This document shows, one piece after another, positions 1 to 62,349 of a DNA stretch of 62,349 nt. Origin of the DNA: Bacteroidota bacterium (GTDB taxonomy: Bacteria > Bacteroidota > Bacteroidia > J057 > JAJTIE01). The translations under genes were made by a program, and so were the position numbers. The number at the start of each line of letters is the position of its first letter. The stretch's first letter is position 1. The stretch is taken from positions 1 through 62,349 of the forward strand of contig JAHBTG010000008.1 in the NCBI GenBank assembly GCA_019638695.1, given 5' to 3'. The notes beneath the pieces were generated by a model. That model was not told where the DNA came from and searched no databases. It saw nothing but the letters and a program-made list of their open reading frames with translations.

Positions 1-2241
1 CGCCAGACTTCCGGTACGTTCTGCAACGACCAGATCACCATCTTTGACGGATATGACGAGACGGCCCCTATCCTCTACGGGCCTATCCAGACAGGTGCCA
101 TACCCCTTGGGCAGCGGGTAGTCTCCACCTGGGGCGTGATCACGGTACGTCATTTTATCAATGACAATAACTGTAACGGTACCGGCTTTGAAGCCGATTT
201 CAACAGCTACGGTACCTACCCCACCGACTATAGCTGGTCTCCCACTACCGGGCTGAGCGACCCCACCTCCCTGAGTCCCCGCGCAGCGCCCAGTGTCACC
301 ACCACCTATACGCTCACCTATGGCGGCGGCTGTACGGACCAGGTAACCGTTACCGTATTACCCAGCGATATGGCGGGTCCTGACCGGACTATTCGCTGCG
401 GAGATAGTGTCTACCTGGGGTTAAAACCCATGCCGCATGGTATTGTGCCCATGCCGCTGCTGGCCGCCACTAATGGCACATCCCGCCAGACCATCCGTCA
501 CCGCGAAGGCAAGCTGCGCGACCACGCCAACCACCTGAATGTGAATGCCGTTACCCCGCATGTGGGTACGCGCTATACCACCATTGCCCCTGTGGGCGCA
601 GACAGCGTAGAGATTGTATTTGTGCAGAGAGCCACCACCGGTACTTTCTGTAACGACATGATCACTGTCTTTGACGGATACGATGAAACCGCTCCTATCC
701 TGTACGGGCCTATCACCACGGGCAGTATACCGGTAGGTACCCGCGTGGTCTCCACCTGGGGTGTGCTGACGGTGCGGCACTTTATCAATGACAATAACTG
801 TAATGGATTGGGCTTTGAGGCCGACTTCAACAGTTTCGGCGATGTTCCCGATTACTATAGCTGGACGCCCACCACGGGCCTGAGCGACCCCACCGCTCCG
901 AATCCCCGTGCCGCACCCAGTACCACCACCACCTATACCTTGTCCTACGGTGGCGGTTGTACGGACCAGGTGACCGTTACCGTATTGCCCAGCGGCATGG
1001 CCGGTCCGGATGTGTCTATAGGGTGCGGGGATAGCGTGTATATAGGTGCCAAACCCATGCCGCATGGTGTGATGTCTATGCGTGTGCCGCTCGTTTCCGG
1101 TGTGGCCAGGGATACCATCCGTCACCGCGAAGGTATCCTGCGTGACCATGCCAACCAATTGAATGTGAATGCTGTGGGCCCGCATGTGGGCACGCGGTTC
1201 ACCTCCATCGCCCCGGTTGGGGCGGACAGCGTGGCGGTTATTTTCCGGGACATGCACACTTCCGGTACGTTCTGTGATGACCAGATCACCATCTTCGACG
1301 GGTATGATGAGACCGCCCCCATCCTGTACGGCCCCATTCGTACGGGTCTGATCCCTGCGGGCACCCGTGTGGTATCTACCTGGGGTGTGCTGACGGTGCG
1401 CCATTTTATTAATGATAATAACTGTAACGGCCGGGGCTTTGAGCTGGATTTTAACAGCTACGGTACCTATCCCACCTATTACAGCTGGACGCCCACCACG
1501 GGTCTGAGTGATCCCACTATCCTGAATCCCAAGGCTGCGCCCAAGGTGACCACCACCTATACCCTGAACTATGGGGACGGCAGCGGCTGTGCAGACCAGG
1601 TGACCGTATACGTCAATCCGCTGGATCTGGCAGGGCCCGACAGGTCGATCACCTGCGGAGACAGCGTGTATATAGGCGCCTGGACCATGCCCTATGGCAT
1701 TTATCCCCAACTGGCGCCAGCCGGCTCGCGCGATACCCTCCGTGCGCGGGTGGGTGTGCTGCGCGATATCGGCAATGCCGGCAATGTGAATATAGGCAGC
1801 CATGTGGGCACGCGATTTACTTCCATCGCCCCGGTAGGTGCGGATAGCGTAGAGCTCATTTTCCGGGATGCGCATACTTCAGGCACCTTCTGCGGAGACC
1901 AGATCACCGTGTTTGACGGTTATGACGAAACCGCTCCGGTGCTCTATGGACCTGTCACTACAGGCAGTATACCGCCGGGTACCCGCGTGGTCTCCACCTG
2001 GGGCGTGCTGACGGTGCGTCATTTTATTAATGACAATAACTGTAACGGCCGCGGTTTTGAAGCGGAGTTTACTGCCCTGGGAGGGGCAGGCACACAATAC
2101 CTGTGGTCTCCCACTACCGGCCTGGACGACCCCACCAGTCCCACACCCAAAGCCGCACCAGCTACTACTACCGTCTATACCCTGACGGTAGACGGCGGTT
2201 GTGCTTCGGATGTCACCGTCACCGTATTGCCTTCTGTGGGA
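1..2241 (+). repeat. Tandem in-frame repeat array, about 206-209 codons per unit
   Basis: Recurrence of the same block (Trp-Gly-Val-Leu-Thr-Val-Arg-His-Phe-Ile-Asn-Asp) at nt 136, 763, 1387 and 2005 gives periods of 627, 624 and 618 bp. Unit starts (Ala-Gly-Pro-Asp block) lie near 370, 997 and 1627. The DNA as well as the protein is closely conserved between these units, unlike the five further units at about 2242-5340, which share only domain-level similarity. This pattern fits recent unequal crossing-over or slippage within the gene. Confidence 0.93.
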
Positions 2242-5200
2242 GTGATGGGTACTATCCCCAATCGCACCATTATGTGCGGGGAGCGCACCCAGCTGGCCTG
2301 GCAGGTGAATATGAATAATGCCGCCAATCCCGGTGATGCCGCACAGGCGATCAAGGCGCCCTTTGGCTGGTATTATGATAATGGCGGTCCTGATGCCAAC
2401 TATACCGGTGCCGCTACTTTTGACCGCATGGAGCTGGTTTCCCCGCTGGGTGCCGGTACCGTGAGTATCACGTTCTATGACCTGAACCTGGGGCATGCTA
2501 CCCACTCCATTATCCTGTATGACGGGCCCACGACCAGCCACCCGGTATTAGCCACCCTTACCGCTGCCAACCCGCAGCTCAACACCACGTTTACTTCTAC
2601 CGGCGGCCAGATCTTGGTGCGTTTCCGCAACACGGGTAACGGCGCTACCGGCCGTGGCTGGACGGCACGTTTTGAAGGGAACCCGGCGTACCCGTTTACC
2701 TATAGCTGGAGCCCCACCGCCGGGCTGGATGATCCTGCAGCCCCGGAACCCTGGGCGAGCCCGGGCAGCACCACCAGCTATACGCTCACGGTAGGTTATC
2801 CTGCACCCAATGCAGCCTGTAACTTCACTCTGCCCGTTACCGTTACCGTTAACCCGCTGACCTTACCCGCCCTGCCGTCTTACCAGATACTGTGCGGGCA
2901 GCAGGTCATGCTGGGTACCACCGTGGCTAACGCCAATAATGCCAATCTTTCCCAGCAGGAGCTGTTCACCATGCCGGCTACCAGCCAGGTGGGTGCCAAC
3001 GGCCTGCGGCACGTGGCTTCGGGCAGCCTGTTTGACCGCGGGGGTGCCGGTGGCAGCTACTACAACAACGAGGATGTCGGCTATACCATTGCACCCATAG
3101 GGGCCACTACCCTCAGCCTCACCTTCCTCTCCGGTTCCGGAGATGGCAGTACGCCTACCAGCGACCGTATAATCATCTACGACGGTAACAGTACCCTGGC
3201 GCCCGTGCTCCTGGCAGAAACGCCGCTGGATAACCTGCCCATAGGGGTGCCTGTTGTTTCTACCACCGGTATGCTGACGGTGCGAATCATTTCCAATAAC
3301 AATAACCTCCAGGGTGCGGGTTTTGCGGCCAGCTGGACTTCGGATGCCCAGTTTACCTATAGCTGGACCTCTACACCTGCCGGGTTTACCTCTACAGATC
3401 CCTTCCCGGTGGTGGAACCCACCGTCAATACCACCTATACCCAGACAGTAACAGTGGTGGGCACGTCCTGTAGTGTGGCGCGCAACCATGCTGTGACGAT
3501 GGGCGCACATGCCAACGTATATCCTGCTCCGGCCAATATTTATTGCGGAGATGTGGTGAACATTGGTATAGATACCAATATCGTCATGGGTGTGAACTAC
3601 AATAACCCTGCCCATCGCTATTACCTGACCGAGGGATGGCTGTATGACCGCGGCGGGCCCACGCAGGATTATGCCAATAATGTGACGGATGAAGTGGTGT
3701 TACAGCCCCTGGGTGCTACGAGTGTATCCATAGAGTTCCTGTCTGCTGCGGGAGACGGCGCCAATGGCGACTGGATCTGGGTATATAATGGCACCAGCAA
3801 TGCCGCCCCGCTGATCTACTCCGGTTCGCTGGATGCGCTGGTGCTCAATACGGTATTCACCGCCACCTCTGGGGCAATGACCGTCCGCATGGTGGCCAAT
3901 AACAACAACCTGCAGGGTGCGGGCTTCCGGGCGCGCTGGACCAGTACCGGCAGTAACATCACCGGCTACAGCTGGACGGGCACCGCTCCTGCGCTGGCTA
4001 CCCTGAGCAGCACCGCTATCCCCTGGCCATCGGTACAGACCGGTGTGACCAATAGCTATACCCTCAATGTGCTGAACAGCTCCGGTTGTGCCATTGCGCA
4101 GGCCCGCACCCTCACCGTCAATAGCCCCACACTTACGGCCACGCCGGTAACGATCCTGTGCGGCGATACGGTGCAGATCGGCAATCCACCCCAGTTTGTC
4201 AGCGATGTATGGATGAGTAACAATACCGGTCAGCGCCATGCCCCTGAGGGTATGTTCTATGATAATGGCGGCCCCGGCGATAACTACCTCCATGCCAACT
4301 GGACGTATACCATTGCGCCCATTGGAGCCACGGTAACCACACTCGTCTTTACGCAAGCTGCCGGCAATGCCCTGGACCGCATCACGCTGTATGACGGTAC
4401 GGGTACTGCCAACCCCATTATCTGGGGGCCGGGCGCGCTGGGAGACCTGCCGCTGAATACCCTCTTTGTGGCCGGTTCCGGGCGTATTACCATCAACTTT
4501 GATGGCGATAACAGTCCCAATACCCTGGCCGGCAAAGGTCCCGGCTGGGTAGCCAGCTGGACCAGCGATGCGCCAGCCTGGACGGCCAGCTGGACGCCCA
4601 CCACGGGCCTGAGCGATCCCACAGCCTTCCGTCCGTATGCTTATCCCTCTGCTACTACCAATTACTCCGTTACCTACAGCAATGGCACCTGTAACCTCAC
4701 CCATACCGCTGTGGTGACTGTGCAGGCAGATCCCACCCCCACACCCCCGGCCAATTTTGCGGGATCCGATGTGAGTATGTGTGCCAATGATGCCCCCGTA
4801 CAGTTGGGAACGGTACTGCCCAAATATGAGGTGAACATTGCCAACAACGCGGTATACCTCACCAGCAGGGGTATCCTGTATGATGACGGCGGCCCGGCGG
4901 GCAATTATACCAATACTACCAAGAACTGGGTGGCTACTATTAGTCCGGCCAATGCACAGCAGGTGCGCCTCACCTTTACGCAAGGGGTGTTCTTTGATGC
5001 CAATGACCGGGTGGAGATCTATAACAGCGCGACGGAAACTGTGTCCAACCGTTTGCTGAGCAGCAGTGTGGATCATGCCAATACCATTCCGTCCGGCACT
5101 ACGATTGTGTCCAATACCGGTATCATCCGGGTGCGCTTCATTACCAACAATGCCAATGTGGCCGCCGGTTTTGCTGCCGAATGGGAGGTGCTGCAGCCCG

Positions 5201-7074
5201 CCGGTGTCAGCAATGTGCACTGGTCGCCCGAACTGGGGCTGGATAACCCGTATACCGCCCAGCCTATGGCCAATCCCCCGGTGACCACCACCTATACGGT
5301 GACGGTGCGTAATGGCAGTTGCGTGGAGCATACGGACCAGGTGACCGTCACGGTAAACCAGACCAACTTCGAGGATTACCGCAGCCTGGTAGACGGTCTG
5401 TGGAGCGACATCAATACCTGGCAGGTGCTGATGCCCGGCCATCCTAATACCACCCTGCTGCTGGCGCCTGAGAACGAAAGCTTCTGGGTAGATGCCGCCA
5501 CGTACAATACCGGCGGTTGCGGACTGGCCACCATACCCGATGCCCGCAGCAAGAACGTCTTTATCCGCCACACGGTGGATATGGATACCAGCATTGCCAC
5601 GGCTATAGGGGTGGACCAGGTGAGCATTGTCAAATACAATGGCTTTGCCGGTAACCTGCGCTTGCCCGCTACCAAGCGCCTGGCATTGCACAGCAGTGGC
5701 ACTACCAATGCCATCAGCGCCCGTCCGGAAGATATCTATAACCAGAGCAGGTTTGAGATCGCAGGGGAATTCCTGCTGGTGGGCGGCCAGCTCTATAATG
5801 AAGACAGCAGCACCGTGGCCTATACCGGCAACGGGGACCAGCAGATGTGGAACGGCAAGTATGGCCGCCTGGAGATTCACAACACCGGGCAGAAATACGT
5901 ATCCGGCGCCAATACGCGGGTCAATACACAAGTGCAGTTCTTCAGTGGTTATGTCACCACCGGCGCCAATGACATTACGCTGGCCCAGGCTTGCGATGTG
6001 CTGGGAGCCGCCTTTGCCGTGGGTTATTTTGTAACGGACGGACTGGGGTCTGTGGTGAAAGAGCACCTGGGCCCCTCCGGTGTGCCGGTGTTCGATTTCC
6101 CCGTAGGACACAGCACTGCCAGCTATAACCTTGCCCGCATGGAGAACAGCGGTGCTACGGATGACTATGCCGTGCGTGTGACAGGCATCTTTGAGAACGA
6201 CCCCACCTTCCCCACGGATGAGCCGGAACTGCCCAATGCCGTTAACCGCACCTGGCATATCGTGGAGGAGACACCGGGAGGCAGCGATGTGACCTTGCGC
6301 CTGCATTGGGTGACGGCTCATGAAAACCCCGGATTTGACCGCACTATTGCCCGCAAGACGCATTATGACAATGCCATCGGCTGGGAATGGAAGAGCCCCG
6401 AAGCGCCTGCTCAGGGCGCCGGGGACTATACCGATCCCTGGTGGTATGAGACAGCCGGGCTCAACCAGTTCTCCCCCTATTCTGTGGCCAGTATCGTTTA
6501 CCCGCTTAACAACGACCGCCTGCGCCTGTGGGGGCACCTGGAAGGCCGCGACGGCCTGCTGACCTGGGAAGGCGACCGAAGCCCCAGTATACACCATTAT
6601 CAACTGGAGCGTATGCAGCTGGAGCCCACTTTCCATCCCTACCAGGTCATTAACGGGCAACCGGCCTTTGTCAATGGTGAGCCTGTGTACCACTACACAG
6701 ATAAAGACCTTGCCGGGCTTACCTACCGCTACCGCGTGCGGGAGTATGACTGGGACGGCCGGGTGACCCTTAGCAACGAAGTGGAGCTTTACCTGGGCAC
6801 GGATAACCAGGTGCGCCTCACCCTGTATCCCAACCCTGCGGTAACCGACCATGCGGTACTCAAGGTGCGGAGTGCGGAGCCCTTCACCATTGAGTATGAG
6901 ATCTATAATACCCTCGGCCAGGTGGTGGGTCGTGCGCCCAAAGCGGATATGGCTGCGGGCACGCACAAGCTGGAAGTGCCGCTGGCACACCTGGCCGCCG
7001 GTACGTATACCGTGCGTACCACCATCAATGGCCGCCTCTTCAATACCCGCCTCATCCGTATGGTGCGGGACTAG
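1..7074 (+). CDS. Giant T9SS-secreted repetitive surface protein (CUB-like/Ig-like repeats), 5'-truncated
   Basis: The frame is open through the left edge, so this is the C-terminal 2357 residues of a longer protein; the GTG at 136 is only the first in-frame start in view. The visible part has about nine units. Each is a CUB-like domain (opening around CGDSVY, then IFDGYDETAP and a GFE-DF ending) followed by a short Ig/PKD-like domain (YSWTPTTGLSDP ... TTTYTL ... CTDQVTVTV). The first three and a half units are nearly identical and the later five have diverged. From about nt 5370 follows a non-repetitive beta-rich region, then an Fn3-like stretch, then a type A T9SS sorting domain (LYPNP near nt 6825, ending in RLIRMVRD). 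The role is inferred: export through the type IX system and anchoring at the cell surface as an adhesin or matrix protein. Ligand unknown. The domain names are motif-based calls made by eye. Confidence 0.9.
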   Translation, partial: RQTSGTFCNDQITIFDGYDETAPILYGPIQTGAIPLGQRVVSTWGVITVRHFINDNNCNGTGFEADFNSYGTYPTDYSWSPTTGLSDPTSLSPRAAPSVTTTYTLTYGGGCTDQVTVTVLPSDMAGPDRTIRCGDSVYLGLKPMPHGIVPMPLLAATNGTSRQTIRHREGKLRDHANHLNVNAVTPHVGTRYTTIAPVGADSVEIVFVQRATTGTFCNDMITVFDGYDETAPILYGPITTGSIPVGTRVVSTWGVLTVRHFINDNNCNGLGFEADFNSFGDVPDYYSWTPTTGLSDPTAPNPRAAPSTTTTYTLSYGGGCTDQVTVTVLPSGMAGPDVSIGCGDSVYIGAKPMPHGVMSMRVPLVSGVARDTIRHREGILRDHANQLNVNAVGPHVGTRFTSIAPVGADSVAVIFRDMHTSGTFCDDQITIFDGYDETAPILYGPIRTGLIPAGTRVVSTWGVLTVRHFINDNNCNGRGFELDFNSYGTYPTYYSWTPTTGLSDPTILNPKAAPKVTTTYTLNYGDGSGCADQVTVYVNPLDLAGPDRSITCGDSVYIGAWTMPYGIYPQLAPAGSRDTLRARVGVLRDIGNAGNVNIGSHVGTRFTSIAPVGADSVELIFRDAHTSGTFCGDQITVFDGYDETAPVLYGPVTTGSIPPGTRVVSTWGVLTVRHFINDNNCNGRGFEAEFTALGGAGTQYLWSPTTGLDDPTSPTPKAAPATTTVYTLTVDGGCASDVTVTVLPSVGVMGTIPNRTIMCGERTQLAWQVNMNNAANPGDAAQAIKAPFGWYYDNGGPDANYTGAATFDRMELVSPLGAGTVSITFYDLNLGHATHSIILYDGPTTSHPVLATLTAANPQLNTTFTSTGGQILVRFRNTGNGATGRGWTARFEGNPAYPFTYSWSPTAGLDDPAAPEPWASPGSTTSYTLTVGYPAPNAACNFTLPVTVTVNPLTLPALPSYQILCGQQVMLGTTVANANNANLSQQELFTMPATSQVGANGLRHVASGSLFDRGGAGGSYYNNEDVGYTIAPIGATTLSLTFLSGSGDGSTPTSDRIIIYDGNSTLAPVLLAETPLDNLPIGVPVVSTTGMLTVRIISNNNNLQGAGFAASWTSDAQFTYSWTSTPAGFTSTDPFPVVEPTVNTTYTQTVTVVGTSCSVARNHAVTMGAHANVYPAPANIYCGDVVNIGIDTNIVMGVNYNNPAHRYYLTEGWLYDRGGPTQDYANNVTDEVVLQPLGATSVSIEFLSAAGDGANGDWIWVYNGTSNAAPLIYSGSLDALVLNTVFTATSGAMTVRMVANNNNLQGAGFRARWTSTGSNITGYSWTGTAPALATLSSTAIPWPSVQTGVTNSYTLNVLNSSGCAIAQARTLTVNSPTLTATPVTILCGDTVQIGNPPQFVSDVWMSNNTGQRHAPEGMFYDNGGPGDNYLHANWTYTIAPIGATVTTLVFTQAAGNALDRITLYDGTGTANPIIWGPGALGDLPLNTLFVAGSGRITINFDGDNSPNTLAGKGPGWVASWTSDAPAWTASWTPTTGLSDPTAFRPYAYPSATTNYSVTYSNGTCNLTHTAVVTVQADPTPTPPANFAGSDVSMCANDAPVQLGTVLPKYEVNIANNAVYLTSRGILYDDGGPAGNYTNTTKNWVATISPANAQQVRLTFTQGVFFDANDRVEIYNSATETVSNRLLSSSVDHANTIPSGTTIVSNTGIIRVRFITNNANVAAGFAAEWEVLQPAGVSNVHWSPELGLDNPYTAQPMANPPVTTTYTVTVRNGSCVEHTDQVTVTVNQTNFEDYRSLVDGLWSDINTWQVLMPGHPNTTLLLAPENESFWVDAATYNTGGCGLATIPDARSKNVFIRHTVDMDTSIATAIGVDQVSIVKYNGFAGNLRLPATKRLALHSSGTTNAISARPEDIYNQSRFEIAGEFLLVGGQLYNEDSSTVAYTGNGDQQMWNGKYGRLEIHNTGQKYVSGANTRVNTQVQFFSGYVTTGANDITLAQACDVLGAAFAVGYFVTDGLGSVVKEHLGPSGVPVFDFPVGHSTASYNLARMENSGATDDYAVRVTGIFENDPTFPTDEPELPNAVNRTWHIVEETPGGSDVTLRLHWVTAHENPGFDRTIARKTHYDNAIGWEWKSPEAPAQGAGDYTDPWWYETAGLNQFSPYSVASIVYPLNNDRLRLWGHLEGRDGLLTWEGDRSPSIHHYQLERMQLEPTFHPYQVINGQPAFVNGEPVYHYTDKDLAGLTYRYRVREYDWDGRVTLSNEVELYLGTDNQVRLTLYPNPAVTDHAVLKVRSAEPFTIEYEIYNTLGQVVGRAPKADMAAGTHKLEVPLAHLAAGTYTVRTTINGRLFNTRLIRMVRD

Positions 7075-7102
7075 TAGGCACCGGATAGCTGGCGTTTCAT
7101 GC

Positions 7103-7135
7103 AGAAGCCGTATCTCTAACTGGGATACGGCTTCT
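7103..7135. terminator. Bidirectional hairpin between convergent genes
   Basis: A perfect 12-bp inverted repeat (AGAAGCCGTATC / GATACGGCTTCT) with a 9-nt loop lies 28 bp after the stop of the giant surface protein and faces the convergent speD-speE gene. No long T tract follows on either side, so it may act as a 3' stabiliser or a weak terminator. The remaining intergenic DNA up to 7364 shows no gene. Confidence 0.7.
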
Positions 7136-7364
7136 TACTGTAGGTAGTTCTCCCAAAAGCCTTTTCTGTAAGGCCGTTATGGTAAGGGCTGTGAATCCTT
7201 ATGTTGACCTTCCGGGCAGGAACACCGTTTCTGGGCAGGAGACCCCTAACTTGTCTCGGCATCCCCAGTGTAGCACAGGGTATGGCAGGAGATTCGGCAT
7301 GGCGATGCTGTAAAGAAGGCAGTGCCTTCCTGTTTCTGTCCTGTAGGATAATCTGGTAGCCTGT

Positions 7365-8660
7365 CTAAACGCGGGTCTTCTCGGCCAGCAGCTGCTTCAC
7401 ATAATTGGGCAGGGCAAAGGCTGCGTGATGAATATCTCCATTGTAGTACTGGAGGCCGTGCTGCTGGCTGAATGCCTCTGTCAGCGCGCTGTCCACAGTC
7501 CTGGGCTGCTGGCCGCCTTTGGCGCAGAGGGCAAAGCTCCAGTTACCTGTGGGGTAGGTGGGGATGCTCATCAGGCCGCAGTGCACATTGCCGGCGCCAA
7601 ATATCTCGCGGAAGCACTGGTAGATCTCCTGGAAGGTCTCCACCTCGTAGCGGGGGCTCTCGCTCTGCACGACCATTACCCCGTCTGCACCGAGGATGCG
7701 GTGCACATGGCGGTAGAAATCGTAAGAGAACAAGCCCTCTGCAGGTCCTTCAGGGTCGGTGCTGTCAATGATCACCAGGTCAAAGGTGCCATTAGGGGAG
7801 TTTTGTACATATTCTATACCGTCTGCCACATGCAGTTCCAGTTTGGGGTTGTCAAACGCCGCCGCTATGGTAGGCAGGTGCTCCTTGCTGGCCTCTATCA
7901 CCATACCGTCTATCTCCACCATCACACAGCGTTCTACCTGCGGGTGGCGCAGCACTTCGCGCACCACGCCGCCGTCTCCCCCGCCAATGACCAGCACTTG
8001 TTTTACGTGCCCATGGGTGTGGATGGCCGGGTGGCTCATCATTTCGTGGTAGACGTATTCGTCTTTTTCCGTGGTCATCACCTTGCCGTCCAGCGTCAGT
8101 AATTTACCATAGGCATAGGTGTCATAGACCTCCACCTTCTGGAAGGGAGACTGCCCGCGGAAGAGCACATCTCCTGTGTGGCGCAGGCTCATGGCAATGA
8201 ACTCATTGCGCTCGGTATACCAGATATTGCGGTGGTATTGCATGGCCGCTACCGAGGTGTCATGATCCTCTGCTTTGCTGGCGGCGCCCTCCTTCAGCTC
8301 GGGCTTGATAAGGCCCAGCTGGCCACGGCCCATCTCAATGGCTGCCCCGTGGCTGGCTTCCAGCGCTTTGTACAGGTACTGGTAGCATACCCAGGGATCC
8401 ACCGTATCGCCGCAGGTAAAGACATCTATGGCGGCGTAGCCAAACTCCGGCCAGGTATGGATAGCCAGGTGGCTTTCCTGGATCACCACCACGCCAGATA
8501 CCCCAAAGGGGTTGAAGTGGTGAAATGTGGAATTGATGACCGTAGCATCCGCCGCCTTGGCCGCATCGATAAAGGATTGTTCAATGTGCGTCACTTCATT
8601 CAGCACATGCTCCGGACAGCCGTAAAACTCTACGATAATGTGTCTTCCCAGGTTTACCAT
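7365..8660 (-). CDS. speD/speE: Bifunctional S-adenosylmethionine decarboxylase / spermidine synthase (SpeD-SpeE fusion)
   Basis: A 431-residue fusion of two consecutive polyamine enzymes. Residues 1-125 are a bacterial SpeD proenzyme: [10 protein letters not shown] at the N-terminus, the self-cleavage site Glu62-Ser63 ([12 protein letters not shown]) that generates the pyruvoyl group, and His68 and Cys83 as expected catalytic residues. Residues 140-431 are spermidine synthase: the SAM-binding fold VIGGGDGG, then DGIEYV and [12 protein letters not shown] for the decarboxylated-SAM/putrescine site. The protein should make decarboxylated SAM and pass its aminopropyl group to putrescine. The ATG at 8660 is preferred to an upstream TTG at 8684 because SpeD families begin with this MxxLGRH sequence. 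It runs in the same direction as the small secreted genes upstream. Such fusions exist in other bacteria, but separate genes are the rule. Confidence 0.93.
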
Positions 8661-8726
8661 TTGCGCAACTAAAATTTCGCGCAATTTAGGGCATATCCCC
8701 GTGCACAGGCCCGCCTGTGTATGGGA
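8661..8726 (-). promoter_or_regulatory. Two stacked inverted repeats in the speD-speE leader
   Basis: Immediately before the ATG, TTGCGC (8679-8684 on the minus strand) and GCGCAA (8661-8666) form a 6-bp inverted repeat abutting the start codon. Just upstream, CACAGG/CCTGTG (8704-8719) has a 4-nt loop and an outer ATCCC/GGGAT arm. Both could fold in the mRNA leader. The first could limit ribosome access; the second could instead be a terminator remnant of the preceding gene, but it lacks a T tract. Function is not shown. Confidence 0.45.
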
Positions 8727-8752
8727 TTTACCAAAATGTTAATGTAACAAGG

Positions 8753-9103
8753 CTAATGCCGGAACATCAGCAGGTCCTGTGTGCCAAAGCTAGTACGCCA
8801 GGTGGCGGGGATGAGTTGCAGCTGAACATGGGTCTCTGGCAGAAGGTCCGATTTTTTGATCATAGCCCTGTTCAATAATTGCCATTGGGCGACGTTGTCA
8901 TCTGCATATACCGTGACCATGCGTTTGCCTTCGTGCAGAAAGTAACTGGGCCCCCATTGTAATATTGTGATATAGCTAACTACACGACAACCTATAAAGT
9001 CACATCTGAGCTCAAGTGTATCCTGCTTTTCAGTGGGCGCATCCTGCGCCACAAGCCCCAATGGCAGGCAACAGAGAAAGAGTATAGGGAGCAGTTGTTT
9101 CAT
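8753..9103 (-). CDS. Small secreted protein, paralogue of the next gene upstream
   Basis: A 116-residue protein with a clear Sec signal peptide (about residues 1-19, ending LGLVAQ) and no recognised domain. Its last nine residues, TQDLLMFRH, are identical to those of the adjacent 9117-9458 gene, and a Ser-Tyr-Phe...His block earlier also aligns, so the two are tandem duplicates. It has two cysteines close together in the mature part (CDFIGC). The 13-bp gap to the upstream gene suggests one transcript. I do not recognise the family; a periplasmic or outer-membrane-associated role is inferred from the signal peptide only. Confidence 0.8.
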   Translation of the reverse strand: MKQLLPILFLCCLPLGLVAQDAPTEKQDTLELRCDFIGCRVVSYITILQWGPSYFLHEGKRMVTVYADDNVAQWQLLNRAMIKKSDLLPETHVQLQLIPATWRTSFGTQDLLMFRH

Positions 9104-9116
9104 GGCAAAGTGCTGT

Positions 9117-9458
9117 TTAATGTCGGAACATCAGCAGGTCTTGTGTATCCATACGTGTGGTCCAGAGTGCAGAAAGGATCTCAGCCCGGCGTTTGATCCC
9201 TTTTTCCGTGGCCACGGTGTAAAAACGTCGTTGATGCCGGAAATAGGATGAGCTCCTGGATAGTAATACAATTTCCTCCAGGGTGACCACTGGCAGATAG
9301 CAAATGATGTGCTCAGTCCATGGCGACTCGTCAATAATGACCGTTTCCGGCACTGTTATGTTAGCCGTAGTATCCGGTTCGGGCGCTGTGGCTGCCGGTT
9401 GTGCCTGCAAGCCTGTGGCCAGCATACCCCACAGTACCAGTAAATAAATGCCTTTCAT
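9117..9458 (-). CDS. Small secreted protein, paralogue of the next gene downstream
   Basis: A 113-residue protein beginning at the ATG at 9458 (an upstream in-frame start would put 12 extra residues before the signal peptide). The signal peptide covers about residues 1-20 (ending GLQAQ), followed by a Pro/Thr-rich linker and a charged region with SYFRHQRRF. It ends in TQDLLMFRH, identical to its downstream paralogue; the DNA encoding that end is also nearly identical in both copies. It lies 38 bp after the stop of the FHA protein gene. Family not recognised. The conserved C-terminus suggests a sorting or partner-binding tail, which is inference. Confidence 0.8.
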   Translation of the reverse strand: MKGIYLLVLWGMLATGLQAQPAATAPEPDTTANITVPETVIIDESPWTEHIICYLPVVTLEEIVLLSRSSSYFRHQRRFYTVATEKGIKRRAEILSALWTTRMDTQDLLMFRH

Positions 9459-9496
9459 ATGGCTAAATCTAAGGAATCTTTCCCGGGACAGCAAAC

Positions 9497-10999
9497 TCAG
9501 GCAACTACCTGCAAGGGCACGTCGCCTATCAGCAGCGTATCTCCCACGGCCAAAGAGGTCTCATGCGTAGGATGGCCGTTGAGGCGCACCCCGTGGGTGC
9601 TGTCCAGGTCGCTCACCCACCATAACCCCTCGCGTAGTTGCAGGACAGCGTGGCGTCCGCTTACGGTAGGATGCCCCAGGGTTATGTCATTATCCGGGCT
9701 GCGGCCTATAGTGAGTACATTACCTGCCAGCAGGAACGTATATACCTGGCCATCTACCTGCGCGACGAGTTGGGCAGGTATGGCCTTGGGTACTGCCGGC
9801 TGGGCCTCTGCTACCCGGATATTGGCGGCCAGGCTGTGGCGTGCGGCCTGGTCTGCCGCCAGCTGCGCTTGTATACGGGATTCGGCACGGGCTACCCGTT
9901 CCCGCTCTGCCCTGAGCTCGCGGCGCAGGCGCTGCTGGCGGCGGATGACCGAGATAACCAGCAACAGCAGCAGGAGCGCTCCTGCCGCAAAAAGCAGGGG
10001 CTGGGCCAGGCGGTCCAGCAGGCTTTTTTCACCTTCTGCCAGGTAGGCTGCACTGGCCGCCTGGTAACTGACCGGGATAGCTTGCCCTTTGTACCGTATC
10101 GTAGTCTCCCGGGCGCTGCCGTCTTCCCGTTCATCACTCTCAAACCGGATGATCACGGCATAGTCAGACAAGGGTTTCCCTTTGCCTGCCCCGTCCCGGA
10201 TGCCCAGTATCCCTGTCAGCGCGGTTTGCAGGGCCGCCACATTTCCGGATTTGGGGGCTTTGCCGTGGGTGCGGGCGGCAAGCTCCCGCAATTGGTCCGC
10301 CACATCCTCCCGCTCGGGTTTATAGAATGCCAGGTGCAGGCGCAGTTGCTTTTCCTCCAGCAATGCCGCCAGCTCTTCAAGGGGCTGGTCTCCTACCGCT
10401 AACCCGCCTGCCGGGGTGATGAGGACTATCTCCCGCAGGGACTCCGCCTTCTCCGCGGCAAACCATGTGATGGCCTGGTGCAGGGCCAGGGCCGGGGTGA
10501 CAGACTGGGACGTATCTCCGCTGGAATATACCCGCTGAATAGCGTCTCGCAGAAGAGCGATGTCTGTGGTAGCTGTTTGAGAGCCCACAAAGAGCTTTTC
10601 TCCGGCGGCTGGCGCCGGGCGGTACCACCCGAAGGCAAAGGCTGTGCCGGTAGGGGCGCTTTCCAGTAATTGCAGCAGAGCCTTCTTCATCTCCAGCAGG
10701 CGATTGCCCGCAGACCAGGGTCCGGCATCCAGTATCAGCAATACTTCGCGGGACGGGGCCTGGGTATTGCCGGGTTCTTTTTGCAGGAGCAGTTCGAAAG
10801 GGAAAGGGCGGTCGCCGGACTTTACCGTGAAATCGTCCCGCACAGGTGCCTCGGCCACACCGTTCAGTTCCAGGGTGACGGATACCTGGGGAAATTTATC
10901 TGAATTGATATGGGTCACCCGCGCTTGCTGGCCTTGTAAGGGGGGCATCCACAGCCACAGCAGGAGCAGGTAACTTATGCGGGAAAGGAGCGGTGTCAT
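9497..10999 (-). CDS. Membrane-anchored protein with degenerate VWA-like domain and cytoplasmic FHA domain
   Basis: 500 residues. The N-terminus is a signal peptide (about 1-24). An extracytoplasmic VWA-like region follows: REVLLILDAG near residue 85 aligns with the metal-site strand, but the usual DxSxS is replaced by DAGPW, so metal binding is doubtful. One transmembrane helix (about 333-353, Leu-rich) is followed by Arg-rich coiled coil and then a C-terminal FHA domain (TIGRSPDNDI, SGRHA, DLDSTHGVRLNG; about 425-495) with the residues expected for phosphothreonine recognition. The layout suggests a sensor or scaffold linking the periplasm to cytoplasmic phospho-signalling. No kinase or phosphatase is adjacent. 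It probably heads a transcript with the two small secreted genes. Confidence 0.85.
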   Translation of the reverse strand: MTPLLSRISYLLLLWLWMPPLQGQQARVTHINSDKFPQVSVTLELNGVAEAPVRDDFTVKSGDRPFPFELLLQKEPGNTQAPSREVLLILDAGPWSAGNRLLEMKKALLQLLESAPTGTAFAFGWYRPAPAAGEKLFVGSQTATTDIALLRDAIQRVYSSGDTSQSVTPALALHQAITWFAAEKAESLREIVLITPAGGLAVGDQPLEELAALLEEKQLRLHLAFYKPEREDVADQLRELAARTHGKAPKSGNVAALQTALTGILGIRDGAGKGKPLSDYAVIIRFESDEREDGSARETTIRYKGQAIPVSYQAASAAYLAEGEKSLLDRLAQPLLFAAGALLLLLLVISVIRRQQRLRRELRAERERVARAESRIQAQLAADQAARHSLAANIRVAEAQPAVPKAIPAQLVAQVDGQVYTFLLAGNVLTIGRSPDNDITLGHPTVSGRHAVLQLREGLWWVSDLDSTHGVRLNGHPTHETSLAVGDTLLIGDVPLQVVA

Positions 11000-11153
11000 C
11001 TAGTTTAGGGTTGGTTTTGTGGAAGAAAGATACACGGGTTTGTGCTGGGAGTCAACTATAGGCCGAAGCCGCTTGCCGGAACGGCGGCGGTATGGACACA
11101 GGTCCCGCTGCTTCTCCCCGGTACCCCTGTATCGTTCTGGCCAACCACAGGGC

Positions 11154-11642
11154 TTAGTCCAGGAAAGCGTCTATTTCACCCGTCGCCTCATCTATGGTCA
11201 CGGTAATATACTCCTGCAGTGTGGTGGCCAGCTCCCGTCCCACAAAGTCTGCTTTCAGGGGGTAGCGGTGATGCCCCCTGTCTATCAATACCGCAATGTG
11301 AACCGACTGCGGCCCGTGCTGCAGCACATCTGCCAGGCTGTGCATCAGGGTAGTGCCGGTGTAGAGCACGTCATCTACCAGGATCACCGGGTATTGGTGC
11401 ATCAGTCGGATCTCCGCTTCGGAGGGACTCAGGGTGCCTCCCCTGGCTACCTCCAGCAGGTGTACCTGGAAAGGACTGATCCGCTGCAGGTGTGCCTGCA
11501 GCAGCCGGGCAATGTGCCGGCCCCGCTGGTCTATGCCTATCAGTACCAGGGCCTCGTGGGCATATGCATATTCATACAGCTGGTAGGCCATGCGCAGGAT
11601 CCGGCTCTGGCAGCTGGGGTTGTCGAGTATTTTTACAGGCAT
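11154..11642 (-). CDS. pyrR: PyrR-like phosphoribosyltransferase / uracil phosphoribosyltransferase regulator
   Basis: 162 residues from the ATG at 11642 (the longer frame would start at a non-conserved codon inside the rpoC terminator region). The PRPP-binding loop VILVDDVLYTGTTL lies near residue 85-100, followed by AVLIDRGHHRYPLKADFVG, a combination typical of PyrR rather than of general purine transferases. PyrR proteins bind UMP to attenuate pyr transcripts and many also convert uracil plus PRPP to UMP; which role applies here cannot be read from the sequence, and no pyr leader is visible nearby. pyrE lies about 26 kb away, so they are not in one operon. Confidence 0.82.
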   Translation of the reverse strand: MPVKILDNPSCQSRILRMAYQLYEYAYAHEALVLIGIDQRGRHIARLLQAHLQRISPFQVHLLEVARGGTLSPSEAEIRLMHQYPVILVDDVLYTGTTLMHSLADVLQHGPQSVHIAVLIDRGHHRYPLKADFVGRELATTLQEYITVTIDEATGEIDAFLD

Positions 11643-11654
11643 AGTGCAAAAAAA

Positions 11655-11689
11655 CGACAAAAACAAAAGCGGGACACGATGTGCCCCGC
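11655..11689 (-). terminator. Rho-independent terminator after rpoC
   Basis: On the minus strand a GC-rich hairpin (GCGGG...CCCGC with an inner CAC/GTG arm and one mismatch, 11669-11689) is followed by a T-rich run (TTTTGTTTTTG). It sits 32 bp after the rpoC stop and marks the likely end of the tRNA-tuf-rpl-rpoBC transcript. Confidence 0.85.
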
Positions 11690-11720
11690 CTTGCGATTCC
11701 TTTTGTCTCCAACTGTATTC

Positions 11721-16040
<4,320 letters not shown>

Positions 16041-16067
16041 ATGATATGCAGCTGAGGTAAAAGAAAA

Positions 16068-19000
16068 TTAGTCCAGAGATACTTCCAGGGCCAAGCCGCG
16101 GAGTTCATGCATGAGTACGTTGAAGGACTCTGGCACGCCGGGCGTGGGGATGTTTTCTCCCTTGACAATACACTCGTAGGATTTGGCGCGGCCAATCACA
16201 TCGTCAGACTTGACGGTGAGCAGTTCGCGCAGGATATGGGCGGCACCGAAGGCTTCCAGTGCCCACACTTCCATCTCGCCGAAGCGCTGACCACCGAACT
16301 GGGCCTTACCGCCCAGCGGCTGCTGGGTGATGAGGGAGTAGGGGCCGATGGAGCGGGCGTGCATCTTGTCATCTACCATGTGGCTCAGTTTCAGCATATA
16401 GATAACCCCCACAGTGGTAGGCTGGTCAAAACGCTGGCCTGAGAGGCCGTCATAGAGATAGGTGCGGCCAAACTCCGGCAGGCCCGCTTTCTGCAGTTCT
16501 GCGTTCACCTCTTCAATGGTGGCACCATCGAAAATAGGCGTGGCGAATTTCTGACCGGTCTTAAGACCTGCCCAGCCCAGGATGGTTTCGTAGATCTGTC
16601 CCAGGTTCATCCGGCTGGGTACCCCCAGCGGATTGAGTACGATATCTACCGGTGTGCCATCCTGCAGGAAGGGCATATCCTCTTTGCGCACGATACGCGA
16701 AACGATACCCTTGTTACCGTGGCGGCCGGCCATTTTGTCGCCCACTTTCAGCTTGCGCTTGTTGGCAACGTATACTTTGGCCAGTTTGATGATACCGGTA
16801 GGCAGTTCGTCTCCCACGGAGATCTGGTATTTGTCGCGCTTGTAGGCGCCATCGATCTCGTTGTAGCGATTGGTGTAGTTGTGGAAGAGCTGTACGATAC
16901 GTGAGTTCAGGTCTTCGTCCTTAGTCCAGTCGCTGGGGATGATGTCTATGAAGCGCAGGGTAGCCAGCTTGGCAGTAAGCTTCTTGCCGGCAGGGATAAT
17001 CTCCTCGCCATATTTGTCTTTGATGGCATTGAGCTTGGCAGCACCCACCAGGGCTAGCAGCTTCTCCAGCATTTCCTTGTCCAGCACGGTCATCTGCTGC
17101 TTATAGACCTCTTCCAGGTCAGACAGGCGCTTCTTGTCCAGCGCTTTGCTCTTGCCGTCCTTGCGGTCTTTGCTAAAGAGCTTTTTGTCGATGACCACCC
17201 CTTTGAAAGACGGGGGCGCCTTGAGGGAGGCATCCTTCACATCGCCGGCTTTGTCGCCAAAGATGGCGCGTAGCAGCTTTTCTTCCGGGGTGGGGTCGGT
17301 TTCTCCTTTGGGGGTGATCTTGCCAATGAGGATATCGCCTTCCTGCACTTCGGCGCCTATGCGGATAAGGCCGTTCTCGTCCAGGTGCTTGGTGGCTTCT
17401 TCGCTGACGTTGGGAATCTCGTTGGTGAGTTCTTCCTGGCCCAGCTTGGTATCGCGCACCTGCAGCTCAAACTCTTCTACATGGATGGAGGTAAACAGGT
17501 CCTCGCTCACCACGCGCTCGGAGATGACAATGGCATCCTCAAAGTTGTAACCCTGCCAGGGCATGAATGCTACCAGCAGGTTGCGGCCCAGCGCCAGTTC
17601 GCCCTGTTCCGTGCTGTATCCTTCGGTAAGCACATCGCCTTTTTTCACTTTCTGACCAATGCGCACGATGGGTTTCATGTTCACCGCCGTGCTCTGGTTG
17701 GTGCGCACGAACTTGGCAATGGGGTAGGTGCGTACATTGCTGTCAAAGCTCACGAGCTCGTCCGTCTCGGTGCGCTCATAGCGGATGGTGATGTGCGTGG
17801 CATCTACGTTCTCCACCACCCCGTCGCCTTCTGCCAGGAGCAGGGTACGGCTGTCGATAGCGGCTTTACCCTCCAGGCCGGTGCCTACGATGGGAGAGTC
17901 CGGACGAAGCAGAGGTACTGCCTGGCGTTGCATGTTAGATCCCATGAGGGCGCGGTTGGCATCGTCATGCTCCAGGAAGGGGATGAGCGAGGCCGCCAGT
18001 GATACGATCTGGTTGGGGCCCACATCCACGTAATCCAGTTCGGTGGGGTCTACCACGGGGTAGTCTGCCAGGTGGCGCGCCTTGATGCGGTTGTCATGGA
18101 AAGCACCCTTGATGTCATACTTGGTGCTGCTCTGGGCAATGGTGGCATCGTCTTCCTCTTCTGCACTCAGGTAATGTACCCGGTCCATCTGGATCTTGCC
18201 ACTGTCTACTTTCATGTAGGGCGTCTCAATGAAGCCCATGCTGTTGACCTTGGCATACACACACAGGCTGGAGATCAGACCGATGTTGGGGCCTTCCGGC
18301 GTTTCGATGGGGCACAGGCGGCCATAGTGACTGTAGTGTACGTCCCGTACTTCAAAGCCGGCATGTTCGCGACTCAGACCGCCAGGTCCCAGGGCTGAGA
18401 TACGGCGCTTGTGCGTGATCTCACCCAGCGGGTTGGTTTGGTCCATGAACTGGCTCAGCTGAGAGGTGCCAAAGAAAGAGTTGATGACACTGCTGAGGGT
18501 GCGGGCGTTGATAAGGTCTGCGGGGGTGAACAGCTCGTTGTCGCGGATGTTCATGCGCTCGCGAATGGTGCGCGCCATGCGGCTGAGGCCCACGCTGAAC
18601 TGGGCATACAGTTGTTCGCCCACGGTGCGCACGCGGCGGTTGCTCAGGTGGTCGATATCGTCCACGTTAGCCTTGCTGTTCACCAGTTCTATGAGGTACT
18701 TGACAATGCTGATGATGTCGCGCTTGGTGAGTACCTGGCTGCGCTCATCCTGGCTGCCGTGCAGCTTTTTGTTCATCCGGTAGCGTCCTACCTCGCCCAG
18801 GTCATAGCGTTTGTCGCTGAAGAACAGCTTGTCTATGATGCCACGGGCGGTTTCTTCGTCCGGCGCCTCTGCATTGCGCAGCTGGCGATAGATATACTGC
18901 ATGGCCTCCATCTCGCTGTTGGAGTTGTCCTTGTGCAGGGTGTTGATGATCACGCTGTAGTCGGCAGCATTCGAATCTTCGGTGAGCAGGATAACCGAGT

Positions 19001-19871
19001 TTACACCGCTTTCTTCGATGACAGACAGATCATCTTCGGAGATCACGTGGTCGCGCTCCAGCAATACCTCGTTGCGGGTGATGTTGATCACCTCACCGGT
19101 ATCTTCGTCTACAAAGTCTTCTACCCAGCTCTTGAGTACCCGGGCGGCCAGGCGGCGGCCCACTATTTTCTTGAGATTGGTCTTGGTGGCCTTGACATCT
19201 TCTGACAAGCCGAACAGTTCCAGGATGTCTTTGTCCGATCCGTAGCCGATGGCGCGCAGCAGAGTGGTGATGGGGAATTTCTTCTTGCCATCGATGTAGG
19301 CATACATCACGTTGTTCACGTCCGTGCTGAACTCTATCCAGCTTCCCTTAAAGGGGATGATACGGGCGCTGTACAGCTTGGTACCGTTGGGGTGGATGCT
19401 CTGGCCGAAGAATACGCCCGGAGAGCGGTGTAACTGGCTGACGATCACACGCTCGGCACCGTTGATGATGAAGGTGCCGCCGGGTGTCATATACGGAATG
19501 TTGCCCAGGTATACTTCCTGGCTTACGGGCTCAAAGTCCTCATTGTCTTCGTCCGTGCAATAGAGATAGAGCTTGGCTTTGAGGGCCACACTATAGGTAA
19601 GTCCCCGCTCGCGGCACTCCTCAATGTTGTAGCGCGGGGGGTCCAGAGAATAGTCGCGAAACTCCAGCACGAAGTTCTCACGGGCATCCGTCACCGGGAA
19701 GTTCTCCTGGAACACCCCCCAGAGGCCTTCATTCTGCCTGCGGTCTGGCGGGGTGTCTAACTGCATGAAATTGCGGAACGATGCCAACTGCACTTCCAGC
19801 AGATCCGGATAATCAGCAATGCGTGGAATCTTGCCAAAATTCTTCCGGGTGTTTTTTGTGGTATTAGCCAA
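16068..19871 (-). CDS. rpoB: DNA-directed RNA polymerase subunit beta
   Basis: 1267 residues, the expected length. Recognisable blocks are the rifampicin-pocket region ([20 protein letters not shown] with [19 protein letters not shown] after it), [11 protein letters not shown], the lysine-containing block [20 protein letters not shown], and the C-terminal [11 protein letters not shown] and [19 protein letters not shown]. The rifampicin-pocket residues appear wild type. The start codon is TTG: the frame runs open upstream but contains no ATG or GTG at a suitable place, and the length from TTG matches homologues. It is preceded by a 190-bp spacer with a strong hairpin after rplL. Confidence 0.98.
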
Positions 19872-19984
19872 GGCGACTACAATTTTGAATGGACGAATAT
19901 GGAAATGTTTGCGAGGTTATTCACCTGACCCTCATACGCCGGTGCACCAGGATGGGTGCAGCCGAAACGTAAGTGGCAATAACG

Positions 19985-20018
19985 CCTTAAGCCGGGCTTG
20001 AAAAAGCCCGGTCTAAGG
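19985..20018 (-). promoter_or_regulatory. rplL-rpoB intergenic hairpin
   Basis: An 8-bp perfect GC-rich stem (CCGGGCTT/AAGCCCGG, 19992-20011) with a 4-nt loop is extended by an outer CCTTA/TAAGG arm across a small internal loop. No T tract follows on the transcribed strand. By position it resembles the attenuation/processing region between rplL and rpoB in enterobacteria, and may adjust RNA polymerase output relative to ribosomal proteins. Confidence 0.6.
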
Positions 20019-20061
20019 TGTGTACTATCGGCAAAGTGAGCCGTGACAAAGGCCAGAGAAA

Positions 20062-20448
20062 CTACTTGAGTTCCACTTTGGCGCCAGCTTCTTCCAGCTG
20101 CTTCTTGATGTCTTCGGCTTCTTCCTTGCTTATTTTCTCCTTGATGTTGGAAGGTGCGCCATCTACCAGGTCTTTAGCCTCTTTGAGGCCCAGGCCGGTG
20201 ATGTTCTTAACAACCTTCACTACCTCCAGTTTTTTGGCACCGGCATCGGCCAGCACTACATCAAACTCGGTTTTTTCAACGACTGCAGCAGCACCGCCGT
20301 CACCACCGCCTATAGGACCGGCCATTACTACGGGAGCAGCAGCAGCGGGCTCAATGCCATACTCGTCCTTCAGGATGGTAGCCAGCTCGTTTACTTCCTT
20401 AACGGTGAGGTTAACCAGGGTTTCTGCAATGTTCTTCAGATCTGCCAT
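20062..20448 (-). CDS. rplL: 50S ribosomal protein L7/L12
   Basis: 128 residues. The N-terminal dimerisation helices ([21 protein letters not shown]) are followed by an Ala/Gly-rich hinge and the C-terminal factor-binding domain ([20 protein letters not shown]). It forms the multi-copy ribosomal stalk with L10 and recruits translation factors. It follows rplJ by 43 bp and precedes the hairpin before rpoB. Confidence 0.98.
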
Positions 20449-20491
20449 CTTCTTATGATATTATAGTTGGAAACAAATGGAATACAAAAGG

Positions 20492-21016
20492 TTAGGAATT
20501 TTTCTTTTCGATAGACTGGAGCAGGGCCGCAATCTTGGAGCCCTGGCCTTTGAGAGCGCCCAGTACGTTTTGCATGGGGCTTTGCAGCATACCCACGATC
20601 TCTCCCAACAGCTCGTTCTTGGTCTTCAGGCTGATGAGCTGAGCCAGCGCACTGTCTCCTACGAAGATGGTTTCTTCTACGTAGGCTGCTTTCAGCGCCG
20701 GTTTTTCTTCATCCTTGCGGAATTCCTTGATGAGGCGTGCGGGTGCTTTGAAATCATCCTGGAAGAAAACCAGTGCGGAGGTTTCCTTCAGCGCGGGGTA
20801 CATCTCGGTGTAATCGACATCGGCCTGCTCCAGCGCCTTGCGGATGAGGGTATTTTTGGCCACCTTCACTTCCAGGTTTGCCTGGAAGGCTTTGGCCCGG
20901 AACTCATTGGCCTTGGCTACCGTAAAACCACCCAGGTCCACTACGTAGAAGGCGGGGCTGGCTTTGAACTTTTCGGTAAGTTCCGTTACAAATTCATATT
21001 TCTCCTGCTTCGTCAT
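20492..21016 (-). CDS. rplJ: 50S ribosomal protein L10
   Basis: 174 residues. The N-terminal rRNA-binding part (MTKQEKYEFVTELTEKFK, YVVDLGGFTV) precedes the C-terminal helix that carries L7/L12 dimers. It is the base of the ribosomal stalk. The gene starts 14 bp after the rplA stop. In other bacteria L10 with L12 represses its own mRNA; no matching structure could be identified in the short spacer here. Confidence 0.97.
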   Translation of the reverse strand: MTKQEKYEFVTELTEKFKASPAFYVVDLGGFTVAKANEFRAKAFQANLEVKVAKNTLIRKALEQADVDYTEMYPALKETSALVFFQDDFKAPARLIKEFRKDEEKPALKAAYVEETIFVGDSALAQLISLKTKNELLGEIVGMLQSPMQNVLGALKGQGSKIAALLQSIEKKNS

Positions 21017-21030
21017 GGTGCGGGGTTCGT

Positions 21031-21729
21031 TTAGATGCCGGGGATAGTGGATTTATCTACCTGCACGCTGGGGCTCATCGTGGTACTCAGGAAGATAGTT
21101 TGGAAATAGTTGGTCTTGGTCGTCTGGGGCTTCAGGCGGTGCAGGGTCTGGATAAGTTCCAGGGCATTCTCTGCAAGTTGCTCAGGGGTGAAGCTCAGCT
21201 TGCCGATAGTGGTATGCACGATACCGGTCTTGTCTACACGGAAGTCGATTTTACCGGCCTTCACTTCTTTAACCGCTTTGGCTACATCCGGAGTTACAGT
21301 ACCGCTTTTGGGGTTGGGCATCAGGCCTTTGGGGCCCAGTACCTTGCCCAGGCGACCGATCTTGGGCATCACATCGGGGGAGCAGATGATCACATCGATG
21401 TCTGTCCAGCCGCCCTGGATCTTGTCCAGGTAGTCATCCAGGCCCACATGGTCAGCACCGGCTTCGCGGGCAGCGGCCTGCTTATCCTCGCTGGTGAGGG
21501 CCAGCACGCGCACTTCTTTGCCAATGCCGTGGGGCAGGCTGGCGGTGCCGCGCACCATCTGGTTGGCTTGGCGGGGGTCTACTCCCAGGCGCACGGCAAT
21601 GTCCACAGAGGGATCAAAACGGGTAACGTTCACCTTCTTCAGGATTTGAACGGCCTGGTTCAGCTCATACAAACTCTCCGGGTTGTATTGCTTGAGGGCT
21701 TCGCGGTATCTTTTGCTAAATTTTTTCAT
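21031..21729 (-). CDS. rplA: 50S ribosomal protein L1
   Basis: 232 residues, full length. The family signature is clear: [20 protein letters not shown], then [19 protein letters not shown] and the [17 protein letters not shown] strand. It binds 23S rRNA at the mobile L1 stalk. The C-terminal tail ([15 protein letters not shown]) is longer than in Escherichia coli, as is usual in this phylum. Located 25 bp after rplK in the operon. Confidence 0.98.
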
Positions 21730-21754
21730 GGCTCAGTGTCCCTTTCTCTTCGGT

Positions 21755-22201
21755 TTAGTTTTGCTCCCAGGGTGCTGTACCCTCTACAGTGAGACCCATG
21801 GATCTGGCGGTGCCGGCGATCATTTTCATGCCGCTCTCCACGGTAAAGCAGTTCAGGTCGGGCATTTTCAGTTCGGCGATCTCACGCACCTGGTCCCAGG
21901 TTACCTGGCCCACCTTCTTACGGTTGGGCTCGGCAGAACCGGTTTCCAGGTTGGCTGCTTTTTTGAGCAGTACCGCTGCCGGCGGGGTTTTGATGATGAA
22001 GTCGAAGCTTTTATCTGCATATACCGTGATCACCACGGGCAGAATCTGTCCCTGCTTCTCCTGGGTGCGTGCATTGAACTGCTTGCAGAAGTCCATGATG
22101 TTCACACCCTTGGCACCCAGTGCCGGGCCTACCGGCGGGGCAGGGTTTGCCTGTCCGCCTTTTACCTGTAGCTTGATGTAGGTACTAACCTGCTTTGCCA
22201 T
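21755..22201 (-). CDS. rplK: 50S ribosomal protein L11
   Basis: 148 residues. It shows the highly conserved [22 protein letters not shown] segment near residue 20-40 and the C-terminal rRNA-binding domain ending in [13 protein letters not shown]. It forms part of the GTPase-associated centre that senses elongation factors and uncharged tRNA through RelA-type proteins. It follows nusG by 12 bp. Confidence 0.98.
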
Positions 22202-22213
22202 TTTTCTTATTGC

Positions 22214-22765
22214 TTACGATATGCGTTCTACCTGTAGATAATTCAACTCCAGCGGAGTGTTTCGCCCAAAAATTTTCACCGCCACTTTCAGCTTCTTCTT
22301 GTCGTCATAGACTTCCTCTACCAAGCCGGTGAAACCGTTGAAGGGGCCGTCCATTACTTTCACTTCTTCGCCTACAGCATAGGGGTTTTCCATCACTTCT
22401 TCCATCTCCTCGAGCTCGGTTACCTGGCCCAGCATTTTCTGAACCTCGATCTCGCGCATGGGGATAGGTGTCTTGCCCTTGTCTGCACCCAGGAAGCCCA
22501 CCACACCCGGCACATCGCGGATCACCTGGATGATCTCGGGGTTGGCCATCGCTTCCAGGAAGATGTAGCCAGGGTAAAGACTTTTTTCGCGGCTCCGCTT
22601 CTTGCCATTGCGCATCTCATAGACCTTCTCACTAGGAATGAGGATTTGCAGCACATTGCCCTGCAAGTGAAGTCGTTCGATCTCGCTTTCGAGATACTGC
22701 TTCACCTTCTTCTCCTGGCCGCTGATGCAGCGGACAACATACCAGTATGGAGTGTGTGTACTCAT
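22214..22765 (-). CDS. nusG: Transcription elongation/antitermination factor NusG
   Basis: 183 residues from the ATG at 22765, which gives the conserved opening YWYVVRCISGQEKKV; the longer frame would add 43 unconserved residues. The NGN domain covers about residues 7-110 (LYPGYIFLEA, RDVPGVVGFLG), followed by a KOW domain (VKVMDGPFNGFTGLVEEVY). It binds RNA polymerase to suppress pausing and couples it to the ribosome or Rho. The gene lies between secE and rplK, the near-universal arrangement. Confidence 0.97.
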   Translation of the reverse strand: MSTHTPYWYVVRCISGQEKKVKQYLESEIERLHLQGNVLQILIPSEKVYEMRNGKKRSREKSLYPGYIFLEAMANPEIIQVIRDVPGVVGFLGADKGKTPIPMREIEVQKMLGQVTELEEMEEVMENPYAVGEEVKVMDGPFNGFTGLVEEVYDDKKKLKVAVKIFGRNTPLELNYLQVERIS

Positions 22766-22820
22766 GGATGAAGAGGGGGTTGTGAGGATGGACCGGTAAG
22801 GGGGACGCTTGTGAGGTGCT

Positions 22821-23015
22821 TTAATTGAAGAGGTCGTACACGAATTGCAGACTGGAGTTGAAGATAAAATCCATGAAAAAGATGAGCAGGGCAATCAACA
22901 GGGAAGCGACCAGCACGGTCACGGTGTTGCCCTTCAGTTCATCCCCTTTGGGCCAGGTTACTTTGTTGACGAGTTCGTCATAGTAACCCAGAAAGAAGCC
23001 ACGGATTTTATTCAT
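22821..23015 (-). CDS. secE: Preprotein translocase subunit SecE
   Basis: 64 residues, the short single-span form. An amphipathic N-terminal helix carries the conserved KVTWPKGDEL, followed by one transmembrane helix (about residues 33-55). It clamps SecY in the Sec translocon of the inner membrane. Located between tRNA-Trp and nusG in the same orientation. Confidence 0.96.
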   Translation of the reverse strand: MNKIRGFFLGYYDELVNKVTWPKGDELKGNTVTVLVASLLIALLIFFMDFIFNSSLQFVYDLFN

Positions 23016-23055
23016 CAGCTACAGAATCTTGTGGGGTGAAATACTTTAGAGTTAG

Positions 23056-23128
23056 CACGGGCGGTAGGAATCGAACCCACAGCCTACGGTTTTGGAGACC
23101 GTCGCTCTACCAATTGAGCTACGCCCGT
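23056..23128 (-). tRNA. trnW: tRNA-Trp (CCA anticodon)
   Basis: A complete cloverleaf of 73 nt: acceptor ACGGGCG/CGCCCGT, D-arm with TAGCTCAATTGGTAGAG, anticodon loop CTCCAAA with CCA, and T-loop GGTTCGATTCC. Discriminator G; the 3' CCA end is not encoded. It lies between tuf and secE on the same strand and is likely processed from the operon transcript. Confidence 0.97.
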
Positions 23129-23145
23129 ATGCCTTTTGAGGGGAT

Positions 23146-24333
23146 TTACTCGATGATATCAGTTACCTGACCTGCACCGATGGTACGGCCGCCTTCACGA
23201 ATAGCGAAGCGCAGACCTTTGTCCATAGCTACGGGATAGATCAGCTCGGCTTCAACGGAAACGTTGTCCCCGGGCATTACCATTTCTACACCAGCGTTGA
23301 GGGTGATAACTCCTGTCACGTCAGTGGTGCGGAAGAAGAACTGCGGACGGTAGCCGGAGAAGAAAGGCGTGTGACGGCCACCTTCGTCTTTGCTCAGTAC
23401 GTAGATCTCAGCTTTGAACTTGGTGTGGGGAGTGATGGAGCCGGGTTTGCAGATAACCATACCGCGCTTGATCTGGTTTTTCTCAATACCGCGGAGCAGG
23501 ATGCCTGCGTTGTCTCCGGCCTGGCCTTGGTCCAGGTTCTTTTTGAACATCTCAACACCGGTAACGGTAGAGCTCAGTTTGTCCCAGGACAGACCGATGA
23601 TCTCTACAGGCTCACCTACCTTGATGATACCGCGCTCAATACGGCCGGTAGATACGGTGCCACGACCGGTGATGGTCATTACGTCCTCTACAGACATCAG
23701 GAAAGGCTTGTCCACATCGCGGGTGGGCAGCGGGATGTAAGAATCCACCGCATCCATCAGCTCCAGGATTTTTTCTTCCCACTTGGGGTCGCCGTTCAGG
23801 CCACCCAGGGCAGAACCGCGGATAACAGGGATATCGTCTCCGGGGAATTCATATTTGCTCAGCAGCTCACGGATTTCCAGCTCTACCAGTTCCAGCAGCT
23901 CCTCATCATCCACCATGTCTACTTTATTCATGAATACCACCAGGGCAGGAACGCCTACCTGGCGGGCCAGCAGGATGTGCTCGCGAGTCTGGGGCATAGG
24001 ACCATCGGTAGAAGCTACTACCAGAATGCCACCGTCCATTTGGGCCGCGCCCGTAACCATGTTCTTTACATAGTCTGCGTGACCGGGACAGTCTACGTGT
24101 GCATAGTGACGCGTAGCTGTTTCATACTCCACGTGTGCAGTGTTGATCGTGATACCACGCTCTTTTTCCTCGGGCGCTGCATCAATAGATGCGAAGTCGC
24201 GTGCAGTGGCTCCGCCACGCTTGGCCAGTACTGCAGTGATAGCGGCAGTGAGGGTGGTTTTACCGTGGTCAACGTGGCCGATGGTACCTACGTTCACGTG
24301 CGGTTTGGAACGGTCGAATGATTCTTTAGCCAT
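23146..24333 (-). CDS. tuf: Elongation factor Tu
   Basis: 395 residues from the ATG at 24333, which gives the standard opening [20 protein letters not shown]; the longer frame runs backwards into tRNA-Thr. The GTPase motifs are intact: [21 protein letters not shown] and SAL. Domains II and III follow, ending in [13 protein letters not shown]. It delivers aminoacyl-tRNA to the ribosomal A site. It is embedded among tRNA genes (Thr upstream, Trp downstream), the classic bacterial tRNA-tufB arrangement. Confidence 0.99.
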
Positions 24334-24375
24334 AGCTTTAAAAAATGGATATACAGGTTTATTGGACAGAAGGAG

Positions 24376-24447
<72 letters not shown>

Positions 24448-24503
24448 GTGTACAGAGCACAGCATGCGGGGGTGGAAGCAAAATCCCGTTAGCTAGTCGT
24501 ATG

Positions 24504-24576
24504 AGCGGGAGATGAGACTCGAACCCACAACCCTCAGCTTGGAAGGCTGATGCTCTACCAATTGAGCTACTCCCGC
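24504..24576 (-). tRNA. trnG: tRNA-Gly (TCC anticodon)
   Basis: A 73-nt cloverleaf with acceptor GCGGGAG/CTCCCGC (one pair differs in the 3' strand register), anticodon loop TTCCAAG (TCC), and T-loop GGTTCGAGTC. Second tRNA upstream of tuf. Confidence 0.95.
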
Positions 24577-24603
24577 ATACGTTGTACAAACGCTAGAAAC
24601 AAG

Positions 24604-24686
24604 TGGGGAGTAGAGGTTTCGAACCTCTGTAGGCGTAAGCCACCTGATTTACAGTCAGGCCCGTTTGACCACTCCGGCAACTCCCC
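24604..24686 (-). tRNA. trnY: tRNA-Tyr (GTA anticodon)
   Basis: An 83-nt class II tRNA with a long variable arm. Acceptor GGGGAGT/ACTCCCC, anticodon stem CCTGA/TCAGG with loop CTGTAAA (GTA), T-loop GGTTCGAAACC. Discriminator A; no encoded CCA. Confidence 0.96.
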
Positions 24687-24734
24687 AGTATTCAAATAAC
24701 GCCGCCAGAACACTCTCTGGCGAGTTTTTTGTTG

Positions 24735-24807
24735 AGCCCCCTGACGGATTCGAACCGCCGACCTACTGATTACAAATCAGTAGCTCTACCAGCTGAGCTA
24801 AGGAGGC
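24735..24807 (-). tRNA. trnT: tRNA-Thr (TGT anticodon)
   Basis: A 73-nt cloverleaf, first gene of the operon. Acceptor GCCTCCT/AGGGGGC with one G-U pair, anticodon loop TTTGTAA (TGT), T-loop GGTTCGAATCC. Together with the GGT isoacceptor it covers Thr codons. Confidence 0.96.
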
Positions 24808-24823
24808 CGCTCAAAAAGAGTTG

Positions 24824-24854
24824 CAAATATAGGGCGCAAGATTGGATTTGCAAA
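24824..24854 (-). promoter_or_regulatory. Promoter of the tRNA-tuf-rpl-rpoBC operon
   Basis: On the minus strand TTTG (24854-24851), a 19-bp spacer and TATATTTG (24831-24824) exactly match the Bacteroidota sigma-ABfr pattern TTTG-N19-TAnnTTTG. The inferred transcription start is a few bases before the tRNA-Thr 5' end at 24807. Downstream genes are tightly packed and no equally good promoter was seen before rpoC. Confidence 0.88.
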
Positions 24855-24873
24855 CCCCTGCCCATAAATTTTT

Positions 24874-27069
24874 TTAATTTCCTGTTCGTAACCGGAGGCT
24901 GTTGAGCACTACCGTCAGGGAGCTCACTGCCATGAGGCCGCCTGCCACCCAGGGAGACATCAGCAGTGGGTAGAGCGCTCCTGCCGCTATGGGTATGGCG
25001 GCCAGGTTATACCCAAATGCCCAGCCAAGATTCTGGCGGATATTGGACCGGGTGCGCCGGCTCAGCCGGCGCAGGTAGAGTAACAGGCGCAGGTCTCCGT
25101 TCAGCAGGGTGATATCTGCTTGCTGTACGGCCACGTCTGCCCCGCCACTCATGGCTATTGAGAGATCGGCATGCGCAAAGGCCACCGCATCGTTCACCCC
25201 GTCACCCAGGATAGCCACCCGCCTTCCCTGCTGCTGCAACCGCTGGATATGCACCGCCTTGTCCTGCGGCAATAACTGGGCGTGCACCTCCGCGATGCCC
25301 ACCTCTCCGGCCACCTGTGCGGCAGCCGGCGCATGGTCGCCCGTGAGCATCAGCAACTGTATTTGCTGGGCGCGGAGCTGTGCCAGCACTTCGGCAGCTT
25401 CCGGCTTCAGGGTATCTCCCAGCGCAAACACGGCAAACATCTGGCCGTTTACCCCGGCGGCCACCGTGGAGTACCCCTGGGACTGGTAGCGGCCTTCGGC
25501 TTCCTGTAGCTCCGGCTCCAGGGTATGCCCGGGTGCCAGCAGCCAGCTCAGGCGCCCCACCTGTACCTTGGCGGCACCAAACGTAGCCTCCACGCCCTGT
25601 CCGCCTATGACGGATACTGTATCCGGTAGTAACAGACTGCGGGTGACGCTTTGCATATACACGGATATGGCGCGGGAAAGCGGGTGGCTGCTTTCATTTA
25701 CCGTAGCTGCTACCTGTTGCAGGTAGGTGCCTGCCTGGCCTGCCAGTTGTTCGGAATACGTTGCGTCTTTTACCTGGGGGTTGCCTTCAGTAAGAGTGCC
25801 GGTTTTGTCAAACGCGATCGTATCTATACTGTATGCCTGCTCCAGTGCGGCGGCATGCCGCACCAGCACACCTTTGCCGGCGGCTGTGCCCACGGCCACT
25901 TTGATGGCCACGGGGGTGGCAAGCCCCAGCGCACAGGGGCAGCTGACCACCAGCACTGCCAATGCCGTGTAAAGTCCCAGCTCCCATTGCCCCGGGGCAA
26001 ATACAAACGTCCACAAGAGCGCAATGACAATGGCCAGCAAGATCACTGCAGGCACAAATATGCCCGCAATACGGTCTGCCAGCCGCTGCGCTGCCGGGCG
26101 GGTACCCTGAGCTTCCTGCACCTGCCGGATGATAGTGTTGAGCACCGTGTCTTTGCCCAGCTTCTGGGCGATCATTTCCAGCGGGGCCTCCAGGTTGCGG
26201 GTGCCTGCCAGCAGCAGCTCGGGCTTGCGGCGGGATACCGGCAGGCTTTCCCCGGAGATCAGGGATTCATCCACATGGCTTTCACCCGCCCACACCGTGC
26301 CGTCCACCGGTATGCGGGTTTCTGGAGCCACCCGCAGGCGGTCGCCCACCCGGATGTCCTGGAGCGCAATGGTTTCCTCGCGTCCGTCGGGCAGCAACCG
26401 GGTGGCCGTTGTGGGTACCAGTGTGGTGAGGGATTGGAGCGCGTCATCCGATTTGCTTTTGGCCGATTCTTCCAGGTAATTGCCAAACAGCACGAACAGG
26501 ATAACCACAGCGGCGCTTTCGAAATGAATGGGCACTTCGTGCATGAATCCGTGCGGGAACAAGGTGTTGACCACGGCAACTACCAGGGCGGCCCCGGTGC
26601 CCAGCGCCACCAGCGTATCCATGGTGATCTGCCTCCGTATAGCCTGGCGGATGCTGTTGACATAAAAATCCAGCCCGGCATAAAACACCACAGGTAGCGT
26701 AAGCACCAATTCCATCCATGATTGTCCTTTGAAACTGTGGGGGAAGAACATACTGAGTATAAACACAGGTATGCCGAAGAGGAGCGCTACCCATAGCTTG
26801 CGTTTCAGCCGGCTGAAATAAGCCTGCTCAGCAGCGGCCATATCCTTGCGGTTGGCCACCAGCGTATACCCGGCTTCTTTGAGTGCGCGGGTCATATCTT
26901 CCACGGAGGACCGTTGATCATCCCAGCGGATATGTACACTGCGGCTCGCAAAGTTGACATCGGCCTGTTCCACACCCGGCAGCTTGCACAGGGCCTTGCC
27001 CGCAGTGTCTGCACAGCTGAGGCAGGTCATACCCAGCACACTAAAATCTTTTTCTTGTATAGAAGGCAT
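24874..27069 (-). CDS. copA: Copper-translocating P1B-type ATPase
   Basis: 731 residues from the ATG at 27069. One N-terminal heavy-metal domain carries GMTCLSCAD. The membrane-embedded metal site is SCPCALGLATP, the phosphorylation motif DKTGTLTEG, the nucleotide-domain His-Pro is NESSHPLS, and the hinge is GDGVNDAVAFAHAD. CPC plus the GMTCxxC domain indicates Cu(I) export rather than zinc or cadmium. Eight membrane helices are expected. The gene stands alone with its own promoter at 27114-27121; no copper chaperone or CsoR/CueR-type regulator is adjacent. Confidence 0.93.
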   Translation of the reverse strand: MPSIQEKDFSVLGMTCLSCADTAGKALCKLPGVEQADVNFASRSVHIRWDDQRSSVEDMTRALKEAGYTLVANRKDMAAAEQAYFSRLKRKLWVALLFGIPVFILSMFFPHSFKGQSWMELVLTLPVVFYAGLDFYVNSIRQAIRRQITMDTLVALGTGAALVVAVVNTLFPHGFMHEVPIHFESAAVVILFVLFGNYLEESAKSKSDDALQSLTTLVPTTATRLLPDGREETIALQDIRVGDRLRVAPETRIPVDGTVWAGESHVDESLISGESLPVSRRKPELLLAGTRNLEAPLEMIAQKLGKDTVLNTIIRQVQEAQGTRPAAQRLADRIAGIFVPAVILLAIVIALLWTFVFAPGQWELGLYTALAVLVVSCPCALGLATPVAIKVAVGTAAGKGVLVRHAAALEQAYSIDTIAFDKTGTLTEGNPQVKDATYSEQLAGQAGTYLQQVAATVNESSHPLSRAISVYMQSVTRSLLLPDTVSVIGGQGVEATFGAAKVQVGRLSWLLAPGHTLEPELQEAEGRYQSQGYSTVAAGVNGQMFAVFALGDTLKPEAAEVLAQLRAQQIQLLMLTGDHAPAAAQVAGEVGIAEVHAQLLPQDKAVHIQRLQQQGRRVAILGDGVNDAVAFAHADLSIAMSGGADVAVQQADITLLNGDLRLLLYLRRLSRRTRSNIRQNLGWAFGYNLAAIPIAAGALYPLLMSPWVAGGLMAVSSLTVVLNSLRLRTGN

Positions 27070-27113
27070 TTGCACGATTTACGTTCTTTGGGGGTTCAGA
27101 AAAGGAAAGTATA

Positions 27114-27121
27114 CAAAGATA
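27114..27121 (-). promoter_or_regulatory. Promoter -7 element for copA
   Basis: TATCTTTG on the minus strand matches TAnnTTTG, 45 bp upstream of the copA ATG. A clear -33 element was not identified. It lies just 5' of the divergent methyltransferase start at 27132. Confidence 0.55.
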
Positions 27122-27131
27122 AACGTAAGCT

Positions 27132-27878
27132 ATGGAGAAAACGTCCCAGGAATGGTTCACCCATTGGTTCGACAGCCGCTGGTATCCCAGCCTCTATGCC
27201 CACCGCAATGAAGCCGAAGCCCAGGCCTTTATTGAGTTGCTGATGCGGCGCCTGATGTTACCTCCCCAGAGCCACCTGTTGGACCTGGGCTGCGGGCAGG
27301 GGCGGCATTCGCGTGCGCTGCATGCGCTGGGCTATCGTGTAACGGGTGTGGACCTGTCTCCCAATAATATCGCCACCGCTTCGGCCATGTCGGCTCCCGG
27401 CCTGCAGTATGTGCGGGCAGATATGCGCGCGTTGCACCTCCAGGATCGTTTTGATGCGGTGCTGAACCTGTTTACCAGCTTTGGTTACTTTGCAGATATC
27501 GCGGATAATACCCGGGTGCTGCGCAATATCTATGACCACCTTAAACCCGGTGGCTGGTTTGTGCTCGATTTCTTCAATGCCGCGTGGGTGCGCCGCCACC
27601 TGGTGCCGGAGGAGGTGGTGGAACGGCCGGGTGTCCGTTTCCTGATCCGGCGATACCTGGTGCACGAAAAGGTGCGCAAAGAAATTACCGTGACCCACCG
27701 GACTGGCACCGAGTTTTTTTATGAAGAGGTGCAGCTGTTTACACCTGCAACACTCCGCACCTTGCTGATCCGACAAGGATTTACACTGGCAGAACTATGG
27801 GGAGACTACGAGGGCAATCCCTTCTGGCTGGAGAAATCCCCGCGCTGCATCTTTATTGCCCGCGCCCCAGGAGCATAA
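27132..27878 (+). CDS. Class I SAM-dependent methyltransferase
   Basis: 248 residues. Motif I is LDLGCGQGRHSRAL (near residue 54-67), motif II GVDLSPNNI, motif III YVRADMRAL, and LKPGGWFVLDFFN is the post-motif strand. The HSR following the glycine loop and the LNLFTSFGYF segment are common in small-molecule methyltransferases of the UbiE/methyltransferase-25 type. The substrate cannot be inferred. It is divergent from copA and its last 26 bp overlap the 3' end of the convergent glycine-rich T9SS gene. Confidence 0.85.
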   Translation: MEKTSQEWFTHWFDSRWYPSLYAHRNEAEAQAFIELLMRRLMLPPQSHLLDLGCGQGRHSRALHALGYRVTGVDLSPNNIATASAMSAPGLQYVRADMRALHLQDRFDAVLNLFTSFGYFADIADNTRVLRNIYDHLKPGGWFVLDFFNAAWVRRHLVPEEVVERPGVRFLIRRYLVHEKVRKEITVTHRTGTEFFYEEVQLFTPATLRTLLIRQGFTLAELWGDYEGNPFWLEKSPRCIFIARAPGA

Positions 27879-29868
27879 CCCGGGTATACAACAGTTTGCC
27901 ATCCGCCACCACTTCCAGCACATAAGCCCCTGCGGGCAGGTCCCGCACGGATATGGGCAGATGGGTGGTCTGCTCTTCGCTTACCTGCAGATCATGGATG
28001 CGGCTGCTTTGCAGGTTGATCAGCTGTGCCCGTGAGATATAGGCAGGCTTGTCCAGTTGTGCGGTAATGGCCTCCGCGCCCAGGCTGGGGTTGGGGTAGG
28101 TCCACAGGCGCTGGCTGGCCAGGCTGGGCTGAGTGGTTACCTGCACCCGGTTGCTGTAGGTCTTGCTGCCGTCGGGTAATACGGATTGTACCCGGTAGAT
28201 AAGCGTTTGTTCCGGCAGTGCGCTCATATCCGAATAGGTGTATTGCGTAGCACCCGCACCAAAGGTAGCTACCTGCTCAAACGGTTCTCCCAGTAAGGCT
28301 CTTTGCAGGTGATGTTGTGCATAAGTGGTATGAGCTGGCAGTTTCCAGCGAAGCACCACTTCCTGCGGACTGGCAAGGGCCGATAGCTGCACTTCGTCCA
28401 GTGAGAGTACTGCGGCGCAAACATCTCCGGAGGCCATCGGCAGCACCAGGTTAAACAGGTTGATACCGGCGCCTCCTGCCGCCGCGCCGCGTGCTTGCGG
28501 GTTGGTACGCACATTGGCCACCGTTTCGTAAGCCACACCGTTGATACCGCCGTTAATGGTAGTGGTGACGTTGCCGGGCAGGGATGCGCTTTTGACCCAT
28601 ACCACGCCCCCGGATCCGCCCCCTCCTGGGCCCAGCCTCCGGGTACTGCTGCCCACCACGTCATTGCGGGTGTTGGAGCCCTTGCCGCCGGAAACATTGA
28701 CGTTCAGGGCATCTGAGAAAGTATTGACGTCCAGCAACACCGCTCCTCCTGCACCCCCGCCTCCGCCGCCATCTTCCACGGCTATGTAGTTTATACCGGA
28801 GTCTCCCAGGGCCAGTATCCGGTTGCCGTTGGCCGTTAAGATATTGGCTTTGATAATAACAATGCCGCCGCCGGGGCCGCCGGGTGTGCTGCCGCACCAG
28901 CCCAGTCCGCCCGGCAATGCAGTGGGTGGCGGGATAAAGTTGTTCTGGTGACCGCCGCCTCCGCCTCCGCCCATAAATACGCGGTTGGTATAATAAGTGC
29001 CCAGGGCTGCACCTCCTTGTCCCGGGCCTGTGGTGCCCAAGATAGAGCACCCCGAAGTGCGGTCTCCGCCTCTGCCGCCTGCGCTGTAGTGTCCGCCCCC
29101 GCCTCCGCCGTGGTTGTGGAGGTTGCCGCCACCTCCGCCATTAACGGCCTTGCCATAGCCGGCTTCCTGGTTGACAATGATCCCACCGATACCTTCTCCC
29201 TTGCCGCCTCCCTGAAAGCTGGTACTGGCATAGAAGTAGTTATTGTTCTCCGGCAGGCCGCCGGGTGTGCTTCCGGGGCCATTGGCTATCTGGTTATAAC
29301 AGGCGCCGGAGGCTCCCGCCCCATTGACGCTTACCGCGCCGCCCCGGAATCCCAGGCGGCTGGCGTTGATATGGGCACCCAGCGATAAAGTGCCCGTTAC
29401 CTGCAGGGCGATCACACCTCCTGTGGTGCCGTCCCATGTTTGCCCGGTGAGCTGGCCCGTGACGTTGGCACTGGCATATTCGGGGAAGGATACCAGCTGC
29501 ACCCGGCCGGAACCGGGACTGTAGGTTTGCGAGAGCGCATTGGCCAGGGTAATCTCCATGCCGTTGATGGACTGGATCTCCACTATTTCATAATTGCCCG
29601 CTCCGTTCAGTGCGCTGATATCGCTGATATCTCCGTAGCTGCTGGCATTGGATTGATCAAAGGTTGCGCCCTGCATCTGGATGAGGATCGCCTGGTCTCC
29701 TGCCGCGAAGCCGGAAACGGTGTTTACCGTGAGCTGGCAGTTGTCGGCATTGATGGCCGATACCGCTGCGTAGCTGTTAATGGTGCCGGCAATATTCGTT
29801 TGGGCCAGCAACCCGTGGGCTGTGGTAAAAAGGGAGAGTAAAATGTAGATTTTTCCCAATGTTGTCAT
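27853..29868 (-). CDS. Glycine-rich T9SS-secreted surface protein
   Basis: 671 residues. A signal peptide (about 1-22, ending GLLAQ) is followed by a beta-rich N-terminal domain (GDQAILIQMQGATFDQ), a long glycine-rich middle (about 190-440, several runs of five to eight glycines), an Fn3-like module (LRWKLPAHTTYAQHHLQR) and a type A T9SS sorting domain (LWTYPNP to the C-terminus, VLEVVADGKLLYTRVML). It is presumably exported by T9SS and displayed on the surface. The glycine-rich part may form an elastic or polyglycine-helix module; that is inference. It has its own promoter at 29891-29922. Confidence 0.9.
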   Translation of the reverse strand: MTTLGKIYILLSLFTTAHGLLAQTNIAGTINSYAAVSAINADNCQLTVNTVSGFAAGDQAILIQMQGATFDQSNASSYGDISDISALNGAGNYEIVEIQSINGMEITLANALSQTYSPGSGRVQLVSFPEYASANVTGQLTGQTWDGTTGGVIALQVTGTLSLGAHINASRLGFRGGAVSVNGAGASGACYNQIANGPGSTPGGLPENNNYFYASTSFQGGGKGEGIGGIIVNQEAGYGKAVNGGGGGNLHNHGGGGGGHYSAGGRGGDRTSGCSILGTTGPGQGGAALGTYYTNRVFMGGGGGGGHQNNFIPPPTALPGGLGWCGSTPGGPGGGIVIIKANILTANGNRILALGDSGINYIAVEDGGGGGGAGGAVLLDVNTFSDALNVNVSGGKGSNTRNDVVGSSTRRLGPGGGGSGGVVWVKSASLPGNVTTTINGGINGVAYETVANVRTNPQARGAAAGGAGINLFNLVLPMASGDVCAAVLSLDEVQLSALASPQEVVLRWKLPAHTTYAQHHLQRALLGEPFEQVATFGAGATQYTYSDMSALPEQTLIYRVQSVLPDGSKTYSNRVQVTTQPSLASQRLWTYPNPSLGAEAITAQLDKPAYISRAQLINLQSSRIHDLQVSEEQTTHLPISVRDLPAGAYVLEVVADGKLLYTRVMLLGRGQ

Positions 29869-29890
29869 GATTACAGTAGCTACTTACAAG

Positions 29891-29922
29891 CAAATATAAC
29901 ATTGGCTTGACAATACAACAAT
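29891..29922 (-). promoter_or_regulatory. Promoter of the glycine-rich T9SS protein gene
   Basis: On the minus strand ATTG (29922-29919), a 20-bp spacer, then TATATTTG (29898-29891), matching the Bacteroidota consensus; the ATG is 23 bp downstream. It lies in the AT-richer gap after nuoD. Confidence 0.75.
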
Positions 29923-29944
29923 CGGGAATGATTTCTCCGGAGGA

Positions 29945-31264
29945 CTATTTGTCGGATTCCCCCATGACCGGGTCTATGGAGCCGATAAGCACTACGGTAT
30001 CAGCCACCATATTGCCTTCCATCATACGCTCCAGTACCTGGATGTTGCTGAATGAAGGGCTCTTGATCTTGGCACGCCAGGGGCTGCCGGTGCCATCGCT
30101 GTAGAGATAAACGCCCAGTTCTCCCTTGGGAGCTTCTACGGCATGGTAGGCTTCCACGTCTTTGGGTGCGCAGGCGCCCACATCGGTCATCATAAAGTCA
30201 TGGATCATACTTTCCATGCTGTAATATACCTCGTTCTTGGAGGGGTAGCTTTGCTTGGCGTTGTCCGTGCGGATGTCTCCTTTGGGCAGTTTGGCAAACA
30301 GTTGGTCCAGGATGCGGATGCTTTGCTCCATCTCGTCCAGGCGGATGAGGAAGCGGGCGTAACAATCGCCTTCGTGGCGGATGCAGACATCAAAGTCCAC
30401 CTGGTCATAGACCAGGTAAGGCTCATTCATACGCAGATCCCTGGCCACTCCGCTGCCCCGCAGGTTGGGGCCGGTGAAGCCATAGGCAATGGCGTCTTCC
30501 TTGCTCACATAGCCTACACCGATCACGCGGTTAAGTAGGATAGCGTTCTTGGCCATCATGCCGCGCCAGCCTTTCAGCTCCTTGCGGAAGTTGGCCAGGA
30601 ATTTCTGGATGGCGTTGGCCGTGTCCTCGGTCATATCAAACTGTATGCCTCCTATGCGGCTGTGGCTTACGGTGAAGCGCACTCCGGCCAGCTTGTCAAA
30701 CAGGGTGTAGATATTCTCGCGTTCGCGGAAGGTCCACATAAACATGGAGATGGCGCCGGCATCCATGACCATGGTACCCAGCCACAGCAAGTGTGCCGAG
30801 ATGCGCGCCAGTTCGCAGGCAATGGTGCGGATGTACTGGGCGCGTTCGGGTACTTCGATCTGGCACAGCTTCTCTACCGCCAGGCACCAGCCCACATTGG
30901 TATTATAAGGGGCCAGGTAGTCCATGCGGTCCGTATAGGGCATGAATTCCTGGAAGGTTTTGTACTCGGCCAGTTTCTCGATACCCCGGTGCAGGTAGCC
31001 CACGTCTACCACGCATTTGGCTATTTTTTCGCCGTCCAGCTGGGTTACCAGGCGCAATACGCCGTGCGTAGCCGGGTGCTGGGGGCCGATGTTCAGCACC
31101 ATCTGGGTGCCCAGCGGGTCGCTGTCATCGATGTCTATAGAGGTGTGCTTGCTTTCCAGCGCGCCGTACAGGGCACGGTGATGCTTGGGAAAGAAAGAAA
31201 ATTCTCCCTTGCTGGCAATGGAGCCTTGAGACGGATGGACAGAGGGAACCAGGGTTTCTGACAT
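29945..31264 (-). CDS. nuoD: NADH-quinone oxidoreductase subunit D
   Basis: 439 residues, with an N-terminal extension of about 35 residues relative to typical NuoD. The family block IGPQHPATHG is at 59-68, followed by DVGYLHRGIEKLAE, MDYLAPYNTNVGWCLAVEKL and the C-terminal PKGELGVYLYSDGTGSPWRAKI. NuoD is a peripheral-arm subunit of complex I that lines the quinone site with NuoB. nuoC is not adjacent but about 6 kb away at 37373-37867 in the same orientation, with unrelated genes between; no other nuo gene is in the window. Confidence 0.97.
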   Translation of the reverse strand: MSETLVPSVHPSQGSIASKGEFSFFPKHHRALYGALESKHTSIDIDDSDPLGTQMVLNIGPQHPATHGVLRLVTQLDGEKIAKCVVDVGYLHRGIEKLAEYKTFQEFMPYTDRMDYLAPYNTNVGWCLAVEKLCQIEVPERAQYIRTIACELARISAHLLWLGTMVMDAGAISMFMWTFRERENIYTLFDKLAGVRFTVSHSRIGGIQFDMTEDTANAIQKFLANFRKELKGWRGMMAKNAILLNRVIGVGYVSKEDAIAYGFTGPNLRGSGVARDLRMNEPYLVYDQVDFDVCIRHEGDCYARFLIRLDEMEQSIRILDQLFAKLPKGDIRTDNAKQSYPSKNEVYYSMESMIHDFMMTDVGACAPKDVEAYHAVEAPKGELGVYLYSDGTGSPWRAKIKSPSFSNIQVLERMMEGNMVADTVVLIGSIDPVMGESDK

Positions 31265-31357
31265 GATGCGAACGTTTTCAGTACGAAATTACAGCTTTTG
31301 CCAGCACAAATAAAAGCGGCATTGATTTCCCATGGGGAAAGTTGCCATATTGTGGAT

Positions 31358-31723
31358 ATGAATCTGCTGAAAGTGGGTCTGCAGGGCCTGGAAATCTATG
31401 CCTACCACGGTGTGTTTGAGGCGGAGCGCCGGCTGGGCAACCGCTATACCGTGGATATTGCTGCCACGCTGGAGACTGCCGGTCCCCCTCCGTCACTGGA
31501 AGATACCCTGGACTATGGGAAGCTGGGGGAGATCGTGCAGGCACATATGGCGGTGCCCGTTGCTTTGCTGGAAACGCTTTGCTGGGGGATTGCCCGCCAG
31601 GTGCTGGCCACCTCTGCCCAGGTGGGCCAGGTGCAGGTGCGCATTACCAAACATAATCCTCCTGTGGGCCAGCTATGCGCCCACTCTTTTGCAGAGCTTA
31701 CCCTGAACCGGGACGATGCGTAG
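31358..31723 (+). CDS. folB: Dihydroneopterin aldolase
   Basis: 121 residues from the ATG at 31358. Expected active-site residues are present: Glu21 in AYHGVFEAER, Tyr52 in TLDYGKL, LLET at 71-74, and Lys98 in VRITKHNPPVG. It splits dihydroneopterin into 6-hydroxymethyl-dihydropterin and glycolaldehyde in folate synthesis. It is divergent from nuoD, and the following lipoprotein gene starts 8 bp before its stop, so the two are probably translationally coupled, although no functional link is evident. Confidence 0.93.
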   Translation: MNLLKVGLQGLEIYAYHGVFEAERRLGNRYTVDIAATLETAGPPPSLEDTLDYGKLGEIVQAHMAVPVALLETLCWGIARQVLATSAQVGQVQVRITKHNPPVGQLCAHSFAELTLNRDDA

Positions 31724-32351
31724 ATGCTGGGGAGGATGGTGGTTTGTATGGGGGCTTTTGTGGATGGCCTCCTGCACGCCCGAGCCTGTGGTGAGGGTAT
31801 ACTGTGATGAATATAGCCGCCAGGCGGCAGGCAGCTACCTGGCGCAGTTGCGTCGGAGTGCGGCGCCTGCCCGTGTAGAGGTGACCTATGCCCCTGGGCA
31901 TTTCATATTGCAGAAACTGCGATACGGCGCCCGGGCAGATGTGGTCATTTACCCGTATAGCCCGTTAGCCGGAGAACCCAACCTGGGTGTGCTGCTGACC
32001 CAAGACGGATACCGTGATTTGCCGGATACCCTGGTATGGGCGCAGGCTGTCTGCCGATACCCGGCCGGGCGCCCGGGAGATACCCTGGTGATAGGGATGG
32101 CCCAGCAGCGCCATCCCATGCGCTATTGGCAGGACCGGTTGCAGGCACGTACCCGGTGGGGCAGTCCTGTGGTGACTACTTATGAGATTGTGCCTGCATT
32201 GCTGCCGGGTTATCTGCAGGAAGGACTGGTAGATGTGGCGCCTGTGCCCCGGAGCCTGTGGCCCCGGCCCCTGGCGGTTTTGCCGGGTGGGCTGCCTTTT
32301 GTGCACAGGGTGTGGCAAAGCCCGCAGGTGCAGGCACTGGTATTGCACTAA
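31716..32351 (+). CDS. Putative lipoprotein, possibly a periplasmic substrate-binding-like protein
   Basis: 211 residues. A Trp-rich hydrophobic N-terminus ends in MASC, a plausible lipobox with Cys20. The mature part opens VVRVYCDEYSRQAAGSYL and contains YGARADVVIYPYSPLAG and EGLVDVAPVPRSLW, a layout reminiscent of ModA-like (molybdate-binding type) solute-binding proteins, but the similarity is weak and by eye. It overlaps folB by 8 bp at its start and the convergent YkgJ-like gene by 4 bp at its stop. No transporter permease is adjacent, so a role in uptake is unproven. Confidence 0.65.
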   Translation: MRRCWGGWWFVWGLLWMASCTPEPVVRVYCDEYSRQAAGSYLAQLRRSAAPARVEVTYAPGHFILQKLRYGARADVVIYPYSPLAGEPNLGVLLTQDGYRDLPDTLVWAQAVCRYPAGRPGDTLVIGMAQQRHPMRYWQDRLQARTRWGSPVVTTYEIVPALLPGYLQEGLVDVAPVPRSLWPRPLAVLPGGLPFVHRVWQSPQVQALVLH

Positions 32352-32836
32352 CCGGCAGTGCTGCTTAGCCGTTCCAGTATGTCAAATACCGCAGGGCACA
32401 CCGCTGCATTCCGCAAGGTGAGGGCATACAGCCCCGCTTGCTGTTTACGGTCGGTATGCGGGTATTCACGGCAGGCACGGGGCCGGTAGTCATATACACT
32501 GCAGGTATTGTCTGCCTGCAGGAAAGGGCAGGGTGCCTGGTTAAAAACCCAGTCTCCATCGGTATCTCTTTGCAGGAATTTATCCATAAATACCGCTTCT
32601 TTCAGCCTCAGGTGTTTGGCCAGCCGGGCAATATCGGCATCCCACAGGATGGGACTGGTGGTCCGGCAGCAGTTGGCACAGGTCAGACAGTTTGTTTGTG
32701 CAAATACGGCATCATGCAGGGCGTGAAGGGTTTCGTCCACCTTGCGGTGAGGCAGGCGGCGTAAGGCTTTGCGATGCGCCTCGGACCGGGCCTTGGCACG
32801 GCGGGGCAGCGTACTCAGGGGGCTATCCGGCTCCAT
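32348..32836 (-). CDS. YkgJ-family cysteine cluster protein
   Basis: 162 residues from the ATG at 32836; a longer frame would add a Pro-rich, unconserved extension that overlaps the upstream gene. The conserved cysteines are C50, C53, C56 and C57 (CLTCANCC), then C103 (APCPFL), C112 (CSVYDYRP) and C122 (CREYP), the pattern of the putative zinc- or iron-chelating YkgJ domain. Function in the family is unknown. The start overlaps the end of the polysaccharide deacetylase gene by 22 bp, suggesting coupled translation in a YkgJ/deacetylase/GNAT transcript. Confidence 0.87.
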   Translation of the reverse strand: MEPDSPLSTLPRRAKARSEAHRKALRRLPHRKVDETLHALHDAVFAQTNCLTCANCCRTTSPILWDADIARLAKHLRLKEAVFMDKFLQRDTDGDWVFNQAPCPFLQADNTCSVYDYRPRACREYPHTDRKQQAGLYALTLRNAAVCPAVFDILERLSSTAG

Positions 32837-33720
32837 GCGTGCAGTTGGTGAGGGATGGACAGGTGGGGAAGGGGCATGACCCGGCGCAGGTTCAGTGCCT
32901 GGGCTTGCAGGCGCGGCAGGCGGTTTGCTCCGGGCTGTGTGGTAAATGCCCACCGGATGCCTGCCATCAGCGCTACCTGCGGACTGTGTATGCTGGCATC
33001 GCCATTAGGATAGGCCCACAGCGGGGCAGGGGATATGCCCAGCCGGGCAAAGGCCGCCTGAGCCTGTTGCATGTCTGCGGTTTGGTCTTCTGCGCTTAGC
33101 AGCGGCTGGCGGTCGTGCCGGTAGCCGTGGTAGCCTATGGCGCCCATAGGGTCGTTGGCAAGGATCTGCAGTTCCCCGGGGGTCAGGGGCCTGTCCAGTT
33201 CTCCCCGGGCATGCAATGCCCCGGCACCGTATTGTTCCAGCAGGGTCTGTTCCAGCGTATGTACGGGTTGCTGCTTGAGCCGTTCGATATGCCTGAACAC
33301 GGTGGCTTTTCCGTGCCGTGCCTGTTCTTCCTGCCATAGGATATCCCACCAGTAGGCTTTTTGGTTGAGCACATTGTCCAAGGTGGGCAAAAGCAGCCAG
33401 GGCAGGTGTTGTGCGCTCAGCCATGCCAGCGCCGGCAGGTTATTGGCATAGCCGTCGTCAAACGTGATAAGGACATGGTTCCGGTCTTCGTCCAGGTCCT
33501 CGTCCAACCGGGTGGGGTGGGGGAATTGCCAGCCGTTTTCCTGCAGCCATTGTACCATTTCCTGTAGCTGCGATTGCCCGATAGCCTGAAAAGGCAGGAA
33601 GGGTATTTCCGTAGCGGCGTCGTCCGGCAACACCTGGTGGAGAGCCAGCACCAGCAATTTACCCCGGGGCGGGGCCGGGTGTCTCCACCGGCGCAGGGTC
33701 AGCGAAAGAGGGTGCCGCAT
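32815..33720 (-). CDS. Polysaccharide deacetylase family protein (NodB-like)
   Basis: 301 residues, no signal peptide visible. TFDDGY at 86-91 carries the catalytic and metal-binding aspartates, and H198xxxH202 (YHGYRHD) would supply the metal histidines, so the carbohydrate esterase 4 site looks intact. APLWAYPNGD corresponds to the motif 3 region. The family removes N-acetyl groups from glycans or peptidoglycan. It sits 17 bp after a GNAT acetyltransferase gene in the same orientation, which suggests modification of an extracellular glycan or a lipid-linked sugar. Confidence 0.87.
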   Translation of the reverse strand: MRHPLSLTLRRWRHPAPPRGKLLVLALHQVLPDDAATEIPFLPFQAIGQSQLQEMVQWLQENGWQFPHPTRLDEDLDEDRNHVLITFDDGYANNLPALAWLSAQHLPWLLLPTLDNVLNQKAYWWDILWQEEQARHGKATVFRHIERLKQQPVHTLEQTLLEQYGAGALHARGELDRPLTPGELQILANDPMGAIGYHGYRHDRQPLLSAEDQTADMQQAQAAFARLGISPAPLWAYPNGDASIHSPQVALMAGIRWAFTTQPGANRLPRLQAQALNLRRVMPLPHLSIPHQLHAWSRIAP

Positions 33721-33737
33721 GGGCGCAAAGATAATCT

Positions 33738-34616
33738 CTAGAATGCGTCCCTGAGTCCTTCCAGGAAACCGAAATGCCGGGCCTCCCAGTGTTCATTGTC
33801 CAGGGCATACCAGATAAAAGGCGTGGGCACCCGCTTTAGGCGCCGGGGGGCGATCATTTGCGCCAGCGGGCTGTCAGGCAACATTTCCAGCCGTAGCCAG
33901 GAGAGCCCGGCTTTTTGCGCAGTGGCGTTCAGGTCTGCCTCCAGGCTTGCGGGGGCATCCAGCCGGATGCCGCCTACGGCCAGGTAATTGACAGTGATGC
34001 CCCACTTGCGGTATTGCTTAGTGACTCCCCAGATGCGGTTGTTGCCATGGCGGTCAACCACTTTATCCGCATATTTCAGGCGTTTCCAGCTGAGCAGGTG
34101 GTCATGCGGCAGCACCAGCTGTTCGGGCAACTGCGCGTTTGCAGGAAGCGCCATGCGGTCTTTGAACACGGTGCGCAGTTTGCATACCAGGTGATGATCT
34201 ACATAAGAGAACCCCAGCTTTTGGGTAAACAGCTCGAAAGAGGCGCTATTGGGGTATCCGATGATCAGCCTGCCTCCGCGGGCGCGCAGCTGAAGGCGGG
34301 CTTCTTCCTGGATGGAAGAGAAGAGTCCGCGCCCGGAGAATTCCGGCAGGGTAGCCGAGTAGGCGCTTTGATACGCTTGCAAGGGCTCGCCCTGCCAGTG
34401 CAGGGTATGGGGCAGGAAGGCATTAAAGGCTACCAGCTGTCCCTTGTGCCAGATACCCAGGTACAGGGCCTCTTCTTCAAAGAACCGTGCCGCCAGGTCG
34501 TTACGCACCCCTTCCATGGTTAATGGAAGCTGCGGGAAGGCTTTGGCTATCAGGCCGAAGACGCGTTCATAATGGGCCGGGTCCCGGAGATCTATCGGCT
34601 GTATTTCTAGTTGCAT
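33738..34616 (-). CDS. GNAT-family N-acetyltransferase
   Basis: 292 residues. The N-terminal half fits a GNAT fold: LYLGIWHKGQLVAFNAF (strand), SAYSATLPEFSGRGLFSSI (the acetyl-CoA pyrophosphate loop with GRG), and IIGYPNSASFELFTQKLGFSYVD (the C-terminal strand with NSAS..F...GF). The remaining about 130 residues resemble the long C-terminal part of Eis/FemX-like two-domain acetyltransferases, though this is uncertain. Adjacency to the polysaccharide deacetylase suggests a shared sugar or cell-envelope substrate. Confidence 0.78.
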   Translation of the reverse strand: MQLEIQPIDLRDPAHYERVFGLIAKAFPQLPLTMEGVRNDLAARFFEEEALYLGIWHKGQLVAFNAFLPHTLHWQGEPLQAYQSAYSATLPEFSGRGLFSSIQEEARLQLRARGGRLIIGYPNSASFELFTQKLGFSYVDHHLVCKLRTVFKDRMALPANAQLPEQLVLPHDHLLSWKRLKYADKVVDRHGNNRIWGVTKQYRKWGITVNYLAVGGIRLDAPASLEADLNATAQKAGLSWLRLEMLPDSPLAQMIAPRRLKRVPTPFIWYALDNEHWEARHFGFLEGLRDAF

Positions 34617-34721
34617 GGAGAGGGTGCGGGAGAGGATGGCATCTGCTGCATGTATAACGCAAAAATGGGACAGGAGTTAGTACCTCCGTCAAGTTTTTCC
34701 TGTCCGGCATATCATGTTGAC

Positions 34722-34751
34722 TTATCCACAAATAAATTAACGTTATCCACA
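34722..34751 (+). promoter_or_regulatory. Two perfect DnaA boxes in direct orientation
   Basis: TTATCCACA occurs at 34722-34730 and again at 34743-34751, both exact matches to the DnaA consensus, 21 bp start to start (two helical turns), separated by AT-rich sequence. They lie in the 258-bp gap between the divergent GNAT gene and the 34875 gene. No other exact copy was noticed in the window. They could be a DnaA-regulated promoter or part of an origin; see findings. Confidence 0.75.
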
Positions 34752-34874
34752 ATGGCTGGCGGCCGTCGGGCAGGTGCTTGTAGGTGAATGGGTTGCCGGG
34801 GGCGTTGTCCCAGGTACTTACTTGCTGTATCAACTCGCATATTCCCCGCATTCACCCCAAGGAAAACCTACAAT

Positions 34875-35798
34875 ATGATTACGCTGGAAGAAATGAAGAC
34901 TGCGCTCGCCAAGGTGGGCATCCGGGCCGCAGAGGCGGGCCGTGACGAGCTGAAGGCACAAACGAACCTGTTGGATATCGTGGCCCGGCAAAGCGCTGCC
35001 GGTCTGCGCTTTGAGTGCCAGATTCTTCATAGCATACCCCGTAACAAGATCTTTCTGTGGAACATCATCCACCACAACAATGCCTGCTTCCCTTTCGGGT
35101 CGTTCTATATCTCGCCGGAGAACAAGATCTGTTTTGGGTTCTTCCTCCCCAAGGGCAATTATTTTGAGAGCTGGCTGGACCGCGTGGTGTTTGAGAGCAT
35201 CAGCACGGCAGAGGGGTATTACAAGATTATCCAGAGCGAGTTTAATGAGCTGCCCTTTGATGAGGAGCAGCTGAGCATGAACCTGCTGGATCTGATCCGC
35301 ACGGAACTCAAGCCTCCCCGTACCACCAGCGTTGTGACACGACAGGAAGGTATGCGCCTGCTGGAGCGTATACTGGAGGAAGTGGTGGGACTGGAGAATA
35401 TGGTGCGCATCAGTGAGTTTGAATATGGAATTACCCAGGAGCACATTGTGCAGGTGAGCCTGGAGAAAACGCCTTTTTACCGCAAGGGTAAGGATACCAG
35501 CGAGTGGTATATCTGCCTGCGTTCAGAGGTGGGCATGCTTTCCAGTACCGACAGCAAACTCTATGTGCAGTTCAACCGGTTTAATTACGAAGGTTTCCTG
35601 GTGGCCCATGGCATCCAGTACCGCGAGCGTAAGCCGCTGGTGAGCCTGAGCAGCGCCCTGCTGCCGGATTTCATTCAGCACCCCGGTGTGGTGCGGCTGG
35701 CCCTGCAGCAGCATAACGAGCAGACCGGCCTGTTGCTGGGACTGCTCAATAAACCCTACCGCATACAAAGCATGGTAGATTACAAACTCGGCTTCTAA
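34875..35798 (+). CDS. Conserved-looking cytosolic protein of unknown function
   Basis: 307 residues from the ATG at 34875 (the frame extends upstream but without conserved-looking sequence). No signal peptide or membrane span. The N-terminal part (LEEMKTALAKVGIRAAEAGRD) is helical; the middle has an aromatic beta-rich section (NKIFLWNIIHHNNACFPFGS, then YFESWLDRVVFESISTAE), and a Cys and several His residues are scattered without a recognised metal motif. I do not recognise the family. It stands alone on the plus strand behind two DnaA boxes and is followed by a strong bidirectional terminator. Confidence 0.8.
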   Translation: MITLEEMKTALAKVGIRAAEAGRDELKAQTNLLDIVARQSAAGLRFECQILHSIPRNKIFLWNIIHHNNACFPFGSFYISPENKICFGFFLPKGNYFESWLDRVVFESISTAEGYYKIIQSEFNELPFDEEQLSMNLLDLIRTELKPPRTTSVVTRQEGMRLLERILEEVVGLENMVRISEFEYGITQEHIVQVSLEKTPFYRKGKDTSEWYICLRSEVGMLSSTDSKLYVQFNRFNYEGFLVAHGIQYRERKPLVSLSSALLPDFIQHPGVVRLALQQHNEQTGLLLGLLNKPYRIQSMVDYKLGF

Positions 35799-35819
35799 AG
35801 CAAGATTCCCGGATAAAAC

Positions 35820-35850
35820 AAAAGCGGACTCCTGTTGGGGGTCCGCTTTT
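35820..35850. terminator. Bidirectional terminator
   Basis: A 10-bp perfect stem (AAAAGCGGAC/GTCCGCTTTT) with an 11-nt loop; read in either direction it ends in a T-rich arm (TTTTTT on the plus strand). It separates the convergent 34875 gene and bcp. Confidence 0.88.
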
Positions 35851-35876
35851 TTATGCGTGTGAGACAAGGGATCACT

Positions 35877-36335
35877 TCAGGAGGGCAGAATCTGCGCCGT
35901 ATGGTCCTCTGTCTTCACTTTTTTGATGATTTCCCGGATGATGCCCTTTTCGTCTATGACAAAGGTAGTGCGGGCAATCCCCATGAATTTATTTCCATAC
36001 AGGTTCCGTTCTCCCCACACGCCGTAGGCATTGACGGTGCTGTGGTCGGTGTCTGTCAGCAAGGGGAAAGGCAGGTTATACTTTTGGATGAATTGCTTGT
36101 GGCTGGTTTCATCATCCACGCTCACGCCCAGCACCTGGTAACCCTGCTTGTGCAGCAGCTCATAGTTATCGCGCAGGTTGCAGGCCTCTTTGGTACAACC
36201 GGGGGTGTCGTCTTTGGGGTAAAAGTAGAGCACCAGTTTTTTGCCTGCAAAATCTGCCAGGCTTATTGTCTTGCCGTTCTGGTCTTTGCCGGAGAACTGG
36301 GGCGCCTTGTCTCCTGCTTTCAGGGTAACTGCCAT
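35877..36335 (-). CDS. bcp: Thioredoxin-dependent peroxiredoxin (Bcp/PrxQ type)
   Basis: 152 residues. The peroxidatic Cys47 lies in YPKDDTPGCTKEAC and the second cysteine, C52, four residues on, is the resolving position of the PrxQ class. Downstream blocks (GVSVDDETSHKQFIQKYNLPFPLL, VIDEKGIIREI) are typical. It reduces hydrogen and organic peroxides in the cytosol with thioredoxin. No regulator is adjacent. Confidence 0.95.
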   Translation of the reverse strand: MAVTLKAGDKAPQFSGKDQNGKTISLADFAGKKLVLYFYPKDDTPGCTKEACNLRDNYELLHKQGYQVLGVSVDDETSHKQFIQKYNLPFPLLTDTDHSTVNAYGVWGERNLYGNKFMGIARTTFVIDEKGIIREIIKKVKTEDHTAQILPS

Positions 36336-36393
36336 AGAGAATGAGATTAGGTGAAGTTATCTGTTGACAACAAGACCCGGGTATGGATAGTTC

Positions 36394-37290
36394 TTAGAAA
36401 TCGAAATCCAGGTCCAGGTCTTCATCAAAGTCCATATCAAATTCTTCCTCTTCCTCCCCCAGTTCAAATTCCTCGGTATCCAGGGAAAACCCGTCATCCA
36501 GGCTGATATCCAGGGATTCCAGTTGCTTCAGTGCTTCTTTCTCTTCCTTGGAGGTTTTGGTCGCTTCTTCTACGGTCAGGTCGGGCCCATCGGCTTCCAG
36601 GTTCAGTTCCTCATCAAAGTTGAGGTCCATGTCTCCGTAGTCGTCAAAGTCATCAACTTCGCCGCCTGGGGTACTTGTCTCTGTAGTGGTGGCAGGAGGT
36701 GCGATAGCAGTGGTAGTACCGGAGGTTGTTGCCGGTGTTTGGCCGCCGGTAACGGCGGGCGGATTGCTAGGGGTCAGATGCGCCAGGTAAATGGCGCTCT
36801 CCGGTACCAGAGCGGTGATACCTTGTTGCTTGAAGAATGTTGCATAACTTTTGGGGAACAGCTCATCGCGGAGCTGGTTCACGGCCTTCAGGCTCGTTTC
36901 GGTAAAAATAAAGTCCTGCGCTACCAGCTTGCTGCCCGGTGTAAAGGGTGCAGTGTTGCGAAACTTGACGATATGCCCCCTGTGATTGCCAAACACATAG
37001 GTGTAATGGGCAAAGATCATTTTCATTTCCGGTTGGAAACAGCTCTCCAGCACGGGATCCAGGCAATCTGTGCTGAACAGGGGCTTTTGGCTGGCCAGGT
37101 AGCTGTCGGCCTTATAGAGCGGGTGGTCCTGGGGCAGCTGGTATTCCACGCGAGCACCATTCCACTTGCTTTGCCAGCTTTCCCGCGCAGATACGGCTGC
37201 TGTGGGGTCCATTTGCACCACAATAACCTTTTCTGTCTGGGCATGGAGAACACTCATCCCCAGTAGTAACAGCAACAGCAGCGCTTTCAT
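36394..37290 (-). CDS. Secreted protein of unknown function with very acidic C-terminal tail
   Basis: 298 residues from the ATG at 37290, which starts a clear signal peptide (MKALLLLLLLGMSVLHAQ). Residues about 20-170 form a folded domain with two cysteines close together (STDCLDPVLESC) that could pair. A Thr/Pro/Gly linker (about 180-210) leads to a tail of about 90 residues rich in Asp, Glu, Phe and Leu, ending in alternating D-L-D-F repeats. Such a tail could bind calcium or a basic partner, which is inference. Family not recognised. It lies between bcp and nuoC without obvious functional relation. Confidence 0.83.
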   Translation of the reverse strand: MKALLLLLLLGMSVLHAQTEKVIVVQMDPTAAVSARESWQSKWNGARVEYQLPQDHPLYKADSYLASQKPLFSTDCLDPVLESCFQPEMKMIFAHYTYVFGNHRGHIVKFRNTAPFTPGSKLVAQDFIFTETSLKAVNQLRDELFPKSYATFFKQQGITALVPESAIYLAHLTPSNPPAVTGGQTPATTSGTTTAIAPPATTTETSTPGGEVDDFDDYGDMDLNFDEELNLEADGPDLTVEEATKTSKEEKEALKQLESLDISLDDGFSLDTEEFELGEEEEEFDMDFDEDLDLDFDF

Positions 37291-37372
37291 AGGTAGGCTA
37301 AAACCTAAAGCTACTCCATTGCTGCCAGAAAAACAAGGGGTGTGCATAATCTTGGGTACTGAAGAGCAAGGC

Positions 37373-37867
37373 CTATTTGTAGCCCTTGGGGGCGTCCTTT
37401 TCCGGCATCTGGATGCTTCCCGGAATACCGATGAGCGGAAACTCCTTGCGCAGGGGGAAGTACTCGAAGTCCTCGGGCATGTAGATGCGCCGCAGATCGG
37501 GGTGATTGCGAAATCCGATGCCCATCATGTCAAACTGCTCCCGCTCATACCAGTTGGCAGCAGGCCACAGGCTGACCACGCTCTCCACCTCCGGCTTTTC
37601 TTCGCTGGCAAGGACCGCTTTTACCCGCAGACGTTTGTTCTCGGTCAGGTTCACCAGGTTATAGCCTATCTCAAAGCGGAACTCATCCCGGTAATGGTCT
37701 GTGGCTACCACGTCCACCAGGTAATCAAAGCCATAGTTTTCCTTCAGGTTCTTGAGGAAATCATACAGCCGGGACTCCGGCACATGCAGGGTAACTTCGC
37801 CTGCATACTCGGTCTTGCTGATACCGGTATTCACCAGTTCGTTCGATATGCGTTGAATGACATCCAT
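37373..37867 (-). CDS. nuoC: NADH-quinone oxidoreductase subunit C
   Basis: 164 residues, the free (unfused) NuoC form. The signature WYEREQFDMMGIGFRNHPDLRRIY spans about 106-129 and the C-terminus has YFPLRKEFPLIG. NuoC sits in the peripheral arm of complex I next to NuoD. Here nuoD is separate, so the usual nuoCD adjacency is broken by about 6.1 kb; pyrE lies 33 bp upstream in the same direction. Confidence 0.96.
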   Translation of the reverse strand: MDVIQRISNELVNTGISKTEYAGEVTLHVPESRLYDFLKNLKENYGFDYLVDVVATDHYRDEFRFEIGYNLVNLTENKRLRVKAVLASEEKPEVESVVSLWPAANWYEREQFDMMGIGFRNHPDLRRIYMPEDFEYFPLRKEFPLIGIPGSIQMPEKDAPKGYK

Positions 37868-37900
37868 ATGTGTGGGATCTGGGATATACGAAAATATGCA

Positions 37901-38551
37901 CTAAAGCGCCGTCCAGGTATCGGGCTGTTGCTGCCACCGGCGGATGGTCTCCACCTGTTGAGGTTGCAACTTGCCGGCTGTGAGCCCGGCGGCAATCAGC
38001 GCTTCTAAATTAGTCAAACTCCGGAGTTCCACGCCCTGTTCGGCAAAAAGATTGTCTGCTACGGCAAAACCGTAGGTAAATATACACACCAGGCCCGCCA
38101 CAGTATACCCGGCCTCCCGCAGGGCCTGTACCGCCTGCAAAGAGCTTTTGCCGGTAGAGACCAGGTCTTCCACCACCACCACCGGCTGGCCGGGAGCCAG
38201 CTTGCCCTCTATCTGGTTGCCCATGCCGTGGGCTTTGGGACTGCTGCGCACATAGGCCAGGGCCAGCCCCATCCTGTCAGCTACCAGCGTTGCCTGGGGA
38301 ATACCTGCTGTGGCCACCCCTGCCACCGCACGCGCCTGGGGGAAGTGGGTGCGTACCAGCCCGCACAGCGCTTCCGCAATCTGGCTCCGCAGGGCAGGAT
38401 AGGAGAGGGTTTGCCGGTTATCGCAGTACACTGGGCTCTTCCAGCCGGAGGCCCATTGGAAGGGGGCTTCCGGCCGCAGCTTGAAGGCATCGATCTCCAG
38501 CAGGGCGGCTGCTAGCTGCTGGGGGCTGAGGGTACTTATCTCGGTGGGCAT
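37901..38551 (-). CDS. pyrE: Orotate phosphoribosyltransferase
   Basis: 216 residues from the ATG at 38551. The PRPP loop VVVVEDLVSTGKS is at 124-136, with FKLRPEAPFQWASGWKSPVYCDNR at the N-terminus (family orotate/PRPP contact region) and the flexible loop RSSPKAHGMGNQIEG around 102-115. It converts orotate and PRPP to OMP in pyrimidine synthesis. The start codon abuts the divergent Nudix gene region, so both genes share a very short regulatory spacer. Confidence 0.96.
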   Translation of the reverse strand: MPTEISTLSPQQLAAALLEIDAFKLRPEAPFQWASGWKSPVYCDNRQTLSYPALRSQIAEALCGLVRTHFPQARAVAGVATAGIPQATLVADRMGLALAYVRSSPKAHGMGNQIEGKLAPGQPVVVVEDLVSTGKSSLQAVQALREAGYTVAGLVCIFTYGFAVADNLFAEQGVELRSLTNLEALIAAGLTAGKLQPQQVETIRRWQQQPDTWTAL

Positions 38552-38581
38552 ATGGTTACGCCTTTTTGTGTTTTTTTGGGA

Positions 38582-39229
38582 ATGAATGCTGAGAACATGC
38601 ACATAGCCATCTGGCATGAGAACACCTGTTTGTGGCTGGGTGATGCCTCTGCGCTGCAAAGCTACGACTATATAGCGGATGAGGCCCTGGCGCATCTTTC
38701 CACACTGCAGGCCCGCCATATGACTCCTGCAACGGGCGCCAGTGAAGTATATGTGCGGGTGCATTGCGCTTCCCGGGCAGAGATGCAGCGCGTTTTTGAG
38801 ACATACCAGGCCCGCTTTACTCCCATCCACACCGGGGGCGGAGTGGTGCGCAGAGGGCAGTCATTGCTCTGTATTACCCGCAAAGGAAAATGGGATCTCC
38901 CCAAGGGCAAGATAGATGCCGGGGAAGACAGCCTGCAGGCGGCTATCCGGGAGGTGGCGGAAGAGACAGGCGTAGCAGACCTGCAGCTGCAGGCGCCCTT
39001 GCCCTGCACCTGGCATATCTACCCTGAGAAGGGCCGGCTTATGCTCAAAACCGGCTGGTGGTATGCGTTTACCACGGCCTATGGGGGAGACCTTATCCCT
39101 CAGGCGGAAGAGGAGATTACCGGCGTACAATGGCAGCCGCTGGCTTCCCTGCGTATGGAGACGGTGAATACCTATCCTGCTATCAGGCACCTGATGCGGG
39201 ACTATCTGCGTAGATTTCCGGTATCATAA
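38582..39229 (+). CDS. Nudix hydrolase
   Basis: 215 residues from the ATG at 38582; the frame also contains ATGs at 38552 (directly abutting the pyrE start) and 38597, so the start is uncertain. The Nudix box GKIDAGEDSLQAAIREVAEETGV follows the GX5EX7REVxEExGV pattern with all metal-binding glutamates. An N-terminal domain of about 75 residues has no recognised motif. Substrate unknown; house-cleaning of nucleotide derivatives is typical. It is divergent from pyrE and overlaps the 3' end of coaD by 47 bp. Confidence 0.87.
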   Translation: MNAENMHIAIWHENTCLWLGDASALQSYDYIADEALAHLSTLQARHMTPATGASEVYVRVHCASRAEMQRVFETYQARFTPIHTGGGVVRRGQSLLCITRKGKWDLPKGKIDAGEDSLQAAIREVAEETGVADLQLQAPLPCTWHIYPEKGRLMLKTGWWYAFTTAYGGDLIPQAEEEITGVQWQPLASLRMETVNTYPAIRHLMRDYLRRFPVS

Positions 39230-39674
39230 AATCGGGTACCAGCCCCTGCAGGTTGCCGTGAAAGCGAATGACCTCGCGTACCAGCGTGCTGGAGATATGG
39301 GCTGTGGGCGGACTGCTGATGAGGTATACCGTCTGGATATTCTCGGCCAGGTGCTGGTTGAGCAGGTCTATGTTCTTCTCATACTCGAAGTCCGGCGCGG
39401 CACGCAGGCCCCGCAGCAGGAACTGTGCGCCCTGCTGGCGTGCAAAATGCACCGTAAGTCCCTGGAAGGTCTCTACCTGCACCCTGGGCTCGTTGGTAAA
39501 CAAGGTGTGTAACCATGCCGCCCGCTGTGCTGCCGGGTACATGCTCACCTTCTGGGTGTTGATACCTATGCCCACCACAATGCGGTCAAACAACAGGAGA
39601 CCCCGGCGGATGATCTCTACATGTCCCAGGGTAATAGGGTCAAAGCTCCCCGGGAAAATGGCGGTACGTTCCAT
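39183..39674 (-). CDS. coaD: Phosphopantetheine adenylyltransferase
   Basis: 163 residues. The nucleotidyltransferase motif GSFDPITLGH is at 9-18, RGLRAAPDFEYE in the middle, and ISSTLVRE near the C-terminus, all typical of CoaD. It transfers AMP from ATP to 4'-phosphopantetheine in coenzyme A synthesis. The 47-bp overlap with the convergent Nudix gene encodes the variable C-terminal tail. Confidence 0.96.
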   Translation of the reverse strand: MERTAIFPGSFDPITLGHVEIIRRGLLLFDRIVVGIGINTQKVSMYPAAQRAAWLHTLFTNEPRVQVETFQGLTVHFARQQGAQFLLRGLRAAPDFEYEKNIDLLNQHLAENIQTVYLISSPPTAHISSTLVREVIRFHGNLQGLVPDFMIPEIYADSPASGA

Positions 39675-39751
39675 GACTGCAAGTTAGGGGTTTTGCAGTG
39701 GGAGAAGGCGGTGCCCGGATGTGCAATAGCGCAAGACACCCCAGGCTCCGG

Positions 39752-40915
39752 CTACATGCTGTAATAGTCCAGCCCCGGGTATTTGTGCTTATATTGGTCT
39801 ATCACCATAGCTACCAGCAGGTTACGCAGCTCCTCCAGTCCTTCGCGCTGGGTGGCAGAGATAAATACAGCCGGGTGACGCTGGCCTTGCAGCCAGGTGC
39901 GGGAGAGGTCCGCCCTTTCATCTTCATCCAGCAGGTCTGCCTTGTTGAAGACATACAGCATGGGTTTATCCATGGCCTGCAGGCTTGCCAGGGTGTCTTG
40001 CACCACACGGATGTGCTCCATGTAATGGTAGTTGCTCACGTCTATCACATGCACAAGGATATCGGCTTCCTGCACTTCATCCAGTGTGCTCTTGAAGCTC
40101 TCCACCAGGTGGTGCGGTAGTTTGCGGATGAAACCTACCGTATCCGCCAGCAGAAAAGGCACCGTGCTGAGCACCACCTTGCGTACCGTGGTGTCCAGGG
40201 TGGCAAAGAGCTTGTTTTCTGCCAGCACGGTACTTTTGGCCAGTGTATTCATCAGCGTGCTCTTGCCCACATTGGTATATCCCACCAGGGCTACCCGCAC
40301 CATGGGTTTGCGATGCTTCCGGCGGGTCTCGGTTTGTTTGGCGATATGTTTCAGCTCCTCTTTGAGCTGTGCGATGCGCGTGCGCAGCATCCTGCGGTCC
40401 GTTTCTATTTCTTTTTCGCCTGCTCCCTTAAGGCCGATACCGCCCCGTTCGCGGCTCAGGTGGGTCCACAGGCGGGTGAGGCGGGGCAGCATATATTCTG
40501 CCCGGGCCAGCTCCACCTGTGTGCGGGCCTGTGCCGTGCGGGCATGCTCGCTGAAGATCTGCAGGATCAGTCCGCTGCGGTCCAGCACCCGTATGTTCAG
40601 CGTGCGCTCTATGTTGCGTAACTGGGTGGGGGAGAGGTCTTCATCAAAGATGACCAGTGTGGCTTCCAGCTTTTCCACGTCCGCTTGCACTTCCTCCAGC
40701 TTGCCCTTGCCCACAAAGGTGGCCGGGTGCGGAGTATCCAGTTTCTGCATAGTCATTTTGACCGCCTGGACACCGGCCGTCTCCGCCAGGAATGCCAGTT
40801 CTTTCAGGTATTCCTCCGCCTGCTCCAGGCTGTGCGTGCGGTTCCAGATGCCCATGAGAATGGCGCGGTCTGCCCGTGTGGCCGTATAATATAGTTTGTC
40901 TTCTCCCTGATACAC
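39752..40915 (-). CDS. hflX: GTPase HflX
   Basis: 387 residues. The N-terminal HflX domain has DTPHPATFVGKGKLEE and FDEDLSPTQLRNIE, then the ARAEYMLPRLTRLWTHLSRE coiled segment and the Gly-rich RGGIGLKGAGEKEIETDRR. GTPase motifs are G1 GYTNVGKST (212-220), G3 DTVGF (258-262) and G4 NKAD. HflX binds the 50S subunit and splits stalled ribosomes under stress. The start is a GTG: the frame has a stop 27 bp upstream and no ATG before residue 21, which lies inside the conserved domain. Confidence 0.94.
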   Translation of the reverse strand: MYQGEDKLYYTATRADRAILMGIWNRTHSLEQAEEYLKELAFLAETAGVQAVKMTMQKLDTPHPATFVGKGKLEEVQADVEKLEATLVIFDEDLSPTQLRNIERTLNIRVLDRSGLILQIFSEHARTAQARTQVELARAEYMLPRLTRLWTHLSRERGGIGLKGAGEKEIETDRRMLRTRIAQLKEELKHIAKQTETRRKHRKPMVRVALVGYTNVGKSTLMNTLAKSTVLAENKLFATLDTTVRKVVLSTVPFLLADTVGFIRKLPHHLVESFKSTLDEVQEADILVHVIDVSNYHYMEHIRVVQDTLASLQAMDKPMLYVFNKADLLDEDERADLSRTWLQGQRHPAVFISATQREGLEELRNLLVAMVIDQYKHKYPGLDYYSM

Positions 40916-41074
40916 ACTCCAAAGGTAAAGACTTCCTGCCTAGCGAAGTGCGGATATTTTGCTGCAAGAGAACAGACGTTTCTGGAAGGATATCCCCCAA
41001 AGGAATGGTACCTTTATTTCTACCGGGGCGTGCTTCAAAACGATTTACGTCTTGCTTTTACACTCCTGTCCAGC

Positions 41075-41112
41075 CTTGATTTTTTGCTTCTTTTGTATCA
41101 AGACAAAAGAAG
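41075..41112. repeat. Palindromic element with two mutually exclusive stems
   Basis: CTTCTTTTG (41087-41095) pairs with CAAAAGAAG (41104-41112); alternatively CTTGAT (41075-41080) pairs with ATCAAG (41097-41102). It lies in the 298-bp gap 40916-41213 between hflX and the M23 peptidase gene, otherwise without a gene. It is not followed by a T tract on the hflX-proximal side, so it is not a simple terminator. The sequence resembles dispersed palindromes I associate with Bacteroidota genomes; only one copy is in this window. Confidence 0.6.
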
Positions 41113-41213
41113 AATCGGATACTAGATTGACTAAAGCTGTTTTTGAGACAGTTGCTAAATTTCCCGGAGGTAGTAGTGGTATGGATTAGTCTATCGCTCA
41201 ACAAAGCCGGCAG

Positions 41214-43133
41214 CTACTCTTTGACAAACTCAAAATGCTGTTCCGACCTATTGCCTGCCAGGTCGCTGGCGCGCAGGGTGAGCGTATGATGCCCCCGGGG
41301 CAGAGCAGGGTCCAGCCAGTGGATGAGGTAGTCGTTCAAGCCGTAATATTCGCCCACTACCCACTGGCCGTCCAGCAGCAACTGCACGCTCCAGCCGGCT
41401 ATACCGGAGAGTTCGTCTGTGATACGGAAGCTGACAGACCGTTGTTTGGCCGGGAGTGTGCCTCCCGGGGTGAAGTCCAGGGGCTCCAGCCGGGGTTTGC
41501 GGGTATCCAGGGCCAGGTGCCAGGCGCCCAGCGTAAGGCTGCCGGCAGCGTGTGCACTACCCTTCCAGCTGGGATTTTTACCCTGCCGCGGCTCCACCCA
41601 CCCTAATTGCAGGGTGTTCCCCGGTAGATTCCCCTGCCACGAAAAACTGCAGCGGGCAAATAGCGCAATGCCCGGATCTCCTGCTTCGTAGAGAAGGCTC
41701 CCTGCTGCGCCCTGTGGGGCGGGTGTGGTGCGCAGGGTAACATACGCGGTGTCCTGCACGCTGCCTGCCGGGAAGGTGCAGCGCAGGCCTTCCACGGCGA
41801 GTGCCGTAGCCTGGCCGGGTACTAAGGCTGCCTGCAGATGCGTGGCCAAAGGGGCTTCCCAGTCGGGGTGGCTGGCCTGGAGCGGCAACTTGCGCGGGTG
41901 TAGCGGGAACAGGAATACTGCCCTGCCGGGGTGATGATAGGCGGGTGCCAGCGCCTGTGTGCTGCCGTCGGCAAAATGGAGGGTTACAGGCTGCCCGGCG
42001 GAAGGGATGGGGCTGTCTATACACAGCATTTTGCCTTCTACCCGCACTTGCGGGGGCTGTTGCGCATAGGGGGATGGTTCTGAGGTTTGCGTGGGTAGGT
42101 AGTGCACCCAGCGCACCTTGCGGGTATAACGTGCCTCGTTTCCGTGGTAATCTTTCAGCACCAGGCGCAAGGTATGTACTGTCGTATCCCCTGCCTGTAA
42201 TACCCCTTCGCGGTGCAGGTGAGTGTAGATGGGCGCCCGGTTGCCCCGTACCCGGTAACAGCGCTGGAGCCAGTCCTGGTAATGCGCCTTGTGCCCAAAA
42301 TCGCAGTGCAGGTGCACCTGCATCATGTCTGCAAAGCTGAACCGGTCCATGGCATGGGCAAATACCAGCTGTTCATCCAGGTAAAGGCGCGTCTCATAGT
42401 GGCCGTTCACATTGCGGGTACCGTTCAGCTTGTCATAGCCCACGTAGGCCAGTCCGATAGGTCCGTGAAATACCAGGGTATCCGGCCCGTAATACAGGTT
42501 CTCGCTGTGCAGGGGTTCTTCCAGGCGGGCACCCCACCGGCCATTGACCCGGCTGTGCGGGCTGAGCGTGTGCCAGGCAACCTGGTGCAGGGTAGGAGGT
42601 AATTCGTCAGCTATATAATCCCTGAAATAAGGCAGCGGATTGAGGATACGTTCCTGGGGATCCCGGATCTCAAAGTGCAGGTGAGGCCCCCCGCTGTCGC
42701 CGGTGTTGCCGCTCCAGGCAATGGTATCCCCCTGTTTGACCGGGAAGTCCTTGGGCGTAAAGAAGAGATCCTGGCTGAAAGACTTGCTGCGTAATTGTGC
42801 TTGCCGGACGTGGGTTTCTATGGGCGGGGCAAACTGCTCCAGGTGGCCATACAAAGTGCTGTACCCGTCGGCATGTTTGATGAATATACACCTGCCATAA
42901 CCGTTGCCGGATACCCGTATACGCGAGATATAGCCATCCCTGGCCGCCAGGATAGGCAGCCCGGTTACCGAGTAGGTACTGATGTCCAGCCCGGGATGCA
43001 GGTGCGCAAAGCGCATTTCTCCAAAGGTGCCGGTTACCCCGCGGCTGCCCGGCACCGGGAAAATATACTGCGCCTGTGCGCTGCCGAGCCCCAACAGGAG
43101 CCACAGGAAATACCAGCTATTGCGAAGTTGCAA
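41214..43133 (-). CDS. M23-family metallopeptidase, secreted
   Basis: 639 residues beginning with a TTG that opens a signal peptide (about 1-22, ending GSAQA); no other start codon allows one. The LytM/M23 domain follows directly: GTFGEMRFAHLHPGLD with H46 and D50, and H151-L-H153 (GGPHLHFEI), the full zinc set. The remaining about 470 residues are beta-rich, with Ig-like segments near the C-terminus. It probably cuts peptidoglycan cross-bridges in the periplasm. The start lies only 6 bp after the cyclophilin stop and in the same frame, so translation is likely coupled. Confidence 0.92.
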   Translation of the reverse strand: MQLRNSWYFLWLLLGLGSAQAQYIFPVPGSRGVTGTFGEMRFAHLHPGLDISTYSVTGLPILAARDGYISRIRVSGNGYGRCIFIKHADGYSTLYGHLEQFAPPIETHVRQAQLRSKSFSQDLFFTPKDFPVKQGDTIAWSGNTGDSGGPHLHFEIRDPQERILNPLPYFRDYIADELPPTLHQVAWHTLSPHSRVNGRWGARLEEPLHSENLYYGPDTLVFHGPIGLAYVGYDKLNGTRNVNGHYETRLYLDEQLVFAHAMDRFSFADMMQVHLHCDFGHKAHYQDWLQRCYRVRGNRAPIYTHLHREGVLQAGDTTVHTLRLVLKDYHGNEARYTRKVRWVHYLPTQTSEPSPYAQQPPQVRVEGKMLCIDSPIPSAGQPVTLHFADGSTQALAPAYHHPGRAVFLFPLHPRKLPLQASHPDWEAPLATHLQAALVPGQATALAVEGLRCTFPAGSVQDTAYVTLRTTPAPQGAAGSLLYEAGDPGIALFARCSFSWQGNLPGNTLQLGWVEPRQGKNPSWKGSAHAAGSLTLGAWHLALDTRKPRLEPLDFTPGGTLPAKQRSVSFRITDELSGIAGWSVQLLLDGQWVVGEYYGLNDYLIHWLDPALPRGHHTLTLRASDLAGNRSEQHFEFVKE

Positions 43134-43139
43134 ACGAAC

Positions 43140-44048
43140 CTAGGGTTTTGAGGAGAAGAAGGCGGGATACTTCTTTGCCAGCTCGTCTGCTGTCATTTTG
43201 ATCACCTCCATTTTGATCTCTATATTGTTGATGGGCCGGTCTGGCACCTCTGTGGGCTGCTGGGAGATCCAGTCCACCACGTTCATACCTTCCAGCACGT
43301 GGCCGAATACCGTATACTGGCCGTCCAGGTGGGGAGTTCCTCCCTGTTCTGCAAATACCTTGCGGGCTTCCGGGCTATAGGTAAAGGTCTGGTTACCGGC
43401 TTCGGCATATTTTCGCTCGGCATCTGCAATGATCTTTTGCTGCAGGGCCATGGCGGAGTCCGGGTTGCTTTGGTTGAGGCCCTGCCAGTCAAACTCCATT
43501 ACCCATTTGTTCTCCGGTTTTTGCAGGTAAGTGTTCTGAATCCAGAAACTGAAGAGCTGCTGCTGCACCCGGGGCTCCATGGCGGCCAGGTCGGCTTCCG
43601 GGGTTTGGCGTCCCTGCACAATGTAGAATTGCGAGCCGCTGCTGCGGCGCTGCGGGTTCATCTGGTCGCCTTGCCGTGCGGCGGCCAGTGCGCCTCTCAC
43701 ATGTGTATATTTGGGCAAAAACTCGGCCTGGATGGTATAACCGGGCCCCCCCTGGCCGTCGTCATTGGGGTCATCGTTCTTGCTATTGGGGTCTCCGCCT
43801 TGTACCATGAAGTCGCGGATAACCCGGTGAAAGGTGGTGCCGTTGTAGAACCCTTCTTTGGCCAGCTTCAGGAAGTTCTCCCGGTGCAGCACGGTTTCTT
43901 CATAGAGCCAGAGCACGATCTTGCCCTGTTCTTTGCCACCGCTGCTCACGGTGATGACAGGGATGTCCCAGCTTTTAGCCGTTTGTGCACAGGCTGATTG
44001 TCCAAAGGCAGTCAGCAGGGAGAGAGTGACGAACAGGAGGAGTTTCAT
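43140..44048 (-). CDS. Periplasmic peptidyl-prolyl cis-trans isomerase (cyclophilin type)
   Basis: 302 residues. A signal peptide (about 1-22, ending SACAQ) is followed by a cyclophilin domain: LYEETVLHRENFLKLA, FYNGTTFHRVIRDFMVQGGD with the catalytic Arg, GSQFYIVQG and YTVFGHVLEGMNVVD. A long insertion of about 80 residues rich in Lys, Glu and Gln separates QFYIVQG from the last core strand. It assists folding of exported proteins. It is directly followed by the M23 peptidase gene. Confidence 0.93.
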   Translation of the reverse strand: MKLLLFVTLSLLTAFGQSACAQTAKSWDIPVITVSSGGKEQGKIVLWLYEETVLHRENFLKLAKEGFYNGTTFHRVIRDFMVQGGDPNSKNDDPNDDGQGGPGYTIQAEFLPKYTHVRGALAAARQGDQMNPQRRSSGSQFYIVQGRQTPEADLAAMEPRVQQQLFSFWIQNTYLQKPENKWVMEFDWQGLNQSNPDSAMALQQKIIADAERKYAEAGNQTFTYSPEARKVFAEQGGTPHLDGQYTVFGHVLEGMNVVDWISQQPTEVPDRPINNIEIKMEVIKMTADELAKKYPAFFSSKP

Positions 44049-44132
44049 AGAGAGGGGAAAGAATGGGATCAGTGTTCTGTAACCCCTAAGGGTTATTGGA
44101 GGGTGAAAATAGCAACAATTAGGCCAATCCTG

Positions 44133-47003
44133 TCAAGGCTTTGTACGAACGGACGGGTTCCGCTGGCAAATGCGGTTATAGTGGCAGTATTTGCATACCT
44201 GCAGGTCATCGGTTTGGGCAAACGTGCGCCCCGGGGCCAGGATCTCCCGCACCAGTTCCCGGAGCGTTGTTTCCGCCTGGGTCAGGGTGGGCAGGTCAAA
44301 CGGGAGGGATAAGGTATAGGCTTGAGGCGGGCTGCTGCGCAAGGTGATAACCCCTGCCTGATAGGGCAGTTCGCCATACATTTTCCACCACAACCAGCCG
44401 TAGAGCAGGGTTTGCAATGCTTTGTCTTTTGTGCGGCTGCCCCGTTCCTCGGCCGCCGTTAAGTCCGCGGGCGTCCCAGCCCTGAGGTCTCTTTCTTGCA
44501 CCTTGCCGGTTTTGTAATCCCAGATGACCACTCCGCCGGGTAACGTGTCCAGGCGGTCTGCCCAGCCTGTCAGGACAATGTTCAGAGGGGCATCCCTGCC
44601 GGGCAGCTGCTCCGTCCATTCATGACTGAGGTTGGTTTCCAGCCCGGTCAGGGTGAAAGGTACACGTGCTTCATCCAGCCTGAGCACACCCGCAACCATT
44701 TCCCGGGCTACCTCCAGCAGCAGTACCAGCCTGCCGCTATCCGTTTGCCCCATCACCTGCCACTCTGCCGCTGCCGCTGATTGCAGTGCCTGTTCTACTG
44801 CGGCAGGCGCTTGCAGGCGCTGCAGATCCTGCGCTTGTAAAAGCTGCCCCTTGCAAGGACTATACAGCAGTTCCAATGCCTTGTGTACCAGGCTGCCAAA
44901 TTGCCGGGCGTCGGGGTCTTCGGTCACCTCCTCCGTGGGCTGCAGCCGCTGCACATACTGGAACCAGAACTGCAGCGGGCACCTGAGGTAACTGACCAGG
45001 CTTGTGGGGCTTAGCCGGACATAAGGCGGGCCGGTTCCAGGCTCCGGGTGCGCGAGCAGGCTGGCCACATCCTCTTCCTGCGGGGTGAGGGTCAGCGGCC
45101 GGGCGGCCATCACCTGCTGGTTGAACAGGTGGGTATGGAGTTTCAGGTGGGGGTTGACCAGGGCCCAGTCCAGTGTTATCTGGCGGAGGAACCGGCTGGG
45201 TTCTCCGCCGCCGGTTTCGTCCATTTCGGTCACATGGAAGATGTGTACTTGCGGCACGCCTTGTAACAGCCGCCAGAACAGGTAACTGTACTGTGCTTCG
45301 GTCTCTCCGGGGCCGGACATGCCCAGTTGCCGCCGCACCTGCGGCAGTAAGCTCCCTTGCGGACGATGCCCCGGAGGCAGGTGGCCTTCGTTGGCAGAGA
45401 GGATGTAGACTTCCTCAAACTGCAGGGCCCGGGTTTCCAGCAGTCCCATGATCTGTACCCCTCCCAGGGGTTCTCCGGAGAACGGGATCCGTTGGGCCGC
45501 CAGCAAACGCAGCAGCAGCCCCCGTACGTCTGCCGGTCTCAGGTGCGGCTGTCGTTCCACCAGGGCCTCCAACTGGTTCAGGCGGTTGTGCAGGAGGTTC
45601 AGGAACTCCCGGTGAAAGGCATCCCGCAGTTCTCCCTGTTCACGGACCAGCTCGTGAAGCCGGTCATAGAGGTGGCGCAGCTGGAGCAGGGCTTCGTTTG
45701 CACTCTGGGCATGATCCAGCAGCACCGCCAGCAGGTCGTCGCTTTGTGAGTGGGCGGGCGGATGCCAGTAGTGTATATTGTTCTTCCGGATATAATGCTG
45801 GTACAGGTTCCTGTACAGGTCCGGGCGATGGCTTAGTAATAGCGGATGGCTCAGTACCTGCGCCAGGTGGGCGTGGTAAAAGCCTTCTCCCGGCCGGTAG
45901 GCTTCCTGCAGCCGCACCCAGGCCTCCAGCAAGGCAAACAGGACGGAGTGCCTGGCCGGGTAACCCATGGTGATATTGCAATGAGTCAGCGCCGGGGGCA
46001 GGTGCTCCAGCAACGGTACCAGGAGCGATTCATCGGGCAGGACAATGGCTATGCGCCGCAGTTGTTGTTCCAGTGCATCCGAATCCGGGAGGGTTTGCTG
46101 CCAGTAGGTCAGGCGTTCCTGTAATACCTGTGCCAGTGCGGATACCTGCGCGATAGCGGAAGACAGGGGATAGGTGTGCAGCTCGCTCGATTGCAGGCTC
46201 AGCCTGCCGGGCACCGGCTGCTGGGGCGCCAGGACCGGGTGGCTCTGCCATAACCTGCGAAAGCTGTCTCCGGCGCGGCGTGCGGCCATCCCTTCTGCCG
46301 GCGGCAGGGTGTACCAGCTATCTACATCCCAGCGGGTATGCAGCAGATGCTGGCTGGCCAGCCAGTCCGTTACCCGGGTTTCTGCCCTGTTTAGTTGATC
46401 GAACCCGGCCAGCCAGGTGGGGATACGCGCTGCCGCAGGCATATAGGCTCCGGGGTCCATTGCTATATCGCGCAGGAGCTGGCCTTCGCTGGTATAGCCC
46501 ATACTCCGCAAGCGGTTTTGCAGGTGAGTGTAGAGTGCGGCGGCCTGCGCCAGCCAGTGCGCATACCGTTGCGCCAGGGGATTGTCAAAGGCTTCCCGGG
46601 CGCCCGGGTCTGCATATGAAAGGCCTGCTGTGGCAAAGGCTTCCTGCGGGTTTGCCAGTGCCATATCCATATCGGCAAAGTCTGCCAGCAGCCGCAGGCC
46701 TATCGGAGTAAATGCTTCCAGGCTGTCTGCCTGGTCAGTTCCCTCCCAAAGCAGTTCCAGCAGTAGCAGGGTATCTGCCAGCGGTAGAGGATGGAGGCTT
46801 TGCAGCCAGGCAGAAAGCGTGTCTATGCGGGGCGCCCATAGGGCTTTGCCAGCCAGCCGGGCCAGCTCATGACGGAAGACCAGCCCAGCCCTGCGGTTGG
46901 GAAACAATATCCGCACCTCACTGAGTTGCGAGCCATATTGGTCCAGCAACTCCTGTGCAAGGGCAGCCAGGAAACCAGGGTGGGAAACACTATCGGAAGC
47001 CAT
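44133..47003 (-). CDS. AddB-like PD-(D/E)XK nuclease/helicase-fold protein
   Basis: 956 residues from the ATG at 47003. The N-terminus (VRILFPNRRAGLVFRHELA) resembles the degenerate Walker A region of AddB-type exonuclease subunits. The C-terminal nuclease domain has VVIWDYKTGKV, the PD-(D/E)XK core, and cysteines at LRCPLQFWF before it and CKYCHYNRIC at the end, the spacing expected for an AddB/Cas4-like 4Fe-4S cluster. It probably resects double-strand breaks with an AddA/UvrD-like helicase, which is not adjacent here. Confidence 0.87.
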   Translation of the reverse strand: MASDSVSHPGFLAALAQELLDQYGSQLSEVRILFPNRRAGLVFRHELARLAGKALWAPRIDTLSAWLQSLHPLPLADTLLLLELLWEGTDQADSLEAFTPIGLRLLADFADMDMALANPQEAFATAGLSYADPGAREAFDNPLAQRYAHWLAQAAALYTHLQNRLRSMGYTSEGQLLRDIAMDPGAYMPAAARIPTWLAGFDQLNRAETRVTDWLASQHLLHTRWDVDSWYTLPPAEGMAARRAGDSFRRLWQSHPVLAPQQPVPGRLSLQSSELHTYPLSSAIAQVSALAQVLQERLTYWQQTLPDSDALEQQLRRIAIVLPDESLLVPLLEHLPPALTHCNITMGYPARHSVLFALLEAWVRLQEAYRPGEGFYHAHLAQVLSHPLLLSHRPDLYRNLYQHYIRKNNIHYWHPPAHSQSDDLLAVLLDHAQSANEALLQLRHLYDRLHELVREQGELRDAFHREFLNLLHNRLNQLEALVERQPHLRPADVRGLLLRLLAAQRIPFSGEPLGGVQIMGLLETRALQFEEVYILSANEGHLPPGHRPQGSLLPQVRRQLGMSGPGETEAQYSYLFWRLLQGVPQVHIFHVTEMDETGGGEPSRFLRQITLDWALVNPHLKLHTHLFNQQVMAARPLTLTPQEEDVASLLAHPEPGTGPPYVRLSPTSLVSYLRCPLQFWFQYVQRLQPTEEVTEDPDARQFGSLVHKALELLYSPCKGQLLQAQDLQRLQAPAAVEQALQSAAAAEWQVMGQTDSGRLVLLLEVAREMVAGVLRLDEARVPFTLTGLETNLSHEWTEQLPGRDAPLNIVLTGWADRLDTLPGGVVIWDYKTGKVQERDLRAGTPADLTAAEERGSRTKDKALQTLLYGWLWWKMYGELPYQAGVITLRSSPPQAYTLSLPFDLPTLTQAETTLRELVREILAPGRTFAQTDDLQVCKYCHYNRICQRNPSVRTKP

Positions 47004-47056
47004 CTGTGCGGGCAATTTAGCCTGCAATGCCCCGCTTGCAAGTCATTTTCCTGCGA

Positions 47057-47569
47057 TTAGTCGTTGGTATACAGGCTGAAATTTCTTGCCCAGTACCAAT
47101 GACCGTCGAACTTTATCAGGTCTATTTGCACCACGATTTCCCGCAAGCCACCCTGAGTATTCTGTGCCTCGATATGCAGCTGCATCTGGCCACCCTCCAG
47201 GTTGGGGTGGCCAGTTGTAGAGCTGTAATCGACTGACGACAAACGCAGGCTGGTAGGAACCACCCCGTACTCGTGAAGCTTGCTCTGCAGCGCTGTAAAG
47301 CTTTTTTCGGATTGCTGTACTAACATCTTGTACTCGCTGTCTACCTGTTCCTTGCCGGGAACGGGCTGGTTGTTCAACGGGGCCAGGGATAGTACGATCT
47401 CCCATAGGACAGGCTGGGATACAAAATATGCAGATGCCCGCTGGAAATTATTTTCAGCTATCGACTCGGTTAATACTCCGGCCAGTTCTTCATAAGTGGA
47501 TGCGGATTCCTGGGCGTGGGAGGTAGTGAAGAGCAAGTGGCCGAAGAGGCATATGAAAAGATACTTCAT
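47057..47569 (-). CDS. Small secreted protein of unknown function
   Basis: 170 residues from the ATG at 47569 with a signal peptide (MKYLFICLFGHLLFTTSHAQ). The mature part has a helical N-half (YEELAGVLTESIAENNFQRA) and a beta-strand C-half (QMQLHIEAQNTQGGLREIVVQIDLIKFDGHWYWARNFSLY) like a small NTF2- or lipid-binding-like fold, a guess from pattern only. Family not recognised. It lies alone between the nuclease gene and SOD. Confidence 0.78.
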   Translation of the reverse strand: MKYLFICLFGHLLFTTSHAQESASTYEELAGVLTESIAENNFQRASAYFVSQPVLWEIVLSLAPLNNQPVPGKEQVDSEYKMLVQQSEKSFTALQSKLHEYGVVPTSLRLSSVDYSSTTGHPNLEGGQMQLHIEAQNTQGGLREIVVQIDLIKFDGHWYWARNFSLYTND

Positions 47570-47648
47570 GAGCACTAATATACTGGATTAATGTATTTGC
47601 AGGAATACGATTTGCCGGTTTCCGGGTAACCGGGTGTGCATAAGCATC

Positions 47649-48386
47649 CTAGGTGTCTTCTCCTTCTTGTTCTGCTTCGGGCACCGAACCATGCTTGCGC
47701 AGATGCTCCAGTAACTGGCTGTCTGCTTCTGTGAGTACCGGCAGCAGGGCGTGCTGTGCCCTCAGCTCCAGGCCATGCAGGTAACGGGCGTAGACCACAT
47801 CCCAGTCTATGACGTTCCAGAAAGCCTGAATGTAGGATGGCCTGCGGTTCTCATGGCACAGGAAATACGCGTGTTCCCAGAGGTCCAGTCCCAGCAGAGG
47901 GACCCCCCGTATGTCTGCATGCGGCATCAGCGGGTTATCCTGGTTGATGGTGGAGCCCACATAGATCTCTTCTTCTGTGAGAATGAGCCAGCACCATCCT
48001 ACCCCAAACCGGCCTGCCGCTACGGAGGCAAACTCTTCTTTGAAGCGCATGAGGCTGCCAAAGCGGTGTGCCAGGACGTCTGCCAGCGGCTGCGGGATGG
48101 GGTGGGGCCCCCCGGGCCGCAAGACGCTGTAGAAGTGCCTGTGGTTGACTACTCCGCCGCCGTTATTGCGCACTGCGCGCCTAATGCCGCCGGGCAGTGC
48201 GCGAATATGGGCAATGAGGTATTCTTCAGGCCACTCCCTGAGTATGGGGAAATGATTGAGTGCAGCCTGCAGCTGTGTCTGGTACCCTACAAAGAACTTG
48301 CGGTTATGCTGGAAGAGCGTGCGGGCATCCATAAAAGGCTCCAGCGCGTCTTCTGCAAAGGGTAAAGGGTATTCGGCAATCCGCAT
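47649..48386 (-). CDS. Superoxide dismutase, Fe/Mn family (Mn-type)
   Basis: 245 residues from the only ATG in frame. The metal ligands are conserved: H27 (TLFQH), H82 (GVVNHRHFY), D168 and H172 (GLDLWEHAYF). Gln149 in the TINQDNPLM block indicates the Mn-specific or cambialistic type. Unusual: the second-shell His-His normally found three residues after the first ligand is Phe31-Phe32; Tyr35 of the gateway is kept. The C-terminus has a charged extension (ADSQLLEHLRKHGSVPEAEQ) of about 35 residues beyond the usual end. No signal peptide, so cytosolic. Confidence 0.9.
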   Translation of the reverse strand: MRIAEYPLPFAEDALEPFMDARTLFQHNRKFFVGYQTQLQAALNHFPILREWPEEYLIAHIRALPGGIRRAVRNNGGGVVNHRHFYSVLRPGGPHPIPQPLADVLAHRFGSLMRFKEEFASVAAGRFGVGWCWLILTEEEIYVGSTINQDNPLMPHADIRGVPLLGLDLWEHAYFLCHENRRPSYIQAFWNVIDWDVVYARYLHGLELRAQHALLPVLTEADSQLLEHLRKHGSVPEAEQEGEDT

Positions 48387-48429
48387 ATTCCTGGTCTCCG
48401 GGTGCAATGGCCTGGCATTTAACACCTAA

Positions 48430-48437
48430 CAAATCTA
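48430..48437 (-). promoter_or_regulatory. Promoter -7 element for SOD
   Basis: TAGATTTG on the minus strand matches TAnnTTTG, 43 bp upstream of the SOD start codon. The -33 element is not clear at the standard spacing. Confidence 0.5.
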
Positions 48438-48469
48438 GTTGTTTGCCGGAACAAACCATACTTTTTGCT

Positions 48470-49351
48470 TTAGTAACTAATGCGCGCAAAAATGCCGGCC
48501 GGCAGGCGCCGGGCGCTGTGTGCTTCCGGGAGCACCAGTTCGCCCATCTCCAGATTGCGCAGGGCTTTTGCCGGCAAATGGCTGCGCATCAGGTTCTCCA
48601 GGATCAGGGGAGAGAATCCCATGCTGTAGGCATTAAAAATGAGAAACCCGGCTTTGGGGTCCAGTATGGCTGCTACCTGGGCCATCAGTTCATCCACCAG
48701 GTCTTCCAGCTTCCAGCGCTCTCCTTTGGGGCCGTGCCCAAAGGCCGGGGGATCCATGATAATCCCCTGAAACTGTTGCCCTTTGCGGGCCGCCCGCTGC
48801 ACATACTTGAGGGCATCTTCTACCAGCCATCGTACCCCGTCCATGCCGGACAGTACGAGATTTTCGTTTGCCCAGGTGACTACCTGCCGGATAGCGTCTA
48901 CGTGGGTGACCTGTGCGCCGGCAGCCCTGCAGGCCAGTGTGGCCCCACCGGTATAGGCAAAAAGATTCAGTATCTGTGCCTGGGGGATTCGCTGGCAGTG
49001 GGTATGGGCATATTGCCAGTTAGCAGACTGTTCGGGGAAGATGCCCACGTGCTTGAAGGCCGTGAGCGCCAGTTTGAAGCGCAGTTTGAGCGGTGGGTAG
49101 GCCAGGTGCCAATTGTCGGGCATATTGTGCTGATAGCGTTCCCAATATCCTTTGTGACTGCCTTCCTGGACGAAACGCACTTGTGCCTGCTGCCGCCATT
49201 GGTCCGGGCTGAGGGTGGGCTTCCAGACGGCCTGGGGTTCGGGGCGGATGAGCACGTATGGCCCGAAGCGTTCCATTTTCTCAAAATGGCCGCTGTCGAT
49301 CAACTGATAGTCTGCAAACTGGGGAGGGGAGAGAATGTGCCAGTTACTCAT
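48470..49351 (-). CDS. Class I SAM-dependent RNA methyltransferase (RlmI/RlmK-like)
   Basis: 293 residues from the ATG at 49351 (the longer frame overlaps pssA). SAM motif I is ILNLFAYTGGATLACRAAGA, motif II THVDAIRQVVTWANENL, and the catalytic motif IV is IIMDPPAFGHGPKGERW, characteristic of this group of rRNA cytosine methyltransferases. An N-terminal beta-rich region (about 1-95) replaces the PUA domain of RlmI. Target base unknown. Overlaps pssA by 4 bp (ATGA), so it is the distal gene of the yicC-gmk-nadD-pssA transcript. Confidence 0.88.
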   Translation of the reverse strand: MSNWHILSPPQFADYQLIDSGHFEKMERFGPYVLIRPEPQAVWKPTLSPDQWRQQAQVRFVQEGSHKGYWERYQHNMPDNWHLAYPPLKLRFKLALTAFKHVGIFPEQSANWQYAHTHCQRIPQAQILNLFAYTGGATLACRAAGAQVTHVDAIRQVVTWANENLVLSGMDGVRWLVEDALKYVQRAARKGQQFQGIIMDPPAFGHGPKGERWKLEDLVDELMAQVAAILDPKAGFLIFNAYSMGFSPLILENLMRSHLPAKALRNLEMGELVLPEAHSARRLPAGIFARISY

Positions 49352-50139
49352 GCGTAGGTATTGCGGGCCAGGAATGAACACAGCAGGTAGAGTAGTCCCA
49401 CCGGGAAGACGGCCAGCGGGCCCAGGAACAGGATCAGCAACAGGCTGCATGCCAGGAAGAGATAGTGCCAGCGATAGGTTTGCCAGCTTATTTTCTTGAA
49501 CTTGAAGCTGAGCATCCGCACTTTGGAGACCATCAGCAGGCTCAGGACCAGGTTCAGCAGTATGACATTTGCCGGTTTGTCCAGGGTGTAGGTCAGCAAG
49601 GCATTGTCCGGCACCAGGATCAGCGGTGCCAGGTGGGCTTCTTCTACAAAGAAGAGGAACAGGAGTCCGGCTACAAAGAGACCATTGGCCGGGGCCGGCA
49701 ATCCCTGGAAATAGGGGCGGGGAGTTGTGTCTGCACTGAAGCGTGCCAGGCGCCAGGCGGCACCCAGTGGCAGCAGCAGGCAGCTCAGCCGTGCAGCCAC
49801 GGGCCAGGCAGACCAGTCGGCTTGCCCGCCGGTGCCCGGCAGGTAGGTATAGAAATAATTGCTGAGCAGCCCAAACAGCAGGAGGCCGGGCGCCAGCCCG
49901 AAGGAGACCAGATCTGCCAGGCTGTCCAGTATCTGGCCGGTGGGACTGGAGGCTTTGAGGAGGCGCGCAGCCAGGCCGTCCAGCACATCGAACAGACCTG
50001 CGGCCAGTATGAGGATGGCTCCCCAGTACAAGTGTGTGGGTTGCAGCCCTGCGTGGGGGAAGGCCAGTGCTGCCGAGAGACTGCCGCAGGCAAGTCCGCA
50101 GAGCGTGAGCAGGTTGGGGATATGTTGCCTAAGCGCCAT
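49348..50139 (-). CDS. pssA: CDP-diacylglycerol-serine O-phosphatidyltransferase
   Basis: 263 residues from the ATG at 50139. The CDP-alcohol phosphotransferase motif is DVLDGLAARLLKASSPTG followed by QILDSLAD, with DG-AR-G-D-D in place. About eight hydrophobic segments. It makes phosphatidylserine at the inner membrane, the precursor of phosphatidylethanolamine. It overlaps nadD by 11 bp and the next methyltransferase by 4 bp. Confidence 0.93.
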   Translation of the reverse strand: MALRQHIPNLLTLCGLACGSLSAALAFPHAGLQPTHLYWGAILILAAGLFDVLDGLAARLLKASSPTGQILDSLADLVSFGLAPGLLLFGLLSNYFYTYLPGTGGQADWSAWPVAARLSCLLLPLGAAWRLARFSADTTPRPYFQGLPAPANGLFVAGLLFLFFVEEAHLAPLILVPDNALLTYTLDKPANVILLNLVLSLLMVSKVRMLSFKFKKISWQTYRWHYLFLACSLLLILFLGPLAVFPVGLLYLLCSFLARNTYA

Positions 50140-50701
50140 AGAGGTGATGTGCCAAAATATAGTCCAATGCCGGTTGAGGCACCAGGTAGCGTACACTTTG
50201 TCCTGCGGCCAGCTGTTCGCGGATGCGGGTGGCGGATATGCCAATCAGTGGGGCATTGAGCAGCGTGGCGCCGGGGTATGTGATATCCGGATGTGCGGCG
50301 CCCACACGGGGGTATACCCAGATGGGGTAATGCCTGACAATGGCCTCATGGTTCTTCCATTTGTGCAGCCCCTCGAGGTTGTCGGCACCCATGACCAGGG
50401 AGAACTGGTAACGGGGAAAGCGTTCGGCCAGTGCTGTGAGGGTGTCTATGGTGTAACTGGGCCGGGGCAGGGTAAACTCTGCATTGCTGGCCCACAGGCG
50501 TTCATTCCCCTGAGTGGCCAGTTCGCACAGGTGATAGCGGTCTACTTCATTGAGCAGAGATTGCTTTTGCTTGAACGGACTCTGGGGCGACACGACCAGC
50601 CACACCTGGTCCAGCCGGGCCAGCTCGCATACTTGTTCTGCCAGAATGAGGTGCCCCGCATGAATGGGGTTGAAGCTGCCAAAGAACAAGCCTACTTTCA
50701 T
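50129..50701 (-). CDS. nadD: Nicotinate-nucleotide adenylyltransferase
   Basis: 190 residues. GSFNPIHAGH at 8-17 is the nucleotidyltransferase motif, PSYTIDTL and MGADNLEGLHKW are typical of NadD, and ISATRIRE closes the active site. It makes deamido-NAD from nicotinate mononucleotide and ATP. It overlaps gmk by 4 bp (ATGA). Confidence 0.95.
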   Translation of the reverse strand: MKVGLFFGSFNPIHAGHLILAEQVCELARLDQVWLVVSPQSPFKQKQSLLNEVDRYHLCELATQGNERLWASNAEFTLPRPSYTIDTLTALAERFPRYQFSLVMGADNLEGLHKWKNHEAIVRHYPIWVYPRVGAAHPDITYPGATLLNAPLIGISATRIREQLAAGQSVRYLVPQPALDYILAHHLYGA

Positions 50702-51264
50702 AGTGCAAGGAACTGGCGGATATGCTGTTCTATCTCGGTGATGGCTGTTTCCAGGTCGGCATTGAGCACCTGCACGTCAAAGCGGGGGGCCAGTCCCAAT
50801 TCAAAGTCGGCCTTTTGCATGCGGCGGTCTATTTCTTCCAGGCTGTCGGTTCCGCGCTTGATGAGGCGTTCCCTGAGCGCTTCCCTGGTGGGAGGCTTCA
50901 CAAAAATGCACAGGGCGCGGCTCCTAAACTGTTCCTTGAGATGAATCCCTCCCACGGCATCTACTTCAAAAAGCGGGATATGGCCTGTCTTGAGGATGCG
51001 CTCCGGCTCCGTCACCAACGTGCCGTAGTAACGCCCTGTGTAGACCTCTTCCCACTCCAGGAAGTCTCCTTGTTGAATATGCTGCTGGAACTGGGCAACG
51101 CTGAGAAAGTGGTAGTCTATCCCGTCCTGTTCGTGCGCGCGCGGCGCACGGGTGGTGGCGGATACTGAGAACATCAGCTGCGGCAGGCGCTGCATGAGCG
51201 CTCTCACCAGTGTGGTTTTGCCTGCTCCGCTGGGTGCCGAGATGATAATGATTTGACCTTCCAT
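50698..51264 (-). CDS. gmk: Guanylate kinase
   Basis: 188 residues from the ATG at 51264. P-loop SAPSGAGKTT at 9-18, GMP-binding SVSATTRAPR and DGIDYHFLS, the GDFLEWEEVYTGRYYG segment and the LIKRGTDSLEEIDRR lid. It phosphorylates GMP to GDP. Follows yicC by 33 bp. Confidence 0.96.
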   Translation of the reverse strand: MEGQIIIISAPSGAGKTTLVRALMQRLPQLMFSVSATTRAPRAHEQDGIDYHFLSVAQFQQHIQQGDFLEWEEVYTGRYYGTLVTEPERILKTGHIPLFEVDAVGGIHLKEQFRSRALCIFVKPPTREALRERLIKRGTDSLEEIDRRMQKADFELGLAPRFDVQVLNADLETAITEIEQHIRQFLAL

Positions 51265-51297
51265 GCCCTTAGAGGGGCGCAAGCTAGCTATTTTTTG

Positions 51298-52179
51298 CTA
51301 GAGAATATTCATCAGCTGCTCCTTCATCTTCTCCAGCTCATCCTTCATTTGTACCACCAGGCTTTGTATCTGGATGTCATAGGATTTCACCCCCAGGGTA
51401 TTGACCTCCCGCCACATTTCCTGTACAATGAAGAGCAGTTTGCGGCCTTGTCCCGGGGCTTCTTTCAGCGTCTGGCGGAAGTTCTCCAGGTGGGCTGCCA
51501 GGCGCACCTGTTCTTCGTTGATGTCGTATTTCTCCAGGTAATAGATCAGCTCCTGTTGCAGGCGCTCCGGACTCATGCTCAGGCTATCCTGCATTTCCCC
51601 GAAGCTTTGTGTGAGCCGCTGGCGGATGTTCTGCACCCGGACCTCTGCCAGGGGAGGTATCTCGGAGGCCATTTGCGCTATTTTCTGCACCCGCCCGTCC
51701 AGGTCGTTGCACAAAGCCAGCCCCTCTTTCCTGCGCTCGCCAATAAGTGCTTCCGTGGCCTGTTCTACGGCTTGCATGACCAGCGTCCACTCTTCTTCTG
51801 AAATAGCGGTTTGTTGTTCCGCCACCACGCCCGGCAGGCTCAGAATAGTGGACAACGGCACCGTATCCGTCAGGGCCAGTTCTTTCTGCAGGGTATTCAG
51901 TTCGGCGTAATAGGCTTTGACCAGGTCAAAGTCTATCTTCACCTTGCTCAGGTTGAGTTCGGGGCTTTGCGTATCCACCGTGAGGGTCATGCTGATCTTC
52001 CCTCTGTCGAGGCGGGCCGCCAGGTGGTTCTTCAGCAGGATTTCCTGCTGGAAATACTGGTGCGGCAGCCGCAGGTATACTTCTGCAGTGCGGCTGTTCA
52101 GGCTTTTAAGTTCGGCAGTGATTTGCCACTGGTTATTGGTGGCACGGCCTACGCCGTATCCGGTCATAGAATGCTGCAT
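51298..52179 (-). CDS. YicC-family endoribonuclease
   Basis: 293 residues, the usual length. The N-terminus MTGYGVGRATNNQWQITAELKSLNSR and the C-terminus GRKLLFIVQEMWREVNTLGVKS are the two conserved YicC blocks, separated by coiled-coil. YicC of Escherichia coli is an RNase acting on small RNA. Its proximity to gmk is seen in many bacteria. Follows a small secreted gene by 9 bp. Confidence 0.93.
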   Translation of the reverse strand: MQHSMTGYGVGRATNNQWQITAELKSLNSRTAEVYLRLPHQYFQQEILLKNHLAARLDRGKISMTLTVDTQSPELNLSKVKIDFDLVKAYYAELNTLQKELALTDTVPLSTILSLPGVVAEQQTAISEEEWTLVMQAVEQATEALIGERRKEGLALCNDLDGRVQKIAQMASEIPPLAEVRVQNIRQRLTQSFGEMQDSLSMSPERLQQELIYYLEKYDINEEQVRLAAHLENFRQTLKEAPGQGRKLLFIVQEMWREVNTLGVKSYDIQIQSLVVQMKDELEKMKEQLMNIL

Positions 52180-52188
52180 AAACCGGAA

Positions 52189-52548
52189 TCAGGATTTGGG
52201 GATAACGAGGGGGATCTCTTCTTCGCGTCCTTTGTAGAGTAGCCAGAGGGTATAGTTGCCCGGGCGCAGGCTGGTTTTTTTGAAGCGGATACGGTTGCTG
52301 CCGTCTACATTGATGTACTGGTTGCGCCACATGAGCTTGCGGTTCTTGTCATAGATCTTGAGCTCTACCACTCCTCCATAGGGGAGGTTGTAGTTGAGCA
52401 CCACCACATCTTCCTGGATTACAGGCTTTTCCACATGCATACTCAGGTCTACGGGGCGGATGGTCTGCTGGCTTTTGTATTGAGCCAGCAGCATAGGGGC
52501 CAGTCCCGTGTTCAGTAATAAAAAGATGTATACGATGCGGATGTGCAT
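52189..52548 (-). CDS. Small secreted beta-rich protein
   Basis: 119 residues from the ATG at 52548 with a signal peptide (ending GLAPMLLAQ). The mature part resembles a single Ig/DUF-like beta-sandwich: VVVLNYNLPYGGVVELKIYD, MWRNQYINVDG and LRPGNYTLWLLYKG, the pattern of a T9SS/SusE-type beta module with no sorting tail. Family not recognised. Confidence 0.8.
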   Translation of the reverse strand: MHIRIVYIFLLLNTGLAPMLLAQYKSQQTIRPVDLSMHVEKPVIQEDVVVLNYNLPYGGVVELKIYDKNRKLMWRNQYINVDGSNRIRFKKTSLRPGNYTLWLLYKGREEEIPLVIPKS

Positions 52549-52605
52549 TTTACATAATTGATGTGCCAATATAAGTACGCTTTGGATACAACCCGTAATG
52601 AAGTG

Positions 52606-53121
52606 TCAGTTTAGCTTGGTATTGAGCAAAAAATCACATTCGTTGTAGATATCCTTGTTCAGTTTGAGCACGGCATTCATCGTATCTACCAGCGTGCGGT
52701 ATTTGAGCAGGAACATCCTGAGGTTGTCATCCGGTTTGCCCCCGGCCTTTAATTCTCCATAGCGGGTATATACGGCCATGAGGTTCATATTGTGGGGCCA
52801 CCACTGGAACCAGATCTCCTGCGCCTGGTAATAGATGAGGTCATTGCGTTTGCGCAGCGCCACCAGCGCAGTAATGGAGCTGTCGCGGTAGGCTTTTACG
52901 TTCTTGGGAAAGGACAGGAGATAAGAGATCTCGGAGACTTCTTTCCATACCTTGTCTGCATTTTCCTGCATGCGGGTGATCTTGGGCATTTGCTGCTCCA
53001 TGAGTGCCAGCATGTCATTCTGCATATCGACAAAGCTGGTGGTGGCTTTGTCCTGGGCTGCGGCAATAGAAAGGTCCATGCACAGAAGGCATAGTACCGA
53101 GAGGAGAATGCGGTATTTCAT
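52606..53121 (-). CDS. Small secreted helical protein of unknown function
   Basis: 171 residues. A signal peptide (about 1-22, ending IAAAQ) is followed by a predominantly helical, Met-rich part (MQNDMLALMEQQMPKITRMQ) and a Trp-rich centre (IWFQWWPHNMNL). Two cysteines in the signal peptide and one near the end (ECDFL). Not recognised. Confidence 0.78.
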   Translation of the reverse strand: MKYRILLSVLCLLCMDLSIAAAQDKATTSFVDMQNDMLALMEQQMPKITRMQENADKVWKEVSEISYLLSFPKNVKAYRDSSITALVALRKRNDLIYYQAQEIWFQWWPHNMNLMAVYTRYGELKAGGKPDDNLRMFLLKYRTLVDTMNAVLKLNKDIYNECDFLLNTKLN

Positions 53122-53151
53122 GGGCGGATACGACCTGAAGGATGGGGAAGC

Positions 53152-53472
53152 CTATGCCACACCCGCAGGGCCACCGAAATTGAGGGGGGGCATATGCGGG
53201 TCATTGTCATTGATCTCTATTTCGCCAAACTGGTTCTCAAATTTGGAGATGTTGTCTGAGATGGCCAGCATAAGACGTTTGGCGTGCTGGGGAGTCATGA
53301 TGATGCGGCTCTTGACCTTGGCCTTGGGTACCCCCGGCAGAATGCGGATAAAGTCCAGGATAAACTCGGCATTGCTGTGGGAAATAATGGCCAGGTTGCT
53401 ATAGTGACCTTCGGCAATATCCTCTGCCAGTTCTATGTTGAGTTGATTAAGGGCGTTTTTATCTTCTGCCAT
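53152..53472 (-). CDS. DUF3467-family protein
   Basis: 106 residues, cytosolic. The sequence (HYSNLAIISHSNAEFILDFI, KSRIIMTPQHAKRLMLAIS, NISKFENQFGEI) matches the DUF3467 family widespread in Bacteroidota and found in archaea. Function unknown. The last residues are Pro/Gly-rich. It is 30 bp after the next upstream region and well separated from rpsA by a terminator. Confidence 0.88.
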   Translation of the reverse strand: MAEDKNALNQLNIELAEDIAEGHYSNLAIISHSNAEFILDFIRILPGVPKAKVKSRIIMTPQHAKRLMLAISDNISKFENQFGEIEINDNDPHMPPLNFGGPAGVA

Positions 53473-53590
53473 GATGCGGGGGTTGGATGACAGCGGAAAG
53501 ATAGGGCTTTAGGCCACAGGCGGACAAAGGAATTATCCGACACTTTGTACACAATATGCGGGGGGTATGTGGAGACTACCCGTTTCAAGC

Positions 53591-53617
53591 AGAAAGCCCA
53601 CACGAGGTGGGCTTTCT
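53591..53617. terminator. Terminator after rpsA
   Basis: An 11-bp perfect stem (AGAAAGCCCAC/GTGGGCTTTCT) with a 5-nt loop, 36 bp downstream of the rpsA stop on the minus strand. The arm ends in TTTCT. Confidence 0.82.
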
Positions 53618-53652
53618 GGTAGTATTTGATGAAGGGGAAACGCTGACTTGGC

Positions 53653-55563
53653 TTAGGCTTCGTCTTCTTCTCCGGCTTCTTCGGTTTTGGCAGCCTTCTT
53701 TTTGCTGGTCTTTTTGGGCGCTGTTGCCTCTGGGGCGCCGCCGTCCATTTCCAGCTTGAGCTTGGCCAGGGCGCCCAGGTCTCCCAGCGTATCTTTTTCG
53801 CCGGAGCCGGAGGCCATTACCATTTCGTCACCTTTGCGGCCACGACCGCTTCCTCCACCGGAGGTGCTGCCGGAGCGCTTGGGCTTCTCGTCTTCCATTT
53901 CCTTCCAGGTTTTGGTATGGCTCAGCAGGATGCGCTTGTTGGCTTTGCTGAACTCGATAACCACCAAGTCAACGGTATCGCCTTCCTTGATAGTTTCTTT
54001 GCCATCCTCTACCTTGAGGTGTTTGCTGGGCACAAACCCTTCTACACCATACTCCAGTTCTATCACAGCGCCTTTGTCATTGACTTTGCTGACATTGCCT
54101 TTGTGCGCAGAACCTTCGGGGAATACGGTTTCCAGGGTTTCCCAGGGATCCTCGGTGAGTTGTTTGATGCCCAGGCGGAGCTTGCGGTTTTCCACGTCCA
54201 TTTCCAGTACGGTGGCTTCCAGCTTCTCGCCTTTCTGGGTAAACTCGTTGGGGTGGTTGATCTTTTTGTTCCAGCTGAGATCCTGCACGTGGATGAGACC
54301 GTCCACACCGTCCTCCAGTTCCACGAAGAGACCGTAGTTGGTGATGTTGGTGACTACCACATTCAGCTTGCTGCCTACCGGGTACTTGGTGGGCACAAAA
54401 TCCCATGGATCGGGGGTCAGTTGCTTGATACCAAGCGACATCTTGCGTTCTTCCCGGTCTACGGACAGTACTTTGGCTTCTACCATTTCCCCTACTTTGT
54501 AGAGGTCATGCGGGTTCCTGGCATGGGTGCTCCAGCTCATTTCGCTGACGTGCACCAGGCCTTCTACGCCCGGGGCGATCTCGATAAAGATACCGTAGTC
54601 TGCGATGGTTACCACTTTGCCGGTAACCGTGGCGCCGGTACCCAGGGTTTCCACCACATTGTCCCAGGGGTGAGACTGCAGTTGTTTGAGGCCCAGGGAT
54701 ATACGTTTTTTGTCGTCATCAAAATCCAGAACCACCACGTTGAGCTTCTGGTCAAGATGCAGCACTTCTTCGGGGTTGTTGATGCGGCCCCAGGAGATGT
54801 CTGTGATATGCAGCAGACCGTCTACGCCACCCAGGTCCACGAAGGCACCGAAGGTAGTGATGTTCTTCACGGTGCCTTCCAGTACCTGGCCTTTCTCCAG
54901 GTTATTGATGATCTCCAGTTTCTGAGCCTCGAGGTCTTTCTCGATCAGGACTTTGTGAGAGATTACTACGTTGTTCTGCTGGTGGTTGATCTTCACCACC
55001 TTGAACTCCATCTTCTGGCCCACGTAGTTGTCATAGTCGCGGATAGGCTTCACGTCTATCTGAGAGCCGGGGAGGAATGCCTCCACGCCTTCCAGGTCTA
55101 CTACAAAGCCGCCTTTGGTGCGGCGCTTGACAATGCCTTCCAGGATTTCGTCATTATCCAGGGCGTTGTTGATACGATCCCAGGCGCGCATGCTGTTAGC
55201 CATGCGGCGGGAGAGCACCAGCTGCCCGTTCTTGTTTTCCAGCGTCTCCAGGAATACTTCCACTTTGTCGCCTACCTTCAGGTCGGGACGGTCGCGGAAT
55301 TCGTTCAGGGGTACCACGCCTTCAGACTTGAAGCCGATGTTTACCACCACTTCACGATCATCCATGGCAATGACGGTACCATGCACAATCTGGTGGGTTG
55401 CCAGTGAGCTGAGCGTATTGGAGTACATGTTCTCCAGTTGCTTGCGCTCTTCGGCGGTATAGTCCTCCGGATCTTGCCATACCGGAGTCCCAGTTTCAGA
55501 GGGTGCTTGTGCTTCTAGCGTTTGAACGCTTTGCTGAAGCTCGGCCTTAAGCTCTTCACTCAT
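53653..55563 (-). CDS. rpsA: 30S ribosomal protein S1
   Basis: 636 residues with about six S1 domains; the repeats in the middle are clear (GAFVDLGGVDGLLHITDISW, GIFIEIAPGVEGLVHVSEMSW, GLFVELEDGVDGLIHVQDLSW). The C-terminus is an unusual 90-residue tail: Gly/Ser-rich, then Lys/Ala/Glu-rich (KKTSKKKAAKTEEAGEEDEA). S1 brings mRNA to the ribosome; in Bacteroidota, where Shine-Dalgarno sequences are weak, it has particular importance. Own promoter at 55594-55625. Confidence 0.97.
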   Translation of the reverse strand: MSEELKAELQQSVQTLEAQAPSETGTPVWQDPEDYTAEERKQLENMYSNTLSSLATHQIVHGTVIAMDDREVVVNIGFKSEGVVPLNEFRDRPDLKVGDKVEVFLETLENKNGQLVLSRRMANSMRAWDRINNALDNDEILEGIVKRRTKGGFVVDLEGVEAFLPGSQIDVKPIRDYDNYVGQKMEFKVVKINHQQNNVVISHKVLIEKDLEAQKLEIINNLEKGQVLEGTVKNITTFGAFVDLGGVDGLLHITDISWGRINNPEEVLHLDQKLNVVVLDFDDDKKRISLGLKQLQSHPWDNVVETLGTGATVTGKVVTIADYGIFIEIAPGVEGLVHVSEMSWSTHARNPHDLYKVGEMVEAKVLSVDREERKMSLGIKQLTPDPWDFVPTKYPVGSKLNVVVTNITNYGLFVELEDGVDGLIHVQDLSWNKKINHPNEFTQKGEKLEATVLEMDVENRKLRLGIKQLTEDPWETLETVFPEGSAHKGNVSKVNDKGAVIELEYGVEGFVPSKHLKVEDGKETIKEGDTVDLVVIEFSKANKRILLSHTKTWKEMEDEKPKRSGSTSGGGSGRGRKGDEMVMASGSGEKDTLGDLGALAKLKLEMDGGAPEATAPKKTSKKKAAKTEEAGEEDEA

Positions 55564-55593
55564 TTAAAAGGTGATAAAAAATTTTTAGGGACA

Positions 55594-55625
55594 CAAAGGT
55601 ACTGCTATTCCTGCATTCCGCCAAT
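55594..55625 (-). promoter_or_regulatory. Promoter of rpsA
   Basis: On the minus strand ATTG (55625-55622), a 20-bp spacer, then TACCTTTG (55601-55594), matching the TTG/TAnnTTTG pattern. The rpsA ATG is 30 bp downstream. The rest of the 239-bp gap to 55802 (A-rich tracts around 55632-55650) holds no gene. Confidence 0.75.
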
Positions 55626-55802
55626 ATTTCAGGAAAAAAAACAAAAAAACATAGGGGCTGGCTACAGCAATGATCATGTAACATATCCTGCCTGACTACA
55701 CAGCGCTGCCATATGCCTTGTGCCTGGACACAACCGCACTCTATGACTGCCCGGAATAGTATGGGCGTCTTTCCCGAATAGCCTTTTGCTTCCCGGTTCC
55801 GT

Positions 55803-56504
55803 TTATTCTACCAGGCTAAGGCGCTCGGTGCCCAGCGTGGTGCCGCCATTGACCAGCCATACCCCCAGCAGTGAGCCTTTGCCCGTCAGATCAGTATAAA
55901 AGGCGGTGCCCTGTGCGCCCGAACCAAAGCAGAGCACCAGCATGCCGCCGGCCATAAATCCGCTGCCGGCCTGGCTGGAGCCTCCGGTGCTCCATATGGC
56001 TTGTATGCCATCTTCGCCGTGGGATTTGAGGGTAAGTGTGCCTTTGTACTGGCTGCCGTCAGCATTGTTCCCGTGCACAGGGTAAGTGCCGGGTACCAGG
56101 GAATAAGAGTGGTCTGCGTTGATCTTATACGGGGTGCCTGCAATGGTCTCCGTAGCTATGGTTCCCTCCTGGGAGTCTGTCCACACACCGTTGCTCTGGT
56201 TCGGCTCCAGGGAATACATGGCCAGGCCAAAATATCCCTCTCCGTAAGTGGTAGAAAATCCGAGTTCTCCCAGCCCCAGGCCTATGCCATGGTAGTCGCC
56301 CGCGGTCGTTTGCCATTGCACATACAGTACATTTTCGTCATCCGGACTAGACTTCGTGGTCAGGGTGCCGGTGTAGGTGCCGCCCTCCGGGGTAGAGCCT
56401 TTTTCTAGCTTGAACTTACGTGCTTGACCAAAGAGTGTGGTATGTGCACATGCCAGCAGGCACACCAGCAGGAGTGTTTTGAGATGAGGACAGGAACGTA
56501 GCAT
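55803..56504 (-). CDS. Secreted protein with internal duplication
   Basis: 233 residues. A signal peptide (about 1-26, ending LFGQ) is followed by two homologous beta-rich halves. The first (about 42-122) opens GTYTGTLTTKSSPD and has LGLGELGFSTTYG; the second (about 150-232) opens SQYKGTLTLKSHGED and has GGMLVLCFGSGAQGTAFYTDL; both end in a GVW-T turn. No sorting tail. Function unknown; beta-barrel or jelly-roll type is likely. Confidence 0.82.
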   Translation of the reverse strand: MLRSCPHLKTLLLVCLLACAHTTLFGQARKFKLEKGSTPEGGTYTGTLTTKSSPDDENVLYVQWQTTAGDYHGIGLGLGELGFSTTYGEGYFGLAMYSLEPNQSNGVWTDSQEGTIATETIAGTPYKINADHSYSLVPGTYPVHGNNADGSQYKGTLTLKSHGEDGIQAIWSTGGSSQAGSGFMAGGMLVLCFGSGAQGTAFYTDLTGKGSLLGVWLVNGGTTLGTERLSLVE

Positions 56505-56639
56505 AGATAGTTATGAATTATATTTCAATGCAATAATACAAAACGATTGCCAATCATATGCTCCCGGTTTGAGAGCATACCTGAACGAGCATCATGCTAG
56601 GAAGATTCCGCTTTCTGGTAATGTATTTTGTGCTCGTGA

Positions 56640-56689
56640 TTTGGATTTGAAATGGAAGCTCTGTTATTTTGAATCATTGTACTAGTACA
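56640..56689 (+). promoter_or_regulatory. trpR-trp operon promoter and TrpR operator
   Basis: TTTG (56640-56643) and TATTTTG (56665-56671; a one-base-short match to TAnnTTTG) form a plausible promoter. TGTACTAGTACA (56678-56689) is a perfect 12-bp palindrome with the CTAG core of known Trp operators, and its last A is the first base of the trpR ATG. TrpR binding here would overlap the transcription start and start codon, giving autoregulation of the whole operon. Confidence 0.72.
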
Positions 56690-56961
56690 TGGATGCAGAG
56701 CCGATTCTCCCTTTTTTTACAGCTGTGCCACCCGGCGACCTGGCCCGTTTTCTGGAAATTACTTTTACGGAAAAAGAACTGGCGCAGGTAGGCGAGCGCT
56801 GGCGCATTTTTGCGGGCCTCCGGCAGGGCCTGAGCCAGCGCGAGGTGGCCGCACAAACTGGCTGCGGCATTGCCACCGTCACCCGTGGCGCGAGGGCCTA
56901 CCGTCTCCATACCGATTTCATTAACCGCATATTAGATACCCTGGAATCTCCACACGCATGA
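56689..56961 (+). CDS. trpR: Trp operon repressor TrpR
   Basis: 90 residues, shorter than Escherichia coli TrpR but near the chlamydial form. ERWRIFAGLRQGLSQREVAAQTG leads into GIATVTRGARAYR, which aligns with the TrpR helix-turn-helix (about 49-68), including the IATxTRG recognition segment. With tryptophan as corepressor it should bind the CTAG palindrome overlapping its own start codon. It overlaps trpE by 4 bp (ATGA), so it heads the operon. Confidence 0.88.
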   Translation: MDAEPILPFFTAVPPGDLARFLEITFTEKELAQVGERWRIFAGLRQGLSQREVAAQTGCGIATVTRGARAYRLHTDFINRILDTLESPHA

Positions 56962-58439
56962 ATGCTACTGCACGCCTGGCGTTGCCTCTCCATGACCCTT
57001 CCCAGCTGTTTCCCCGCCTGGGGATGCCCGCTCCTTGCTTCCTGTTGGAGTCGCTTTCCGTTTCCGAGCGGTTTGGGCGCCTGAGCCTGGCCGGCTGGGA
57101 ACCCAGCCTGGAGCTTATCGGCAAAGACGATACCCTTACCCTGCGTTTGCTGCAAGACCGCGGGAAGCCCTGCCTGGAAGCTGTGGCCCGGCACTACGCC
57201 GCATATATACAGGAACGTACCCCGGATGTGCTGACGCTGCACATCCCCCGGTTGCCCTACGTGGGAGAAGAAGACGGGAGATTGCTGCGCCAGAATATTG
57301 CACAGGTCATCCGGTTTCTCCTGGAGTACTTTCATCAGGATGCCAGGACCTTCATGGGGCTTTACGGTACGCTGGCGTATCGTTTCGTGTATCTGTTCGA
57401 AGATATTCCCTGTACACACCCCACCGGGGTGGCGGATTTTCACCTGTTCCTGTACGATACCTTTGTGTTCTACAACCACCTCACTCAGGAATGCAGCGCC
57501 ATTGCGGTGCGCGAAACTATGGCTGAGGCTGATGCCGCAGTGGCTGCCGTTGCGCAGCAACTGGCCGGGCCTGCTGCTTACCAGCCTGCCGGGCTCAAAC
57601 TGAAGGACCCGGTCTTCACACCTGATGAAGAGCAGTTCAAGGCGCAGGTAGAAGACGCCAAGGAGCTGTTCCGTTTGGGCGAACTGATGGAGATCGTACT
57701 GTGCCGGCGCTTGCAGGCACAACTGGAGGGCCGTTCCTGGGACCTGTACCTGGCCTATCGCCGTCATAACCCCAGTCCCTACCTGTTCTATTTCAACCTA
57801 GGGGGAGATGAGCACCTGATCGGCGCCAGTCCGGAAATGATGCTGCGCTATGAGAACGACAAGGTGACCCTGCGTCCCATCAGCGGCACGGCTTCCCGCG
57901 GCAAGACGCCTATGGAAGACCATGCCAACATGATGGCCCTGCTTAACAGCGTCAAGGAAAAGGCGGAGCTGGATATGCTGATAGACCTGGGGCGTAATGA
58001 CCTGGCCCGCATCTGCGAGCCCGGCGTGGTGATAGAAGACTACCGCTATGTAGAAAAATATGCCCGGGTGATGCACACCGTGGCACAGGTAAGCGGCAGA
58101 TTGCAGGCCGGCAAGACAGGGCTGGATGCCCTCATTGCCAGCCTGAATGCCGGTACGCTGACCGGTGCGCCCAAGGTGGCAGCCATGCGTTTCATAGAGC
58201 AGATGGAGCCCTTTGCCCGGGGATATTATGGGGGTACCGCCGGTTACTTTGCCTTGAGCGGAGAAGTGGATACCGGCATTATCATCCGCACGGCACATAT
58301 TCGTGGGCAGCAACTGGAATATTGCAGCGGGGCCACCTTGCTTATAGACTGCGACCCTGCCTTTGAATTACGCGAAACCCAGATCAAGGCTCAGGCTTTT
58401 ATGGACCTGTTTCAAGCCCCCGCTGCCATGGATGCCTAG
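56958..58439 (+). CDS. trpE: Anthranilate synthase component I
   Basis: 493 residues. LLES at 29-32 is part of the tryptophan feedback site. The chorismate-binding core has GASPEMMLRYENDKVTLRPI, SGTASRGK, DLGRNDLARI, GTLTGAPKVAAM and GYYGGTAGYFALSGEVDTGIIIR, all typical. It makes anthranilate from chorismate with ammonia from TrpG. The following trpGD gene begins 41 bp later. Confidence 0.96.
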   Translation: MNATARLALPLHDPSQLFPRLGMPAPCFLLESLSVSERFGRLSLAGWEPSLELIGKDDTLTLRLLQDRGKPCLEAVARHYAAYIQERTPDVLTLHIPRLPYVGEEDGRLLRQNIAQVIRFLLEYFHQDARTFMGLYGTLAYRFVYLFEDIPCTHPTGVADFHLFLYDTFVFYNHLTQECSAIAVRETMAEADAAVAAVAQQLAGPAAYQPAGLKLKDPVFTPDEEQFKAQVEDAKELFRLGELMEIVLCRRLQAQLEGRSWDLYLAYRRHNPSPYLFYFNLGGDEHLIGASPEMMLRYENDKVTLRPISGTASRGKTPMEDHANMMALLNSVKEKAELDMLIDLGRNDLARICEPGVVIEDYRYVEKYARVMHTVAQVSGRLQAGKTGLDALIASLNAGTLTGAPKVAAMRFIEQMEPFARGYYGGTAGYFALSGEVDTGIIIRTAHIRGQQLEYCSGATLLIDCDPAFELRETQIKAQAFMDLFQAPAAMDA

Positions 58440-58480
58440 CGTTTCAAAAGCAGCAGGATATACCAGAACTCATTCCCGTC

Positions 58481-60079
58481 ATGTATAAGAACGTCCTGAT
58501 CATAGATAATTTCGATAGCTTCACCTTCAACCTGGTGGATTATTTCCGGCAGCTGGGGTGCCAGGTGCAGATCTATCGCAACACGGTCAGTCCCGAAGAA
58601 CTGCGGGCTCTGGAATTTGACCTGATGGTGCTGAGCCCCGGTCCCAGCGTGCCCCGCAATGCAGGCAACCTCATGCAGATCATTGAAGCCTTCTACCAGA
58701 CCAGGCCCATTTTTGGCGTGTGCCTGGGCCTGCAGGCACTGGTGGAGTTCTTTGGCGGCAGCCTGCAGTTCCTGGAGCCGGTGCATGGCAAGCCGGACCG
58801 TATCATCCATGATGGCAAGAGCATCTACCAGGGGTTGCCGGTGGAGATCGAGATGGGCAGGTATCACAGCCTGGCTGCAGATGTGGTGCCCAGCGTATTT
58901 GAAGTAACGGCCCGCAATGCAGACGGCGTGGTCATGAGCCTGCGCCACCGCCAGCTGCCTATAGAAGCCGTACAATATCACCCGGAGAGCGTGCTCAGTA
59001 TGCGCGAAGATGCCGGCTTCCGCCTTATCCGGAATGTGGTGCAGGGCAACCTTTCTACCGGGAATGTGGCCTATTTCCGCCTTATGCGCCAGATGATGGA
59101 GGAAGAAACCCTGGGGGCAGAAGATATCCGCCTGTTTGTAGAACTGATCCATGAAGGGCAACTGACCGAAGACCAGAAGCTGGTACTGTTGGTGAGTATC
59201 AGCAGCCGGCTGAAGAACCCCGTAGCCCTCAGCAGGCTGGTGCAGGCGCTCCTGGCCTACTCTTCCTGGGAATCCCGGGGCTTTGCAGAAGATGCCATAG
59301 ATATCTGCGGGACGGGGGGGAGCAATCTCCCGCGCCTGAATACCAGTACCCTGGCCGGGCTTACTCTGGCAGCATTGGGCGTACCCATCGTCAAGCACGG
59401 CAACCGTGCTGCCAGCGGCCGGTTCGGCAGCTTTGATCTGCTGGAAGCCCTGGGAGTAGACCTCCATGCCGGTGCCGCGCAAGTGGCTTCTGCCGCGCAG
59501 CAAACGGGGCTGGGGTTCATCTTTGCGCCCAAGGCTCACCCCGTGGTAGGCGCTTTTGGCAGCAGCCGTGCGCGCCTGGGCATTCCCACCCTCTTTAATA
59601 CGCTGGGCCCTTTGCTCAATCCTCTGCAACCCAAACGGCAGTTCATTGGCACTGCGTTTGCCCCTTATATGGACCTTATTGCAGATACTGCAGCCGTATT
59701 GGGCCGTACCCATGTAGTCGTTGCCCGGGGCGCGGACGGCCTGGATGAGATTACCCTCACGGGTCCCACCCGCCTGGTATCTATAAGAGGCACCCGCCGC
59801 GAGCATCTGGAGCTGGAGCCTGCAGATTTTGGCCTGCAGCCGCTGCCTTTTGAGGCCCTCAAATGCGAAAATCCTGCCCAAAGTCTTGAACTGGCCAACC
59901 AGATCCTGGACGGGCAACCCCAGACTTTGCATTACCAGCTGGTGGCGGTCAACGCAGCGTATATCTACAGTACCTTCTATCAGGAAATACCGCTTAGGGA
60001 GGCTTATATGCTTATGGAAGATACCATTCGCAGCGGCCGCCTGCGCCAGGTGCTCAATGCCTATATCAAAGTCCTATGA
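58481..60079 (+). CDS. trpGD: Fused anthranilate synthase glutamine amidotransferase / anthranilate phosphoribosyltransferase
   Basis: 532 residues. TrpG (1-190): IDNFDSFTFNL, the oxyanion/catalytic block with Cys81 (FGVCLGLQAL; the His usual two residues after Gly is Leu) and His167-Glu169 (YHPES). TrpD (about 200-532): DICGTGGSN at 274-282 and KHGNRA at 305-310, the PRPP and anthranilate sites. It feeds ammonia to TrpE and then adds phosphoribose to anthranilate. Fused TrpGD is known from enterobacteria; overlap with trpCF is 4 bp. Confidence 0.95.
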   Translation: MYKNVLIIDNFDSFTFNLVDYFRQLGCQVQIYRNTVSPEELRALEFDLMVLSPGPSVPRNAGNLMQIIEAFYQTRPIFGVCLGLQALVEFFGGSLQFLEPVHGKPDRIIHDGKSIYQGLPVEIEMGRYHSLAADVVPSVFEVTARNADGVVMSLRHRQLPIEAVQYHPESVLSMREDAGFRLIRNVVQGNLSTGNVAYFRLMRQMMEEETLGAEDIRLFVELIHEGQLTEDQKLVLLVSISSRLKNPVALSRLVQALLAYSSWESRGFAEDAIDICGTGGSNLPRLNTSTLAGLTLAALGVPIVKHGNRAASGRFGSFDLLEALGVDLHAGAAQVASAAQQTGLGFIFAPKAHPVVGAFGSSRARLGIPTLFNTLGPLLNPLQPKRQFIGTAFAPYMDLIADTAAVLGRTHVVVARGADGLDEITLTGPTRLVSIRGTRREHLELEPADFGLQPLPFEALKCENPAQSLELANQILDGQPQTLHYQLVAVNAAYIYSTFYQEIPLREAYMLMEDTIRSGRLRQVLNAYIKVL

Positions 60080-61455
60080 GCCAGGCATCCCCCCCTACCG
60101 TGCTTCAGCAGATCGCTGTGCGCAAGGCGCAGGAAGTCGCCGGGTTTTACCAGCAATATCCGCTCGAGGAGCTTCAGAAAACCGTGCAACCCGGTACCCG
60201 TTTGTTTGCCGGGCTGGTGGCAGACAAGCGTGCCAGGGGAGCGCATTTTTTCATCACTGAGTTCAAGCGCAGAAGCCCCAGTAACCCGGCTATCGGGCTG
60301 GAGGCGGACCCTGCGCAAATGGCGAAACAATACATTTCCCACGGCGCAACGGCCATCTCTGTGCTCACGGACGGCGCTTCCTTTGGAGGGAGCTTTGCCG
60401 ATATGCAGGCCGTGGTGGCACTGGCTGCCCCGGCAGGCGTGGCGGTGCTCAACAAGGACTTTGTCATAGACCCTATACAGGTATACCTGGCCCGCAAGTT
60501 CGGGGCGGATATTATTCTGCTGATCGCCGCTATCCTCACAGATGCCCAGCTGATACAACTGCACCAACTGGCGCTGGAACTGGGCATGGATACGATTGCA
60601 GAGGTGCATACGGCCGCAGAGCGGGACCGGGTGGTGCGCCTGGGGCTACCCGTCATCGGGGTGAATAACCGGGATCTGCATAGCTTCCGCATCCACCTGA
60701 ATACCGTAAATGTGCTGGCACAGGGCATCCCGGCAGACCGCACGGTGATCGCAGAGTCCGGCATGACCGGGGCGCTGGATTTTGCCATCTGCGGGGCGCA
60801 TGCTCATGGGTTCCTGGTAGGCACTTCACTGATGCAGGGCAAGGCCATTAGCCCCGGTGAACCCTTAACGAACCTGACTAAAAAGCGGTATTTCTTTAAG
60901 GCCTGTGGACTGCGCCGGCTTGTAGAATTGGAGTATCCCGGGCCTGACCTGGTGGGTATTAATCTGAGCGACCGCAGCCGCCGCAAGGCAGATCTGACCG
61001 CTTTTCCCGGCTTTCCTGAGCATGCTGTAGCTCTTTTTTATGAGAATGAAGACCGGGCAGAGGAGGTGTTATCCGGTATTTCCTTTTCCTGGATACAGCT
61101 CTATAAGCCCCTGGATCCAATGCTTCCGTTGGCCCGGAAACCCCGGATATTGCGTGCATTCACTTCGCTGAACACTTATGGGACCTCAGCGTTTGGGGCA
61201 GATGTTCTGCAGTCAGATCTACTTATATTAGACGGTAACCAGCCCGGTTCCGGGCAAAAAGCAACTTATACGATTCCGCCGGATTTTCCCGTTCCTTTTT
61301 TATTGGCGGGGGGTATTCATGCTGGAAATGTGGAGATCTGCACCACGCATCCTATGTGTATAGGTGTGGATGTGGCCTCTGGTATAGAAGAAAATAACCA
61401 GGTCTCTGCCCGGCAGATTCTGAAGATTAGAGAGAATCTGGATAAATTATCATAG
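60076..61455 (+). CDS. trpCF: Fused indole-3-glycerol-phosphate synthase / phosphoribosylanthranilate isomerase
   Basis: 459 residues. TrpC (about 1-255): EFKRRSPS at 62-69 and VLNKDFVIDPIQVYLARKFGAD. TrpF (about 270-459): the catalytic Cys277 (FFKACGLRR) and Asp386 (LILDGNQPGSGQ), LLAGGIHAGNV and GVDVASGIE. The QLHG segment of TrpF is QLYK here, a divergence. It is the last trp gene in view: no trpB or trpA follows. Confidence 0.93.
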   Translation: MSQASPPTVLQQIAVRKAQEVAGFYQQYPLEELQKTVQPGTRLFAGLVADKRARGAHFFITEFKRRSPSNPAIGLEADPAQMAKQYISHGATAISVLTDGASFGGSFADMQAVVALAAPAGVAVLNKDFVIDPIQVYLARKFGADIILLIAAILTDAQLIQLHQLALELGMDTIAEVHTAAERDRVVRLGLPVIGVNNRDLHSFRIHLNTVNVLAQGIPADRTVIAESGMTGALDFAICGAHAHGFLVGTSLMQGKAISPGEPLTNLTKKRYFFKACGLRRLVELEYPGPDLVGINLSDRSRRKADLTAFPGFPEHAVALFYENEDRAEEVLSGISFSWIQLYKPLDPMLPLARKPRILRAFTSLNTYGTSAFGADVLQSDLLILDGNQPGSGQKATYTIPPDFPVPFLLAGGIHAGNVEICTTHPMCIGVDVASGIEENNQVSARQILKIRENLDKLS

Positions 61456-61511
61456 GGCATTTGTGTATAATATTTTAAGAGAGTTTGGGAATCATTTCAA
61501 ATTCTGGATGT

Positions 61512-61519
61512 TACCTTTG
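61512..61519 (+). promoter_or_regulatory. Promoter -7 element
   Basis: TACCTTTG matches TAnnTTTG exactly, 29 bp before the ATG at 61549, in an AT-richer gap after trpCF. It would give the 61549 gene its own transcript. Confidence 0.65.
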
Positions 61520-61548
61520 TGGTATAAATCTTTTAATTCCGTTCTGTC

Positions 61549-61860
61549 ATGAAAATTAAAGTTAAAAAGGTCAGTTATTCAGAGGTAGAGGTCAAGCATG
61601 CATTTATGGTGATCATTGAGAGCCAGCTGAAAGAACTGGTGACCTCAGGTCTGGTTCCCGATAAAACACCCTTCCGCGTATTTCAGTCTGGGAGTGAAGC
61701 TGTGGCCGACATCCGCAGCCGGAACCAGAGAGTGAAAAAACTGCTCATCCTGGAACTGGAAGTGAGCAAACTGGACAGCAACAAAATCGTAGCCGGTGAA
61801 GTGCTGGAGTACGAAGGAACCATTACCCACCACATGGTCCGCCGTGTAACGGAAGAATAG
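61549..61860 (+). CDS. Small cytosolic protein of unknown function
   Basis: 103 residues, basic N-terminus (MKIKVKKVSYSEVEVKH), with no signal peptide or recognised domain. The C-terminal half has LLILELEVSKLDSNKIVAGEVLEYEGTI, a beta-strand pattern. It lies between its own promoter and a strong terminator, so it appears monocistronic. Not related by sequence to tryptophan synthesis genes. Possible roles are open. Confidence 0.75.
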   Translation: MKIKVKKVSYSEVEVKHAFMVIIESQLKELVTSGLVPDKTPFRVFQSGSEAVADIRSRNQRVKKLLILELEVSKLDSNKIVAGEVLEYEGTITHHMVRRVTEE

Positions 61861-61885
61861 TTTCCCGTACCTGCATTCATCTTAT

Positions 61886-61926
61886 AAACTGCGGAGAACT
61901 TCGGTTTCCTCCGCAGTTTTTTTATT
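61886..61926 (+). terminator. Rho-independent terminator with UUCG tetraloop
   Basis: AAACTGCGGA (61886-61895) pairs with TCCGCAGTTT (61910-61919); inside, AAC-TTCG-GTT forms a cUUCGg tetraloop. A T-rich tract follows. Strong termination of the 61549 gene. Confidence 0.93.
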
Positions 61927-62010
61927 TTTGGAAACTGGGCACAGCCCTGTTACCGTTATTACATAAACAGTACAGGAGTTCTGAACCAAGTGTATAGTAA
62001 ATTCTGGAAC

Positions 62011-62349
62011 ATGAGTCAATTTCGTTTAATAGCTGTATTGGGGTGCTGCTGGATTCTTTTGAATGGCAAAAGCGTGCAAGCGCAGGATGCGCCCGCACTT
62101 CCTTCGCAAGAATCTTTTCTCCAGGCATATGACCAGGAATATGCGAGAAAGAACCCGTGGGTATTTAGAGCGGCACCCAATCTGGTCTATCGCAGCGGAC
62201 AGGCTTTGCCTATGCCGGCTATTCGAATGGAGCCTCTGGATTACCTGTATGCCCACGGATACTCCCAGACCCTGAGCGGCACCCGGTGCTATATGCAGCA
62301 GCAAACGAGCGCCAGGCAATTTACCTATGGCCCTGTGGGTAATCCCCAG
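62011..62349 (+). CDS. Secreted protein, 3'-truncated by the window edge
   Basis: 113 codons are visible and the frame is open at the right edge. A signal peptide (about 1-25, ending SVQAQ) is followed by an aromatic-rich sequence (YARKNPWVFRAAPNLVYRSG). Other motifs are absent in the visible part. Starts at the first ATG that gives the signal peptide; upstream is the terminator of the preceding gene. Function unknown. Confidence 0.75.
   Translation, partial: MSQFRLIAVLGCCWILLNGKSVQAQDAPALPSQESFLQAYDQEYARKNPWVFRAAPNLVYRSGQALPMPAIRMEPLDYLYAHGYSQTLSGTRCYMQQQTSARQFTYGPVGNPQ

Follow-up and report, generated by a model that had tools for sequence, protein, structure and literature searches.

Does the short gene that heads a tryptophan biosynthesis operon in this Bacteroidota genome encode a tryptophan-responsive repressor, and is the palindrome that runs onto its start codon the operator of that repressor? 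TrpR regulons are known from eight gammaproteobacterial lineages and were reported to be absent in the other proteobacterial classes studied (PMC5343134), a range already wider than the enterobacteria and Chlamydiae outside which an earlier note on this DNA had called TrpR rare. A survey of trp genes from the Sargasso Sea, published in 2008, detected no trpR homologue at a significant level (PMC2395257), work on Bacteroides thetaiotaomicron from 2025 referred to a repressor (TrpR) homologue as yet-to-be-identified (PMC11898669), and no description of a TrpR regulon in Bacteroidota was found in open-licence papers. From the sequence we propose, with a probability of roughly 0.87, that the gene and the palindrome belong to a TrpR regulon that responds to tryptophan and comprises two operons, one in the window (the whole stretch of 62,349 nucleotides analysed here) and one elsewhere in the genome. 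The placement of the host among Bacteroidota is supported by the 78 type-IX-secretion tail domains of the genome, two of them on the window's contig, together with the TAnnTTTG-like promoters described below.

The trp operon and its first gene

The operon has the order trpR-trpE-trpGD-trpCF, with trpR as the first gene and with ATGA overlaps at trpR/trpE and at trpGD/trpCF:

56689-56961, forward strand: trpR, predicted TrpR-type repressor of 90 aa (Pfam, NCBIfam, PDB sequence match, model)
56958-58439, forward strand: trpE, anthranilate synthase component I (open reading frame, family matches)
58481-60079, forward strand: trpGD, fusion of glutamine amidotransferase and anthranilate phosphoribosyltransferase (open reading frame, family matches)
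60076-61455, forward strand: trpCF, fusion of IGPS and PRAI (open reading frame, family matches)

The start codon of trpR is supported by the TrpR of a sister genus, whose N-terminus aligns with the window protein from M1. Downstream of trpCF lies a 103-aa open reading frame without a family match (61549-61860, forward strand), followed by a G+C-rich inverted repeat with a T run, which resembles a terminator (about 61888-61930, forward strand). An exported protein, whose match to the LIC10280 family is below the cut-off, is encoded divergently from trpR (55803-56504, reverse strand).

The trpR product passes the cut-off of Pfam PF01371 (Trp_repressor) with 50.1 bits against 27. With TIGR01321 (TrpR) it reaches 39.7 bits, below the equivalog cut-off of 67.25, which is a curated score threshold and not a functional feature; it is missed as well by TrpRs from Marinobacterium (58.3) and Magasanikbacteria (65.2), both of them accompanied by clear operator-like sites. 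The score with TIGR02531 (YerC/YecD) is 17.8 bits, below the cut-off of 42.2. The best solved relatives by sequence are those of E. coli TrpR (PDB TrpR, E 3e-5), and the AlphaFold model (pLDDT 90) retrieves TrpR and HisR structures from the PDB in Foldseek, with 1trr superimposed at 1.1 A over 56 columns, at E-values that are weak (0.02-0.05), the protein being so short. Residues of the Trp pocket are kept (E. coli T44, R54, R84 and G85 correspond to T27, R37, R66 and G67), as are those that contact DNA (E. coli R69, I79, A80, T81, T83 and R84 correspond to R51, I61, A62, T63, T65 and R66), and T27, R37, R51, T65, R66 and G67 are invariant across 15 diverse homologues.

It could be argued that the protein is a member of the TrpR family that responds to another ligand (histidine, as in HisR, or another aromatic compound) and that its trp neighbours are incidental. 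PF01371 spans both TrpR and HisR, the HisR-type structures 3g1c and 3kor rank slightly above TrpR in Foldseek, and the position of E. coli S88, which contacts Trp (PMC8081663), is occupied by Ala. We regard this explanation as improbable, as the score with TIGR01321 exceeds that with the YerC family by 22 bits and equivalents of the TrpR-specific R69 and G85 are present. HisR proteins (YerC/YecD) have the PF01371 fold in common with the window protein but differ from it in the ligand residues, in the DNA motif and in a Tyr that replaces R69 (PMC9413887); the same Tyr is seen in the YerC-type proteins of Bacteroidota. Judging from sequence and model, the window protein is of the TrpR type rather than the HisR/YerC type, and the homology to TrpR claimed in the earlier note is supported by the family scores, the fold and the kept contact residues.

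A palindrome on the start codon and its counterparts

According to the earlier note, CTAG-cored palindromes are TrpR operators in enterobacteria and Chlamydiae. The palindrome that it places at the trpR start, with its end falling on the A of the ATG, is indeed there, perfect and in that register, and it is accompanied by the following elements:

56640-56643, forward strand: TTTG, possible -33 element 20 bp before the -7 box (weak, suggested by the consensus)
56664-56671, forward strand: TTATTTTG, -7-like box with one mismatch to the Bacteroidota TAnnTTTG
56671-56675 and 56692-56696, forward strand: GAATC and GATGC, outer half-sites of the operator, with 8-bp spacing
56678-56689, forward strand: TGTACTAGTACA, perfect palindrome, predicted TrpR operator (from its sequence and its recurrence at trp and trpR loci)

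The last A of TGTACTAGTACA, at 56689, is the A of the ATG (context TTATTTTGAATCATTGTACTAGTACATGGATGC), and a pattern search finds this single exact match in the window. In the predicted operator a single CTAG dyad is strong, and the outer half-sites on either side of it are degenerate; if these are counted, 6 of the 8 positions of GNACT-N8-AGTNC, the TrpR half-site rule (PMC9413887), are matched in either dimer register. The TAnnTTTG consensus has been mapped in flavobacteria at -12 to -5 (PMC9723704), and therefore transcription is predicted to start near 56676, with a leader of ~13 nt. With the promoter placed in this way, the operator would span roughly positions +3 to +14 of the transcript so predicted.

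We infer from the sequence that the protein binds this site, that tryptophan is the corepressor and that the block is steric. When tryptophan is abundant, a TrpR dimer with L-Trp would occupy the CTAG-centred site and, lying on about +3 to +14 and on the A of the ATG, would block RNA polymerase at the start. The whole of trpR-trpE-trpGD-trpCF would be repressed, trpR itself included (autorepression), and the same TrpR would repress the DAHP synthase-trpB-trpA operon.

The latter operon, in which DAHP synthase is the first gene and trpA the last, is located on another contig, with trpB and trpA behind the DAHP synthase gene. TGTACTAGTCTATTG is found upstream of it; this site is incomplete and lies ~37 bp upstream of the operon's TATCTTTG box. 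A search of the genome with PF02153 gave no match. The genome G001, from a sister genus of the same family, has the identical gene order trpR-trpE-trpGD-trpCF, with identities to the window proteins of 46-49% (TrpR), 71% (TrpE), 72% (TrpGD) and 54% (TrpCF). There, GTACTAGTACACTAGTGC begins 50 bp ahead of the trpR start codon, and CACTAGTACATTAGTAC directly follows TATCTTTG at the DAHP synthase-trpB-trpA operon; the G001 sites GTACTAGTACACTAGTGC and GCACTAGTACATTAGTAC are perfect instances of GNACT-N8-AGTNC. Cognate CTAG/GNACT sites are present at both trp operons of both genera, perfect in G001 but partial in the window genome, where the incompleteness speaks against the proposed regulon. Their presence further argues against another ligand: trp and DAHP synthase operons, not his genes, make up the neighbourhood and the two recurrent targets, and in its motif the site follows TrpR rather than HisR, which has cacTTTAnnnnnnTAAAgtg (PMC9413887).

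Distinct places that carry the octamer GTACTAGT number 15 in the window genome and 16 in G001, and in each genome one of these precedes trpR-trpE and another DAHP synthase-trpB-trpA. The chance of finding it in both 150-bp upstream regions is ~1.2e-6 for the window genome and ~1.6e-6 for G001. Its other places in the window genome were rejected as regulon members, nearly all of them being within open reading frames. Two further G001 sites lie at TAnnTTTG-like boxes, one at the start of a gene for a Met/Cys-metabolism PLP-enzyme-like protein (L121, site 971) and one upstream of an exported protein (L123, site 1501); they are without support from the other genus and may be either extra regulon members or chance occurrences.

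Two other explanations of the palindrome can be weighed against these data. It might act mainly on RNA or translation, by masking the start codon, and not as a protein-binding site, which would suit its overlap with the ATG and the short predicted leader. A 12-nt self-palindrome without a loop gives no useful hairpin, the trp region yielded no Rfam leader, attenuator or riboswitch, and in G001 the site lies 50 bp away from the ATG and recurs at the DAHP synthase promoter, so we find this mode of action scarcely credible. The palindrome might also be a chance motif devoid of any regulatory role: the window contains 23 perfect palindromes of 12 bp, so that perfection alone is unremarkable. This is equally hard to credit, given that CTAG is depleted about ninefold in the window (26 seen against 233 expected from base composition), that the site is carried by both trp operons in two genera (a coincidence of the order of 1e-6 per genome) and that other phyla have it at trpR starts too. 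The decamer GTACTAGTAC has only two copies in the 2.94-Mb genome, the second of them on contig C114, within a coding region that resembles rimM.

The reading as a TrpR operator, favoured here, agrees with the suggestion of the earlier note that the trp operon is under TrpR control, with a site now found ahead of each trp operon, in the window genome as well as in the sister genus. That note held that absence of the palindrome upstream of orthologues would count against its proposal, and advised a search of Bacteroidota for TrpR beside trpE with the palindrome; both TrpR and the octamer were found in G001, and the proposal withstood the comparison. The operon is as the note described it, but the second, DAHP synthase-trpBA, operon had been missed.

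Distribution and origin of the TrpR-operator pair

Among 22 genomes of the order, searches with PF01371 revealed a clear TrpR only in the window's own family, in both of its members, and among 395 genomes of the class in the same two; among 395 genomes of the phylum they returned the window's genome, YerC-type proteins and one divergent TrpR-like protein. The class and phylum samples overlap, and over both of them this combination of TrpR with the operator turned up in the window's family only. Most of the other strong PF01371 matches of the phylum are of the HisR (YerC/YecD) type, among them L007-L012 and L145, which were considered as TrpR and rejected. In a family from another class of the phylum, 2 of 79 genomes possess a TrpR-like gene (helix ISLCKITRG) directly upstream of trpB, an arrangement as in Chlamydia (L161 in G366, about 4690-6178; L162 in G439, 4440-6027); the CTAG site was not found at the start of the gene in these two genomes.

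Beyond the phylum, 84,980 species were scanned with a DNA pattern for GxGIAT[VI]TRGA, which is biased to TrpRs with Ala after TRG. Many matches (in Halomonas/Vreelandella and others) proved on translation to be chance frames and were excluded, and no named Bacteroidota were among the matches from these species, the near relatives of the window possibly lying outside the scan. GTACTAGTAC or a one-base variant abuts the trpR ATG in Marinobacterium (six species), Marinobacter, Marinagarivorans, Cellvibrio, an Osedax symbiont, a Pseudomonadales MAG and an alphaproteobacterial MAG, and most of the gammaproteobacterial loci have trpE- and trpG-like genes downstream of trpR. In Patescibacteria (Magasanikbacteria and Peregrinibacteria; L086, 4354-5954; L097, 7307-7585; L044, around 3704-4000) a GTACTAGTAC-like site begins 13-45 nt before the trpR ATG, with trpB downstream of trpR in Peregrinibacteria, and in Bdellovibrionales ATACTAGTAT is found near the trpR start. 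TrpR with operator-like sites therefore reaches past enterobacteria and Chlamydiae also into Patescibacteria, Bdellovibrionota and an alphaproteobacterial MAG. As the same register recurs at proteobacterial trpR starts, placing the operator on the start codon is not peculiar to this genome but an arrangement met repeatedly: the layout pointed out in the earlier note is real, but it is common to marine gammaproteobacteria as well.

It is tempting to consider a TrpR site that abuts or overlaps the trpR ATG, often with a trp gene next to it, as an autoregulated cassette that moved among, or was kept by, at least four phyla (Pseudomonadota, Bacteroidota, Patescibacteria and Bdellovibrionota) and that in Bacteroidota was adapted to the TAnnTTTG promoters of this phylum and governs a second operon too; we would give this idea slightly less than an even chance. 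A tree of the 90-aa TrpR groups the window protein with that of G001 (97/95), most of the deeper forks being open; with these forks and with very long branches (E. coli TrpR is at 6.4 changes per site) it is unusable for deciding on transfer. Transfer or patchy retention of TrpR is likely. The patchy distribution is most simply explained by transfer into the ancestor of the family and later adjustment to the promoters of Bacteroidota; retention with many losses is a possible alternative.

Relation to known TrpR systems

The proposed regulon resembles those of E. coli and the seven other gammaproteobacterial lineages in its TrpR-type repressor, in predicted autoregulation, in a core regulon that includes trpE, in having DAHP synthase as a target, and in GNACT-N8-AGTNC sites with CTAG cores, but it differs from them in belonging to Bacteroidota, in having trpR at the head of the trp operon, in its Bacteroidota-type promoters and in a window site whose only strong dyad lies on the ATG (PMC5343134). 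With Marinobacterium, Marinobacter, Marinagarivorans and the Osedax symbiont it shares the position of GTACTAGTAC directly before the start codon of trpR, and genes resembling trpE and trpG downstream of it; compared with these marine trpR-trpE-trpG loci, TrpR is ~42-52% identical over the matched part and TrpE <36%, and their promoters are sigma-70-like, unlike that of the window. As in trpRBA of Chlamydia trachomatis, trpR heads the trp operon and would repress it. However, the chlamydial operon comprises trpBA only, serves salvage and is additionally controlled by iron through YtgR, whereas the window genome has the full pathway in two operons (PMC7755916).

The control of tryptophan synthesis in Bacteroidota is poorly known, and a concrete and testable TrpR regulon can now be offered for it. 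The pairing of TrpR with its operator extends well past gammaproteobacteria and Chlamydiae, and the family studied here may provide a clean case in which to study how regulator and site travel together and adapt to the grammar of other promoters.
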